64,000 bases of DNA from Macrotrachela quadricornifera (Eukaryota; Rotifera; Eurotatoria; Philodinida; Philodinidae), in the NCBI GenBank assembly GCA_022393335.1, contig JAJEKB010019969.1:35772-99771 (forward strand). Reading direction: 5' to 3'. The position numbers and the translations under genes were made by a program. Below the pieces are notes generated by a model. That model searched no databases, was not told the DNA's origin, and worked only from the letters and a program-made list of their open reading frames with translations. Positions 1-64,000 of the stretch are shown piece by piece; the first letter of the stretch is position 1; each line of letters starts with the position of its first letter.

Positions 1-245
1 TTGACTGTGCGTTTTGTAAAGAAATATTTGCTCTTTAAGCCTATGTATTTCCAAATATACTGCAGATCTTCACGCTCAACTAATTTAACAAATGAGTGAC
101 AGGCACCAATTCTGATCCTAGTTAGTTTCAGTAAAACTAGTCCCGATCATTTATTTATTAAATTAGTTGAGCGTGAAGATCTGCAGTATATTTGAAAATA
201 CATAGGCTTAAAGAGCAAATGTTTGTTTACAAAACATACAGTCAA
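1..245. repeat. Fold-back (hairpin) repeat element
   Basis: Bases 1-88 and 158-245 are near-perfect inverted copies of each other (roughly 95% identical by eye), separated by a 69-bp loop. The outer ends read TTGACTGT and ACAGTCAA. The unit resembles a short MITE or fold-back transposon with no coding capacity. The left end coincides with the window start, so it may extend outside. Confidence 0.8.
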
Positions 246-779
246 TCAATCGTCTGATATTTAAATTAATGAAATAGTGCCCAAACCTTTGATCGAGAGT
301 AGAAAAGTTACTTGGTCTTGATGCAGGTTCCTAGTCGACTCTACTCGACTCGTCATAAAATTTAAAAAGTTTCTCTCGACTTGACTCAAATAATGAACGT
401 CTAGAAGTACACTTTTATAACACGAATAAGAAGAATTCAGTCACACGTTACACTTGTATGATAGTTTAATATAATTGTGGATCGTTGTTTTGTGAGACTT
501 TGGAGAGAGAATGATTGTCTCTGTCTATCTCTCGCAATTATCTCAGACTTGTCAGTTATTTCTCTTTTCCTATCGCCTTCATGTGATATGAATTAAATAA
601 CACTTTATATTACCAAATCTGTTACATATTGCGTATCGATCACTTGTGTAGACTTGTGATTAGTCAATTTGTTATATCCAAATTATTTTTTTGTATAGAC
701 ATTGATGCATTGAATACAATGAACGTTAGTGTATCGTATCCATTGTAGTTTATGTAACACCATTAGTTCATCACTGTCT

Positions 780-1190
780 ATTCTCAGGTAAGCAAAAGAT
801 GGGTCAAAAGACGAGTCTTTTTTCTAGTCGTGACTAGTCCTCACATTTTGACTGTTATCAGATAGAGTAGTCAGGATGAGCGACAGAAACGATGTCCGTC
901 TAAGGATTTTTATATATGTATATGAATATTCAATATGGTTGCACCAGTCTCGAATGGCGATATTTTGAGAAAAAACCTAGACACAATAGATCGTTCTGAC
1001 GACCGTCATATAGATATTTCTAGCAAAAAAAGCAATGTTCAACGATGCCGCCGTCTCTCACGTAGTCATAGACTACATATGTCGAACTGTTGTAATTATC
1101 GTCAGAGACTAGTCTTATATCTGTTATAGTTGTCGTCAGAGACTAGTCTTATATCTGTTATAGTTGTCGTCGGGACTAGTCTAAATGAAA
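780..1190. repeat. GACTAGTC-rich repetitive segment (left)
   Basis: The 8-bp palindrome GACTAGTC or one-mismatch forms recur here, for example in CGTGACTAGTCCTC, GAGACTAGTC (twice) and GGGACTAGTC. The same wording recurs at 4680-5220. No coding frame is convincing; the small ORF at 935-1129 lies inside the repeat and is ignored. It is probably the decayed interior or flank of an unidentified element, split by the insertions at 1389-4096. Confidence 0.45.
1101..1181. repeat. 34-bp tandem repeat, about 2.4 copies
   Basis: Units start at 1101, 1135 and 1169. The first two are essentially identical and contain GACTAGTC; the third is partial and diverges (GTCGGGACTAGTC). The spacing is exactly 34 bp. 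Confidence 0.85.
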
Positions 1191-1388
1191 TAAATATATA
1201 GATGTAGGTTAGATTCGAATAAGTGAACTTTGTATTACTTATATATGTTGTTTAACCAGTTGAAGAAAATGATTCTGAACATACTTCTACATATGTCGAC
1301 ATGATTTTTATGTTGTCATTTACTCTTAACAACATCCAACTTTTATTTATTTTCATTAATAAAAGATTATTTACGTTCATGCATATTA

Positions 1389-2331
1389 AGCGATGCAAAA
1401 GTCTTTGGAAAATTGTCAAACTATCTTAGACCATCTTGCCGACTTCTAAACCAATCAAATTTTTTGTTGGAAAGAGCAAAGTCTGAACTGCAAATTTTGT
1501 ACCCGACACATTTTCCCAGAACGAATCTGAGAAGGAGAAGAAGTCAAAAGCCAAACACCTCTAAAAAATTTCTTGCAACTTTATCATCGACCGACATCAT
1601 TTTCTATTTTCTATTAGTTTTTTTGCATTGGAAAAGAAATGAGAAAACATGTTAAATGATGATTTTTGTAGCATAAAGGGTGCTTTTTCAAATGGTATAT
1701 TCGAAGTTAAATTTACTCTTGGTTTTTATACCAAAGTATAGCATTTTCTGAAGGCGACTAAAAAACTTGGCCGTTCTTACTACCCGACCGTTTTTACAGC
1801 GAGAAAAAATAATTTTTTGAATTATGTTTATTCTGCAAAACTTCCACAGTCGGACATATTTCGAACAAATAACGCAAAAAGAATTGAGTTTTCGCATAAT
1901 TTCTGAAGATGATGACAGATTTTCTTACAAAGCTATAGTTCTTGCAAAAAACCCCTATTTTACAAAACTTCATGTTTGAAACTCTTTTGATTGAAGAGTC
2001 AAGAACGGATCTAAAAAAATGACCAAAGTTCATATCGATAGAGTTTTTGATGCGCTACATTTTGGTGTATTTTTTTGTTCAAGTTTGATATATGTAGCTC
2101 GAAATAATTGAGAAATACAGAATTTCAAATTGAAAAAAGTTGCAAGGACTTTTTTAGAGGTATTTGGTTTTTGACTTCTTCTCCTTCTCAGATTCGTTCT
2201 GGGAAAATGTGTCGGGTACAAAATTTGCAGTTCAGACTTTGCTCTTTCCAACAAAAAAAAATTTGATTGGTTTAGAAGTTGACAAGATGGTCTAAGATAG
2301 TTTGACAGTTTTCCAAAGACTTTGCATCGCT
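1389..2331. mobile_element. Non-autonomous DNA transposon with about 190-bp inverted termini and TA duplication
   Basis: Bases 1389-1582 and 2133-2331 are long inverted repeats. The ends are AGCGATGCAAA and TTTGCATCGCT, each abutted by TA (1387-1388 and 2332-2333). TA target duplication is typical of Tc1/mariner-type elements. Two ORFs in opposite orientation give the same peptide because they are the two arms of the inverted repeat, so they are not genes. The 550-bp centre shows no transposase motif. Confidence 0.8.
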
Positions 2332-2824
2332 TATTAGTAATGAAGAAATTCCCCTGCAAATATTATAACCAATGTACTATATTTGTAAAGAAGAATTACT
2401 ATTAATGAACAAGTAACGCTCGTCTAAAGACTCGCTCTTCTCTTTCTCGTAGAAATCGTATTTCTAAACTACCATCAAGCTATTCACTTATAAAATTAAA
2501 AAAACCAAGTAAGATGTAAGTTCCTCAACCTCACCTGCCTTTGACCAAACTTCATAAAAACAAATGTTTTTTGTTAAAAATTTGTCGTTTATTTAACAAC
2601 TTGAGCTTGAAAAATTTTTAGAAAACTGACTTCAGTTTTGGATTCCTCGGCATCGTTACCCTTCGGGCAACCCTTATAAAAAAATTTTTTTTTGCAAAAA
2701 AAGTGATCCTTTGTGTAAAAAATTGATTCTCAAAAAAATTTTAAAAAACTAACATCAGATTCGGATTCCTGGACCCCGATTACCCTTTGGTTAAGTTTTA
2801 TAGAAAATATTAGTAAAATGTTCT

Positions 2825-3204
2825 TTTGACCTTGTGCGGACATACAAGCAAGCAATCAAGCAGACAATTTATGTTTGCAAGACTCTTCTCTACAAGAAAG
2901 AGAATAATAATCAGCAATGGTGTTCATCACCCACCACGATGAAATCATCATTTTGTGAATAAACACCTATTTTCGATGAAAAATACCAAACCTCATCAAT
3001 TCCTAACATCAATTGATCAATGCTGATACCACATGATCACCAAACAGACTTCAGATTCGAACTCCCTGCATCGAAATACCTCTAGAAATGCCTTTTTCGA
3101 AAAATCGATTTTCGATGTTTTTTTGACCCTGCGGACACACAAGCAATCAATCAATCAAACAAACAATTTATGTTTCTAAGACTCTTCTCTACGAGAAAGA
3201 GAAC
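2825..3204. repeat. About 380-bp direct repeat, copy 1
   Basis: This copy runs from TTGACCTTGTGCGG to GAGAAAGAGAAC and is about 95% identical by eye to 3670-4054. Each copy holds two sub-repeats of the form TTGACCCTGCGGACACAC followed by AAGCAATCAA and then TCTACGAGAAAGAGAA. Confidence 0.85.
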
Positions 3205-3669
3205 ATCACCAAACATTGAACACAATGTTTTATTCATCATACTTATACACTTGACTATAGCCGGTATCATACGGTTACACATTTTTTTCCGAAAATCGAT
3301 ACCCTTTCTTTCAAGAAACTATTTTTTTAATTCTCCAGAAACTAACACTAAATTCGGGTTTCTCGACCACGAAAATCCTTCGCTCGTCCCTTGCAAAAAA
3401 AGAATTTTTTGTAAAAAAATGGTCCTTTGTCTAAAAAAGTACTTTTTTTAAATACATTTTACAAAAATAACATCAGATTCGAGTTCCGCGACCCGAAAAC
3501 CCTTTGGTCAATTTTTATTAACAAAAATTTTTTTGGTAAAAAAGTGCTCCCTTGTCTGAAAAAATTTTTTTTTATGAAAAAATTTAAAAAACTAACATCA
3601 GATTCGAAGTCTCCGCATCGAAAGACCTCTAGAAATGTCTTTTTCGAAAAATTGGTTTTCGATGTTTTT

Positions 3670-4054
3670 TTGACCCTGCGGACAGACAACCAAGCAAGGA
3701 AGCAATCAATCAGACAATTTATGTTTGCAAGACTCTTCTCTACGAGAAAGAGAATGATAATCAGCAATGGTGTTCATCACCCACCACGATGAAATCATCA
3801 TTTCGTGAAAAAACACCTATTTTCGATGAAAAATACCAAACCTCACCAATTCCTAACACTAATTGATCAATGCTGATACCACATGATCACCAAACAGACT
3901 TCAGATTCGAACTCCCTGCATCGAAATACCTCTAGAAATGCCTTTTTCGAAAAATCGATTTTTGATGTTTTTTTGACCCTGCGGACACACAAGCAATCAA
4001 TCAATCAAACAAACAATTTATGTTTCTAAGACTCTTCTCTACGAGAAAGAGAAC
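3670..4054. repeat. About 380-bp direct repeat, copy 2
   Basis: Partner of 2825-3204, in the same orientation. A more distant, inverted relative lies at 38370-38545. Confidence 0.85.
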
Positions 4055-4167
4055 ACACATATTATACTATATTTGTAAAGAAGAATTACTATTAATAAAC
4101 ACACATATTAAATACACAATATTTATTATTTTTAAAATTCGGAAACATTCTTAACAATCGTTTCATC

Positions 4168-4488
4168 TTGTTCAAAAAACAAATAAACGCTTTTCTTCAA
4201 TTTTTATGTATATTCAATAACAATGAACGACTGGAGAAAATCAACAAACAGTCTTATATTAAATTAGGTGTCGCTATTGCATGTCTTAGAAAAAAACTAC
4301 TATTAAACAGTAATAAAAGACTAGGAATCATGTCGTCCGTCCTAGACGATAGGTGTATTCATCATTTGAAATGCATCAGCGTAACAAAAATACATCTAGG
4401 ACATAAAAATGTAGGAATTTTAATGGTCTTTAGACATGATTTGAACCATAGAGATATATGCGATATGATCAGAGACTCTTTTTCATAA
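4168..4488 (+). CDS. Uncharacterised ORF, 106 codons (doubtful)
   Basis: An open frame of 106 codons from ATG, lysine- and isoleucine-rich. It has no signal peptide, membrane segment or motif that I recognise. It lies between the composite repeat block and a GACTAGTC-rich segment, so it may be a transposon remnant or chance. There is a methionine-leucine-isoleucine rich middle and an aspartate-rich end, but nothing allows a function to be proposed. Confidence 0.2.
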   Translation: MFKKQINAFLQFLCIFNNNERLEKINKQSYIKLGVAIACLRKKLLLNSNKRLGIMSSVLDDRCIHHLKCISVTKIHLGHKNVGILMVFRHDLNHRDICDMIRDSFS

Positions 4489-4679
4489 GTTGTACAAATG
4501 GATAAGTTTAGGCCAAGTACCACCATACAACTCTCCACTAGTATACTCATGATATGACGTTGACTTGAAGTTGTATTAATGACTCTATTTAGATAATACT
4601 CGCTTCACATTTAATACTACTGTATTAAATACTTGCAAGTACGCGTCTTTTCTATTATTGATTTTAATTCTTTTATCTA

Positions 4680-5220
4680 TGGACTAGTCTGGATAAGGTA
4701 GAAAGACAGGCATAAACCATGATAGATTTTGTATATGGTCTAGGCTAGTCCAGACGTGATTCTGAGACATCTGTTGTAATCAAAGACTACAAGGATGACG
4801 GATTTTTCGGACGCTTAAGACTAGTTAGAACGTCTTTACTTCGATCAATAGAATTGACTACCAAATAGACCGCTGTCATTGTGCTCTACAGACTACACGA
4901 TCGGACGCCCATCTGCAGTAGCGTCCGAATATGTCGTCATGACACCATGACAATAGTGAAGATGGACAAGTTATAAGTTCAAATCTATCGGTTAGCTTCT
5001 TTTTTTTAACTTTCTGACTATACCCTAGACTAGTCCGACAAAAAAGCCGGCCACATATGACTAGATGCAAGGACGATTTACACTAGTCTTGACGTATTTG
5101 AAAGACATTTTAGAAAAACATGACTAGTTAGCACGGGTTCGAGAGACGTTTAAAACTAAACCTGACGCATATTATAGACGTTCCGGACTAGTCATGTCAG
5201 TCGTCTTCAACAATTTTTTA
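4680..5220. repeat. GACTAGTC-rich repetitive segment (right)
   Basis: At least eight variants of the palindrome occur here: GGACTAGTCTGG, GGCTAGTCCAG, AGACTAGTTAG, AGACTAGTCCG, TGACTAGATG, ACACTAGTCTT, TGACTAGTTAG and GGACTAGTCATG. The left segment at 780-1190 uses the same vocabulary. No coding evidence. The two segments may be one ancestral element interrupted by later insertions. Confidence 0.45.
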
Positions 5221-5908
5221 CTTACCTAGGGTGGTTAGAGGAAATTAGCTGTGTCTGTATTCACATTCAAATATCATCATCCTTTCTTTCATCTTTCTAA
5301 TATCTTTTGAAACATTTATGGTAGAAATCAGTATTGTTTATCAACATTTATCTGTTAAGTATTATATAAGTATGCCAATAATGGCAGTCTATCGTGAATC
5401 AAGCTAATACTCTTCTAGTTTTTCGCCAACTCTCTTTCTGTTATCCAATAAATGGATGATTCTTTCTGTTTGAATTGTTCATATGTTACTGAACTAGTAA
5501 ACTTGTATGCGTCAATTTTTATCGGCAGAGAACAGACAAAAGAACAACTATAATCTCAACTATGGATCGATCACTAAGAATTAGTGTTTCAGCTAACTAA
5601 ATCGCTGAAGGCAGACGATACCTGCACAGCAGTAACCCATCTCGTCTGTAAATTGTCAAATTCGAATAACTATATAATATAAAGAATATGATACAAAACA
5701 TTATAGAATAAAAAAAAAGACAAAACAAGTGTTAGTTAGTTGGGAGCTGTTCGAAAACGATGCTATTCGATTTTTGGTACGTTTTGGTACATCATCATGA
5801 CATCTTTTTCACCAAAAATCTCGTGGATATCCTGTGGTGGTAACGCAAGAACACCACTTTCGTGATCTCTCATACCAGTTGACATCCTCTCTGAACAACT
5901 TCCTAATT

Positions 5909-6844
5909 TCAAGTTGCACTTGAATGACTTTGTTCCAATATGTCATGATCTTCGTTCAAGTCCTGTAATGTTTCTTCAATCACTTTTTTAAAATCATTCA
6001 AAGTATCGTTATGCATCCATGTAGTTTCGTCAACTACTATACATTGCAATGTTTGTTGAACCGATTTTACAAGTTCATCATCCATTAATTTCTTTTCATG
6101 CCCTTGATAGAAAAAATGTTCTAAATATGGGAAGTATTTTCTCAGTACGTCACGAAATGCTTCACTCATTTCACCCATTCTTGCTTTCCAATCAAAACGT
6201 TTACTTTGAATCGTTTTATAGATAAGCCATGCTGTTACTAAGAAGATTATACCGCCACCAATAGCCAGCCCTACGGTTCCAGCGGTTGTCAAAGTAAATG
6301 CACAGACGGTAGCTGGGATAAAATTTGCTACAGTAAGACCAACTATCACACCAGCACCAAATATCGGTGTTATAATTGCAGTTGTGAGAAAGATTTTATA
6401 TTTCACACTTAGTCTTGGATCTTTTTCAACAATCAAGACTAAAATGCTCTGCACACTTTGTGCCACTGCTTCTGAACGGATTATTGCACTATCCAGTAGA
6501 CGTTGATACCGTTTAAAATAATGTTTTCGTTTGTTCCTATTTTCCTCATCACAACCTATACTATCGTCGATTTCAGAGTCCTTGAGCAACTCATCAATCA
6601 TTGCTTTTACCGATTTCTTAAATTCAGTTTGTATCCTTATTAGTCTATTACCAAGCTTTTTAACTGTTTCAATTAGTTTTTCTTTTCGGTCATGATTAAT
6701 TTTACATGTCTGTTGTAAATCTTCAATAATATTTGTAATCAATTTCAATGCGTCTGTTTGTACAGCTGTTTCAGCATCTTGCTTACTATGGCAAGGCACT
6801 AGAAGAGGAAATGAAAAGATAGTACAAAATGCAACAATAAACAC
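5909..6844 (-). CDS. Secreted or membrane protein with paired hydrophobic segments, unknown family
   Basis: Single-exon gene of 311 residues. Residues 1-20 are a good signal peptide (FIVAFCTIFSFPLLVPC). About residues 25-125 are charged and probably helical or coiled. Two long hydrophobic stretches follow, about 148-175 and 178-210, rich in Gly, Ala, Ile and Val (GAGVIVGLTVA; VGLAIGGGIIFLV). A charged C-terminal helical region completes it. A coiled N-half with a central hydrophobic hairpin is reminiscent of apolipoprotein-L-like or other pore-inserting proteins, but I see no diagnostic motif and that resemblance is only architectural. The start is set by the first ATG of the signal peptide. 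There is no convincing partner gene nearby. Confidence 0.7.
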   Translation of the reverse strand: MFIVAFCTIFSFPLLVPCHSKQDAETAVQTDALKLITNIIEDLQQTCKINHDRKEKLIETVKKLGNRLIRIQTEFKKSVKAMIDELLKDSEIDDSIGCDEENRNKRKHYFKRYQRLLDSAIIRSEAVAQSVQSILVLIVEKDPRLSVKYKIFLTTAIITPIFGAGVIVGLTVANFIPATVCAFTLTTAGTVGLAIGGGIIFLVTAWLIYKTIQSKRFDWKARMGEMSEAFRDVLRKYFPYLEHFFYQGHEKKLMDDELVKSVQQTLQCIVVDETTWMHNDTLNDFKKVIEETLQDLNEDHDILEQSHSSAT

Positions 6845-7279
6845 TTTTAGCTAGTTGGGGCGAGTGAGCATATAACTATATCATCTACTACATACCAATA
6901 ATGTTCTTATCGTATAAATTATAAAGTCATGTGTAAGATGGCAGATTTAACTCTCTCAACTCGGTTATTTGATTCTTCTCATCCATTTTTACACCCCTGT
7001 GTAAAGAAGTGTATGTGTAACTGCATACATTTACGTATGCTTTATCCAAATATGACGAATGTCAAGTCAAACATTTTTATCATCTTTTCTCCGATTATAG
7101 ATTCATTTCTTCAGTTTCAAAGGTATATCTCTAGTCTGAGACGTTCAAAAAAAATCAAATGCCTAACTATTTAAAGTTGTCGTGTATATATTGAATGCTT
7201 TCTAAAATCCTGTAAGAGCTAAAAATCTGTTTTTGATATTAATGATCGCTCATAACAACATTTCTTAATGTTTTTGTTC

Positions 7280-7995
7280 TTAAGGGCCCCCCCCCCCGGG
7301 TCAAAAATCTATTTTTTTTCCAGAGCATCCAATCTTAATGAAATTTTTACTGAATATGTATCTAACCTTGCATAGTCTTCAGTAAAAAATTGAGCTCATA
7401 ATATTGAGTTTTACGAGAGTTATTCTTATATTAAGGGTCAAAAAGTAGGTGCTCATAATTCCAAGATTTTTTTCTCAGTTTTAATGATATCGACCTCGGG
7501 ATAGCGTCAGAATGTCCAGAACACTTGTCGCTACAACGTATCAAAGCCGGTTTTTTGAAAAAAAAAAAAATTTTTTTTTAAAAAGGTTTTTGAAAAAACT
7601 CGATTTTAACTTTTTAGGAAACTCGATTTTTTCATATGGAACTAAATTGAAAACAAAAATTCTGGCTTTGATATGCTCTAGCGCTGAGCTTTGGCTTCAT
7701 TTTAAAACTTTCCCGAGCTTTCTAGCATTCGAAATGGTGGAGAAATCTTGGAAGTACAGACAGATAAAACATAAAAAAACACTTTCGAGAAAAACGCAAA
7801 ACAAATTTTTACTTTAAGCATTTTTCTGTGTTAGGCGTTTCGGAAAAATCGTTATAAAACCCTCAAAAACCATCAGAAAACCAATAAATCATAGTGCATT
7901 CGAAAGTACAGACTACGGGCTATCTAATTATGTATAAATCTCAAAATCGATATTTTCGACGAAAATTATTTTTTTTTGACCCGGGGGGACCTTAA
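7280..7995. mobile_element. TTAA-flanked MITE (piggyBac-like ends)
   Basis: The left end is TTAAGGGCCCCCCCC followed by CCCGGGTCAAAAA. The right end is TTTTTTGACCCGGGGGGACC followed by TTAA. The ends are inverted copies and both terminate at TTAA (7280-7283 and 7992-7995), as expected for piggyBac-type target sites. The 716-bp body is AT-rich with homopolymer runs. An ORF at 7512-7817 is low-complexity and not supported. Confidence 0.7.
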
Positions 7996-8015
7996 CACAA
8001 ACTCTGAACACTCCA

Positions 8016-8204
8016 ATGACTAGTAACAAAATGAGCGCGATCGATGAGAAGAAATTGAAGATATTTAAATTTTTTATTATAACCATATTCATGGCTTCTT
8101 TATGGATAATATCGTCTGATTCACATGAAAAGTTGAGCCAATACTCACTTCAAGCGAGCGAACTAGTTCGTAATGCGACTGATGTCAGTGTTATTGTTAA
8201 ATAA
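8016..8204 (+). CDS. Small ORF with one membrane segment (doubtful)
   Basis: A 62-codon frame starting 20 bp after the MITE. It has a lysine-rich N-terminus, then a hydrophobic stretch (FFIITIFMASLWII), then a polar tail with a possible N-glycosylation site (NAT). AATAAA occurs immediately at the stop codon. It could be a tiny type-II membrane protein, a first exon whose continuation I cannot find, or chance. Confidence 0.25.
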   Translation: MTSNKMSAIDEKKLKIFKFFIITIFMASLWIISSDSHEKLSQYSLQASELVRNATDVSVIVK

Positions 8205-9073
8205 AATAAAGACCGTGTGTATATAGCTGTTATCTTACCTTTATCAGACTGTCGACAAACAACTGATAGTTAAAGAAAAGAAAACAAAGTATGTTGGAAA
8301 AAACATTGAGGTAGATGAGGATAAGTAAAAATAACTACCACAATCCTAGGATTTCGAGGGGTGAGAGTGACTTAGAAAGCTAACCGTGACGTATTTCGAA
8401 CTTGCTTAAGAGCCTCATCAGACGGCTCAGTTGTACATAATAGAATCTGTTCTAACGATTAAAAGTTTATAAACAAGATGTCGATATATAATAGTAAAAT
8501 TGATTTATACATTTCCTGAGGGTGTAAGGGTGAGTTTCGAAGATTATTCCAAGCTACTTACGACGATGAGGGTGCGATTGTAATTCGAATACAATCATAA
8601 GCTAGCAAAACACATTGTAATTACGCTTGTTGAATCTTTTCAATTGCTAGTTATTAATTTGTTGTTTTTTTCCAATATATTTAGTTGACCTTTATTATTT
8701 TAATGGTTTTTGGGATTGTTTTTGCTAGGAATTTCACGGCTTGATACATAGGGTCAACAGAGATAGTACGTGACTACTAGGTTTTGTTATTACTCGAAGC
8801 ATAGATATAGTTTTGTTTGATGTTGTCATATGTTATGGTATGCTTGTGATGATTGTTTGACTTGTTGTATCTGGAATGGCTGTATTTGTTTAATCGTGAG
8901 TGATTGATTTGTGTTTGTGTTATGGTGGTTTAAGCCATTTTTTCTAATACATGTTCATGAATCTTCTTGATGGATGGTATATGTATGTCGATACTAAGTA
9001 TATTATTTCCATGTATGATAGTATGAAAAGAGACATTTGCTTCAATAAATGTGAGAGGTAATGTACTTCGATG
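8205..9073. other. Intergenic, nothing recognised
   Basis: AT-rich, with T-rich stretches from 8640 onward. No ORF, tRNA-like fold or clear repeat seen. Confidence 0.6.
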
Positions 9074-10392
9074 TACTTGGGTCTAACCAAAAGTTCTAAG
9101 AACGCTATTGACAATTTTATAAACCAATTAACATTAAAGTTTTTTATATAAATAAATAGCGGAATGCCTTGTCTATAATAGTATATATACTAAATCTATT
9201 TTGGACTTAATCACAATATTTTTTCAGATAAACGTTAATTCGAATCAAAAAAAAATATTTTATAAATGGATAACATGAATTCAATCAATACTATATAAAA
9301 ATTCGTACTATTTTGGAAATCGACCCAAAGATAATTCACAAAGAACTTGCAACCACTTTGGGACCTAATGCTCCATCATATCCTACAGTTGCAAGATGGG
9401 CAAAATGTTTTCGTGAAGGAAGAGAAAATATCAATGATGATCCTCCATCTGGTCATCCAGTATCCGAAATAACAAATGATAATATTGAACTGATTCAACA
9501 AATTATTAGCAATGATTTACATTCATTTCATGATAAAATTATAGTCGAGACATCTCTTTCTTATGGTACAATAGAACAAATTATTCACGGCTGTCGAAGA
9601 GATTTTAAAAAGTTGCATCTCGTTTGGTATCCCGTCAACTGAACAATGAACAAGAGCGACAACGATTTAGACTTTGCCGAGAAAATGTAGCAAAATTTCA
9701 AGGCGGTTCCTGGCGACTATGTGATATTATAACCGGTGATGAGACGTGAATTTAGCATAGGCAAATTCATCACAAGTCTACAAGCAGATGTTCGATTGGC
9801 GAAGGTGAATTACCAATTACTATGGTTCATCAAAGTGAATTTGAACCAAAAATTTTATTCTGTATATTCTTTAAATCAAACGATTCTGTTCTAATACATG
9901 CTGTTGATAAAGGCAAGACCATAGACCGCAACTATTATATTGAAATTTGTCTCAAGCCTGTTGTGAAGGAAATATGGAAACAAAGAAAGTCAATAGGCAC
10001 AAACGGTATAAAACTGTTTCAAAACATTGCTCGACTTTATATTCATTCCGATGTTATTAATTATTTAACAGAAGAAGGTACCATTATAATGTCGCATCCA
10101 CCATATTCACCTGACCTTGCACCATGTGATTATTGGCCAGATGATCACATTAAACGAAATTTAACTGATCAACCAGACGAACAATCATTGGGTCGTACGG
10201 TATTCAAGGTGATGAAAAATATTCCAGAAGAAGAATTAAAAAAAAACTTTTAACAAACTGTTAGAAAAGATGGAACTTTGTATAAATAATGATGGTAACT
10301 ATTTCGAACATTTAATAAAATAAAACTAGAACTTTCTCTTTCCTTTTAAATTTTTTTTTAAATCTCAAAACTTTTTGTATGGCCTAAGTGTA
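9074..10392 (+). mobile_element. Decayed mariner-type transposon
   Basis: A broken mariner transposase is bracketed by imperfect inverted termini of about 28 bp: ACTTGGGTCTAACCAAAAGT on the left and, reversed, ACTTAGGCCATACAAAAAGT on the right. The ends are approximate. A TA precedes the left end, but an exact TA at the right end is uncertain. Confidence 0.6.
9313..10320 (+). pseudogene. Mariner transposase, inactivated
   Basis: Frame fragments at 9313-9642 and 9822-10253 make up one transposase. The N-terminal helix-turn-helix region includes PTVARWAKCFREGR and a DDPPSGHP linker. The middle contains ITGDET followed by a stop codon in place of the expected aromatic residue. The third catalytic aspartate sits in HPPYSPDLAPCDYW. 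At least two frame breaks (near 9640 and 9750) and the stop make it inactive. In mariners these residues form the DD34D triad that cuts and joins DNA. Confidence 0.8.
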
Positions 10393-10663
10393 ACTATGTA
10401 TTTACAATGTACGATAATTAATATTATTGATAATTGAAATTTCTAACAAGACTCTGATTTCCATGATAAATATATGCATTTTTCTATATAAATCTTCTAA
10501 AGATGTAATGTTATTGATTTATATTCTTCTTCATTTAAATATTCAATACAATTTGGCATTTACTCGTAAAAAAAACAGCAATGGTAATACAATTTATTTG
10601 GCATTTATTGATAAGCAATTTTCTTTTTCTCTTTTACACTTCACTTTCATTTTTATTACAATC

Positions 10664-11457
10664 ATGCTGTGTCCATCACATGTTCTACTCATCTTTTGCA
10701 CGATAGTGCTCTTTCCAACATCAGATGGCGATGCAAGTAAGAATATGTTTTTTCCTACACAATGAACATACAAATAATAAGTTTATTTACAAAAATCAAA
10801 TGTTTTAATCTTCAAATTCAGCTCAAAATATTGCATTTCTTTTTCTAATCAAAAATTATTCGGTCGTACTTTAGTTAAGAAGCATATGATATTTGTTCAT
10901 GAATGCAAAAAATATAATACTGACATTTTCTAGGTATTACGGCTGCTCAATTGAAAGCCATCATGCCTCGATGTAAACATCCGGAATATTTGAAAAACAT
11001 TAATGCTGCCATGAAAGAAGGTTCCATTAATACATGTGTTCGAAAAGCAGCTTTTCTCGCACAAATAGCACATGAAAGTGGTGAATTGGTCTATATGGAA
11101 GAATTGGCTTCTGGTGCAGCATATGAAGGTCGAAAAGATCTGGGTAACACTCAAAAGGGAGACGGAAAACGATTTAAAGGTCGTGGTCCAATTCAATTGA
11201 CAGGTCGAGCTAATTACAGAGCAGCTGGAAAAGCATTAAGTTTGGATTTAGTAAATCATCCTGAAAAGGTCAAAACACCTGAAGTCGGATTTCGTACAAG
11301 TGTATGGTTTTGGACAACACACAAATTAAATGAACTGGCCGATAAGAAAACACTCGCATCATTTCGAATGATTACTAAAAGAATTAACGGAGGTACAAGA
11401 GGACAAGCTGATCGAGAAAAGTATTGGGCAAGAGCTAAAAAGACACTCGGATGTTAA
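10664..11457 (+). CDS. Secreted GH19-type chitinase (two exons)
   Basis: Predicted exons are 10664-10736 and 10934-11457, joined across a 197-nt GT-AG intron, giving 198 residues. Exon 1 encodes a signal peptide ending near SDGDA. Exon 2 starts in frame with the conserved ITAAQLKAIMP N-terminus of small bacterial/phage-type GH19 enzymes. Key motifs are AQIAHESGE (catalytic glutamate in HES), ASGAAYEGRKDLGNT, RFKGRGPIQLTGR and a C-terminal RINGG. GH19 enzymes cleave beta-1,4 links of chitin, and some act as lysozymes. The length fits a catalytic domain without a chitin-binding module. The open frame on its own lacks an ATG before the conserved region, so the upstream exon is needed. AATAAA lies at 11489-11494. 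A bacterial-type domain with a eukaryotic intron suggests old horizontal transfer. Confidence 0.88.
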
Positions 11458-12759
11458 ACGAAAGAATGAAGAATGTTTATTAATTGATAATAAAATATGA
11501 TAGGTTCATATAGTGCTTAAAGAACAGTACATGTTTCATAGAAAATAACAAGGATATATGATGCGGTATTAAAGTTTAGGAATTTTTAGCATGACTTAAA
11601 TGAATTCTTTTCTACTCTCAAAACAGGATGTAAAGTCGTATTGGAACATAATAATGCACATCTTATTACTCCTTCGTCACAATCTCTTTAGTTCTTTTAA
11701 AGAGATACTAAAGCGACTAAAAGAATTATAAGTACTAAAGGTATTGTAGTAGGTTGAATTAAATAGATGAGAAAAGTTAGAAGTACACATCTCTAATTTT
11801 CCGTGAACTACTAGTCATCGAGCATGTTTGTGAAGATTGTTTTTCATCTGCAATTATATTTGATGTGATCAATTCTATTAGAATATTATCGAATGTATTG
11901 AATTTGTTCGTGCAAATATCTTCCTTTCCTCCCTTGGAACTAACTTCCACTACGTTCACATTTGATTTTCGATCAATTATTATTCAGTTTGTCGTCAACG
12001 AAAAATTTCATTGACTTATTTCGTTTTATTCTCGATCCAAATTATGACGCTTATAATAATAATTTTCCGAAGATTAATTTTTCTCGAATATCAAATGGTT
12101 AGATTTATGAAAAGCTCAACATTCTATTGCCCGAAGATGTCTGCACGCAAATGTCATGCCACGCTTTTGCGGTTTATTCTTCATACCACTATTGTCATGG
12201 ATGTAAACACCACTTCTCTCACTATATTCTACATATCTCTAAGTTTCTAGAGCTCACAATATGTGTCTTCGTCTCCGAAGTCCTATCGAGACACCATCAT
12301 GCAACGTGGTGCCTTCCGGTCTCGCTTACATGACATTCTCACACATTTCACGTTGATCTTGGTATTACATTCTTCATTTATATTCGAATCTGACTAAGAC
12401 AATTGCTGAGCAATTCCAGACCTGCAAATATCAATGCTATCACTAGTATAGCTTTTCAGAAAGATCAGAATAAAATTGTATATAAATTTTAGCATTAAAA
12501 ATTTACCTTCATTACTATTTTGTGTTTAAATTTTTTGTTTTTTTTTTCGATACTATTAGCATTGATTCCTTTCATTTATTGAGAACAAGTACGTAATGAT
12601 AAAACGTTCTATTATTCTGAGATGAACAATAATGAAAATAACATCGATTATGTAAGACATGTTTTCTTATCAATGAATCATAAAATATTAATTCTTTTTA
12701 TCAGTCATATATCCTAGAATTGATTGTCATTTTTTCGTGAAAAGATCTCTTTAAATCAT
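11458..12759. other. Intergenic, no supported gene
   Basis: Holds the chitinase poly-A signal and AT-rich sequence. Short ORFs at 11777-11959 and 12011-12333 overlap in several frames and carry no recognisable motif. Confidence 0.6.
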
Positions 12760-13320
12760 GTTGTTTCGAATTCTCACATATGTTAGCAAATAAGATCCAT
12801 CGCATCACAATTCATCAATGGATACAATAATTTAATCAAAGCGGCTCTGTGGATTCTTACAAATCGTCTGGAAGAAAACGAAGTAGATGAATTAATTTCG
12901 TCAAAGAGCAAATTAATAGTCAATATATAAGGAAAAGATCATAAACCATGGCTGAAAATTTCAAAAATAGTCAACAAATGATCAATAAAATATTTATGGA
13001 AGATTTGAAAATGAAATGCTATTGAAAAACAAATACTCAAAAATTGAAAGATTATCCAAAATTAACTTCGAAACAAAGCGTTGCCCCTGAATTAGAAAGA
13101 ATGTTAAGCGTGAAAAAGTTTTTAAAAAAATAATGTTTCATCGAAATGGTTACTTCAATGTGGAATGATCTTGCCGTTCCATACTTTTTTGAAAAGAATG
13201 AAGGCTTAAATAATTAAAAATTCAAGATGATCAGTTGTTTGGCCATCAAAACTGGTATCTACAACAAGATGGTGCAAAAACCATTTGAAGTCGTTTATAC
13301 CTAATCTGAAAAATATTGTT
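12760..13320 (+). pseudogene. IS630/Tc1-type transposase remnant
   Basis: No long frame survives, but translation across frames gives typical pieces. There is a helix-turn-helix stretch (TIHQWIQQFNQSGS, then SGRKRSR) near 12810-12900. The catalytic-region signature WYLQQDGAK lies near 13250-13285, followed at once by a stop. Several stops and frame breaks show long decay. Terminal repeats were not found. It is a different lineage from the mariner at 9313. Confidence 0.6.
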
Positions 13321-14261
13321 TAAAATAAAAAGAAAAGCTTTTTTTATGTTATTTTCGTTTTTGTTTATCTTATAATAACGGGATGTTTCATCATTACACA
13401 GTTGTTCAATTTTAATCTTATAATAAAACTATTAAACTAATTCAAAGAATTTCTTATTATCATTCTTGTAAAGAGTTTAACAGTGCATCTTTAAAAATAT
13501 TCGAAGATTTATCAGGAAGAAATATCTTTATAATCTTCATTTGATATTTCTTTCTTCTCTTGATGTTATTCATTCGATAATTTTATATCTTAATCGAAAA
13601 CAAATCTCACGAAAAAAAAATTCAATCGAAATGTTATGTTGTTCAATCATGAGTTAATATTTGAATAATTAAACAATTAGTTAATCAAAAAATATCATTT
13701 TAATAGATAAGATATTTCAATTTATTCGATACTTTTAATTATAATACTAAAAAATTTTTAGAATCAAAATAAATATTATACAAAAAAACATGTTTTCCAT
13801 GGAAGTGAAGCTATACATAAAACTAAAGATAGACAATATTACAAGAAAAAAATGAATGATTTATTCGAATATATCAATTTGCCGATGGCGAAAAATAATA
13901 TTTTCTTTCATTAAAACATTTTTACTGTGATATCCAGTTGTCTAACAATCATCAAACAATCTAAAATATCTCAAGAGAAAGTAAAAGCAAATGATCTGTC
14001 ATCAATTTATCACCACTCCTTATGATAAGAAAAAGAATTTATATAGAAAAAGAAAGAAAATCAAATTATTTTCTTTCCATTCCCTATATTAACATAAACT
14101 ATATCGAAGGATCTATTTTTGGCATTTCCATATTTTCTCATCCATATCAGGAAAAGCAACAAGAGTAAATCAACACATTGTTGAGTTTGTGCATTCGCCT
14201 TCGTCCTTCTATATATTTAACTATACGACTGTCGATAGAAACACTTCTATCATACTACAAT
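13321..14261. other. Intergenic, nothing recognised
   Basis: Very AT-rich spacer between a dead transposase and the next gene. No frame or repeat of note. Confidence 0.6.
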
Positions 14262-15244
14262 ATGATAAAAACATCATTGATCTTGCTTTTCTTATTCTTT
14301 GGTTTTTCTATCAATGGTAATTATTTTTATTATGTATTAAGTTTAATTTTTTTTTCTTTAAGCAGATGCTGCCAATGTTGCCGCATCGGGTGATCAGAAG
14401 TTCACGTTGCGTGGACGAGTAACTTTTCCCAAGGGAAAGCCACCACCTATCGAGCGTGGAGCTAAACTCCATGTTGAAATACAAGATACATCATTGCAAG
14501 ATGCTGCACCAACAACGGTAGCAGAAACAATGGTGTCGCGAGTGAAAAAATTTCCAATACCATTCACATTGCGATACACAGCAAAAGATGTTACTGACGC
14601 AACAAAACGTCGTAACAAAAAAATGGGTCTTCCTGATGACGTAAAAAGTAATCATTACTCAATAAGTGTTACCATTAATGGCAAAGATGGAAAAACTCTA
14701 TTATTTTTAAATGATGTAGTGATTAGTGTCAAGCCATTGGGAAACGATCGTACACAGACGATTGATGTACCTGTTATAGCTGTTAAGAGTAAGATATTTT
14801 ATGAAGAACTAAGTCTTGTTGAACAATAGAAATTTCAAAGGATTTACTTTATCTCAGATTTCGAAAATATACAAAAATCAACCATTGAGAATCTTTGAAT
14901 ATTATTAACGAAGAGTTACGAGATTTTATGCTTTTATAATGACACCGTATTTATGGCGATAAAACAACTGTTGAAATAATATTTATTTTTAAAATATAAT
15001 TTTAGAATCTCCTCCAAGCACACCAGAGAGAACCAAGAAGGGTGGTACCGAACCAGGTACGTTTCCAGAAGTAGTTGGCAAGAATCTTGATGAAGCAATC
15101 AAAATTATCAAGGAGAAGACGGGTTTCACCAATGTAGTTGGCGTGAAAGAAGGAATGCCAGTTACTCTTGATCTTCGAAGAGATCGTGTTCGTATTGTTT
15201 ACAACGATAAGCGAGTGGTCACAGAAGTTCCAATAATTGCATGA
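14262..15244 (+). CDS. Secreted YbaY/YscW-like domain fused to potato inhibitor I domain
   Basis: Predicted exons are 14262-14316, 14366-14788 and 15006-15244, all with GT-AG borders and matching phases, giving 238 residues. Residues 1-18 are a signal peptide (MIKTSLILLFLFFGFSIN). About residues 30-155 match the YbaY/YscW beta-domain of bacterial outer-membrane lipoproteins: LRGRVTFPKG, GAKLHVEIQDTS, FPIPFTLRY and YSISVTI. The last 65 residues are a potato inhibitor I (chymotrypsin inhibitor 2-like) domain: TFPEVVGKNLDEA, then VTLDLRRDRVR and the VPIIA end. By alignment the reactive bond is Leu-Asp in VTL-DLR, which suggests inhibition of chymotrypsin- or subtilisin-like proteases. Without the second intron the first domain would end in a short tail, so an unspliced isoform is possible. 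AATAAA lies at 15435. Both domains are unusual in animals, so transfer from bacteria or plants is a reasonable inference. Confidence 0.82.
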
Positions 15245-15760
15245 ACTCTGATCAATTCTGTTGAAAGACATTCAAGAAGTTTCATTTTCACTTTATTCTA
15301 GCATATTAGTCGTTTACTTTATTGCTTTCTTATACTGTATTAAGTACAACTTAATCGGTTGAAATTTATATAGATCGATGAATACGATTATCATCTGCTT
15401 TTCTTTCACTATCTAACCAAATTTATTTGATAGAATAAAAATAAACTAATTAAAGATACAAAATACTTACTGTTCAATATTATATAAATAATAATAGTCT
15501 AAAAAAAAGAAAAAGAAAGGTTATTTAAAAATTTCCCAAAATTACACTCGTCTCCATGAAAGAAATTCTTGAAGAATGTAAAAGATAAGCAAAATAAAAG
15601 GATTCACTTTTACTTCTATTTTGCTCGAACTACATAGATCATGTTGACATATTATTCCTTCACTTCTTCAGATAAACAGAAAGAAAAGAAAAATAAAAAC
15701 ACGTATGGTTGATGCGCAACCTATTCACACAAAAAAAAAGAGAATAACTTAGAGAAGAAT

Positions 15761-17617
15761 ATGTTATCAATTACAGTAGGTATTGTTGTTTTATTTATAA
15801 CAGTTCTATATTACTATGTGAAACATATCTATTTCACATTACGTGGTCCAATACCTGGCATTCCACCTCAATTTCTTTTCGGTAATCTATTACAGACAGG
15901 TATTATTTTTGGAGATGAATCTTTGGCTAATGTATTGCTTAAACTTAAAATTCAATTCGGTGATGTCTTTCAATATTGGTTCACTTATACACGTGTTATT
16001 ATTGTCAGTTCACTCGAAGATATCCAACATATATTTGCTCATCGGAATTTATATGATCAAGGGGATATATTTATTGAAAAGCTTAGTATTGCCAATTCGA
16101 GTGAAATTGCTGCCTTGACAGGTTAGACAAATTTAAGAGAGCTGATAATAAAAATAATTCAATTTTGATAGGAGCCAAATACAAGCGTCATGCCAGTGTT
16201 TCATATCCATTATTTCGTGGAAGTAAAATTTTTATGCATTTAGATACAATTATCGATTGTACAGATAAATTATTAGATCGATGGCGTCAAATCAATGATC
16301 CGACTAAAATTCATTTGAATATGAATGAACAAACACAACAACTTTTACTTGCTATCTTTGGTTTTATTGCATTTGATTATGATTTACAAGTACTTGATGA
16401 TGAATGTGAAAAAGGACAAAAAGAACTTGTTTCTTCAATGGAAATATTTTTCAATACAACAGCTAGAATTGTAGAAATGCCAATAATTATTGGTCGTATT
16501 TATTTGTCTTTAAATTTTAAATATCAACGAGCACGTTTAATTATTAATCGATATATACAACAAATAATTGATCAAGAATTGAAAGAAACAATTGCAATAA
16601 GAACCGAACGTAAAAGAACAAGTTTAATTGCATCATTAGTTTCTTCATTACAACAAAATGAGAATATTGAAGCGAAAAAATCGGAAGAAGATAAACGAGG
16701 TATCACCTATCACTTATCACCAAGTATAGAATTTTCAAAAGATCTTCATAGGAATATCCTAGGACACAAAAAATGAATGTATTGAACTTTTCTTCACACA
16801 TTTAGGATCTTTCAGACAATCGAGAATATCTCATGTCGAGTGAGATATAAATCATAAGTATTTGATAGGGTTCATTGTAAAAATCACACTTGAGAACAAA
16901 AAATTTATTGTCAAAAATCTCAACATTGACGAACTATTCAAAAACGAGATAATAGAATACATTCATTTCAAATGTAATATTTATATCATAGGTCTTTCAC
17001 GACAAGAAATAACTGGTTTAATACTTTCATTGCTTTCGGGTGGCTATACAACAATATCAACAGTACTTGCTTGGTTCATTCATCTGATGAGCAAACATCC
17101 TGACATACAGGCAAAAGTCAAGCAAGAATTGGCTAAATATAATCATCAACGCCTTTCAATTGAACAAATCGCATCACTTGAATATTTAGATTGTGTTCTC
17201 AATGAAGTTCTTCGTTTTGTACCAACATCGATCGGTTCTATTCGAACACTTATTGCTGATGATCAATTGCCAAAGACTGGAATTCAATTAAAAAAAGGTG
17301 AACAAATATTTATTTCCTTCTATAATCTAGGACGAGATGCACGCTATTGGTCGAATCCTGATCGATTTTATCCGGAACGATTTCTAAATCAATCTGAAGA
17401 AATCGGTAATAATAAAGCTGCATTAATTCCATTCGGTGGTGGACATCGTCAATGTGCAGGACAAGATTTAGCTCGATTTGAATTAAAAGTTATTTGTGCA
17501 CGACTTATGCAGTATGTCACATTTGTCGATGGTGGACCTGAAATCAATTCGGGAGGATATCTACAGAGGGATACTGTTCAACCGAAACACATTGCAGTTG
17601 CGATTGAATTTGACTAA
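15761..17617 (+). CDS. Microsomal-type cytochrome P450 (three exons)
   Basis: Exons are 15761-16121, 16172-16699 and 16992-17617, giving 504 residues, the usual P450 length. Residues 1-25 form an N-terminal membrane anchor, followed by the proline-rich hinge RGPIPGIPP. The I-helix reads LLSGGYTTIST, where the usual acidic residue before the threonine is tyrosine. The K-helix ExxR is NEVLRF. FYPERF and the heme loop PFGGGHRQCAG are intact, with the ligand cysteine near residue 451. It should act as a heme mono-oxygenase on the ER membrane with P450 reductase. The substrate cannot be told; the sequence looks like an animal CYP3/CYP4-clan relative. Intron 2 (292 nt) stays open for a while, which is why an unspliced frame runs on. 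Confidence 0.92.
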
Positions 17618-17731
17618 AACTATATCAGACTTTCGTATTTTTTTCAAATCATTATTATCAATTTATTGAAGAATGAGCTGAAATAGGTGACATATATTAT
17701 TATTATTCCCTTTTCTGAAACAAAGAGTTAT

Positions 17732-18649
17732 AGGGCGTTTAAATACGCCGGCTAAAATGCTTAAAGTTTGTCCGTCCGACCAAGCCAATTACAATTCAGT
17801 ATTCGCTAAACCAATGAAAACCCACCAGTGATTCTAAGAAAAATTCGATATATAGATTTTTGGGGGTCGGCGAATCGATGGGCGGTGTCAATTTTTTAAA
17901 ATTTCTTGAAATTAACTTTTTACACAAAGAATAGGCTTTTTTCGACCGAAGTGAGATTATATGAAAAATACTAATAGGATTTCGTGTATATGTCTGTTTG
18001 CGCTAGGTCATAGCGCGCAGGTTAAATAAGCGTAAGATTACAAAACCTATTTTCGCAATCTGGAAAATAACCCAATTAAAGTTTTCTGATGTCGCACTTT
18101 GAGCCCAGCACATTTTGTTGGCTCCAGGTTTCATAGAAACGAATGTTTTCGAGCTCGCTTTCTTCATCAATTAGAGTTTTTGAAGTCAGAAGTCAATTCC
18201 ATCAAGGTTATTTGGTGTTGCGCTTCCAGTCAATAAAAGTGTTGTAGCTGAACAACTTACTGAATCATAGATTTTATCAGGCTTGAAATGCAATGAATCG
18301 GAAGTTTGCGAGCTTATGCCCTCGCCCAATTACAGTTTTTCAGGCCTAAATTTGAAGCAACGATGACTTTTCGATGTTGAGCTCTTGATCAATCACAACA
18401 GTTGCAGGCTGGAAGTTTAAGTATCCAGAAATCTAATAATGGGGTATGGTCGTGAGTGGCGCCCCGAAGGGGCCTCGACGAACGACTAGTCATTCATTTC
18501 TATTATTAATTAAAATATAGTATGTTCGATACTAATTAAGGGTTGTTCAAGCAGAATTAAGTTTACGAGGGAACACCCCCGACTGTCTCCTCACTTTTGA
18601 ATCGAGTATATGCCAAATTGATAGACTTCAGTGAGTTATTAAACGCCCT
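17732..18649. mobile_element. Non-autonomous element with AGGGCGTTTAA termini
   Basis: Bounded by the 11-bp inverted repeat AGGGCGTTTAA (17732-17742) and TTAAACGCCCT (18639-18649). The inside is non-coding and holds degenerate direct units with the wording CAATTA-AGTTTT-GA near 18075, 18170, 18220 and 18335, plus a GC palindrome GGCGCCCCGAAGGGGCC near 18459. No target duplication was found. Confidence 0.55.
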
Positions 18650-18693
18650 CAAAGGATTTGGTTTCTCAAACCGTTCAAGCAGAGATATACTTA

Positions 18694-19284
18694 GGGCATA
18701 CCAAAAGTAGTGGCCATCGTATCTTAATTTCGTATAGAAGGCTTAAGAAAAATTTCTTTTTTTATGAATAGATGGAGCGTCTTTTGCTCTATTTTTCTAT
18801 GCTATTTGATCCCTATTCAACTGATATCATAACATTTAGATCATAATCGATGAGACACTTTACATTCCATTTTATCATCAATTAAAACATTGTATTAAAA
18901 ATCAAAATATACCATAGAATGCAACATGAAAAGCTCTACAATATATGAAGGACTGTTTATTTTGTTGTTGTACTTTTTGTTTTTAAGATGGAAAAATTCT
19001 GAGCGACTAAGTTTCGATGTTACTAAAACAAGATTGTAATTTGATAAAAGACAAATTCGTTTTTTTTCGATTTCATCTTTTTATAATTGTCCTTTGAAAA
19101 ATGTAGACCTTCTCATGTTGCATTTTATGGTATATTTTGTTTTTTAATACAATGGTTTAATTGATGATAAAGTGGAATGTAAAGTGTCTCATCGATTATG
19201 ATCTAAATGGCACCAGGTAGTTTTCAACAGAAACAGTTCTCTATACGAAATTAAGATACGATGGCCACTACTCCTGGTATGCCC
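18694..19284. mobile_element. Fold-back MITE, TA-flanked, copy 1
   Basis: 591-bp element with ends GGGCATACCA and TGGTATGCCC, each next to TA. The arms are inverted copies for about 250 bp each (imperfect), including GTGGCCATCGTATCTTAAT on the left and its complement at 19240-19270. No coding sequence. A shorter, divergent relative lies at 56670-57035. Confidence 0.78.
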
Positions 19285-19839
19285 TAAATAATAATGAAAC
19301 AGATTTTGAGTAGAAAACATTTGATAATTGTCATTCTAAATTAGTAATTTTATAATTCATGATGCATTTTGTTGTGATCACTCGATTAATCAATGGCATT
19401 CTGAAATAATTAAATTAAGCGATAAAGGAATTTGAACACGAGTAATCAGTCCAAAACACTCTCAGAATGATGTAGAAATGATACAATCGTAATTATAGAT
19501 TCCAGAAATAAAAGAAATATTGTTTCCAATTTGTACAAAATTATCTCTTAACGGTTGCGGAAATCAACTGGCGATGCGATCTACTTTTTGGCTAGTACAT
19601 TGTCTTGTGTCCATTTACTTTTTAGAACGATGTCGATAATTATTGCGATCATTTCGAATATAAAGAAGTTTATCCGAAATTAATTTTGTGGGAATATGTA
19701 AAATTTTATTCACTTCATTTAATTCTATACTTTGTTTCAGAAATCTAATGAAATAATTAATTCATATAGCACAAATAGAAGATACTGAAAGTTGTTGTTT
19801 CAATCGGTTCAACAATAGAAAATTTTTAATTGAACGATT

Positions 19840-20500
19840 GATCTCGCTCTGGCAGACCAATCTAAGTAGATTTGGACCAATTGAAACAACTCATTAAAGA
19901 CAATTTTCAGTTGATAACAAGCTGTTTATCAGAACGACTCGGTTGCTCTCATATTACGATGAAAACGCATCTGAACGAATTAGAAAAGACGTAGAAATAT
20001 GGGGTTTGGATACTACATGAACTATCGGTCCATCAGCTCCAATTCCGACTTGATGTTTGTATGGATTTACTGACATTTCATTATTGGTGATGAAAGTTGG
20101 TGCTCGATATTAATTATACGCACAAACGCCAATGTCTTAGCGTTGGTCAAACTGGTACAGTAATAGCGAAAAACGATCTCCATTCGAAGAAAGTGATTTT
20201 GAGTGTCTCATAGGATGTTAAAGGAATTATCTATTGGGAACTGCTACTGAATGGATGTACCATCATCGGCGATCGCAACTGTCAAAAACTGAATCGTATT
20301 GCATAAAAACTCAAGAGCAAGCAAGATCGGGTTTATTTTTTACATAATAACACAAGACCCCACGTTGCAAAGTGGACCCGCGAAAAATTATTGAAGCTAG
20401 GATGGATTAACATTCTCCATCCACCTTACTCTCCGGACTTGGCTGACTTTTACGAACGTGGAGTTTTTTCTCGATGAGAGCGTTGGCGGCAAGTCGTAGA
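19840..20500 (+). pseudogene. Mariner transposase remnant
   Basis: Translated in changing frames the segment gives mariner signatures: QWLSVGQTGTV, SWDVKGIIYWELL, HNNTRPHVAKW and HPPYSPDLA. Many stops and shifts make it inactive. It lacks the C-terminal DxW motif. It differs in wording from the copy at 9313 and so belongs to another mariner lineage. Confidence 0.7.
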
Positions 20501-21475
20501 TAACGATGACGCATATATCATTGAAAACTAGTTTGTGTTTGAAAGGAAAGAAAATAAAATGAACATTAAAAAATAACTTTCTTACCAATCCAATAGAACT
20601 GTCTACAAAAATACTTGCATATATTCATTTACATATATCTTCGTACAAAATATTTGTTTATTTTTCAGTCGTCTACAACGAACTTGAGAAAATAAGAATA
20701 GTCCGGTTAGAATCAGAATTTCATGCGCTCTCTAAATATGTGATCAGAATTTCTTTCTAATTTAAAGTTGACTAATTGAGAACAAACTTTCGATGAGAAC
20801 TAAAAATAACGTTTGAACATAATATTTAATACAGTTGAATTTTGTATTTTGATTCAAACTATCCTAATTCAAATGTTAAGGAAGTGTTTTTATACATCAA
20901 TTTGTAAAGCAAAGCTTGCTGTGCAAAACGTGCAGTTTGCTTTAATTCCTACATATCGCTGCAAACCGTCAGAATCTGTTGAATTTTAGATATCGAGAAT
21001 TTCAAAAAACACTGATTTTGAAAAAATATCATTTCATGTAAAGAGGAGTATTACGAAAAATTTTTCTAGCCTTCAATTCTTTAGAGTTCCAGCTTATGAT
21101 AGCGCATCATTTTGCAAAGCACAAAATTCTCTATCCAAAATATTTTGTACGAAGACTTTCTTGACATAAGTTAGATCATAAAGAGTACCGGAAGACGCTG
21201 CATTCTAACATTTTGTTGATTCATTTTTCGAATAAATAAAAAAAAACAAAAACTATTTATTCTCCGATATTGTAAAATTATTTCTAATAGAAATTTTTAT
21301 CTCTTTTGAGTTTTTTATCTAAAAAAAATATTACTGTTCATCAATTTTTTTGTAAGCAACTGTATTTCTGAATATGTTGAAGTTTTATAATACGTTACAT
21401 ATAGATACAACATATAAAGCAAGAGAAAATTTTTTTTAAATAATTATAACATGAAAAGCAAAATAATATTTGTAA
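20501..21475. other. Intergenic, 3' side of the FG-GAP gene
   Basis: AT-rich. Imperfect inverted words TTCGTACAAAATATTTG (20639) and CAAAATATTTTGTACGAAG (21136) hint at another small element but are too short to call. A possible poly-A signal for the minus-strand gene (TTTATT on plus) lies near 21256. Confidence 0.45.
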
Positions 21476-23295
21476 TTAATCATCACAAGATGAACACAAT
21501 AAAACTCTTATATTATTCATTTGCGTATCAATAAAAATAAGATCATCTTTTCCATCTTGATTTAAATCAGTTACTCTTAATGATTGAAAGCATCCATCAT
21601 TATTTATTGTATTAATCTTCATTGACCAATAATTTTCATTAAAAAGTCCAATACTTTGTCCAAGAAACACAGTTAAAGTTCCATTACAAGTTAAAATCAC
21701 TAAATCATCAATTAAATCATTATTAAAATTAATTCGACCAATTGATGTTGGATAATTCTCGGTAAGATAAATTTGTTGAGACGCTGGCGCACCTGTAATG
21801 GACATTATTATGTTTAGTACATTTGATTGAGGAGAGATAAGTGCTATATCATCAAACACATCGTCGTTAAATTTTCCATTAATCATCATAGTTGAATATC
21901 CATACATTGTATATGTAGTATCAGATGTATAATACAGTATATTGTTATACTCATATTCACCAATCTTCTTCAAAGAGCCATACCCATCGATTAGAAATAA
22001 TTCATTTAATCCATCATGATTGAAATCACCGATGAGTATTGATCCAATAGTACCATAAGCCGAAAAAGAATATAAATATTCACGATAAAATTGATATCCA
22101 TCTCCCCGATTTAGAAATACCTTTAATTTATCAGAATAAAATAAATTATTTGAGTATTGACCAATAATTAAATCAATAAATCCATCTTGATTCATATCAG
22201 CAACTTCAATTGCATTCGGTATATCATCATAAGTATAAAGAGGAAAATCATAAGGTGGTAGAAGAAATAGATCATTTGTTGCTATACCAAAAAAAATCAT
22301 TATTTTTTTTGTTCCAGACAAAGTAACAACTAAAAAATAAAAATATATTTATTTAAATGGTCAGTTATTAAAATAATTTAGTTCATCAGAATCTATTTTT
22401 CATATATTAAATTAATCTTTATATGAATAAAACTCATTCTGCTGATAAAATCTGTATTTTTATTGATAAATATGAATTTCTAGCTGACCAAAAATGATGT
22501 TCTCATATTTTAATCGAATCATTTATAGAAGAAAAATCCTGATAATCAAACAAAATGCGTTATCGAAATAAATCTTATATATATATTTCATTATTATTCT
22601 AGATAGATATTATTTAGTCGAAAAGAAGATTTATCTTCTATGTTATATGTTAATAATATTAAGATAAAATAACATCTATACAAATTTTCCATAAATAATA
22701 AAAAGAAGACGTACCTAAATCTAAAAATGTATCACTATTAAAATCAGCAGCTTTTATTTCTTTTGGATGAGATCCATTTCCTGTTGAATAAATTTTTTGC
22801 ATTTGAAATGTTCCATCTCCATTTCCTAACATAATACTAAATGTATCAGAATAAAAATTTGTTACAGCTAAATCTACAAATGAATCTTTATTAAAATCAT
22901 CAGTAATCATTGATACAGGATTTAAACCAGTTGGATAACTTTCAGATTGATATTTAAAAATCATATCACAATTATCTAAAATAAATAATGATCAATTTAG
23001 TGTTCATTGTATTTAAACATACTTGTTATTTCTGTAGTTGTACTACTAATATTGTTAATAAAAGTTGTTTGTGTACTAGTTAAAATAAATTTCTCTTCTT
23101 TATTCTGATTTATACATGAAATGATAATAATTGTAATTATGACACCAATGGCCACTAGACCTAAACAAATGTAAATTGCTCGATGTATATATTTTCTTGT
23201 TCTAAATTAAAATAAAATGGATTAATAAATATGAGAAATTTAATCGAATTCATTACTTACGATTCATTATGTTGTTTAATAGAAGTAGAATTGAG
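21476..23295 (-). CDS. Membrane-anchored FG-GAP beta-propeller exons (3' part of the tandem gene)
   Basis: Exons 23295-23261, 23201-23023, 22975-22715 and 22330-21476. The second carries a membrane segment (AIYICLGLVAIGVIITIII) preceded by basic residues, then a Thr/Ser-rich stalk. Seven loops of the DxNxDxxxD type follow: DFNKDSFVD, DFNSDTFLD, DMNQDGFID, DFNHDGLNE, KFNDDVFDD, NFNNDLIDD and DLNQDGKDD. That is the number needed for a seven-bladed integrin-alpha-type propeller. The 35-nt exon has no ATG upstream that stays open, so these exons need an upstream donor. Module C supplies one in phase. Confidence 0.72.
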
Positions 23296-26200
23296 CTAAA
23301 AAATTTTAAAAAAAAACTTTATAGTACAGCTCTCTACAAGGTGAAAATCCGATGATAAAATTGATTACAATTAAATCATTCTATGTTATTTATTTCTGTA
23401 TTTCAAATATATAACAAAACTTCTAAACAAAAATAAACGAAAATTAATAAATATTATTATAATCACCTGAATTGTTGATATTGGTGGAATTGAATCTTCT
23501 TTAATAGTATTATTATCTTGATCAACGATAGAAATCTTTAATTGATGTGCATCTGGTGATACTGAATTTTTTTTCTTTCGAAAAATGATCAACAATTTGA
23601 CTATTATTATTTCTATGTAATATATAAGTAAATGTAATCCATTTATCAAAGATTTTAAAATAGCAAATAACATTGTTACAATATATATTGGATTATATTT
23701 CATTGTATATGAATATTGACATGATTGAGGAGCACATTCATTAAAATAAAGATCGAATGATGTTTTTTGAATCCATTTAGAAATAAAAAGATTATTAAGC
23801 ATTGTTTCAATCGTTGTATTTGCTTTCGATAATGATGAATAAGTTAAAATTTCCGTTTTAATTGGCATTGAATAGAAAATATTTGCTTGCATTATACCTA
23901 AACATGTTTTATTATATAGACAAGTTAAAGTTGATTGAAGAAGAGAATCTAATAAGAGACAACCAAAATAAAATCCTGGTATAATTGGATTTAATGAGTA
24001 ATCAGACGATGAAAAAATTAGATAAGATAATGTTGAACAATTTGATTGTATTCCACATGAACAATTTTCTTTACCATAGTTTTTTGATTGAGTTAGTAAA
24101 TTTAATGGTTGATTAACAGGTGTTCTTATAGTACTATCTAAATATTTTGATAAAAATTTCCAATTAGATTCAAAAGTTGTAGTAAGTTGATTTCCATAAT
24201 TTGTTAATTGAATTAATTTAAGTGTTTCTATAAACTGTTTTGATACTGATAATGTAAATTGTTCAAGTATTGTTTTTATTCGAATATTAAATTCATCATA
24301 TGAAATTATATTTGATGTAATAAAATCATTTTGTCCAAATATTGATAATGAGATATTTAATGTATATTCAGATAGTTTACATAATTGTGATAAGGATTGA
24401 AATTGAATACCAAGGAAATTACGATAATCAATATATACTGAACTTCTTGAATAATATGTAGTATATCCAATCATTACTCGTTTGATCCATTCAGATGAAA
24501 CAAAAATACTTAAACATATCTGATGATATTGAGGTTCATTTTGATAAATAATTTTACTATATTTAATTGCAGTACGACTACAAGGACATTTAAGTGTAAG
24601 AGGATATTGATAATATAATTCATTATATTTTGAAACTGATGGAGATTCAATAATAATTGTAGTTGTCTCTTGTTTTAATAATCCATAAAAAGTAAGAATT
24701 AATAATGATATAATTAATAAAATTAAATATATTCGAGTTGTACGTCGATTTCTTTTTATAATAATTGGATCTTGTGATGGTGGAATTGTAGAAAAAAGAT
24801 TTAATTCAATTAATTTTTGTTTAATATATTTAAATAAAATAAATAAATGATGATAAAATCCTAAATTAAATTTTTTATTTAAAAAAATTTTATATATAAT
24901 TTCTTACGTCTTGTTCTATGTATTGTTTCTTCTATTGTTATGATATTACCTCGTTTTAAATGACGAAAATAATTTGAAAGATCCATTATTGATTTAAATA
25001 TAAGAGGTAACAAAAGATATAGAATAAGATTAATACCACCTATTAATCCAATAATTCTTGTTATAATATAAATAATATTTAATCGAGTTTGAACTGTATA
25101 TTGACATGTTAAAGGATTACATTGATTAAAATAAGATTCAAATAAATTTTCATTATACCATGATGAAATAAAAAGATTATTTGCTAATGAATTAATTGTA
25201 TCATATTGATTATTAGATTTGAGTAGAGTAAAATTAGTTAATGATATATTTGAATTAATTAATTTTTTTATTTTTAAAAGACATATTTCATTATAAAAAC
25301 ATTCTAATGTTGATTTTAATATTGATTGAAGAGGAAACCATCCTTGAATCATTCCAGGAATATTCTCAATAGTTCCATTTATATTTATTGTTATATTTTG
25401 ATAACATTCATCTAAAGATGAAGGTGCACAATAGCAAAGATTGACAGATTTGTGTGATTCTACTGGACAACCAGGTTTTCTTAACCATTTTTCTGATAAT
25501 TTTTTGGTTAAATAATATGAATCAGAAAAGTCGGAATTCATTGGTGTAACGAATTGATTAATTTGAAAATTTGTAATTAATAAATTTAATATTCGTTGAA
25601 ATGATTCAGGTATTATTCTTTTAAAATGTTCAATAATTAAATTAACTTGTATTTCAAATGCTTGAGGGTTAAGTGTTTGACTAGTAATAAATTTCGTTTG
25701 ATAAAATAATCGAAGTGATTCTTGAATTGTTTCATTTGACATTTGACATAATGTTGATAATAATTGAAAAAAAAATTTCATTTGATAACGAATATCTGAT
25801 GTATTAAGTGATATTGATGAATTTTGAATAAATTGTATATTAATCCAATTAGATGAAATAAATTCACTTAAACATATTTCATGATATTGAGGTTTTATAT
25901 AAAATATAAATTGTTGATCTATTGCTGTTTTATTACAAGGACAATTTAATGTTAACGGATATTTATCATAAAGTTGAATAAAATCTTTTAATGATGGAGA
26001 TTTTTTAATAAAATAATTTGTTTGTGGTGTAATACATGTGAGTATAATAATAAGAATTATACTTATAAATAATAAAACTAAATATATACGTGTTATATAA
26101 CGTTCTTGTCGAAGAATATTTTCATTTTGTGATGGAGGAATACTTTTGAATAAATTTAATTCGATTAGTTTTTGTTTAATTAATTGATAAATATTTTTGA

Positions 26201-27792
26201 TATGATCAACAGATGAAACTAATTAAAAAACAACAATTAATATATATATATAAATACTTCAAGATGCTTATATTTTTTTAGTATTTATCATTTAAGTCAT
26301 TGCAATACTGTCAAACTTGAAAGTTGAATTTAAATACACAGTTCATTATCTTAAATTATCTCTAACAAAGATCTGGCGACACCATCGCTCATTCTGATGC
26401 CTCTGAAAGACGATCTCAGTATCTAATAATAGAAAAGTTGAATTGAAATTTCAAGTTTGACATATATAGGTAATTGAAAGACCAAATAACAACTCTTATT
26501 GTCCTGCTGCCCGCTAGGACAGAAAAAGTCCACCTATGCTCACCTCTGGTTTGTATAGTAGATGTTTTTTGTCTCTTGATAAATTTGAATATAATTGGCC
26601 ACATTGTAATAATAATAAATGGTGTAATAATTTTTAATATTGAAGATAATCCACCAAATACTCCAATTAATGATGTTGTAATAATTAATAAATTATTGCG
26701 TTTAATAATTGTATATTGACAATAATCTGGTGAACATTGATTAAAATATTTTTTAAAATATGTTTCATTTGTCCAATGAGTAATAAACATTTGACTAAGT
26801 AATTTTTCAATTGTTGAATTTGAAATTATTGAAGAATTTAATTTTTTAAAACGATTCGATGAATTAGTAAGAATATTAACAAATGTTTGATTATAAAATA
26901 CTTCAAGTGTTGATTTTAGAAGTGCATTTAACATATAGCAACCTGTTTGAAAACCAGGAATTATATTATTTTTATATGTTGCAAGACCCATACATGTTGT
27001 AGCAGTTGAACTTGAACATGTACAAGATGAACCATTTGAAAATTCATAAGTTATACCATAATAAGCAACAGTATAAGTATCATAAACGTTTTGTCCAGGT
27101 ATAATATTTGTTAATGAAGCACCAGTCATAAATAAACTTTGTGCTGTTATATTTTGAATAAATGCCAATGTTCTTAAAAATGTCTTTGGTGTAAAATCGA
27201 TAAAATCTGTTAATAATGAAGCTGTTTGAATTTGTAGAGATTCTTGTGAACCTAATTGTGATTGAATAAATTCTGTTTGTAAAAATATTTCAAGATTATT
27301 TTCAATTGTTTCTTGTGTTAATTGACAAAATGTACGAAGAGTTTTAAATTGAAATACGGCTATTCGATGAAAATCAATAAGAACTGAATTATTCCATGTT
27401 TTTTCATAGAGACTATAAAGTTGTGTTATATAATCATCAGAAATAAAATCACTTTCACATAATTCATGATAATAAGGTTTTATTTCAATAAAATCTTCAT
27501 ATTTTATTGCGATTTTTGTACATAAACATTCTAATGAGAATTTTTCTGATAAAGTAGAATATTGAATGAATGAAGGAGATTTAATTATAATTGTTTGTGC
27601 ATATGTTACAACAGAATAATAGAATCCTATAATGATCAATGATGTGATAAGAAGAGATAAATAAAGTCGAGTTGATCGACGTTGATTTTTTATAGTAACT
27701 TCATCTTCTATACCATCTTTAAATAGATTTAATTGAAGTAGATTTATTTTAAGAAATGTCCGAAAAGAGCGAAAATAAATGTTGATTAACAT
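21476..27792 (-). CDS. Predicted tandem three-module channel-like protein with C-terminal FG-GAP propeller
   Basis: Proposed exons on the minus strand: 27792-26544 (module A), 26218-24908 (B), 24860-23467 (C), 23295-23261, 23201-23023, 22975-22715 and 22330-21476. All borders are GT-AG. Phases run 1, 1, 0, 2, 1, 1. The last join needs one base fewer (see 22320-22323), and the product would then be about 1,760 residues. Each module has an N-terminal helix, one membrane segment, a Cys-rich ectodomain and a second membrane segment. A seventh membrane segment leads to seven Ca-binding FG-GAP loops outside the cell. Only module A has an ATG before its first membrane segment; B and C begin at splice acceptors. 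The B-C intron is just 47 nt. The topology is consistent (six segments return to the cytoplasm, the seventh exits). Family assignment to DEG/ENaC is tentative. Separate genes or alternative transcripts cannot be excluded from sequence alone. Confidence 0.6.
23467..24860 (-). CDS. Module C exon of the tandem channel-like protein
   Basis: Continuous frame from the acceptor at 24860 to the donor at 23467. It opens with KYIKQKLIELNLF, then a membrane segment (YLILLIISLLILTFYG), LTLKCPCSRTAIKY, YHQICLSIFVSSEW, CSCGIQSNC, IIPGFYFGCLLLDSLLQ, CLYNKTCL, YFNECAPQSCQY and a second membrane segment. The cytoplasmic tail is longer than in A or B and ends PPISTIQ at a phase-0 donor. Like module B it has no ATG before its first membrane segment (first ATG at 24474). 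The wording is homologous to A and B throughout. Confidence 0.75.
24908..26218 (-). CDS. Module B exon of the tandem channel-like protein
   Basis: Continuous frame from the splice acceptor at 26218 to the donor at 24908 (1311 nt, a symmetric 1-1 exon). The frame opens with a KQKLIELNLF helix, a membrane segment near IYLVLLFISIILIIIL, then LTLNCPCNKTAI, YHEICLSEFIS, CYCAPSSLDEC read in spaced form, FYNEICLL, YFNQCNPLTCQYT and a second membrane segment with GLIGGI. The first in-frame ATG (25781) comes after the first membrane segment, so the module cannot start there as a complete unit. It must receive its start from upstream, most simply from module A. Confidence 0.75.
26346..27792 (-). CDS. 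Module A: two-membrane-segment Cys-rich protein, with its own possible terminal exon
   Basis: The main exon 27792-26544 (416 residues) starts at ATG with A at -3. Membrane segments are at about residues 43-65 and 370-402. The ectodomain has LECLCTKIAIKYEDF, a CTCSSSTATTC cluster, IIPGFQTGCYMLNALLKSTL and YFNQCSPDYCQYT just before the second segment. The donor AGAG/GTGAGC is good. It can join either to module B at 26218 (phase 1) or to a short terminal exon 26422-26346 in phase, ending at TAA, which would give a 441-residue stand-alone protein. The two-segment layout and a GG-rich second segment (GVFGGL) recall DEG/ENaC sodium channels, but the diagnostic channel signatures are not clear. Confidence 0.7.
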
Positions 27793-30775
27793 TATTTTGA
27801 TATTAATGTTCGTCTAGAAATGTTCTATCTTAATTCAGAATAAACATGATATTTTGTAAGACTCTAATAAAAAGAAATAAAAAAGATGTCACTAATAAAT
27901 ATCAGTTGTTATATTTGAGTATGAATATGAATTAAGATTCAGCTGCGTATTTCTTTATTTCAACGGCACACTAGCTTCGAAATTGATTTCCTTTTTTTGA
28001 TTAGACAAAATCCAACTCAGTGTAGTGTTTTTTTAAATTAACTTATAGTGTAGCAAACTGAAACCGGCTTTACAGTCAATATATAAAGAATTCAATCTTT
28101 GAATAGATCATGAAATCTAGCAGGATCCTTTTACTTTGAAATTTAGAAACCAGATTTCTCGAAATAAAATACCACCATTTGAATCGCTGTTTACTGAGAA
28201 AACAATCGATTCTAATCTAATTTTCTGGTGTTTTTTCCTACATGAATTAGTATCGTACCTCGAACCATCTATTGCATTTTAAAGTCTATTTCAATACTAT
28301 ATTTGACGTTTGTTGAGTAAAAAAGTTTTGAAAAGAGAACGAAATGTTAACTTTCTAACTTAAAACGTAAAGAAAACCACGGTAATTTTATCCAGAAAAC
28401 ATTCATTCAGATTAGAGCTTTTTATGTTGGTAATGGTTGTTGATGGAAAGAAACAAAACAAGAGTTCGATATGGTCGACTCATTTGTTCTCTCTGAGGAC
28501 ACTCGTCTGGCACATGAGTTTTCCTCGGTAAGATTATCTGACTCGGAAGAAAAATCTCTCTGGGGTGGATGGTCAGTTTTTAGACCTAATAGTGAATTTA
28601 AGAGTTTTATTATGGCGATGATTCGGTGAATAGAAGCTGACGTTTACCAGAATATGTATTCGACTTCGTTCGAAGTAGTATCAGCTTATCTTCAGACTTT
28701 TCCTTCTTAGAATAAATATTTTGGAAGAAGGACGATCATTTCCATCACTTTCAAAATCCCTCACTGCTGTTTCCAGAATAAAGGACTTTAGATTTGAGAA
28801 AAAGTATGTTTATCTGACTGATCAAGCCAGTCAAAATATAGATGCAAGTTATCCAACAGAAAAGTTTCTATTTTAGAGTAAGCATTCGGGTGAATAAAAT
28901 ATTTTTACTATCTATTGACAGTATTGCTTTCACTTTCTTTTTACTTTCTAAAAGGAAAAAGAAAGTTAACACTTTTTTCTCTTTTAAAAAGAAGAACTTG
29001 ATAATTTTTTTCTTGCTTCTCCTATTCAAGAAAATGTATCCAAGTCTTTCATAGCTGCCTATACGTATCAGCAAGAAAAAAACTAAGAAAAGTTCAAAGG
29101 AAAGTAAAGAGACAATTAAACAAAAGGCGCAATAAAATTCAAAAAAGAGTATTGAAAATTAAAAACAGTCAAAGCCAAACTTGAAAGATGACAAGAATGG
29201 ATGAAACAATTTTTTCATCATTTTTTGATTTTCTCGGTTGATGTGAGAATGTAAGAAACTTGCTTATATTTTCTAGTACAGAAAAACTAGAAAAAAAAGA
29301 AGCTTTCACCTCTCCGTTTTTTTTTGAAAGAAGATAAAAGTACCACTCCTACTATTTACCTCTTGTCAAATTAGAATTTTTCAGACCGATGATTGAAACA
29401 ATTAGACATTTTGCGTATGTACATGTGATTCAAGCAAATTTTCAGTATTAGAAGCTCAGTTAGTAATGTTTTTTTTTATAAAAGATGTAACAAAGTTTTA
29501 TCCTTGTTCTTGATTTCTGAAAAGATAAAACACTTACCTGTTTCACTCTCAAGTAGTTTCTCTTTCTATTTTCTTAATGTAATTGTATTATTTTATCCAA
29601 TGCACGATTCTATATAATGTTGTGCTTTATATGATGTAAACAGAAGTAGAATAGTATTGTAATGTGTTACCAATCTAAATAGTGAGAGTGGCAGTAACTC
29701 TTCGTCTCCATTTTGTTATTACTTATTTATATAAAGAAAATACAGCTATACTAATGAGATGAATTCATTCTTCATTATTTGTTACAATGAAGATTTGTGA
29801 TTCTGAATTTTTTTCAATTTTTTTTTATTCTAATGTAGTATTCAAACAGTATAATATTCTTCAAAGATCTTATAGTAATATTTATCGAATAACAAGATTT
29901 TTGAAGAATATTAAAATGCAATCGTATGTAAGACTTTAGAAAGGGCGATTTTACCAGGTTTGAAAGTTCTGACGTTTACTTTTTTTTGTTTCAATCTGAC
30001 TAAAAGGCAAAAACTAATTTAAAAACTTGAACAATTGTATTCTGCTATATTCCAGCTGGTAGATGGAAAAAAAGAATAATGAATATGAAAAGCATCAACT
30101 GATCAAGTGACGTAGTTTATTTTCTTTCTTTTAAAGAATATATCTTTGCAACTAAAAAAATTAAATTAAATTTGTTAGTATACAGTAACTATGATAAACA
30201 TCTTACAAAGAAAATAATCATATTTTCTGGAGTTTTTTAGTTATCTGAATTTTTTTTTCTTCTTCTATTTCTTCTTCTCGTCCAAGTTTTGTTCTTTTTC
30301 AGTCAAGACTGTATTGGTGGAAGTAATTCATGTTGACGACCATGATCATTCCGTCTTGGCATTTTAATTGTTTCTTTTTATTATTAATAAGCACTATTCA
30401 AACAATTTTGCATCACAACAACCTATAGAGTTTGAGTTGATGTTGTTTGAAACGGAGGTGTGCGATCTAAGAATTTCAACCCGGGGAGTCGTACATATAT
30501 ACTAACAAGTATATATTGACTGGTTTATTATTTTCAACTCATTAGCAACAAGTTTCCTTCTTTTATTTCATTGTTTTTTACATTGAATTTTGGTATTGAT
30601 TTGTATCAACAAGCAAAGAAATAAACCAAAATTTGTCTGCTTTTTTTGAAAATAGTATTTCATAGGCATGCACTGAAACCAAAACTAGCTTTGAAGTTTT
30701 GGTTTTGAGATTTGGGTTCTGCTATGATTTTCGTATTGATTTTGTTTTTGGAATAATCATATATCTAATACTAGA
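27793..30775. other. Intergenic, about 3 kb, nothing supported
   Basis: Presumed promoter side of the minus-strand tandem gene. Purine- and T-rich runs near 28930-29340 create paired low-complexity ORFs on both strands (28842-29074) that I do not accept. No transposase or RNA gene seen. Confidence 0.6.
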
Positions 30776-30880
30776 GGTAGTAATCAGTGTTCTTCGGGAA
30801 ATCTTCATACTGGAAACTTACCATATTAGAAAACGATAGAGGATGTATAGAAGGCTTGTTCAAGACCTTTTCATCTATTA
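30776..30880. repeat. 105-bp dispersed repeat, copy 1 (target of a transposon)
   Basis: Shares GGAAATCTTCATACTGGAAA and following sequence up to TTCATCTATTA with 38786-38891. The Tc1/mariner element at 30881 sits at its right end, immediately after TA. Confidence 0.7.
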
Positions 30881-32924
30881 AAGGGTGGTCGCAAAGTCCT
30901 GTCTCGATTGGAATAATACGTTCTTGTTTAACACAACACATGATACAAAATTTGTCTTTGTTATGGAAAGATGCAGCAAAAGACGCTCTACAAAATGGCT
31001 TTTTGTTTGGCTCCGATAGCTCATAAAAAAACAATAATATAAGCTTAGAAAAATACTTCACAAAAAAATAAAAACTAACCGTGCGTTTTTAAGGATCATC
31101 AAGACGTGATTTTTTTTGAAAAATGTTGCTTTACTTAAAAAAAAGGTTTCTTCATCATGAATACTACAATCAAAATCCATTGAATTGTACCATCTTTGCA
31201 AAACGTTTAGGCATTTTGTCTATCATTGCTTCACATTGTTCAGGTGTAATTTTTCTCCATTCCGAATTAACAAAGGATACCAATGAATCGAGATTTTGAA
31301 ATATTTTTCCTCTTGTTTTTTTCTTTCATAACCCCCCAAATATTTTAAATAGGCCATACGTCTGCATGTTTCGCGTCTTCGTCATTTGGTTCATTTCTTT
31401 CTTCAAAATTATCATAAATAACATCCGTAGCAATCTGAGTTCGCTGTTTTGAATTTTGATCATCTTGAAAGATGACTTCGTCGAAATTTCCAACCGCTTC
31501 ATTAATTGCAGGAATCACATTTTCACGTAAAAATTTAACATACAATTCATCAGTCATACACATTCTTTTACATCGATCATTCCGACGTTGATTTTGCAAC
31601 CATTCCGTAAAATTAATAGGGCCGTCTTGAGGTATTAAACCTTTCGTGGAAATCTCACCCCAAAACATGACACCACTTGGATATTTTACCTTCGGCACTT
31701 CTCTTAAATCAGCAGAAACTTCAGATAAATCCTCAACATAAACTATATCATTTTTATTATTTTGAAAACCTTCGATTGTAAATATTCCTGAAAAATCAGT
31801 ATTAACTATTCTAGCCCATTGCCTTTTCGAATTATTTTTTCTTGCACCAAACTTTCTTAATAATCTTTTAGCACATGAGACGCGTTGTTGTTTGCTTATT
31901 GCTGTTAATTTTTGAGCTTTTCTGAGTTTAAATGGTTTCAAATTTAATTCGTTAGTTGCTTTTTGCACAGACATTCGTTTACCTTCAATGCTGTTGCGTT
32001 GTAATTCAAGCATCACTTTTCTTTGATTTTGTCCTTTTTTCAAATATATTAATCATTTAACTTCTTTTTTTGAATTGCCGCGTTATAACAGTTCTTGGTG
32101 CACCACCTCTTGATCTATTTTTTAGTGTCGCCCTTTGTAATATTCGGTTTATTTTTCTTCTTAATGAACCACGACATAATGGAGGTGGATTTTCATAAGA
32201 TTGTAATTCATCAACAATATTGGCTGCCATCCAAGTAAGATTCATTTCCTTCAAACAAAGAACGAGCCCACGAAACTGCTCCTCCAGAGTAAACGTGTTT
32301 GACATCTTCATATACCACGTAAGAAATAGTGTAGATCATCGTATACACTCGATGAAGTGAAATCGATCTGTTTATAGACCGAAGTGGCGAACGAATACAT
32401 AAATACAAAGAGAGATGGATACCATGAAAAAAAAAGAATGGTGATTACAAAGACCTGAAAAAGATAGTGCGGATGCAATAAGATACAGAATACATAGAGT
32501 GAATACATAAGATCAAGAGTACGATAATGAATATACATAGATCGAAACACATATAGAATACCTAGAGAGAAAATGGACCAAGATCCAGACACACGTGACA
32601 AATACAGTCATACTATGAGCTAACCGAAGTTGAAGACCATCATACGTCTAAAATTCAATATATAATGGCTTTACAAATGTTCATGCTTTACTAATCCACT
32701 ATTTTCTCTCTTTTGAAAAGCTCACGGTTAATTTTTATTTTTTGTGAAGTATTTTTCTAAGCTTATATTTTTCTTTTTATATGAGCTATCGGAGCCAAAC
32801 AAAAAGCCATTTTGTAGAGCGTCTTTTGCTGCATATTTCCATGACAAAGACAAATTTTGAATCATATGTTGTATTAAAGAAAAACATGTTATTCAAATCG
32901 AGACAGGACTTCGCGACTACCCTT
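30881..32924 (-). mobile_element. Tc1/mariner-type transposon with long (about 210-bp) inverted termini
   Basis: The ends AAGGGTGGTCGCAAAGTCCT and, reversed, AAGGGTAGTCGCGAAGTCCT are each flanked by TA (30879-30880 and 32925-32926). Homology of the two ends continues inward for about 210 bp (30881-31090 and 32715-32924). An inactive transposase lies between on the minus strand. Target duplication TA and the encoded D,D-type transposase fit the Tc1/mariner superfamily. Confidence 0.85.
31180..32311 (-). pseudogene. Tc1/mariner-type transposase, inactivated
   Basis: N-terminal frame 32311-32057 encodes a helix-turn-helix DNA-binding region (LRRKINRILQRATLKNRSRG). After a frameshift near 32050 the catalytic frame 32043-31345 follows, with NTDFSGIFTIEGF (first Asp), GVMFWGEIS, EVIFQDDQN (second Asp) and DVWPI at the third site. 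A TAA stop interrupts the usual WPxxN motif at 31345. The remaining C-terminus (KITPEQCEAMIDKMPKR) continues in another frame to about 31180. At least three lesions make it dead. Confidence 0.82.
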
Positions 32925-35900
32925 TATTCGAACAAATTAAATTGTCATTAAAAAGAATCGTAACTTTCTTTTATACTTATAAAACTAAGAAAATTAGTTC
33001 AGTCGTTGAAAAATATCAGGTTTTGTTTCTATAAAAAGAGAGAGCACATAATAGAATTGAAAAGTCTTTGTCGACGAGCCATTACAGATAAACACCACAA
33101 CTACTCCTTGCATAATAATCATAGTGGAAATTTTCATAGATTTGTTTTCAGCACGATTTCAATGGATTTTTTATATTCTTGTAATAGTTTGTGAATGACA
33201 AGATGATTTAAAAATCAATAGAGATCTTTTCTATTTTAAATTTTTTTTGTCTTTTTGAAGAAGTGGTAATTATTTTTTTCCAATTCCATACTACTCGTCA
33301 AATGGATTCAATCTTCTACTATCTGCTAATCAATTTTAATCCATTGCTATTTCTTCATCGATTTCAATCTATTATTGTTAATTAGTTGTCATCATAGACA
33401 CAGAAGATCAAGTCCTTTACAAATCACGAAATTGTTACCAAATTATTTTCGGATAAGTAAATTTTATTTGGATCTGATAGGTAGTATTTTAAATTGAGGT
33501 ACAGGGTAGAATTAATTATTCATTATTGAAATCATTTTTAGTCAACCATTATAATGCTGAAAACTTGTTCTCTATAATGTAATTATATTCCAAGTAAACA
33601 ATAAAGAGGAAATGTTATATGATCTGCACTTGTTTACAGCAAAAGGCATATCAAAAGTTAATATGGTCATCTTGATTTATCATCTAAGTACAAGTCATTT
33701 TCATATATCCCCCGTATTTGTACACCAACACATTTATAATCTATTGGTACAATTAAAATTAATTTTTAATGAAAATCGGCTTACCACTGAGAGAATCAAT
33801 AATAATCGATGAAACAGACTATTTTTTTTTTCAATTTATTTAGAAAATTTTAATCAGTTTTAATCGAATTTTCATGGAAAACATAGAATGGTTATATAGA
33901 GATGGAAATAATATTTTACCGGCTACAAGTATGAGAAAAGTCATTCATGAAATAAATTTCGAAATAAGTATGATGCAAAATTCTTTATTTTTTCATCATT
34001 TAGTAAATATAAATAATAATTAGTAGGATGGTTGTTTGCATTCTTTATTTTACAAAGTACAGATGGATGTAGGCATAGAAGAGTTTCGACTGTTTGTTGA
34101 ATAATATGAAAGGTACATTTAGAGCGTGCTTTCAAGATAATGCTTATATTCAGTTTCTGGTAACATTTTTTCTTAACTTCATCTTAATTATTGTTACATA
34201 TGTTCTGTCATATTGAGATCGAGCATATTTCCTGTTCAGATATCATTACTTTAAAAACTAACGTCGTTGTCTAGTAGCAAATGTCACGTCTCACATACTC
34301 TCATACACAGTGTTTTATCATGGAAAAATATAATTCAGGATTCAACTTTATCGTTGATCATCCTGATTAACTTCTTAAACAGTGATCATAATAAAAATTT
34401 CAATGCATGATTGATGTTTCAACATTTCACAATATCCTACAAACAGCTCACATATCAAATTTATCAGTTAGTACATGATGAAGGAAATTTTCTTTTTGGT
34501 CTAATCCTTTAACTAAATGCACAGTTATAATCAATCTAATATATGAACTTCCGAATTTTATCGTTTTGATATAACATGGAACGGCTTTAATCGTTCTGTA
34601 TGATGATAGTTATTGATTGTCCTAATTTAAGTTTAGAGTCAACATTTGAACAATTATCGAAGCGTTGATTATATGATTTTTACAGTCAATCTATAACCAA
34701 CTGAGTCAAGCGATGATCTTTCTCCGCAATCCATTGTCTATTCAGTATCATAAGTATCAATCATTTTCAAGTAATCGAATTTAATGAAATCGCCAAAAGA
34801 ATAAATTTGTTTTATGAAATATATTGATCAGAAAATGATCTTATATATTTTTTCATAAACTACATAAAGTTTTTTTCTCCATAACTTTCAAAATAAAGGA
34901 AAATGAAAAAATCTTTTTTATCTACGAAGTAGAGACACGTCTTATGATTAATAAAATAATTTTCAACGAAATTTCTTGTTATTTTTGAGTTCACAAATCA
35001 CTATAGACTTTGTGAGATCTGCCTACGAAGGTTTTCTAAATCCAAATTTTTGACAGACTTTCATTTAGTATAAAATTCATTACATATTCCATTTGAAATT
35101 ATTGCAATACTCTTGAAAAAATATTATTTCCAACCCTATATATTTTATGTTTTTTATAATAAGAAAAAACATTTCTTTCGAATATTTGACAATTTCGACC
35201 GCTGAAATGGTTTTGGAATTTTATTTTGAATGAATTAGAGAAAATTCATGGTTTGTGTCAGTATATATGCTAAAAGATTCTGAGACTTTCTTATCATTGC
35301 AGTTTAAGTATTAGAAAACTTTTTATCTAGAAAATGTTTTGGTTCTTTTACTTGTTCAAAATGAAAAGTTCTCCAGTTGTTTCGAATAAAAAAATCAATG
35401 CTCAACTCATGAAAAGAAAATTTATATTTAATACTTGTTCTTTAATAAATTATGATAATCTGCAATCAAAGATTCTAAAATGAAATATTAATTATGAATT
35501 TATATAATTAGATTATATATATAGAAATTTCATTCAAAACATCATCTATTCATCATTTCATTTCTATTCCATCTCGAAGAACGAACAAAATTGTATTTTT
35601 CATCAGTATAACATGTCTTTTTTTATGCATTCATAAATATTTCAGCTTATCTTATATAAATGAAGCAGAGCACAAAGCGTTTTCCTAGTATAATGCACTG
35701 GATTTAATAAAGATTGTAATTATATCCTGCAAATGCATTTTAAATCATCACATAGCACGTCTTTCCAATTCTAATAAAATTTTCTCTTGACCATGTCACA
35801 AGAGACAGATCAAACTCAAACATCATCTTTAAGCAATATCTGTATCAATTCCTTTGATTGATTTCTGGTTGAAATAGAATAATAAATAGCTTTATAAATT

Positions 35901-36114
35901 GCATCGAATTCTTCTTGACTTATACGAATAAATGGCAACAACAGCATAACCATTTGAAAATACCTTAAAAATGAATCTGGTCAACTGTCATGTCTATGAC
36001 GAAAAAGTATCATTTTATATTTTAACGTTGATAAACAATGATGATTAAAAAGAATTAATTTTCTAGAATGATTTCATAACATTGAAGAAAAAAGAAACAT
36101 GCTATTTTCTTAAT
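32925..36114. other. Intergenic, about 3.2 kb, nothing supported
   Basis: AT-rich sequence downstream of the SK channel gene. Short ORFs at 33006, 33612 and 33941 have no recognisable motif and no codon signal that I trust. Confidence 0.6.
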
Positions 36115-37706
36115 TCACAACCAACTGTGCTGTCTTTCAGAAACAGTATTTGTCAAAATGTTCCCTATAGTATCTAATTTACTTTCTAATCTATTCATTT
36201 TATCTTCTAATTGACCAATTTGTTGCTTGAGTTTGACGAGTGATTTTTCAGTGCTTTTTTGTTCATCGTGTACATCACTAAGCAATGTCATTAATGATTC
36301 ATTGCCACTAACTGCATTTCTTTGTTCTTGTTTAATAAGACGTGCTTGTTGAATGGCTGTATGTAATCGATAGAGTGAATTAAATGTTGCTCGATAATGA
36401 TGACCATTTCGTTTGAGATACCAAGCTCGAACTGAATATTGAATCATTTCCATAGTTTTTTTTCGATATGCTCGTGCTCGATTGATACGAGCAACAAAGT
36501 CAAGTACGACTTGTTCCGATCGAGTTAAAGAGATCTTGCTTGTAAATACAGCAATCAGAACAGCTGATGCAAATACACCAAAGAAAGCAGTCACGATCGA
36601 GACACCTAGACAAAAATTCATTAAAATCTTTTTAAAATATAAATTGCAAATACGGAGGCGATTTTGCACCGTTATCAAAAAAAAATCATCCTCTGATCTT
36701 ACCTTGGCCACAGTAAGTTTGAGGAACCACATCGCCATATCCTAAAAGAAGTATTTATCAATATGTAGATTTCATTATCAATATAAGAGAAAGAACTAAC
36801 CAACGGTAGTAAATGTAACAATTGTGAACCACATTGCGTTGCTAAATGTTGCAGCAGATGAACCAGATCGCGTTGACAAAGAATGTATCGGTAACCACAT
36901 TCCTTTTTCACATGCACGTAACGACCAAGTGGAAATAATTAACACTAATATCATGACACAAGTCCAAATGGTAGCTGGATATATTTGTAGAAATGCTCGA
37001 AGAATAAATGAGATGGTTATTGGAACTCGATTAAGATAGCCGATGGTTCTAGATGAAGCAGCATTGACTAATTGTGAATGCAATGTTACACTACGAGCGA
37101 TCAAATAAAGACGTGCAAACACTATTGATCACGAGAAAAATTTCAATTATGATTCAATATCAAGAAAAAAACAAAAACAAATCAATTCTATCACTTACTA
37201 GGCAATGTAAGAAACATTTCAAGCCATGCTGAACCTTTTGATGATTTTGTGTTATTATAAGGAAATGGATGAATAATACATACAAGAACTTCACAAAAAA
37301 TTAATAGAATAGTACGAATATTAAGTGTGACACGCCAATCTACAATATGGTTGTTGATCGTATAGAGGCGAATATCGAGTGCATGATAGTATAATATAAG
37401 TCCGACAAGTAATAGAGTTGAAATACTAATAGAAGGACGAATGAAGATTATAATAGGTGAATTCATTTTGTTTAATCGTAACTCTGTATCAATGATCATC
37501 AGTACAAGACCGAATAAACCAATGATACACATGAAGTCGTTCACTTGACGACATCGAAAATGAAGTTCTTTACGTTCAATCAGTTGATGTTTAAATGTTT
37601 CGGCTGCTTTTTGTTCGTCATAGTCTGTTTTGCTATTTCTTCCTGACATTGGAAGAGATGCAATGAATTCAGTTGCTGTCATCATATTCTTTTTCAAACA
37701 AATCAT
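36115..37706 (-). CDS. KCNN: Small-conductance calcium-activated potassium (SK) channel
   Basis: Exons 37706-37199, 37121-36801, 36741-36703 and 36605-36115 join in phase to 452 residues. The order of parts matches SK channels: a cytoplasmic N-terminus with RKELHFRCRQVNDF before S1, S1-S4 (IETELS-like IIDTELRLN; DWRVTLNIRTIL), LPMFARLYLIARSVTLHS at S4/S5, then NAMWFTIVTFTTVGYGD as pore helix and selectivity filter, VPQTYCGQG, S6, and a calmodulin-binding region starting LTRSEQVVLDFV. The C-terminus is a coiled coil (QLEDKMNRLESKLD). The channel opens when calmodulin bound to the tail senses calcium and hyperpolarises the cell. The tiny 39-nt exon 3 carries YGD of the filter. The filter reads TVGYGD where vertebrate SK channels have SIGYGD. 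Confidence 0.93.
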
Positions 37707-38369
37707 TGGTCATAAAAAATTGATTTTCATTGTGTTTGTCGTTAGTGCCAGGGGTTCTTCTTTTTTCCAAGAAAGCAAAAACAAAAACAATTTACTTATC
37801 TAAAAACTTTTGATAACTTGAATACAATTGTCATAAGTTTCTCTATTCTCAAAGTTATTACAACAAGCAAAAAGTACAAACTTTGTATATATGCTTCCAA
37901 TAAAAAAAAAAAGAACGATACTGACGTCTTCTATATAAATGCGGCTTCTCGCGACAAATCACTATTATAGCACGCAATAGAAAAATAAATATACGGTTTT
38001 TTTTCACATCGCTTTAAGAAACATGCGATGGAGAGGAGAAATGCTTTGCTTCGCATCTCATTTATTATACTACAATTAAGAAAAATAATGTTGAATCAGC
38101 AACAAATTTATTTAGTAAATGATCAATGTATAAAACGAATCATGAGAAAAAGCAACTAAAAATCGGCCATATATTAAATCAATCTTTTATTGATAAATTG
38201 ATACAAAGTAATTACGTGTGAATTATTTGTTCATCCACATAACTTTGATTTATATTTTCCGTCTCTGTAAATCATATTAATAAATAGAAATACAATAAAA
38301 GAATAAACATTGTATTCTATATATATAATGTATATTTCCTCGACTGAACGGAAGATCATATGCAATAAA
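37707..38369. other. Intergenic, 5' side of the SK channel gene
   Basis: AT-rich. A TATATAAA on the plus strand near 37935 has no plus-strand gene behind it. Nothing else seen. Confidence 0.5.
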
Positions 38370-38545
38370 AAAAATAGTTTGCTTGCTTGCTTGCTTGTCA
38401 TCAGGGTCAAAGGTCAAAAAACATGTTCTTAGAAAAATTGATCAAAGATTCATACTTTAAGGTTAACTCCACGCACAACGCTTGACGAAAGGTTATCGGG
38501 GTCGGGGAATTGAATGGTATTATTAGTTTCTGAGTGTTTTTAAAT
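38370..38545 (-). repeat. Inverted, diverged relative of the 2375-4096 repeat family
   Basis: Read on the minus strand it gives CATTCAATTCCCCGACCCCG, then GTTTTTTGACC and GACAAGCAAGCAAGC. This matches the order GATTCCTGGACCCCGAT, TTCTTTTGACC and ACAAGCAAGCAA seen near 2760-2860. It shows that the repeat is a dispersed family, not a local duplication. Confidence 0.55.
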
Positions 38546-38785
38546 AAATTTTTTTGCTAAGAGGTTTTCTCTAAAAACATAGTGATTTTGTAACGAAGGA
38601 GTTTTCATTGAATAGAAGACAGGAAATGAATCATTGTAGCTGAATCGGAGCGTCGAAAAGTAAGAAACGAGACAACGTGTAACTTGATGTGGGCCATTAA
38701 TAATGCAAGTCATTGGGAGCATGAATTCATTTCAAAAAAGAGCAAACACAGAAGAGAATATAATTTCACTTATATAGTATATCAG

Positions 38786-38891
38786 TGGTAGTACTCGGCG
38801 TTGCTCAGGAAATCTCCATACTGGAAACTTACTATATGAGAAAACGACAGAAGATGTATATAGGACTTGCTTAAGACCTGTTCATCTATTA
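38786..38891. repeat. 105-bp dispersed repeat, copy 2 (unoccupied)
   Basis: Same repeat as 30776-30880, about 85% identical by eye, ending TTCATCTATTA, but without the transposon insertion that follows copy 1. Confidence 0.7.
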
Positions 38892-39829
38892 TTACTAGAT
38901 GTCCAGTCATGCATATACTTACATTCATTTTTAAATCGGATAAGTCAGCAAATAGTGTGAGGATGTGACTGCTTTTCTCTTAGCTCATGCGTATTCCCAC
39001 ACTTTGTACCAACACCTAGTGCATAAAAAGTGATACTATGAGGTGAATATTCTAACAATGGTAGTAAATGCTTTGAAGTATTTGAAAGATTGAAAAAAAT
39101 TGCAATGTATCATAACCTGTATGAAATTTCAGCACAACTCTCTCGATCTTCCTCAGGACCTAAGAGTATGCCATGATAAGTTCGGCACCGCTGCCTCCTG
39201 TGGTGTCCAAATGCATGAAGAACAGATAAACTTTCTTCTTTATATATATAAATTTAGATTCAGCTAGCAGGAAAAAAATGAGTTTGTTGAAATTTTTCAA
39301 CTGTATGTTATGTGTGAGTATTTTCAAGTCTTGTCTTACATAATGACTATTTAAAATGTGATGTTTATTTAAGTGAATAGTAACAGAAGTGTAGAAACGA
39401 AGACTGATGTATATTTTCTTGACGAAGAGTGAATCAGACAAAGTAAAATAAGTTTGCTTGTCATCGGGTTAAAGACTTTTGGCCAATCAGATTCTATCTG
39501 TTTGAAGTTTCAGCCAATGAAATGCATTCCAAAATCTAGCTTTCATTCAATCAGATTTTGAGGAATTCAGTCGAGGGTTAAGCGAGTCGTAACGACGAAC
39601 GTTACTTGCAATAATAGTGGATGAAAGTATAATATGAAAATAAAAGAAATTCCATTTGCACAGGACACTAGATAAGTTTTTCGTGCGGTTCTCTTAAAAG
39701 TCATAATTAGGGGACATATATTTTATTATAATGCATAAGCACATTTAGAATTATGTGCAAAATTTTAGACCTCCACATATTAACCGTCGTTGCATTTTTT
39801 CATTTCTTTCGAATCATGCTCGCATCATT

Positions 39830-40250
39830 TTCAATATGAGTTTTCAATTTTCATGTGAACAATTTCGCACTATGATTTTATATGATTGGAAAATTGGTAT
39901 AACATACAAGGACAGCCATACCCATTTGGTGCAAACAGTTCGTTTCATGAATTCTAGCGAAATAATATTAGTGTTGAAGATGCTATTCATCCAAAATCTT
40001 CTCGAATATCTGACAAAACAATCGATGCTGCTCAAGCAATAGTTGAAGATGAACTTCATTCAACATATGAGTAAATCGAGTATGTCGTGAAGATTAATAA
40101 GCCATCAATCGGTCCAACCAAGATTCATCGAACAATATGGTAGTATCTGGAAAAATTTTACGGCAAGTTTAAAGTGTGGCAATACAGCATGTCAAACACT
40201 ATCTCCACATGCTATATATTTAGTGATTTTTGATAGACCATTTAATTCTT
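39830..40250 (+). pseudogene. Mariner transposase N-terminal remnant
   Basis: The frame gives FSCEQFRTMILYDWKIGITY followed by KDSHTHLVQ, the typical first helix-turn-helix of mariner transposases. A shifted frame gives the linker SSRISDKTIDAAQAIVEDEL and the second helical region (KPSIGPTKIHRTI). Stops interrupt it near 40075 and 40140. The catalytic half is missing. It is a fourth or fifth independent Tc1/mariner relic in this window. Confidence 0.6.
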
Positions 40251-40543
40251 CATATACTGGATCTTTACTCATCGAATGATTCAAACGGTCTATTCCATAT
40301 TAAAAATGTTTCGAAACTAATACTTTCACTTATGAATCATCATCTCTTATCACATTAGCATCAAAGTGATTGAATTCTTCAAACAAAATCAAATTTTGTA
40401 GTTATTTATTGCTTCCTAATTGCACTCACACTCTCACTCTCAAGATAATGAATAAGTAATATAAATCCAAAGTACTTTATCTAATATCCTATTTTGTTAT
40501 ACAGATAATGTTTAGAAAGCATCAGTTCATAAAAGAATATCGA

Positions 40544-42930
40544 TTACGCAAATGGAGGAATTGAATCACATGCATGTGGATCATTGTCATAAGCCGTCTT
40601 GAAATCACAAATCAGTCCTCGTCGACATACATGATTACATTGAGAACCGTCTGCGTACGATTTTGTGTAGTGTTTGTATACCGTACCCATTAGTGGTCCG
40701 TCAATATCATTCTCAAGTCTTTTGATAAAATTATCCCAATCAGCAGGAAACAAATTCTCCAATTGATAGGCATCTCGAACATTATATTCATTTTGCATAA
40801 TTGTTTTGTTATAGAAGTTTGTTGCAGTTAAATTCATAATGACTGTACGATGATCGAGAACCCAATAGGAACTTGACGGGTACTCACCATCCATTACATA
40901 GACACGGTAGCCCGGATTCAAGAATGATTCAGTTGTCAACGATGGTGCTATGTAAGCCTACAATTTTCGATAATTAAATAAAATATCTAGATAATATATG
41001 TTTTTGAACGTATTGACAATGCACTTACCATTGAAACAGGTCGTTGGTAATCATTTTCATCGTAGAACAAGTTGAATTCATCTCTATGTGTGTGACCATA
41101 AAATTGACCGGAGATCGTATTTTCAAATCTATTCAACATATAAAAACAAACAATAATAATTTATACTCTCCAATATCTTACCGATTGACAATCCTATTAA
41201 AATTCCAACCGAATGCTGCAAAACACGTACGTGGTGGATGATGCGCAATAATATGAACCTTTTCTCCATTATCTTCAGCATATTGTAACCATTGTATCAA
41301 CTAGAACATATCAATAAATGTTACTATTTCTTTTTTTTTCATCTAATAACTCACCCATTCAAGTTGATTGAGTGGATCAGTTGAATTGATGAATAACCAA
41401 TAGTTGTCCGATGCATAATAGTTCGTATTGAGCGAAATCAATCGTAGACCAGGACGTACAAGTGTTGTATAGAATCCGCCAAGAAGAATACTTTCACGTG
41501 TATCATTAGGTAAACCAAATGTATTTATCCAACTATCGGCTAATGCTTCATATAGCCATGAAATATTGTCTGATCGAATGATCGGTGTTGGAAAGAGATT
41601 GCATGGAGCTGAGGGTGAATATATAGAGTAGAATAAAACATAGAAAGAGACAAAGCTTGTACCTGCTTCATGGTTGCCGACGGCTGAATACAACATTTTA
41701 TTTGGAAATGTCTTAGCTAACAAACTATTAATTGTACGTATCGAATAAAGTTGATCAGCACGAGACTGATTCCATACATTGTGAGGTGGTGTATCGCCAG
41801 TATAGTAGATGAAATCAATCTATTAGAATAAAAAAAAAGAATAAGAATAATAAATACAACTTTGCCTATAACTTCTTCGGTCTTTGCGGCATATTCAAGT
41901 ATGGCTTCAGCCGTCCAATATGGTATGTCACAGTGAACACTGGTTCCCCTACAATGGCAGACGTTTAAATATCCTCAAGATTGTCAAATGATCGAAAAGA
42001 CGTACCAGAAACCAGCACCCTGATGGCCAGGACCTGCGTTTAGAAGTATGAACTTTTAAATAACCATACATGTGTATATAAAATACTTACGAGGTGGTCC
42101 CTTTCGGCAACATAATGGTTCGAGGCAATCTGCTTCAGATCCTGGCTTGTACCCAAAATCCACGTGAATATCGGCCAGGTGAAGTACTTTCAATTTTGGT
42201 GAGTCAGGCTAAAATACGAGAAAAAATGTAACCAGTATGTACATAATACTACAACTACCTAAACACTAGAACAACTTACTGAAGGAGGTTTTGGTGGTTG
42301 TGGAGATGGTTTTTGGTCAGGAACCGCAACAGTCCAATTCAAAGCAGGATAATCAGTCTGTCTATCACAATTCATAGCAAGTGAACATAATGCCTTATTA
42401 CTAAAATGTGTCTGAGCAATGACTTGAAGAACGACATCCTATTTACAAGCAAAGATATTACTTGTAAATAGAAACAATAAGAATCTTTCACTTTATATTC
42501 GTGCACAGCACCGCTACAAACATCGAGAACCAAACTGAATTCGTTACAGATTTCAAGAGTCACATTTTCAAGGCGTTCTGTTTGATTGGTCTCAATAAGT
42601 ATTCGAATCTAGTACATAAATGATTAAATACAAAAATTTTGAAGAAAAAAAAATTTCACTTACTACAGGTACAAGTATGTGACATATTTTACAATATATT
42701 TCCTCTGCATTAGTATGTCGTTGGAACATCCATTTCAATGCCTTGATATTATTGGAATGTTCGAAACGATATTGATAATTGGTGAGAGTAGCAAACAGTT
42801 CTTCATTTTCATTTATGGGATCATTCACTAGTTGATCAATAGTATCATGTTGAATTGCTCTGCCATCAATTGTTGTATGAGCGACAATGATGAAGAAAAA
42901 GAGTAGAGAGACTATCTGCCACGTCATCAA
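40544..42930 (-). CDS. SMPD1: Acid sphingomyelinase (sphingomyelin phosphodiesterase), eleven exons
   Basis: Exons: 42930-42664, 42608-42492, 42438-42280, 42208-42091, 42033-42006, 41948-41873, 41819-41663, 41608-41355, 41300-41182, 41128-41029 and 40957-40544. Phases agree and total 602 residues, close to human SMPD1. Order of parts: signal peptide (LLFFFIIVAHTTIDGRA), saposin B domain (CKICHILV, CNEFSLVLDVC), proline-rich linker, then the calcineurin-like phosphoesterase core with LADIHVDFGYK, YTGDTPPHNVW, VGNHEA, IIAHHPP and GQFYGHTHRDEF as metal-binding motifs. It hydrolyses sphingomyelin to ceramide and phosphocholine, in lysosomes or outside the cell, using zinc. Two donors are weak (GTGAAA at 42491, GTTATA at 41872). 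Exon 5 is only 28 nt. A TTTATATAA on the minus strand near 43183 could be a TATA element. Confidence 0.93.
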
Positions 42931-43859
42931 CGAAAATTTGAAAAAGAAAATAAAAGAAAAGCTGCAACAAACACGAATTAAAATAACAATATTTGATAAT
43001 TACAAACTTATCTTGTCTCTTTAGGTTAAGCATTCTTTCAGGTAATGCAATGTATTCACGATCTCTCTACCTTGTTGTTGCCTCCACATACTTTGTGACA
43101 ACTTATCTTATCATACAGAAAAAAAGCTTGATGTTTTTTGAAAATATTCACAGCTTCAGATGGTCAAGGCGACTATACTAAAGTTATATAAACAAGCTAC
43201 TATGATTATTTTCTTAAGACAGAATCCATGAAATAGTTATGCTTCAATCCAAATTTTTAGGTCTTTCTGACATTTTTATCATTGAATATATATACAAAAT
43301 TATACTCAAGCCTATTTCAGCATCATCCTCAATAGAATACATTTTATAAAAAATATTTCACATTTAATGGTTCTATCAACACACTGCAAGTAATCATACG
43401 TGTTGGATATAGACAGTTCTAGATGATAATTTATATACTATCAGTAAATATATATTCGCCGAATCTATCTACCTCTAAATATTCAATAAATTATAGAAGA
43501 GTTAATTCGATTTTATTATATTCTTATAATACGGACCAATTAAAATTTATTTTTGTTACCTTTACAAAAGTGAAAAAAATGATTGTAATGATCATAACTC
43601 CAAAAAGATAACATCTTGAGATAGATATTTCTAGGCATCGGACGCTTTCAACAGATCCTATGTAATGACCAGCACCTTATCTCAATCGCAAACATAAGCT
43701 CGAATGGTTGTCTTGTTAGTTTAGAAATGTGCACATTTTACGTTTACAAGTCGTTATATAATGTATTGTATTCAGTATAATTAAGTACAATCATGATTAA
43801 AATTTACAATTTCAAGCTTTTATAATTCACATACAAAACAAAGTGTATGATGAATTAAT
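42931..43859. other. Intergenic, nothing recognised
   Basis: Contains the possible TATA element of the sphingomyelinase gene near 43183, and AT-rich spacer. No ORF of note. Confidence 0.5.
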
Positions 43860-45449
43860 CTATAGGTCATAAGTCCGTTTGATATCATCAATAAATTGTT
43901 GTAATTGAGTTCTCTGTTCAAGATATTCATCTGTCTTATCTAATATTTTCATGGCCAATGAAGCATAATCAATTGCATATATTTTTGCTACAAGTCCTAT
44001 ATTGAAGACTGTGCTTTTTTCATTGTAACGTTCGGCTAATTCTGTATATAAAATAGCTAATTGAAGTTGGAACGAATGTGAAGTAAAACATGATTGAGTT
44101 TTAAGAAGATCTATATTTGTTTTTTTGTTGAAAATAATCGATTTAGCAATATTTGAAAATCTGATAGAATATGATGTTGGTTGATCAGTAGTCAGACTAT
44201 GATGTCTTTGAACATCGGTATTATTGTTTATCTCATTGATTTCCTCTATCAATGTATCTCCAATCGTCCAATGGATTGCTGCTATATCTCTGTTATCTGA
44301 CTGATCGAACCATATTGTTCCCATAAGATAATGTATTTCGACTATATTATCAATATCTATGTTATCGTAAGAAGTTAGCGATATTTGGAGAGCTGTATGT
44401 AAATAAGTCAATGCTTGAGGCCATTTATTTATATTTGTATGGTAAAGTACAATCCCAGTCATGTGTTTTTGAAAAACAATGAATTTATAATGCATCAACT
44501 GATCGTAGGGTTTATAACTATTATTTACGAGCATTTTTTCAAGTGTATATAGATGCATTAGAGTGGTTTCATATTGTTCACGTTTATAGTATAATTCTGC
44601 TAACCAACGAAGAACAAACATAAAATTAAAATGATCATCTGCTGGCCAAGATGATGTTTCTTTACGTTGTTTCGTATATAGAATGAGAGTTTGTGTTGCA
44701 TGAAGCAATGCTTTATCCATATCTTCACCGACCATCAATAATCCAGTCATACAAAAATGTAATTGTGCAAGATGTTTATTAGCGACATTGATCCTTTCTT
44801 GTTCATTATCTTGGTACGTTTCTATTGCATTAATTGCTATAGCATGACATTCAATTGCTTGCTCTCGCTTGTCCATTTCAGTGAGCATATATGCATTTTT
44901 GCGTAATGTTTCTATCATAGAAGATAATCCTATTTTGTTACTATATTGTCTTAGAGCATATTCATAATGATATTGAGCTCGAGCATAATTCTTTGTAGAA
45001 GATCTTGTGAATTGATAGCAATCTCCAAGCATTATATGGATATTACCGATTATTTCAGGGCAAATCTTGTAATCAGTATCATTGACGAGATTTTCATAAT
45101 TTTCAATAATTGTGTCAAAATTCCCGAGATCATAGTGTTTACAAGCTGATAAATACTGTTCTAGAAGAACACTTCTCTTAGTCTCTCTGGTCGTTATGTC
45201 TGATAGAACAATATTATTTGGATTCTTTGAATTAATCAGTTGTCTTCCATTGTTATTTACATTATTATGAGTCAGTGCTTGATTATTAACACCACAATAT
45301 GTTGTGTGACATAAAAAAGTTAATCGAAATCTTGGACATCGAACAATTCCATTATATAGATGCCAGTGTTGAAGGTTGTCAGTCACGCTTTTCAAACAGA
45401 GACACAGCTTTGGTTTCAAAAGCATGGAGAGACGAGAAGAAAAATACAT
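43860..45449 (-). CDS. Intronless TPR-like helical-repeat protein
   Basis: 529 residues in one exon. From about residue 95 onward the protein is a chain of helix pairs of TPR type, for example LEQYLSACKHYDLGNFDTII, IHIMLGDCYQFT, NYARAQYHYEYAL, REQAIECHAIAINAI, LRWLAELYYKREQYETTLMH and WPQALTYLHTALQISL. Canonical TPR residues are only partly kept, so it may be a diverged TPR or kinesin-light-chain-like scaffold. The N-terminal 90 residues are Cys- and Asn-rich with no clear signal. No catalytic domain is visible. A palindromic TTTATATAAA (45689-45700) is 240 bp upstream. The product and partners are unknown; a role in protein-protein interaction is inferred from the repeats. Confidence 0.75.
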   Translation of the reverse strand: MYFSSRLSMLLKPKLCLCLKSVTDNLQHWHLYNGIVRCPRFRLTFLCHTTYCGVNNQALTHNNVNNNGRQLINSKNPNNIVLSDITTRETKRSVLLEQYLSACKHYDLGNFDTIIENYENLVNDTDYKICPEIIGNIHIMLGDCYQFTRSSTKNYARAQYHYEYALRQYSNKIGLSSMIETLRKNAYMLTEMDKREQAIECHAIAINAIETYQDNEQERINVANKHLAQLHFCMTGLLMVGEDMDKALLHATQTLILYTKQRKETSSWPADDHFNFMFVLRWLAELYYKREQYETTLMHLYTLEKMLVNNSYKPYDQLMHYKFIVFQKHMTGIVLYHTNINKWPQALTYLHTALQISLTSYDNIDIDNIVEIHYLMGTIWFDQSDNRDIAAIHWTIGDTLIEEINEINNNTDVQRHHSLTTDQPTSYSIRFSNIAKSIIFNKKTNIDLLKTQSCFTSHSFQLQLAILYTELAERYNEKSTVFNIGLVAKIYAIDYASLAMKILDKTDEYLEQRTQLQQFIDDIKRTYDL

Positions 45450-48291
45450 ATTGATACTTCACTATAGACGAAAGAACAAAATGTAATCCACTTACTCGTT
45501 GTTCGTCATTTTCTACCTTTGCATGCTTGCTTTGTTTAGCTTACTAATAATGTCTACGTCTTACTGCTTTCTTGTCCTTCTCTATGATTGGAAATTTCCG
45601 TTGAAATATCTTTCGAAATACTACCGCATGAATCATATTAATGTATAACGTAATCTACTATTGCATGTGCAAAAGAAGATTTAAAAAGGTTTATATAAAC
45701 AAAAGAAAATTACCCAACTATATTTCGAGCTATGAATCACTACCTATTACGGACGCATATCAAAAATGAAAGATAGTGATTTTAATTTATTACATGTAAA
45801 ACACACTCTTTTTTATTGAATATTTCAATACATTATCAATATTCCTGCTTTATAGACAATGACAGGCATAATATTATTTTCATTCTCAAGAAAATATTTT
45901 AGTTCTTTCTTGATCCACTAACATTTTAAGTTTAAGGCATTACGATATATACTAAATTAATCACAACTTTCGGTAAATTAATATGAGGATATCGTTCATA
46001 CACAAAAGTTAACTATAAATTGTTCTATATTCGTATTTCTTTTTGACTAATAATTCAAAAATAAATTCACTTTACAAAGGTTTAATTAACATATGCGAAG
46101 AGTAGATAAATTAATTCTGTTTTTCTTCATAAATGAATGAGAAAAGTACATGCAATGCTGAATATTCAAAATGAAATTTATTTATGGAGATTAAACCTCA
46201 TCTTATACTAAAAATGCCTATTGATGATCCTTTTGTTACGGACGATAAAACGCAAGTAAGGTTTGTTATAGATCAAAGCAATATTAAACAAATAAATTGA
46301 TGACAAATTGAAAGATATCATCCATTTTACCAAATGAATTTGATTGTACTTTTATTTACACGTTTATTATCAAATATGAGTTATTCATAAACAAATTGAA
46401 TGCTCGATATTGTACGAATCGATCAAAAACCGCCGATTGACCTCAGTCAACAAACTAATGGTTTTTTTTTCGATTAACTAGATGATTAATTGCGGTCAAC
46501 TCTCAATTGCTATGCTGCAAAAAACCTAAGAATAAATGAAATAACCGCGATTAAATGTCGGTAACGCAAAAGAACCAAAATTGATTGATAGTTTTTGATC
46601 GGTTTGCACGATTCTGGACGTCTTTTTTTATTCATATTTTTCTCAAGAAAAAACACGTTTTTATTCGAATAATAATACACATCATTCAGATATCAGCTTT
46701 CGTCAAACAAAAAGTATAGATAAAAAATTATTCTTATCAATTATTATTCTCCCTACATATGTCGATAATGAAAAAAATTAAGTATATCAAGTAGTCTGCT
46801 GGAAATGGAAGCATATCATCTCCAGTTAATTATTTAGAAGTGAGATAGAATTGCTACAAACAGTCAATCAATATCGGAAATACTGTCTCACAACTCTTCT
46901 ATTCTATAATTACGGCCCAGTTCAAAGACTTTAATCTATCATACTTTATTCATCTGCGCTGGGGATCTCTTCAAGTTTGCTCGAAAAGAACCGATGGATG
47001 ATCATGTTAAACGTTATATCTTGAAAAGATGTATTCTTCAGATTTAGATTTCTCCTTATTTCTAGAGTATATATTCTTTTGAGACTATTTTCACAAGCTA
47101 GCTAACAATAACGCAATATGATTGTAGAAAGGTAGGAAAAAAGAGACAAACAATCCAAGTTCCTTAACCAACCACTTTTGCCATATTTATAATCTTTTCA
47201 TCTAACTACTGTCTCTTCTCTTTTTTTCTTTTCCAGGTTATCTCGATTTCTATAAGCACTTCCGAGTATTTTAAAATAAATTGGGCATAAACAAAAACAA
47301 AAAAAAATCCAATATTATTATCATTACAATACAATAAAAAGAATGATCTTTACGTAGATATAGAATAAAATTTCGAAATTTTTCTTTTTTGTACTTTACA
47401 TATAAAAGCATTTTATCTTCAATATAGAAGCGTATCAATATGATTCAGTTCTTTGAGATAAAAAGAAACAAATGTCCTTAGTTTGAATCTAACACATTTC
47501 GATAAAATAAAATATTAGTTTGCAAAAAAAAAGAAAGATTCGTTTTGATTAAGAAGAGGCACGATATATAGGGCATGTCTTGTAATCATTTTTATTGTAT
47601 GTGAATGCAAGAAAAAATATGCATTGTAATAGATTTTAAAATATTTTCATTCAAAAACAACGCATTTAAATGTGTTTTATAGAACGTGCAAATGTTCTCG
47701 CGAAAATATGCGTGCTACGAAAGAAAAACAGACTAAAATGCGTCTTTTTAAATATTTTTTTCATGAGTACCATAATGCGTCGATCGATATTTTTATCACT
47801 TGCAATTGCTCATATGCGTTGTAGACAGATATACCAAAATAGTACTGTCAGTCAGGTGACCCTTTTTAGTTTTAAAATTTGTCTATCAATTCACGCAGTG
47901 GAGAATAAAAAAAGAACACTACTTGTCTATCAATAGAATCAGGATTAGTGAACTAATATAAAAGAAGATTTATTCATCTAGAAATTAATCAGTAAACTTA
48001 CATATTTCATATCCGCTAGACATTTCATGTCTTATATTCCAAAAACAAAATCTTGTAAGAAGACACATGTAACATCGTAATTCTAACACAGACGGTAATT
48101 TTCACAGAAGTGCGTCTCTTAAAATTAAATAAGTATTACATCGCAAGTTCGTTTAGTATTCTTATTATCATCATTCTACACACACACAGACTTCTTTATT
48201 ACAACAATATTAATATAAACGATTATAATCTATCATTTGCTTTTGATTTTTTCTTATGTACGGATAATTATAGTTAATATTATTTACTAAA
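45450..48291. other. Intergenic, about 2.8 kb, with one small inverted-repeat element
   Basis: Lies between two divergently transcribed TPR-type genes and presumably holds both promoters. Only the inverted repeat at 46411-46610 stands out. An ORF at 47670-47936 has no support. Confidence 0.55.
46411..46610. repeat. 200-bp element with about 30-bp inverted ends
   Basis: 46411-46440 (TGTACGAATCGATCAAAAAC...) and 46581-46610 are inverted copies with few mismatches (CGATCAAAAAC is the shared core). Size and layout fit a MITE. The interior is non-coding and rich in CGATTAA-like words. Confidence 0.5.
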
Positions 48292-50721
48292 ATGTTACGA
48301 GTTGGTCGTGTTCATCATGAATTGTATCCAATTGAAATATCTGAAAATTATGAAGCCGTATGTCTTGTATGGTTAGATATTGCTATTAGTGATGAAAGAT
48401 ATGCAAATACAATAAAAGAGATTTTGCTTGATATGCATCCTGATGTTCGACTTTATAGTGATGTTCATACATGTATTGATTTAATTAAGACACTTAATAA
48501 TCGGCATATTTTATTAGTTACATCCAATACTTTAGCCGAAGAAATTTTATCCTCAGTTCATTCATTTCGTTCTGTAGCTGCTATATTTATTTTTTCTACT
48601 GATCATATAATATCTAATTCTTTAAAAGATATCTATTCAAAAATTGTAGAAATTTTTAATGATCAAAAAATTTTATTAAAATCAATTGAAGAAACTATAT
48701 CACAAGTTCACAAACAAATACATGCTTTTTCATTATTTGATCAAAAACAAAAATCAATGCGTGATCCTCCACGAGGTTCATCTGCATTTCTTTGGCATCA
48801 TTTACTTATTTATGTTCTTAAACAAATACCTACTGATGAACAATCAAAAAAAGATATGCTTGAAAAATGTATTGATTATTATCGAGGCAATAGACGAGAA
48901 TTAAAAAAAATTGAACAATTTCGAACAACATATATAAGTGAGGATGCTATAAAATGGTATACAAAAGATTGTTTTCTTTATAGATTATTAAATAAAGCTC
49001 TTCGAACAGAAAATATTGAATTACTTTATTCATTTCGATTCTTCTTCATAGATCTTTGTAATCAATTAAAAATTCAACATGAAAAAGAAAAGAAAAAAAA
49101 AATTTTAACATTATATCGAGGACAACGTATGTCAAAAGAAGAATTTTCTAGACTTGAAAAAAGTGTTGGAACACTTATATCAACAAATGGATTTCTTTCA
49201 ACATCACGTGATTTAAATGTTTCATTATTATTTGCTGGTGAAGGTTTAACAAATATTGATGAACGATATTCTGTTTTATTTATTATTTATGTTAAATCAT
49301 CATTAAAAAGTTTTGATTTTGCTGATGTTAATGATAAAAGTGATATACCAAGTGAAAAAGAAGTATTACTTAGTCATGGTGCTTCATTTAAAATTGATTC
49401 TGTTGAAAAAAATTTTCATCTTGATATATGGCAAGTTAAATTAACAGCAACAGATGAAGGTTCGGATTATGTTCAAATATATAAATTATTAATTCAAGAA
49501 ACAATGAAAGAACAAAGTGCAACAATGCTTTTTGGAGCATTCTATTGGCGTGATATGGATTATATAAATCATGCAAAAAAACATTTTGAAATATTACTAG
49601 AAAAATTACCTTCAAATCATTCTGATATACCATTTATTTATAATTATATTGCTGCAGTACATTATGAAAAAAATGAATGGGATTTAGCATTAGAATATTA
49701 TCGGTATGCTTATACAATACGTCAAAAACAAGAATTAATAAATCATGCACATATTATTGCTTCTCTACATAATATTGGAAATATTTATTGTGAAAAAGAA
49801 GAATTTGATCAAGCTTTTGATTATTATTCTCAAGCTTTAATGATTAGTAATGATAATTATAATTATGATTCATTATCAAAAGCTGGTATATATGAAGCAT
49901 TAGGAAATCTTTTTCGAAAGAAACGTGATATAAATACAGCTTTATATTGGTTAAATCGAGCATATTATATGTATACAAGACTTTTACCTACTCCACATCC
50001 TCATATAGCTAGATGTCTTGGAAATATTGGTCTTGTACATGAAATAAAACCTGATCTTGATTTTGCTTTAAAATATTTTTTTGAAGAATTTGAAATGGAA
50101 GAACAATGTTTATCACCTGATCATCCTAATTTAGGTCTTCATTTAAATTGGATTATTACGATGTATAAAAAAAAAGGTGAATGGGAAAAAATTCTTCGAT
50201 TTTCTCGACCAAAATTAAATATAATGTTACCTAATGTTAGTACTAATCATTCACAATTAATATCATCATTACGAGTATCGAAAAATTTTGCACATTCATC
50301 TTCAATATATATTAATTATAATGAATTAACAACAATTTATTCATTATCACCTGCACATGAAATAGCATCTCTAGAAGAAAAATTTGATCAATTAACTACA
50401 ACTCGATGTATTCGAAAACTTAGTCTTTCTAATTATGATGAACAAAAAATAAATGAAGATAATATACGTTGGTTACATGCATTAAATATTGAACGACGTG
50501 TATATTCAACAGATCATCCCGAAATAGTTCGATCATTAAGATGGATTGGAGAAAGTCATGCAGAATCTATTCGGAATTATTCAGATGCATTAAGAATGTA
50601 TTCAGAAAGTTTAAAACATTTTGCTAGAGAATCTACTATTATTGAAGGTATTGAATGGGATAAATATATGGATCCTTGTATGTATAATTTTGAAATAAAA
50701 CGTTTTAGAGGTACTTTATAA
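48292..50721 (+). CDS. Arginine ADP-ribosyltransferase-TPR fusion protein, intronless
   Basis: 809 residues. Residues about 20-145 form an alpha/beta domain (CLVWLDIAI, HILLVTSN, SVAAIFIFS) seen in many bdelloid proteins of this layout; its fold looks receiver- or TIR-like but is unproven. Residues about 160-385 are an ART domain with the R-S-E triad: Arg276 in LTLYRGQ, Ser303-Thr-Ser in GFLSTSRD, and Glu355-x-Glu357 in PSEKEVLLSHGASF. Residues about 420-640 are kinesin-light-chain-type TPRs (HNIGNIYCEKEEFDQAFDYY, HIARCLGNIGLVHE), with another near 725-790. The enzyme should move ADP-ribose from NAD to protein arginines, with TPRs choosing targets. There is no signal peptide, so it acts inside the cell. 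All catalytic residues are present. Confidence 0.9.
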   Translation: MLRVGRVHHELYPIEISENYEAVCLVWLDIAISDERYANTIKEILLDMHPDVRLYSDVHTCIDLIKTLNNRHILLVTSNTLAEEILSSVHSFRSVAAIFIFSTDHIISNSLKDIYSKIVEIFNDQKILLKSIEETISQVHKQIHAFSLFDQKQKSMRDPPRGSSAFLWHHLLIYVLKQIPTDEQSKKDMLEKCIDYYRGNRRELKKIEQFRTTYISEDAIKWYTKDCFLYRLLNKALRTENIELLYSFRFFFIDLCNQLKIQHEKEKKKKILTLYRGQRMSKEEFSRLEKSVGTLISTNGFLSTSRDLNVSLLFAGEGLTNIDERYSVLFIIYVKSSLKSFDFADVNDKSDIPSEKEVLLSHGASFKIDSVEKNFHLDIWQVKLTATDEGSDYVQIYKLLIQETMKEQSATMLFGAFYWRDMDYINHAKKHFEILLEKLPSNHSDIPFIYNYIAAVHYEKNEWDLALEYYRYAYTIRQKQELINHAHIIASLHNIGNIYCEKEEFDQAFDYYSQALMISNDNYNYDSLSKAGIYEALGNLFRKKRDINTALYWLNRAYYMYTRLLPTPHPHIARCLGNIGLVHEIKPDLDFALKYFFEEFEMEEQCLSPDHPNLGLHLNWIITMYKKKGEWEKILRFSRPKLNIMLPNVSTNHSQLISSLRVSKNFAHSSSIYINYNELTTIYSLSPAHEIASLEEKFDQLTTTRCIRKLSLSNYDEQKINEDNIRWLHALNIERRVYSTDHPEIVRSLRWIGESHAESIRNYSDALRMYSESLKHFARESTIIEGIEWDKYMDPCMYNFEIKRFRGTL

Positions 50722-52353
50722 ATTCAAAACAGACAAATTAATTCCTGAATTAATCTATGATGGCATGAACATTTAATATTGACATATATAATATAACTAA
50801 AAATTTATTTTCTAAATTTTATGTATTTTTTTTCTTTATTTGATACTTCATATACGCACATATTATTTATTGCAAGTTATGAATTGGTTCTTCTCAATTT
50901 TTGTATTTGATATAACAGTGACTTTATTATTCAAAGTAATTTTGAAATAGAACACGAGTCTAAGAAATGTTTATGTAAAAACTGTGATTTTAATCATTCA
51001 TCCTATTATGGACTTAATACTAAAAGATGTAAATTTATCAGCACATAATACAAAACTGCACTTAATACATAACATTCAAGAGGAAACTGTCAGATTCCCA
51101 ACAAAATTTTGGAATTTTTTAAAGAAACTAACTATATTTTCCTCTATTTCTCATTCTGATGTCTTTTCTTTGTTGTAATTCACGAATATATATTGACAAT
51201 ACAATATTTGCTTGTCGAATTGTGGTCCAAATAGACATAGTATTTTTATCATAAATGTCACCACCAAACAGTGACGTAAGTAGGGAGAGGGCAGGGTTGG
51301 TTCCGCCCCCACATCGGAACTCTAAGTCTTACCACCAGCAATTTGAACGAAGCATATTTTCCAGTTAAATAAATGACAATCATTTAATGTTGAATAATCA
51401 GAGTGTGCACGTAATCTTTAGCGTCAGTGAAATGCTAAACTTTCCAGATTCAATCCCATCACTCTTAAATTTTTACTTACGTCATTTCAACCAAACTTTG
51501 TCTTTATCTTTGTCCTTTTCTTCTTTACTGTTAATAACACTCTAGGTTTTAATAGTATGAATCTATGCTTTATCTACATAAATTTTTAAAATCATCTTCA
51601 TCAATGAATGACACAACCAAACTACTTTCCTCTTTGAGCTAGCAATGAATACAAATGGAATTCTTTAATAAGATGTAAATATATAATTGCATCGACAACA
51701 AACTTTTATTAATTAAAAATTTTCGAATTATATAAATAATATTTTAGTACGTAGTAACATTTGGGCCTGTCTTCAGTCAATATCACATCTTTCCATAACT
51801 AATGATAACCTATATTTTGATGAACGATTGGTTTTGCCAGGCAAAAGTCATAATGCTCTTTGATTACATAAGAGTTTTATCAAGACGTTAATTTTTAATC
51901 TAAAATATAACTAACCAAATTTCGAGGTGATGATGAAATTAGATTCAGCTTTCATACAATCTCTGCAGATTCCTTTAAGTTTTAATCAGGCTCTGTAAGT
52001 TTTCGAGATTTCACTGATGTTCATAAAAAAAAATTCTATTTAAGGATTCCGTTGTTTTCCTCTTGATAACATTTCAGTGATAAGGAGCAAATACTATGTA
52101 CATGTCTATGTTTTGTTTAAATTATATACATTGTAATTTCTCTATAGGAAAACTAATAAAAATTACAAACATTGGTTGGACCATGAACTTGACGATATTT
52201 GTGAAGTGTAATGTATAATAACAAGATATTCACTATCTAATGTAGGTGTCCTATTAACTATTCTTATCTTTGTTAAATATGACATGAGCATATATTATCA
52301 TCTCTTTAGATTCTTTACCTTTTCATTTCTATACTTGCAAATAAAACTAGAAC
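50722..52353. other. Intergenic with one small repeat
   Basis: AT-rich except for a GC-rich patch inside the element at 51272-51484. Downstream of the ART gene and upstream of the aldolase gene on the same strand. ORF 50984-51178 is not supported. Confidence 0.55.
51272..51484. repeat. 213-bp element with TGACGTAAGTA ends
   Basis: TGACGTAAGTAG at 51272 is matched by its inverse (TTACTTACGTCA) ending at 51484. The left part includes a GC-rich stretch (GGGAGAGGGCAGGGTTGG, then CCGCCCCCAC) unlike its surroundings. It is probably a short non-autonomous element. No target duplication recognised. Confidence 0.45.
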
Positions 52354-53424
52354 ATGTCTTCATCATATATTGACCTTCGTTCAGATACAGTTACAAAACC
52401 AACAGCTGAAATGCGACAAGCTATGTTCGATGCTGAAGTTGGAGATGATGTTTATGGTGATGATCCAACTGTATTAAAATTACAAGAGATGACAGCAAAA
52501 TTATTAGGAAAAGAAGCAGCTTTATTTGTACCATCAGGTACAATGGGAAATCTTATTTGTGTTCTTAATCATTGTTCAGAATTTGGTTCAGAAATGATAT
52601 TAGGTGATGAATGTCATATTCATATTTTTGAACAAGGTGGATGTTCAACAATAGGAAGAATTCATACAAGAACTGTTCCAACACAATCAGATGGTACTCT
52701 TCTATTAAAAGATATTGAAGAACGAATTCGAACAGTAACTGATGATCATCTTCCATTAACAAAAGTTGTTTGTTTAGAAAATACACATAATCGAATGGGA
52801 GGAAAAGTCTTAACTGTTGAATATATACAAAGTGTTGGACAATTATGTAAACAATATGGTTTAAAATTACATATGGATGGTGCAAGATTAATGAATGCAT
52901 CTATTGAATTAAATATTGATCCAGCTAAATTAGTTGAACCATGTGATTCAATATCACTTTGTTTATCAAAAGGTTTAGCAGCACCTGCTGGATCACTTAT
53001 TATTGGTACACATGAATTTATTCGACAAGCAAAACGTTTAAGAAAAGTGTTAGGTGGTGGAATGAGACAAGTTGGTATATTAGCATCAGCTGGAATTATT
53101 GCATTAACACAAATGCCAAAATTATTAAAATTAGATCATCAAAATGCAAAATTACTTGCTGAAGGTTTATCGAAAATTAATGGATGCGAAATTAATCCTG
53201 AAAAAGATGTACAAACAAATATTGTTTATTTTGTATTAAATTCTAATAAAATTAAAATAGATGCACCAACATTAACTGATATTTTAAAACGTGAATATGG
53301 AATATTATTTTCAGCTAATGGAAAATGGAAATGTCGACTCATTACACATTATATGATAACAAAAGAAAATATTGAATATGCTATCGAAAGTATCAAAACA
53401 GTTTTAGAAAAAAATAAAATATAA
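52354..53424 (+). CDS. ltaE: Low-specificity L-threonine aldolase, intronless
   Basis: 356 residues, full length for the family. It is a PLP-dependent fold-type I enzyme that splits L-threonine or L-allo-threonine into glycine and acetaldehyde. Motifs: DLRSDTVTKPT at the N-terminus, GDDVYGDDPTV, FVPSGTMGNL (phosphate-binding turn), ENTHNRMGG, LHMDGARLMNA (Asp175 holds the pyridine nitrogen) and LCLSKGLAAPAGS (Lys206 forms the Schiff base), then GGGMRQVGILA. Cytosolic, with no targeting signal. AATAAA lies at 53441. The lack of introns contrasts with the intron-rich genes to the left. Confidence 0.95.
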   Translation: MSSSYIDLRSDTVTKPTAEMRQAMFDAEVGDDVYGDDPTVLKLQEMTAKLLGKEAALFVPSGTMGNLICVLNHCSEFGSEMILGDECHIHIFEQGGCSTIGRIHTRTVPTQSDGTLLLKDIEERIRTVTDDHLPLTKVVCLENTHNRMGGKVLTVEYIQSVGQLCKQYGLKLHMDGARLMNASIELNIDPAKLVEPCDSISLCLSKGLAAPAGSLIIGTHEFIRQAKRLRKVLGGGMRQVGILASAGIIALTQMPKLLKLDHQNAKLLAEGLSKINGCEINPEKDVQTNIVYFVLNSNKIKIDAPTLTDILKREYGILFSANGKWKCRLITHYMITKENIEYAIESIKTVLEKNKI

Positions 53425-53610
53425 TTTTTTAAAATGATTAAATAAAATCAGATTGATAATAAATGATATAATTCAGTAAAAAAATTGAGCAAACCCAATC
53501 AAATCTACTTCTTTTTTTTATTTATCATAAGTCAGAGAATAATAGTATATACGAAATTCATCCTTGGGGGTACTGGTTTATTACCTCCCCGCATATTATA
53601 ATAATAAAGT

Positions 53611-55722
53611 CTATTTAAGATTAGGAATGAGTAGATCATAACCAATAAATTTTCTTCGATCTTGTTGTTTATTTATAGTTTCTAACCATAATCGAATTCT
53701 TAAATCATTAGTTCCATTTTGTTGTTGATCAATTTGAGTCAATTGATGACATAATTCTTGATTCAAATGATGATGAATTGGAGGTTCTTGACTACCTTTA
53801 CCTTGTTGATTAGAAGTTGGTCCTAAAGTAATCGGTACAATAGAATTTCTTTTTGATGGACGACAATGAAAACAACTTGTATGAACTACAGTAACATTAG
53901 ATGATCCAATATTTGAACAATATTCAAAATAACACCAATTTCTATTTGGACGAAATTTTTTATGACATAATTTTCTACCATTTTCTGGTTTTCGATCAAA
54001 AAAATCTATTACTTCTTCTTCAGTATTATCAATTGGATTCCATTTTGATGCAAATATATGAGCAATTCGAACATTCATTTCAGATGGTGGCTTATTAATA
54101 ATAGCAGATGATATAATTTGATACATTAATTTAGTATCATTAATTGGTAATGGTCGATTAGTTTTTCCTCTTGTTTGAAATCGAGATATTCCACAACAAT
54201 GTACATCACCACTAAAAAAAGTAATTCGTACTTTTTTTTGTTCAGCAAGTTGTTGAAACCGACGAAGAGCATAATTTCGTTCTTCGATATGATTTTCATG
54301 AGTCCATTCATCAAGTAAATCATCATAAAGTTCAGGTAAACCAAATATTGAATTTTTACCTTTAATTATAGGAAGTTGTCGATATTTATTTGGAAGATTT
54401 TTTAAACGTTCAAATATTGTTTCAGCTATATGTACACGAACAAATGAAAATGGAACAGGAAATAATATAATTAAATGTTCAATATTATCAAGATTATTTT
54501 CAAGTTTATCAAATATCATATTCCAAGTTTTTTCATGTTGAACCGTTTTTGTATTACGTTCACTTCGTCCATCAGCACCAACTATAGCTAAATATCGACC
54601 ACAACGTGCAAAAATATTATAACCTTGATATCCAAATAATTGATGTTCTCGAGCTTTTTCTATTGTAGTATGATGTTGAAAAAGAAGTCGCATTTTTTGT
54701 GCTACAAAAAATAATCCCATCATAACAGGACTATCATGAAGTAAAGGTGGATAAGAACCAGCACCATCAAATATATCATGATCATCCCACATCATTAAAC
54801 TTGGAATTGATGATAAGGCATATTTAACTTCTGTACGACGTTCCCAATTTTCTGCATATGTATTAAAATGATATTGTTCAATTTGTTCTTTTAAATCATT
54901 ACGAAAATCGGTTGTCCATCTTTCATTCCATTTCATATTAATCCATGCACGAAGGAATGGACTATCGTCAAATATAAAATCAATATAATTTTGATCACCA
55001 CCCCATAATAATATATGTAATGGTTTTTCTTCATGAATTGAAAGAAGATGTTTCCAAACATTTGAATGAGTTAAATTTGATGCAATATCTGGTTGAACAT
55101 ATGCATCAAATCCATTACATGAAAAAAAACCACCACGCCAATTTTGATCACAACGTGCAATTATAAATGAACCATCGGTTTTTATATTACCCCAATCTAT
55201 TTTCCAAATTATTTTATCATCACCTTCTCCAGGACGTAATTCAATAAAAAGATTTATTCGATATGCACGCATATTAAATAGATTTTCATATAAAATTTCC
55301 CATGTATAATTAACTTTTAAATCACAAATAAATTCAATTTGTGGTTGATTAAATGAAATATGTCGAAAGATTAATACACTACCTATCCATAACATTTTCT
55401 TTAAATCAGTTGTAATAAATTGAAAAAATGGTCCTAATGTATCTCCAGGTGGACTCGGTGGATGATTCATTACAGATGATTCATCAGTAGTTTCAATAGA
55501 TGGAATTATTTCAGGAATTTTTGATGTTGTTTCTTTTGGTTTTGGATAATCACCCATAAATTTTGGATTCATATTAACTGGATTTAATGTATTAGCATCC
55601 AAATCACCATTTTTATCTTTTATACTATTATTAAAATTAGTCCAATAATCATGTTCCATTATAATGCGTATCTTATCAAAGAAATATATTTTATTCAAAA
55701 GAAAAAAGAAATTCGTTGTCAA
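53611..55722 (-). CDS. PhoD-like metallophosphatase, intronless
   Basis: The longest frame is 703 codons. The likely start is the second methionine (MEHDYW, base 55659), because the first 21 residues are a translated AT-rich leader; that gives about 682 residues. The PhoD-like phosphatase core shows HILLWGGDQNY, then PSLMMWDDHDIFDGAG, ARCGRYLAIVGADGRSER, HLIILFPVPFSFV and RITFFSGDVHCCGISRF, which carry the metal-binding Asp, His and Asn/Asp residues. This subfamily, found in fungi, plants and protists, is cytosolic or membrane-associated with unclear substrates; bacterial PhoD hydrolyses phosphodiesters with Ca and Fe. There is no signal peptide. It converges tail to tail with the threonine aldolase gene (about 190 bp between stops). 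Confidence 0.85.
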   Translation of the reverse strand: MTTNFFFLLNKIYFFDKIRIIMEHDYWTNFNNSIKDKNGDLDANTLNPVNMNPKFMGDYPKPKETTSKIPEIIPSIETTDESSVMNHPPSPPGDTLGPFFQFITTDLKKMLWIGSVLIFRHISFNQPQIEFICDLKVNYTWEILYENLFNMRAYRINLFIELRPGEGDDKIIWKIDWGNIKTDGSFIIARCDQNWRGGFFSCNGFDAYVQPDIASNLTHSNVWKHLLSIHEEKPLHILLWGGDQNYIDFIFDDSPFLRAWINMKWNERWTTDFRNDLKEQIEQYHFNTYAENWERRTEVKYALSSIPSLMMWDDHDIFDGAGSYPPLLHDSPVMMGLFFVAQKMRLLFQHHTTIEKAREHQLFGYQGYNIFARCGRYLAIVGADGRSERNTKTVQHEKTWNMIFDKLENNLDNIEHLIILFPVPFSFVRVHIAETIFERLKNLPNKYRQLPIIKGKNSIFGLPELYDDLLDEWTHENHIEERNYALRRFQQLAEQKKVRITFFSGDVHCCGISRFQTRGKTNRPLPINDTKLMYQIISSAIINKPPSEMNVRIAHIFASKWNPIDNTEEEVIDFFDRKPENGRKLCHKKFRPNRNWCYFEYCSNIGSSNVTVVHTSCFHCRPSKRNSIVPITLGPTSNQQGKGSQEPPIHHHLNQELCHQLTQIDQQQNGTNDLRIRLWLETINKQQDRRKFIGYDLLIPNLK

Positions 55723-56000
55723 TGTGTGTATATAGTTTGTTTGTTGATCCTTACGTATTATTTCTCATGTCTTTTTTCTTTTCTCTTGTAATCGAAAGAA
55801 CGACAAAAAGATTATTTGCCATAACTATGCAAAATAAATGAAAGATTGTAAATCATGTTGACGATGTTCTCCTTTTATGAATGTGTCGTCAGTCAATAAA
55901 AGAAACTTCATTGCCAACGAATACTTTGAATTAACTCAGATGATTTTTCATCATCTGTAAAAACTATTTCGTAACGACTACAGATGACACTTTTTGTCGT

Positions 56001-56499
56001 TCAAAAAGGATTTAACTTCATAAATGTAGCTGCAATCATAAGATGATCTGAAGGATGTGTTTTATCAGAATAAGATATACTTTGAGGACTATTTGGTAAT
56101 TCCAATACTTGTTCTACCTTTAGATGACCAACAGAAAATATATAATCAAGTGTGGCACAAAAATTTGTATAAATAGATTCTGATCCATTCTTTTCTTGAT
56201 AAGCACTTTTCAATACTTGTTCAATATTGGATCGATAGTCGATGTCATAATTGTTGCATTTTGGAAAATTCTTATCAATATAATTTATTTATGATAAACT
56301 CATATAGATTCCATCCCCATGTTAATAAATTTAATTTTTTCTCATGAGATTTATTGATTGATTGTACGTAATCTCCAATTTTGATAATAGAAATAGAATT
56401 AAGTTGAATTGTAACAGGAATTGCTATACCAACACCCATATAATCTTTCCGTCGTTGTTCATAAAGATTATGATAGAAGCTATAATTCAATCGGATTAG
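56001..56499 (-). pseudogene. Truncated endonuclease/exonuclease/phosphatase (EEP) family remnant
   Basis: Two pieces in different frames. 56499-56275 begins right after a good acceptor (CCCATTTCAG) and encodes FYHNLYEQRRKDYMGVGIA, like the part of CCR4/Angel/PDE12-type proteins before the middle of the EEP domain. 56213-56001 encodes TLDYIFSVGHLKVEQVLELP and HPSDHLMIAATF, the characteristic end of the domain with the catalytic SDH. The central part with the GDFN motif, and all N-terminal exons, are missing. A MITE lies about 170 bp upstream. The remnant is most likely dead; family members degrade mRNA tails or 2',5'-oligoadenylates. Confidence 0.6.
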
Positions 56500-56669
56500 C
56501 TGAAATGGGCACTAATAAATTATATGATACAACACAAACTGTCATTGTCTTCTTATAAAAATATATTAGTTACTGTAGAACGAATAAAATAAAGAATAAT
56601 ATACGTATACAATATATATATAATGACTCAATAACGAAATTAAGATAACGATACAATTGATTTGATAGA

Positions 56670-57035
56670 GAAAAGAATAATACTCTATTTTTCTATGCTA
56701 TTTGATCATACATCATTTATCTCTTACAAATGAAAATAATCTCGTTTTCGCAACGTCAAAATTTGGTAGTTCCGATTTTTGTTCTTTTCGAAAACAAAAA
56801 AGTGCAACGATAGAATAAGCAATCCTTTATAAATTGTAGAGCTTTTCATGCTGCATTTCGTGGTATATTTTGTTTTTTTAATACAACGTATAAAGTGATG
56901 ATAAGATGGAATACAAAAGTGCCACATCCTTTATAATCTAATACAACCAGAACATATCCTTATGAAACAGATCTTATCGAAAGTTTTCTATCATGATATT
57001 AGTTGATGTATGATCAAATAGTATAGAAAAAAAGT
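56670..57035. mobile_element. Fold-back MITE, copy 2 (diverged relative of 18694-19284)
   Basis: Left arm TCTATTTTTCTATGCTATTT and right arm AAATAGTATAGAAAAAAAG are inverted copies. Interior words such as TTGTAGAGCTTTTCATGCTG and GGTATATTTTGTTTTTT also occur in the element at 18694-19284. Ends are degraded, so the borders are approximate. Confidence 0.6.
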
Positions 57036-57646
57036 TTCTTTAAGTTTCCTATATGGTATTAAAGTGTTACTCTTATATGTCTTAAGTAAAGCACGATTTT
57101 TTTGCAAAATTCTTGAGGATTCTGATACAGTTTTTTTATCACAAATCTGAACTTGTGCTTATTTTTAAAATTTGAATGAATAATGAAGAAGTATCATCGT
57201 TTTTCTGATAAATTACACTTTTTGATTCTTGGATATATTTGACCCATAACTATATGAAATTAGAGTCAAATGCTAACGAATTTATTACCAAAATGATGGG
57301 TACAAAAAACTTTACAAACTCTGAAAGTTTAAAAAGTTTCGGATCTGGTCATCGGATTGGCTGTTCCCTTCAAAATGACTGTCATACAATTCTCTTGACT
57401 TGCTATAATTAACTTATTTATCAATAGAGCAATCAATAATAATATGCATGCAGCATATGAGGGAGTACTTTTTTTCTCTTATTTACATCACGCCCTCCTT
57501 TACCATTTTTTCATTTCTTTTCCTTCAAACAAGTAATTACTCAATTATGAAACATATATATGACACGTGATTGAAGATAAACGTAAATCAAAATAATATC
57601 TCATTATATACAATCAGCATAAAACTTATTTCATCAATATTCATTC
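57036..57646. other. Intergenic, nothing recognised
   Basis: AT-rich spacer between the degraded MITE and the F-box/LRR gene. It probably includes that gene's promoter. Confidence 0.5.
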
Positions 57647-60600
57647 ATGTCGAATAAAATGACCTATTCGCTACTTACATTACCGATAGAACTTGTGTAT
57701 CGAATTTTGGATCAGCAATATGATTACACTATGCTTTGTTCGATGCAAAATGTATGTCAACGGCTTAATGCAATTCTAAACACCTACAGTCGTTACCAAG
57801 TACGTTATTGTTTTCTCTTACCATTTTTTCGTTTTACAAATCTCAAATCATAAAATTTAAGGGAACTAATAAATTGCATGAGAAATTAATTTTTGGGTAG
57901 CTTTATAATAAATCAGTTGGTAGAAACTGTTCAGATATACAAAAAAAAAACATTCTTTTATTTCGATTTTCGAACAACTAATATGTTTCAATAAGATCAT
58001 TGATTCTTTTCATTATGCAATTTTTCAAAACAATATAAAAAAAAGTATGAGAGGCATTCACGATTTTCATTTGTATTACGATTAATTGAAACTTTTAATT
58101 TTTATTGTACAGGAAGGATGTAGGTGAAGGTATGAGCACAAGATTTATGTTCAAGATTTAGATATTTGCTAATTGACTTCTCTCAAAACAGGTTCTTAAT
58201 CTTCTGATTAATGCATTTGAATCCTTTTCTCTTCATGAGATGCCAAATCTCATTTTCAATATCATGAACTTTGCAATCGTCGATACTGTTATGAGTTTGA
58301 ATATCGAAGACCAAGGAGATGTACATTTGAAATAAAGATACTTAGAAAAAATCTTAATTTCCGTTGGTTCAGTCATCTTAAACGAAGGAAAATAAAATTT
58401 GCTTTTATGAGAATTAAAAATCGATTTTCAGAAAAATACACAATTACGAAAAATTATTTTTTACCTTTTGAGAAACTACTTTCTATGGATAAAGTGCGAA
58501 AACTTAAAGAAAATTATTTGTTTTTGTTAGAATGCATCATTTCTCCAAAAATATGAAATTTTTTTCTTAAGAATATTTTTCAGATACTGAATCACTTTTT
58601 CAAAATCTAAAATTATTTGTTCGTAATCGATTGATCTTCTTGTTTCGAAACATATCTGAAAAAACATACTATAAAACATGTACCACAATTTTGAATTGCT
58701 ATACATGTTCTTTCGAGCATTTTTTGAAGAAATCAAATTATATTCATTTTTAACATTTGGTTTAGAGATGCAATGATGATGAACTTACACTATTATATTG
58801 ATAAGCGATTCGACTGATCATCGATCCTATGTTTAAATCGATAAAAACACAAAACCTACCGTAATGACTAGTATTTTAATAGCATTAGCTGATGTTATTC
58901 TTCAGACATCTAATTTAACATATATACCGATCTTCATCGTACGGTTTTACTGTAGAACTGATTTTGGTCACCATTGCATATTTTTTTGCATCAAATTTCT
59001 TCAAACTAACTCATTTACTAGAATTATTTGATTTATGAAAGAGACAGTTTATTTTTTCAGCTGCCTTTCAATTTTATTAATACTATTTCATATATTTCTA
59101 AAAACCTACTAATGCCATAGTATATTAACTTCATCAAGTTAAAGATAAAACAATATATTTATCCTAGAATTATTAAGATGTTGATCAACGTCTGTCTTTT
59201 TTTATTTTGATTTTCATAGTAAAAACTAACTCATATTTCATACTGAGACAAGAAGACTGTACATCCAGAAAAAATAAAACGTTCCCATTTCGCCATTATT
59301 TCAATACTAATGTTCATCCAACACATTTGAGAAATTATTTAAATATATTGTTATTAATTTGACGTTTCTCTCATATTTTTCAATATGCCTCTAATATATG
59401 AAACAATTCTATTTTATTTAAAATTCAAAATGCTAAATAAAAAACCTAAGTTTACATATTACTCTTTTTCCTATAGTAACTTTCACGTCTACAGTTACTA
59501 TCTAATTATTTTTATATCCTTTATCTTATTAATCCTAATGCTATTATATATTTTTATGTTAAGATCTGTAACTAAAGTTCCTTTTTCCTTAAATTCGTGC
59601 ATCGTGTCATTTAAGAACAACATCTTCCCAACGCATAAATCACATATGCAGTGACATTTGGCCTTCTTTTTCTTAATCTGTTTCTCCACAGCTTATATAT
59701 TGAATTTTTTTTCATATAGACACTCACTACACTAGATCTCACCCAAAATCACATCGGTTCTATTGGTTCACAACATGTCGCTAATGCATTACTCAATAAC
59801 AAGGTAATCATCTTATTCTCCCCACTTATACATCTATCATATATATCCCCACGTTTCGATATAGACACTTAAGACACTAAGTCTCAAAAACAATGGAATC
59901 AATGAAAAAGGAGTACAACATATCGCTCATGTATTACGTAATAATCAGGTAATCATTCTTCTCTTTTCATCTGTCTACACATCACAAACGTTTCCATTGT
60001 TTTACGTAGACACTTATCACACTTGATCTCTCTGACAATCATATTAGCGACGAAGGAGCACAATATATCGCTAATGTATTACTCAGCAACAGAGTAATTA
60101 TATTTTTTGCGCCATCTATCTGTCCATCACATACATCTTCATTTTTCTACACAGACATTGACTACACTAATTCTTAGTGATAATGGAATCGGTCCTATTG
60201 GAACAGAATATATTGCTCATTCATTACTTAAGAACAAAGTAGCTATCTCTCTTTCTTCTTCTATATACTGGTCACACACATCTCTACTGTTTCACATAGA
60301 CGCTTACCACACTAGATCTCGGCCGAAACCACATCGGTCCCACTGGAGCATTGCATATCGCTGATGCATTACTTTATAACCAGGTAATTATATTTTTCTC
60401 TTGGCCTATTTCTCTGACATATACAGTTCCACTTTTTCATACAGACACTTACCACACTTGATCTCTATTGCAATCAAATTAGCGATGAAGGAGTAGAATA
60501 TGTTGCTGGTGCATTATTTGACAACAAAGTATGGATATTTTTTTGCTCCATCTAACTGTACATCACATATATCTTCACTTTTCCATATAGACACTCACAA

Positions 60601-61419
60601 AACTCAATCTCTTTAACAATCAAATTAGCGACAGAGGAGCACAACATATCGCTGATGCATTACTTGATAACGAGGTATTGATATGTTTTTGCTCCATCTA
60701 TCTGTCTATTACATAGATCATCACTTTTCCGTATAGACACTCACCACACTTAATCTCCATTTAAATCATATTTGCGACAAAGGAACACGACACATCACTC
60801 ATGCATTACTTAAGAACAAGGTACTCATCCTTCTTTCTTCATCCATATACCCGGTCATACACATTTCCACTGTTTCACGTAGACGCTTACCACACTAGAT
60901 CTTGGCCGAAATCGCATTAGTCCCACTGCAGCATTGCATATCGCTGATACACTACTCAATAATCAAGTAATCAGCGTTCTCTCTTCATCTATCTAGCCAT
61001 TACACATATCTTCACTTTTCTACGCAGACATTGACCGAATTGGTTCTTAATCATAGTCAAATCGGTCCTACTGGAACACAACATATCGCTCACGCATTAC
61101 TTAAGAACAAGGTAGTCATCTTTTTTTCTTCATCCATATACTGATCACACACATCTCTACTGTTTTACGTAGACACTTACCATGCTTCATCTCGGGAATG
61201 TTTCAGCCGGAGACGAAGGGGCTCAACATATCGTTAAGGCACTACAGAATAACACGGTATGTATTTTTCCGTTTGCATCTATCTACTCATCACACACAGC
61301 GCTACTTTTCCATACAGACACTCACTACGGCATTTTTTTTCCCTGGGGATATCGGTGATGAAATTCAAGATCGCTTGAGAGAACTTATCGAACGGAATCG
61401 GCAACTGTCAAAAGTATAA
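57647..61419 (+). CDS. F-box-like and leucine-rich-repeat protein, one repeat per 84-nt exon
   Basis: Exon 1 (57647-57799) encodes an F-box-like motif (LLTLPIELVYRILDQ, SMQNVCQRLNAIL). After a long gap come eleven exons of exactly 84 nt: 59720-59803, 59865-59948, 60010-60093, 60155-60238, 60300-60383, 60445-60528, 60591-60674, 60737-60820, 60883-60966, 61028-61111 and 61173-61256. A last exon is 61318-61419. All introns are phase 0 and GT-AG. Each 84-nt exon is one 28-residue ribonuclease-inhibitor/NLRC3-type repeat (TLTTLDLSDNHIS, GAQ-IA-ALL-NN). The joined product is 392 residues. F-box proteins recruit substrates to SCF ubiquitin ligases. Joining exon 1 to the repeats over a 1.9-kb intron is inferred; undetected exons, or two separate genes, are possible. 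Confidence 0.7.
57800..59719. other. Putative long intron of the F-box/LRR gene
   Basis: About 1.9 kb of AT-rich sequence. A possible exon-like frame follows a CAG at 58190 (VLNLLINAFESF...) but ends at a stop near 58337. No 84-nt repeat exon is visible here. Confidence 0.4.
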
Positions 61420-62594
61420 TTTCAAAATCGAAGAAATTGTAAGCAAGAATTCGTCACAGACGATGATTTTATGACTAAGATCTTTTTCGTGTATTCTTGA
61501 CAAAGGAAATATAATATTATGTGAGTGTGTATGTCAGCGATACTGAAAAGAGGATATTCTGGTATTTTAATGATTTGTCTGGTTTACGGTAGATTACCCG
61601 TTAGATACTTATCTGCAGGATATTTTCTTCTAAGATATAAACTTACTACAAAGATAAACTGGCAGGTAACACTTGCCTATAACGGACAGTTGTACGTTGA
61701 ACAATCACCCACATAACTAGTGCTCATAGTTGAGATAGAAATTACCTTTATTATTCGTTTCATTCTTGTATTTTGTGGTGACTTTTTTTCTTGTGTTCTA
61801 ATATGCAATTTTATATCACTAGATTTGTCCTTTTCTGTTATCTCGTTCATTTGGAGTTTCGTTTTCGTATCCATGGCACATGTTCCATCGTTCCGTTTTA
61901 TTCGTCTATTAGATATTTTTTGAAGATGTGCGATGTCCATCCTATATAAAGCTGATAATTGAGTATAAATAAGGAAAGTGTGCAATGATCATTTTTTTAT
62001 TTGATTATCATCTATTAGACGATACAAAGTTAATGAATAATCATATGTTGAGGTTCACTTATATCAAGTCGAAGTAGGTGTTTGCAGACGGAAAGATTTG
62101 CTTGCAGAAAGACGAGAGAAAAGAATTGCAAATATGTTGAACATGTCTTTTATGACAAATCTAGAAAAAGTTGAAGAATGGGCAAATAACACTTCACTCA
62201 AATCTTCTTGATCTCTTTTCATAGTTCGATGATCTAAGTATAATAATTACGTTATTTTTAATAGTTTTATTTTTCATATATATAAGCAAAAATAAAAGGA
62301 CAATTATAGATGATTTTCGATATGAAAGTCTCGAGCTCTACATATCATTAAAACTTTCCTTGGCTAGGAAGCTAATATTTTATCGAAATACGTCTGATTC
62401 ATCTTTTGCCACTAGTGTTATATAATGAATTTTGTTTTGGTTCAAAAATCAAGTTATTTCTTTGACAGTATGACTTGGTATCAAGTGCAACAAAACGAAG
62501 TGGGTTTTTTTTTGGCTTGATGTACCTCCTCATACTATAAAACCTTTTGGTCGAAAAGTGTTTTGTTAAATAATCATTCGATCATATTCCGGAT
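61420..62594. other. Intergenic, nothing supported
   Basis: 3' flank of the LRR gene, then AT-rich sequence. Overlapping hydrophobic or basic ORFs at 61677-61985 on both strands look accidental. Confidence 0.55.
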
Positions 62595-63513
62595 GAAATT
62601 GCCGGGAGTTGTAAACGAAATTCTAAGCAGCAGTTCAATTTTATTTCAAATCAAAATATATCATCTGATAAAGCAAACAAAACGCTACATCCACATAAAA
62701 AGATGCCATTTAATATATGCTCCTTTGTTTTTCAAAACTTGAAGAAGACGACGAAACCAAGGGTCAACACTGCTCACTAGCTCACTTGTTGGTACAAGTG
62801 GCACGGTTCGTTTATTTTCTTGTTGTAATGGTGGATAGTTTTGGATCTTAAACCATCTCGTACGTTGCTCAATTGCGTTCATCAATCCTAAAAAGTACGC
62901 GCCGTGTGGAGATGGACATTATCTTGTTTTGTGTTAGTGTTTCAGATGGTTCTAAAATGATTGGTTTTGTAACATCTACATAACGAGCGTCGAGCCACAT
63001 CATGATTTGTGCTGGATATTTTGTTTTTGTATAAATTCCACTGTTTTCATCTGTTGCAGCTCGGCTAACAGTATACATCAGATCGTTTTGTCGATTAAAT
63101 ATTCCATCAAGAGTAAAATCCTTTTCATCACTAAATATGATTTTTCGAATAGAGTCCTTCGTTAATTGGTTGAACTGTAACTCGCCGTGCACTTTAACGT
63201 GCTCTCCATCGGAAACGCTTTTGTATTTTCTTGATGTCATTTTTTTATCCGAACTGTTCTGACTAGGCCAGGTGATTTTTTCATATCAATTTTTCCTGTT
63301 TTTAAGTACATTGATTCCCAGTTCCGAACAGTACGTTCAATGACAATATTGGATAAATTGTTGCATATTTCTAAAGGTGATTTTCTAGCTTGCAGCTCCA
63401 GTAAAACAACGTTTCAGATGTCTTGTGATTTTATACTACATCTAAAAAAGCTTTAGATTTTTTTGTATTCCTTGTTAGAATTTTATTAAAGAAATAATGA
63501 TCCGGCAATTTCC
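62595..63513 (-). mobile_element. Decayed Tc1/mariner-type element (borders tentative)
   Basis: A transposase remnant is bracketed by GAAATTGCCGG at 62595 and its inverse CCGGCAATTTC ending near 63512. These short ends may be the terminal repeats. About 0.9 kb is short for a complete element, so internal loss is likely. Confidence 0.45.
62685..63420 (-). pseudogene. Tc1/mariner-type transposase, inactivated
   Basis: On the minus strand, from about 63420: a helix-turn-helix tail (RNWESMYLKTGKIDMKKSPG), a frame break, then 63240-62869 with KIIFSDEKDFTLDGIFN (first catalytic Asp and the DEK motif), YPAQIMMWLDARY, and ETLTQNKIM. A further frame break leads to 62885-62685, where NNAIEQRTRW-like wording and PLVPTSELVSSVDPWFRRL appear. 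The QQDG region around the second Asp is lost. It is unlike the other transposase remnants in this window. Confidence 0.72.
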
Positions 63514-63519
63514 TCTACT

Positions 63520-63738
63520 CTACCCGTTATTTAGATTATGATGAAACTGATAATGGCAAAGGAAATACTTGAAACAAGTGTTGCTCCTGCACCAACTACA
63601 AGAACCACCACTTAAAGCGCCATTATCAAATGTAAAACATGCTCCTTTGATGGGATAGAAGATACCTCGGATGACCGTCTGTGTATCCGTTTGTATGCCA
63701 TGCATATTTAAAAAATGTTTGAGACCATTTTTATCCAT
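63520..63738 (-). CDS. Small Cys-rich ORF of unknown function
   Basis: 72 codons with a striking cysteine- and aromatic-rich C-terminal half (GACFTFDNGALSGGSCSWC, then CFKYFLCHYQFHHN). It reads like the end of a small secreted or membrane gene but has no signal peptide of its own. It could be the last exon of a gene whose start is upstream at higher coordinates. I could not make a clean splice to the next ORF. Not recognised. Confidence 0.35.
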   Translation of the reverse strand: MDKNGLKHFLNMHGIQTDTQTVIRGIFYPIKGACFTFDNGALSGGSCSWCRSNTCFKYFLCHYQFHHNLNNG

Positions 63739-63787
63739 CTACTTCTTATGTATTTTAATTTATTTATTCTTAAAGAATTAACAATTA

Positions 63788-63994
63788 TTACATCTTGCTT
63801 GTTTGTATCGTGCGAGTTATTATTTTTAATTTTTTATTGCGTTTGCTTTTGATAAATTCCATGGGCAATAATGATGGATGAACTTGTCTACGTATTTTAC
63901 CCCATAATTCTTGAAAAGTACTAAGACAAATAAATGGTATAGATAAAGGTAAAACATAAACTATATAATACAAATACAATATTTGAATATCCAT
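63788..63994 (-). CDS. ORF with N-terminal hydrophobic segment, at the window edge
   Basis: 68 codons starting 7 bp from the window end. Residues 3-24 are hydrophobic (LYLYYIVYVLPLSIPFIC), then a basic tail (KSKRNKKLK). It may be a signal-anchored small protein or a first exon, and the frame might also continue from beyond the window. Not recognised. Confidence 0.3.
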   Translation of the reverse strand: MDIQILYLYYIVYVLPLSIPFICLSTFQELWGKIRRQVHPSLLPMEFIKSKRNKKLKIITRTIQTSKM

Positions 63995-64000
63995 AGCAAA

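What the first reader, a model, noticed from the sequence alone, without database searches (positions are those of the whole stretch)
21476..27792. Three two-membrane-segment channel-like modules apparently encoded in one polypeptide, capped by an FG-GAP propeller
Seen: three homologous exons (1249, 1311 and 1394 nt) lie head to tail with compatible GT-AG borders. The A-B and B-C joins are both phase 1, so module B is a symmetric 1-1 exon. Only module A has an ATG before its first membrane segment. B and C are separated by a 47-nt intron, too short for a promoter. Module C then joins in phase to exons for a seventh membrane segment and seven FG-GAP loops. Known: DEG/ENaC/ASIC channels have two membrane segments per subunit and work as trimers. 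Inferred: if these modules are DEG/ENaC relatives, this would be a natural single-chain trimer carrying an integrin-like extracellular propeller, arisen by exon duplication. I know of no described animal protein with this layout.
Basis: partly seen in the sequence, partly recalled or inferred. Interest (0 to 1): 0.88.

Follow-up and report, generated by a model that had tools for sequence, protein, structure and literature searches.

The report
Natural single-chain trimer membrane protein
Three related modules, each with two predicted membrane segments, and a set of seven FG-GAP loops are predicted to be spliced into one protein that likely works as a built-in trimer, perhaps a gated pore; annotated proteins of bdelloid rotifers show the same three-module order.

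Summary
On the minus strand, seven exons (27792-21476) join in frame into a predicted 1,760-residue protein. It has three homologous modules (32-36% identical), each with two predicted membrane segments, then a seventh segment and seven FG-GAP loops. The layout is not a chance join. An Adineta ricciae protein aligns over the whole length at 54% identity, and 69 of 90 proteins counted (window included) have exactly three full modules. Modules group mainly by position, and the B-C splice sites are kept in 9 of 9 loci aligned. Some paralogues carry modules 2 and 3 in one uninterrupted reading frame. No RNA was available, so splicing is inferred.

The DEG/ENaC identity is not supported. The Pfam ASC model does not recognise the modules, although it gives 109 matches elsewhere in the genome; profile comparisons and PDB sequence searches give no link. 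One seven-residue TM2 motif is the only sequence resemblance. AlphaFold2 folds a module well (pLDDT 86) and places three modules of a relative in one arrangement (pTM 0.73). My reading is an uncharacterised family of covalent pseudo-trimers, most likely surface receptors or channels. The pore and the ligand role are inferred.

The parts
26544..27792 (-). Exon 1: start codon and module A (M1), residues 1-416; predicted membrane segments near residues 45-63 and 368-393, TM2 motif GVFGGLS
26219..26543 (-). A-B intron, phase 1, GT-AG; carries a 154-nt inverted-repeat element
24908..26218 (-). Exon 2: module B (M2), symmetric 1-1 exon, no Met before its first membrane segment
24861..24907 (-). B-C intron, 47 nt, phase 1; donor and acceptor kept in 9 of 9 loci aligned
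23467..24860 (-). Exon 3: module C (M3) and predicted cytosolic linker
23261..23295 (-). Exon 4: 35-nt linker exon
23023..23201 (-). Exon 5: seventh predicted membrane segment (about 23176-23120) and predicted extracellular stalk
22715..22975 (-). Exon 6: FG-GAP loops 1-2
21476..22329 (-). Exon 7: FG-GAP loops 3-7 and stop codon

Best explanation
Three homologous modules lie in tandem exons and are predicted to be spliced into one 1,760-residue membrane protein, in which they likely pack as a covalent pseudo-trimer around a shared membrane core that would act as a gated pore beneath a predicted extracellular FG-GAP propeller. Shown: homology of the modules, the open frame, splice-site conservation, the order M1-M2-M3 in relatives, and three as the usual number of modules. 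Predicted: two membrane segments per module with a cysteine-rich ectodomain between them, cytosolic module joins, a seventh segment that puts the propeller outside, and a confident mutual arrangement of three modules in a relative. Inferred: that the six helices form one core, that this core conducts or gates, and that the calcium-type FG-GAP loops bind a ligand that controls it. The three modules are non-equivalent (about 32-36% identical within the window chain, 54-91% identical to the same position in close paralogues), so the trimer would be an obligate A-B-C assembly, most likely fixed by one old triplication, in the way that voltage-gated Na+/Ca2+ channels fix four domains in one chain.
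For: Open 1,760-residue frame over seven exons. The A. ricciae relative P0074 is 54% identical over 1-1760/1-1755. Module counts in 90 proteins (89 plus the window; lengths admitted about 968-3080 aa; split hits merged, 'full' meaning a merged span over 300 profile positions): 69 have three full modules, 15 have three with at least one split or truncated, 4 have two, 1 has four pieces in a disordered model, 1 has one piece; none has more than three intact modules. Position tree of 207 modules: 8 label changes against 98 in shuffles, least possible 2. Modules 2 and 3 share one uninterrupted frame of 779-836 aa, with no room left for an intron, at C898, C4170, C1910, C4511 and C183; the first two and the next two look like near-copies, so these are about three independent cases. 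Splice sites are kept: B-C 9 of 9 loci, A-B 6 of 6. Topology: 34 cysteines in the three ectodomains and none in four predicted cytosolic segments; sequons 8, 8, 5 against 0, 0, 0 in the first three cytosolic segments. AlphaFold2: module pLDDT 86.4, pTM 0.70; three-module relative P0140 pTM 0.73, where mutually unplaced modules would give about 0.36-0.55.
Against: No RNA evidence for the joins in this locus. Four annotated relatives have only M2+M3 (P0113, P0115, P0119, P0121), so M1 may be dispensable or those models may lack an exon. In the 7 kb fetched at C4427 (L054) only one module, M3-like, was seen, and at C4728 (L051) two modules of ambiguous class; long introns or solo modules are both possible there. 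At C4835, C4593, C4559 and C3916 the position classes are ambiguous. The fourth predicted cytosolic segment holds 3 sequons, against the topology there. The AlphaFold2 trimer is of a propeller-less relative (28% identical), not of this protein, and its coordinates and error matrix could not be inspected, so a central pore was not seen. No sequence relationship to any channel was found. Module C of the window has lost the TM2 GG motif. dN/dS is 0.36-0.98 in 27 partly overlapping comparisons, so constraint on the sequence is loose.
Confidence: 0.5

Rival explanations
1. The modules form a membrane scaffold, not a channel: a three-fold cell-surface receptor or adhesion protein whose propeller does the recognition, in a fast-diversifying family.
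For: Large family: 91 and 87 scored matches (exon pieces, lower bounds) in two searches of the genome. High dN/dS, 0.36-0.98 in 27 comparisons. The cap varies: FG-GAP in 46 of the 89 proteins by its Pfam column, NHL in one (P0146), neither in 42. No channel family match.
Against: Retention of three ectodomain modules, and of a GG motif near the C-terminal end of most modules (41 of 69 M1, 55 of 69 M2, 59 of 69 M3), suggests that the helices do more than anchor.
Confidence: 0.35
2. A true but highly diverged DEG/ENaC concatemer.
For: Two predicted membrane segments per module around a cysteine-rich ectodomain; a strand right after TM1 and right before TM2 in the model; TM2 motif G-L-F-G-G-L-S/T beside G-L-W-I-G-I-S in ASC proteins of the same genome.
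Against: PF00858 hits no module tested and nothing on this contig; profile-profile probability 0.2%; no DEG/ENaC chain among PDB sequence hits up to E 10 with three profiles.
Confidence: 0.12
3. Separate genes or a gene-model artefact: the three modules are tandem duplicates with their own transcripts.
For: No RNA data; B ends in its own stop codon soon after TM2 if the 47-nt intron is not removed; four relatives are annotated with M2+M3 only; only one module was seen in 7 kb at C4427.
Against: No Met before TM1 in B or C; conserved splice sites; two-module uninterrupted frames in paralogues; three-module annotated relatives in five named bdelloids.
Confidence: 0.05

Closest known systems
DEG/ENaC/ASIC/FaNaC channels (Pfam ASC PF00858)
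   Same: Two membrane segments per unit, large cysteine-rich ectodomain, three units per assembly (recalled); a short GxxxGxS-like TM2 motif
   Different: No sequence or profile relationship found; three units in one chain; added seventh segment and FG-GAP propeller
P2X receptors
   Same: Known (recalled) trimers of two-segment subunits with an ectodomain between the segments
   Different: No P2X Pfam match among the 3 modules or the 28; covalent joining; propeller
Voltage-gated Na+/Ca2+ channels (recalled)
   Same: Principle: internal duplication fixes non-equivalent pore domains in one chain
   Different: Four six-segment domains there, three two-segment modules here
Integrin alpha FG-GAP propellers (Pfam PF01839, PF13517)
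   Same: Seven FG-GAP-type loops with calcium-type motifs
   Different: Here it is the C-terminal, predicted extracellular cap of a seven-segment protein
FG-GAP and NHL multigene families of Adineta vaga (PMC3846280)
   Same: That paper lists FG-GAP and NHL proteins among lineage-specific expansions (passages seen)
   Different: The passages seen do not describe the three-module architecture

Membership tests
DEG/ENaC (Pfam ASC) | Match to the ASC profile above its curated cut-off | tested here: not met
   No ASC match for the 3 window modules at E<=10 or for 28 modules of this genome at E<=1; 109 ASC matches in the genome (93 of 123 candidates scored), none on this contig. For 32 and 48 further relatives ASC is not among the 25 families shown, of 27 and 28.
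DEG/ENaC (Pfam ASC) | Two membrane segments around a cysteine-rich ectodomain | tested here: met
   Hydropathy, AlphaFold2 module, cysteines only in ectodomains; all predictions
DEG/ENaC (Pfam ASC) | GxS selectivity motif in TM2 | tested here: inconclusive
   Pattern G-[LVIMF]-[FYW]-x-G-x-[ST] in 36 of 69 M1, 9 of 69 M2, 11 of 69 M3, mostly near the C-terminal end; window A has it, B and C do not
DEG/ENaC (Pfam ASC) | Palm/finger/thumb fold | tested here: inconclusive
   Module model compared with solved structures by Foldseek and VIA-align 2
DEG/ENaC (Pfam ASC) | Sodium-selective, amiloride-blocked conductance | not testable with these tools
   Needs electrophysiology
FG-GAP beta-propeller | Seven FG-GAP repeats matching PF13517/PF01839 | tested here: met
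   FG-GAP_3 E 3e-17 and FG-GAP E 8e-9 on exon 7, FG-GAP_3 E 2e-9 on exon 6; seven loops by motif
Three-module family (defined here) | M1-M2-M3 in fixed order in one chain | tested here: met
   by gene model, not RNA
P2X receptors | Match to the P2X Pfam profile | tested here: not met
   No P2X match for the 3 window modules at E<=10 or 28 modules of this genome at E<=1

The most novel reading that the evidence does not exclude
Bdelloid rotifers carry a large family of natural single-chain trimeric channels of an unrecognised fold, made by one ancient triplication of a two-helix module, with three specialised non-equivalent subunits in one polypeptide and interchangeable extracellular propellers (FG-GAP, NHL or none) as ligand sensors.
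Probability: 0.4. Interest if true: 0.85.

Novelty: new variant of a known kind. Interest (0 to 1): 0.7.

Why it matters
Trimeric two-segment channels (ASIC/ENaC, P2X) are known to me only as assemblies of separate subunits; covalent trimers of them are laboratory constructs (recalled). A natural single-chain trimer would show how three-fold channels can fix a hetero-assembly the way four-domain sodium and calcium channels did. It would also offer natural sequences in which each position evolves alone. It gives a testable identity to a large set of bdelloid surface proteins that are annotated only as hypothetical.

Tried and rejected

Considered and rejected. The 900-aa M1+M2 frame at C4065 (L022) was first read as an intronless fusion. 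One search shows a 60-nt in-frame, stop-free stretch there with the usual splice sites, so it may be an intron; it fuses A and B either way. The two-module proteins P0113, P0115, P0119 and P0121 are all M2+M3 and were not taken as a different class. P0117 (four pieces) and P0085 (an extra HODM domain) look like faulty gene models. The open_frame column (1262-1345 aa at some places) was tested at two places, C183 and C4559, and is not one uninterrupted three-module frame there.

Full report
What is there. The minus strand from 27792 to 21476 carries seven exons with GT-AG introns that join into a 1,760-residue open frame. Exons 1 to 3 encode three modules of 416 to 464 residues that are 32-36% identical to each other (E 2e-42 to 1e-60). 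Each has hydrophobic segments near both ends. The A-B and B-C joins are phase 1, and the B-C intron is 47 nt long. Frames B and C have no Met before their first hydrophobic segment. Exons 4 to 7 add a seventh hydrophobic segment and seven FG-GAP-type loops, with Pfam FG-GAP_3 E 3e-17 and 2e-9.

Is it one protein? No RNA was available, so this rests on four kinds of indirect evidence. First, a search with the A-B-C part of the predicted protein returned 89 proteins. The best, P0074 of Adineta ricciae, is 1,757 aa and aligns with the window protein from end to end at 54% identity. The organisms named there are Adineta ricciae, A. steineri, A. vaga, Rotaria sordida and Rotaria sp. Silwood1. Their names are 'unnamed', 'hypothetical', 'uncharacterized', 'transmembrane protein' or, for P0146, 'NHL repeat containing protein'. 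Second, the B-C donor and acceptor are kept at the same place in 9 of 9 loci aligned (window, L010, L012-L018), while the intron body varies; L011 and L019, near-copies of L010 and L013 by their scores, were not added. The A-B sites are kept in 6 of 6 (window, L020, L022, L026, L029, L031); L025, L030 and L038 were not added. Third, in paralogues of the same genome modules 2 and 3 lie in one uninterrupted frame of 779-836 aa (C898, C4170, C1910, C4511, C183). The modules abut or nearly abut there, so no intron fits between them. Further two-module frames exist at C4835, C4593 and C4559, where the position class is ambiguous. Fourth, modules occur in the order M1-M2-M3 at C4980, C4530, C4619, C183, C898, C4170 and C4065. 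Against this, the 7 kb fetched at C4427 showed only one M3-like module, and C4728 showed two of ambiguous class.

Three is the usual number. Among 90 proteins (89 plus the window), 69 have three full modules and 15 have three with at least one split or truncated. Four have two, one has four pieces in a disordered model, and one has a single piece. The search admitted lengths up to about 3,080 aa, so longer chains could have been found. The four two-module proteins are all M2+M3. A FastTree tree of 207 modules from the 69 proteins groups them largely by position: 8 label changes, against 98 in shuffles and a minimum of 2. The largest single-position branches hold 53 of 69 M1, 51 of 69 M2 and 45 of 69 M3, the last with one M2 inside; many of the rest lie on long branches whose place is unsure. 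Of the 72 smaller proteins, the best-scoring position class is M1 for 56, M2 for 13 and M3 for 3. At least seven of these span parts of two modules, and P0061, P0070 and P0072 have narrow margins. I read this as one old triplication, kept ever since. Tandem repeats that are free to vary would be expected to show other copy numbers.

Topology and structure. With segment borders set by hand, the three ectodomains hold 10, 12 and 12 cysteines and the propeller part 5, while the four cytosolic segments hold none. N-glycosylation sequons are 8, 8, 5 and 3 outside against 0, 0, 0 and 3 inside. So the last cytosolic linker does not fit as cleanly as the others. AlphaFold2 gives module A a mean pLDDT of 86.4 and pTM of 0.70 on 48 sequences. 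A three-module relative under the length limit (P0140, 1,197 aa, A. steineri, annotated partial, no propeller, 28% identical) reached pLDDT 80.2 and pTM 0.73 on 32 sequences. A simple calculation gives pTM of 0.36-0.55 if the modules were confident alone but mutually unplaced. The model therefore places them relative to each other, but coordinates and error matrix were not available, and neither a pore nor a three-fold axis was seen.

Family. The modules are not recognised by Pfam ASC, although the same genome has 109 ASC matches (exon pieces) elsewhere. ASC proteins of this genome find ASIC, ENaC and FaNaC structures by sequence, so that kind of search works for true members. Profile comparison with them gave 0.2% probability, with a shallow ASC profile. 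The one resemblance is TM2: G/A-L-F/Y-G-G-L-S/T in many modules, beside G-L-W-I-G-I-S in the ASC proteins. Window modules B and C lack the G-x-S part, and C lacks the GG as well. I do not file the family under DEG/ENaC. Every relative whose organism is shown is Adineta or Rotaria. The organism of the window itself was not told.

Mechanism. The most likely reading is a covalent pseudo-trimer: three non-equivalent modules around a shared membrane core, and a propeller held outside by the seventh segment. Whether the core conducts is inference from the number three, the TM2 motif and analogy with trimeric two-segment channels. The main rival is a non-conducting surface receptor. The family is large (91 and 87 scored matches, exon pieces and lower bounds). 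Its dN/dS is 0.36-0.98 in 27 comparisons, some on pieces of one locus. The cap varies: FG-GAP in 46 of 89 proteins by its Pfam column, NHL in one, neither in 42.

Literature. Seven searches of the held library were answered. Of the papers holding the terms I saw listings and abstract starts of 14 of 15, 1 of 1, 4 of 4, 1 of 1, 15 of 231, 12 of 452 and 12 of 783. None of those listed is about this layout or a natural single-chain trimer of two-segment channels, by title and abstract start. I also saw passages of PMC3846280, which lists FG-GAP and NHL proteins among expanded A. vaga families. Most subscription papers are not held, so absence from print is not shown.

Noticed in passing
window 26309-26462: A 154-nt element with 25-nt inverted-repeat arms (88% complementary) lies in the A-B intron; it is 95% kept in two homologous loci (C2561, C1523), and 74-77% relatives lie on C4471 and C2764: likely an old non-autonomous inverted-repeat transposon.
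   Followed up: partly
window 10924-11454 and 14362-14826, + strand: ORFs matching Chitinase class I (PF00182, E 3e-15) and a YscW-type domain (PF09619, E 1e-8) sit a few kb apart; possibly foreign genes.
   Followed up: no
window 48274-50718, + strand: 815-aa frame combining an ADP-ribosyltransferase-type domain (PF03496, E 7e-7) with tetratricopeptide repeats (E 5e-22).
   Followed up: no
window 37194-37709, - strand: SK-type calcium-activated potassium channel exon (PF03530, E 7e-31).
   Followed up: no
P0146 (Adineta steineri, 1,605 aa): Three modules followed by NHL repeats instead of FG-GAP: the propeller type looks exchangeable within the family.
   Followed up: partly
window modules A, B, C against own-genome paralogues: dN/dS between 0.36 and 0.98 in 27 comparisons, in line with fast diversification or loose constraint.
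   Followed up: partly
whole-genome search with PF00858, control genomes: Among 14 named control genomes the ASC family model rang over its cut-off only in Thermotoga maritima, unexpected for a channel family of animals; not looked into.
   Followed up: no
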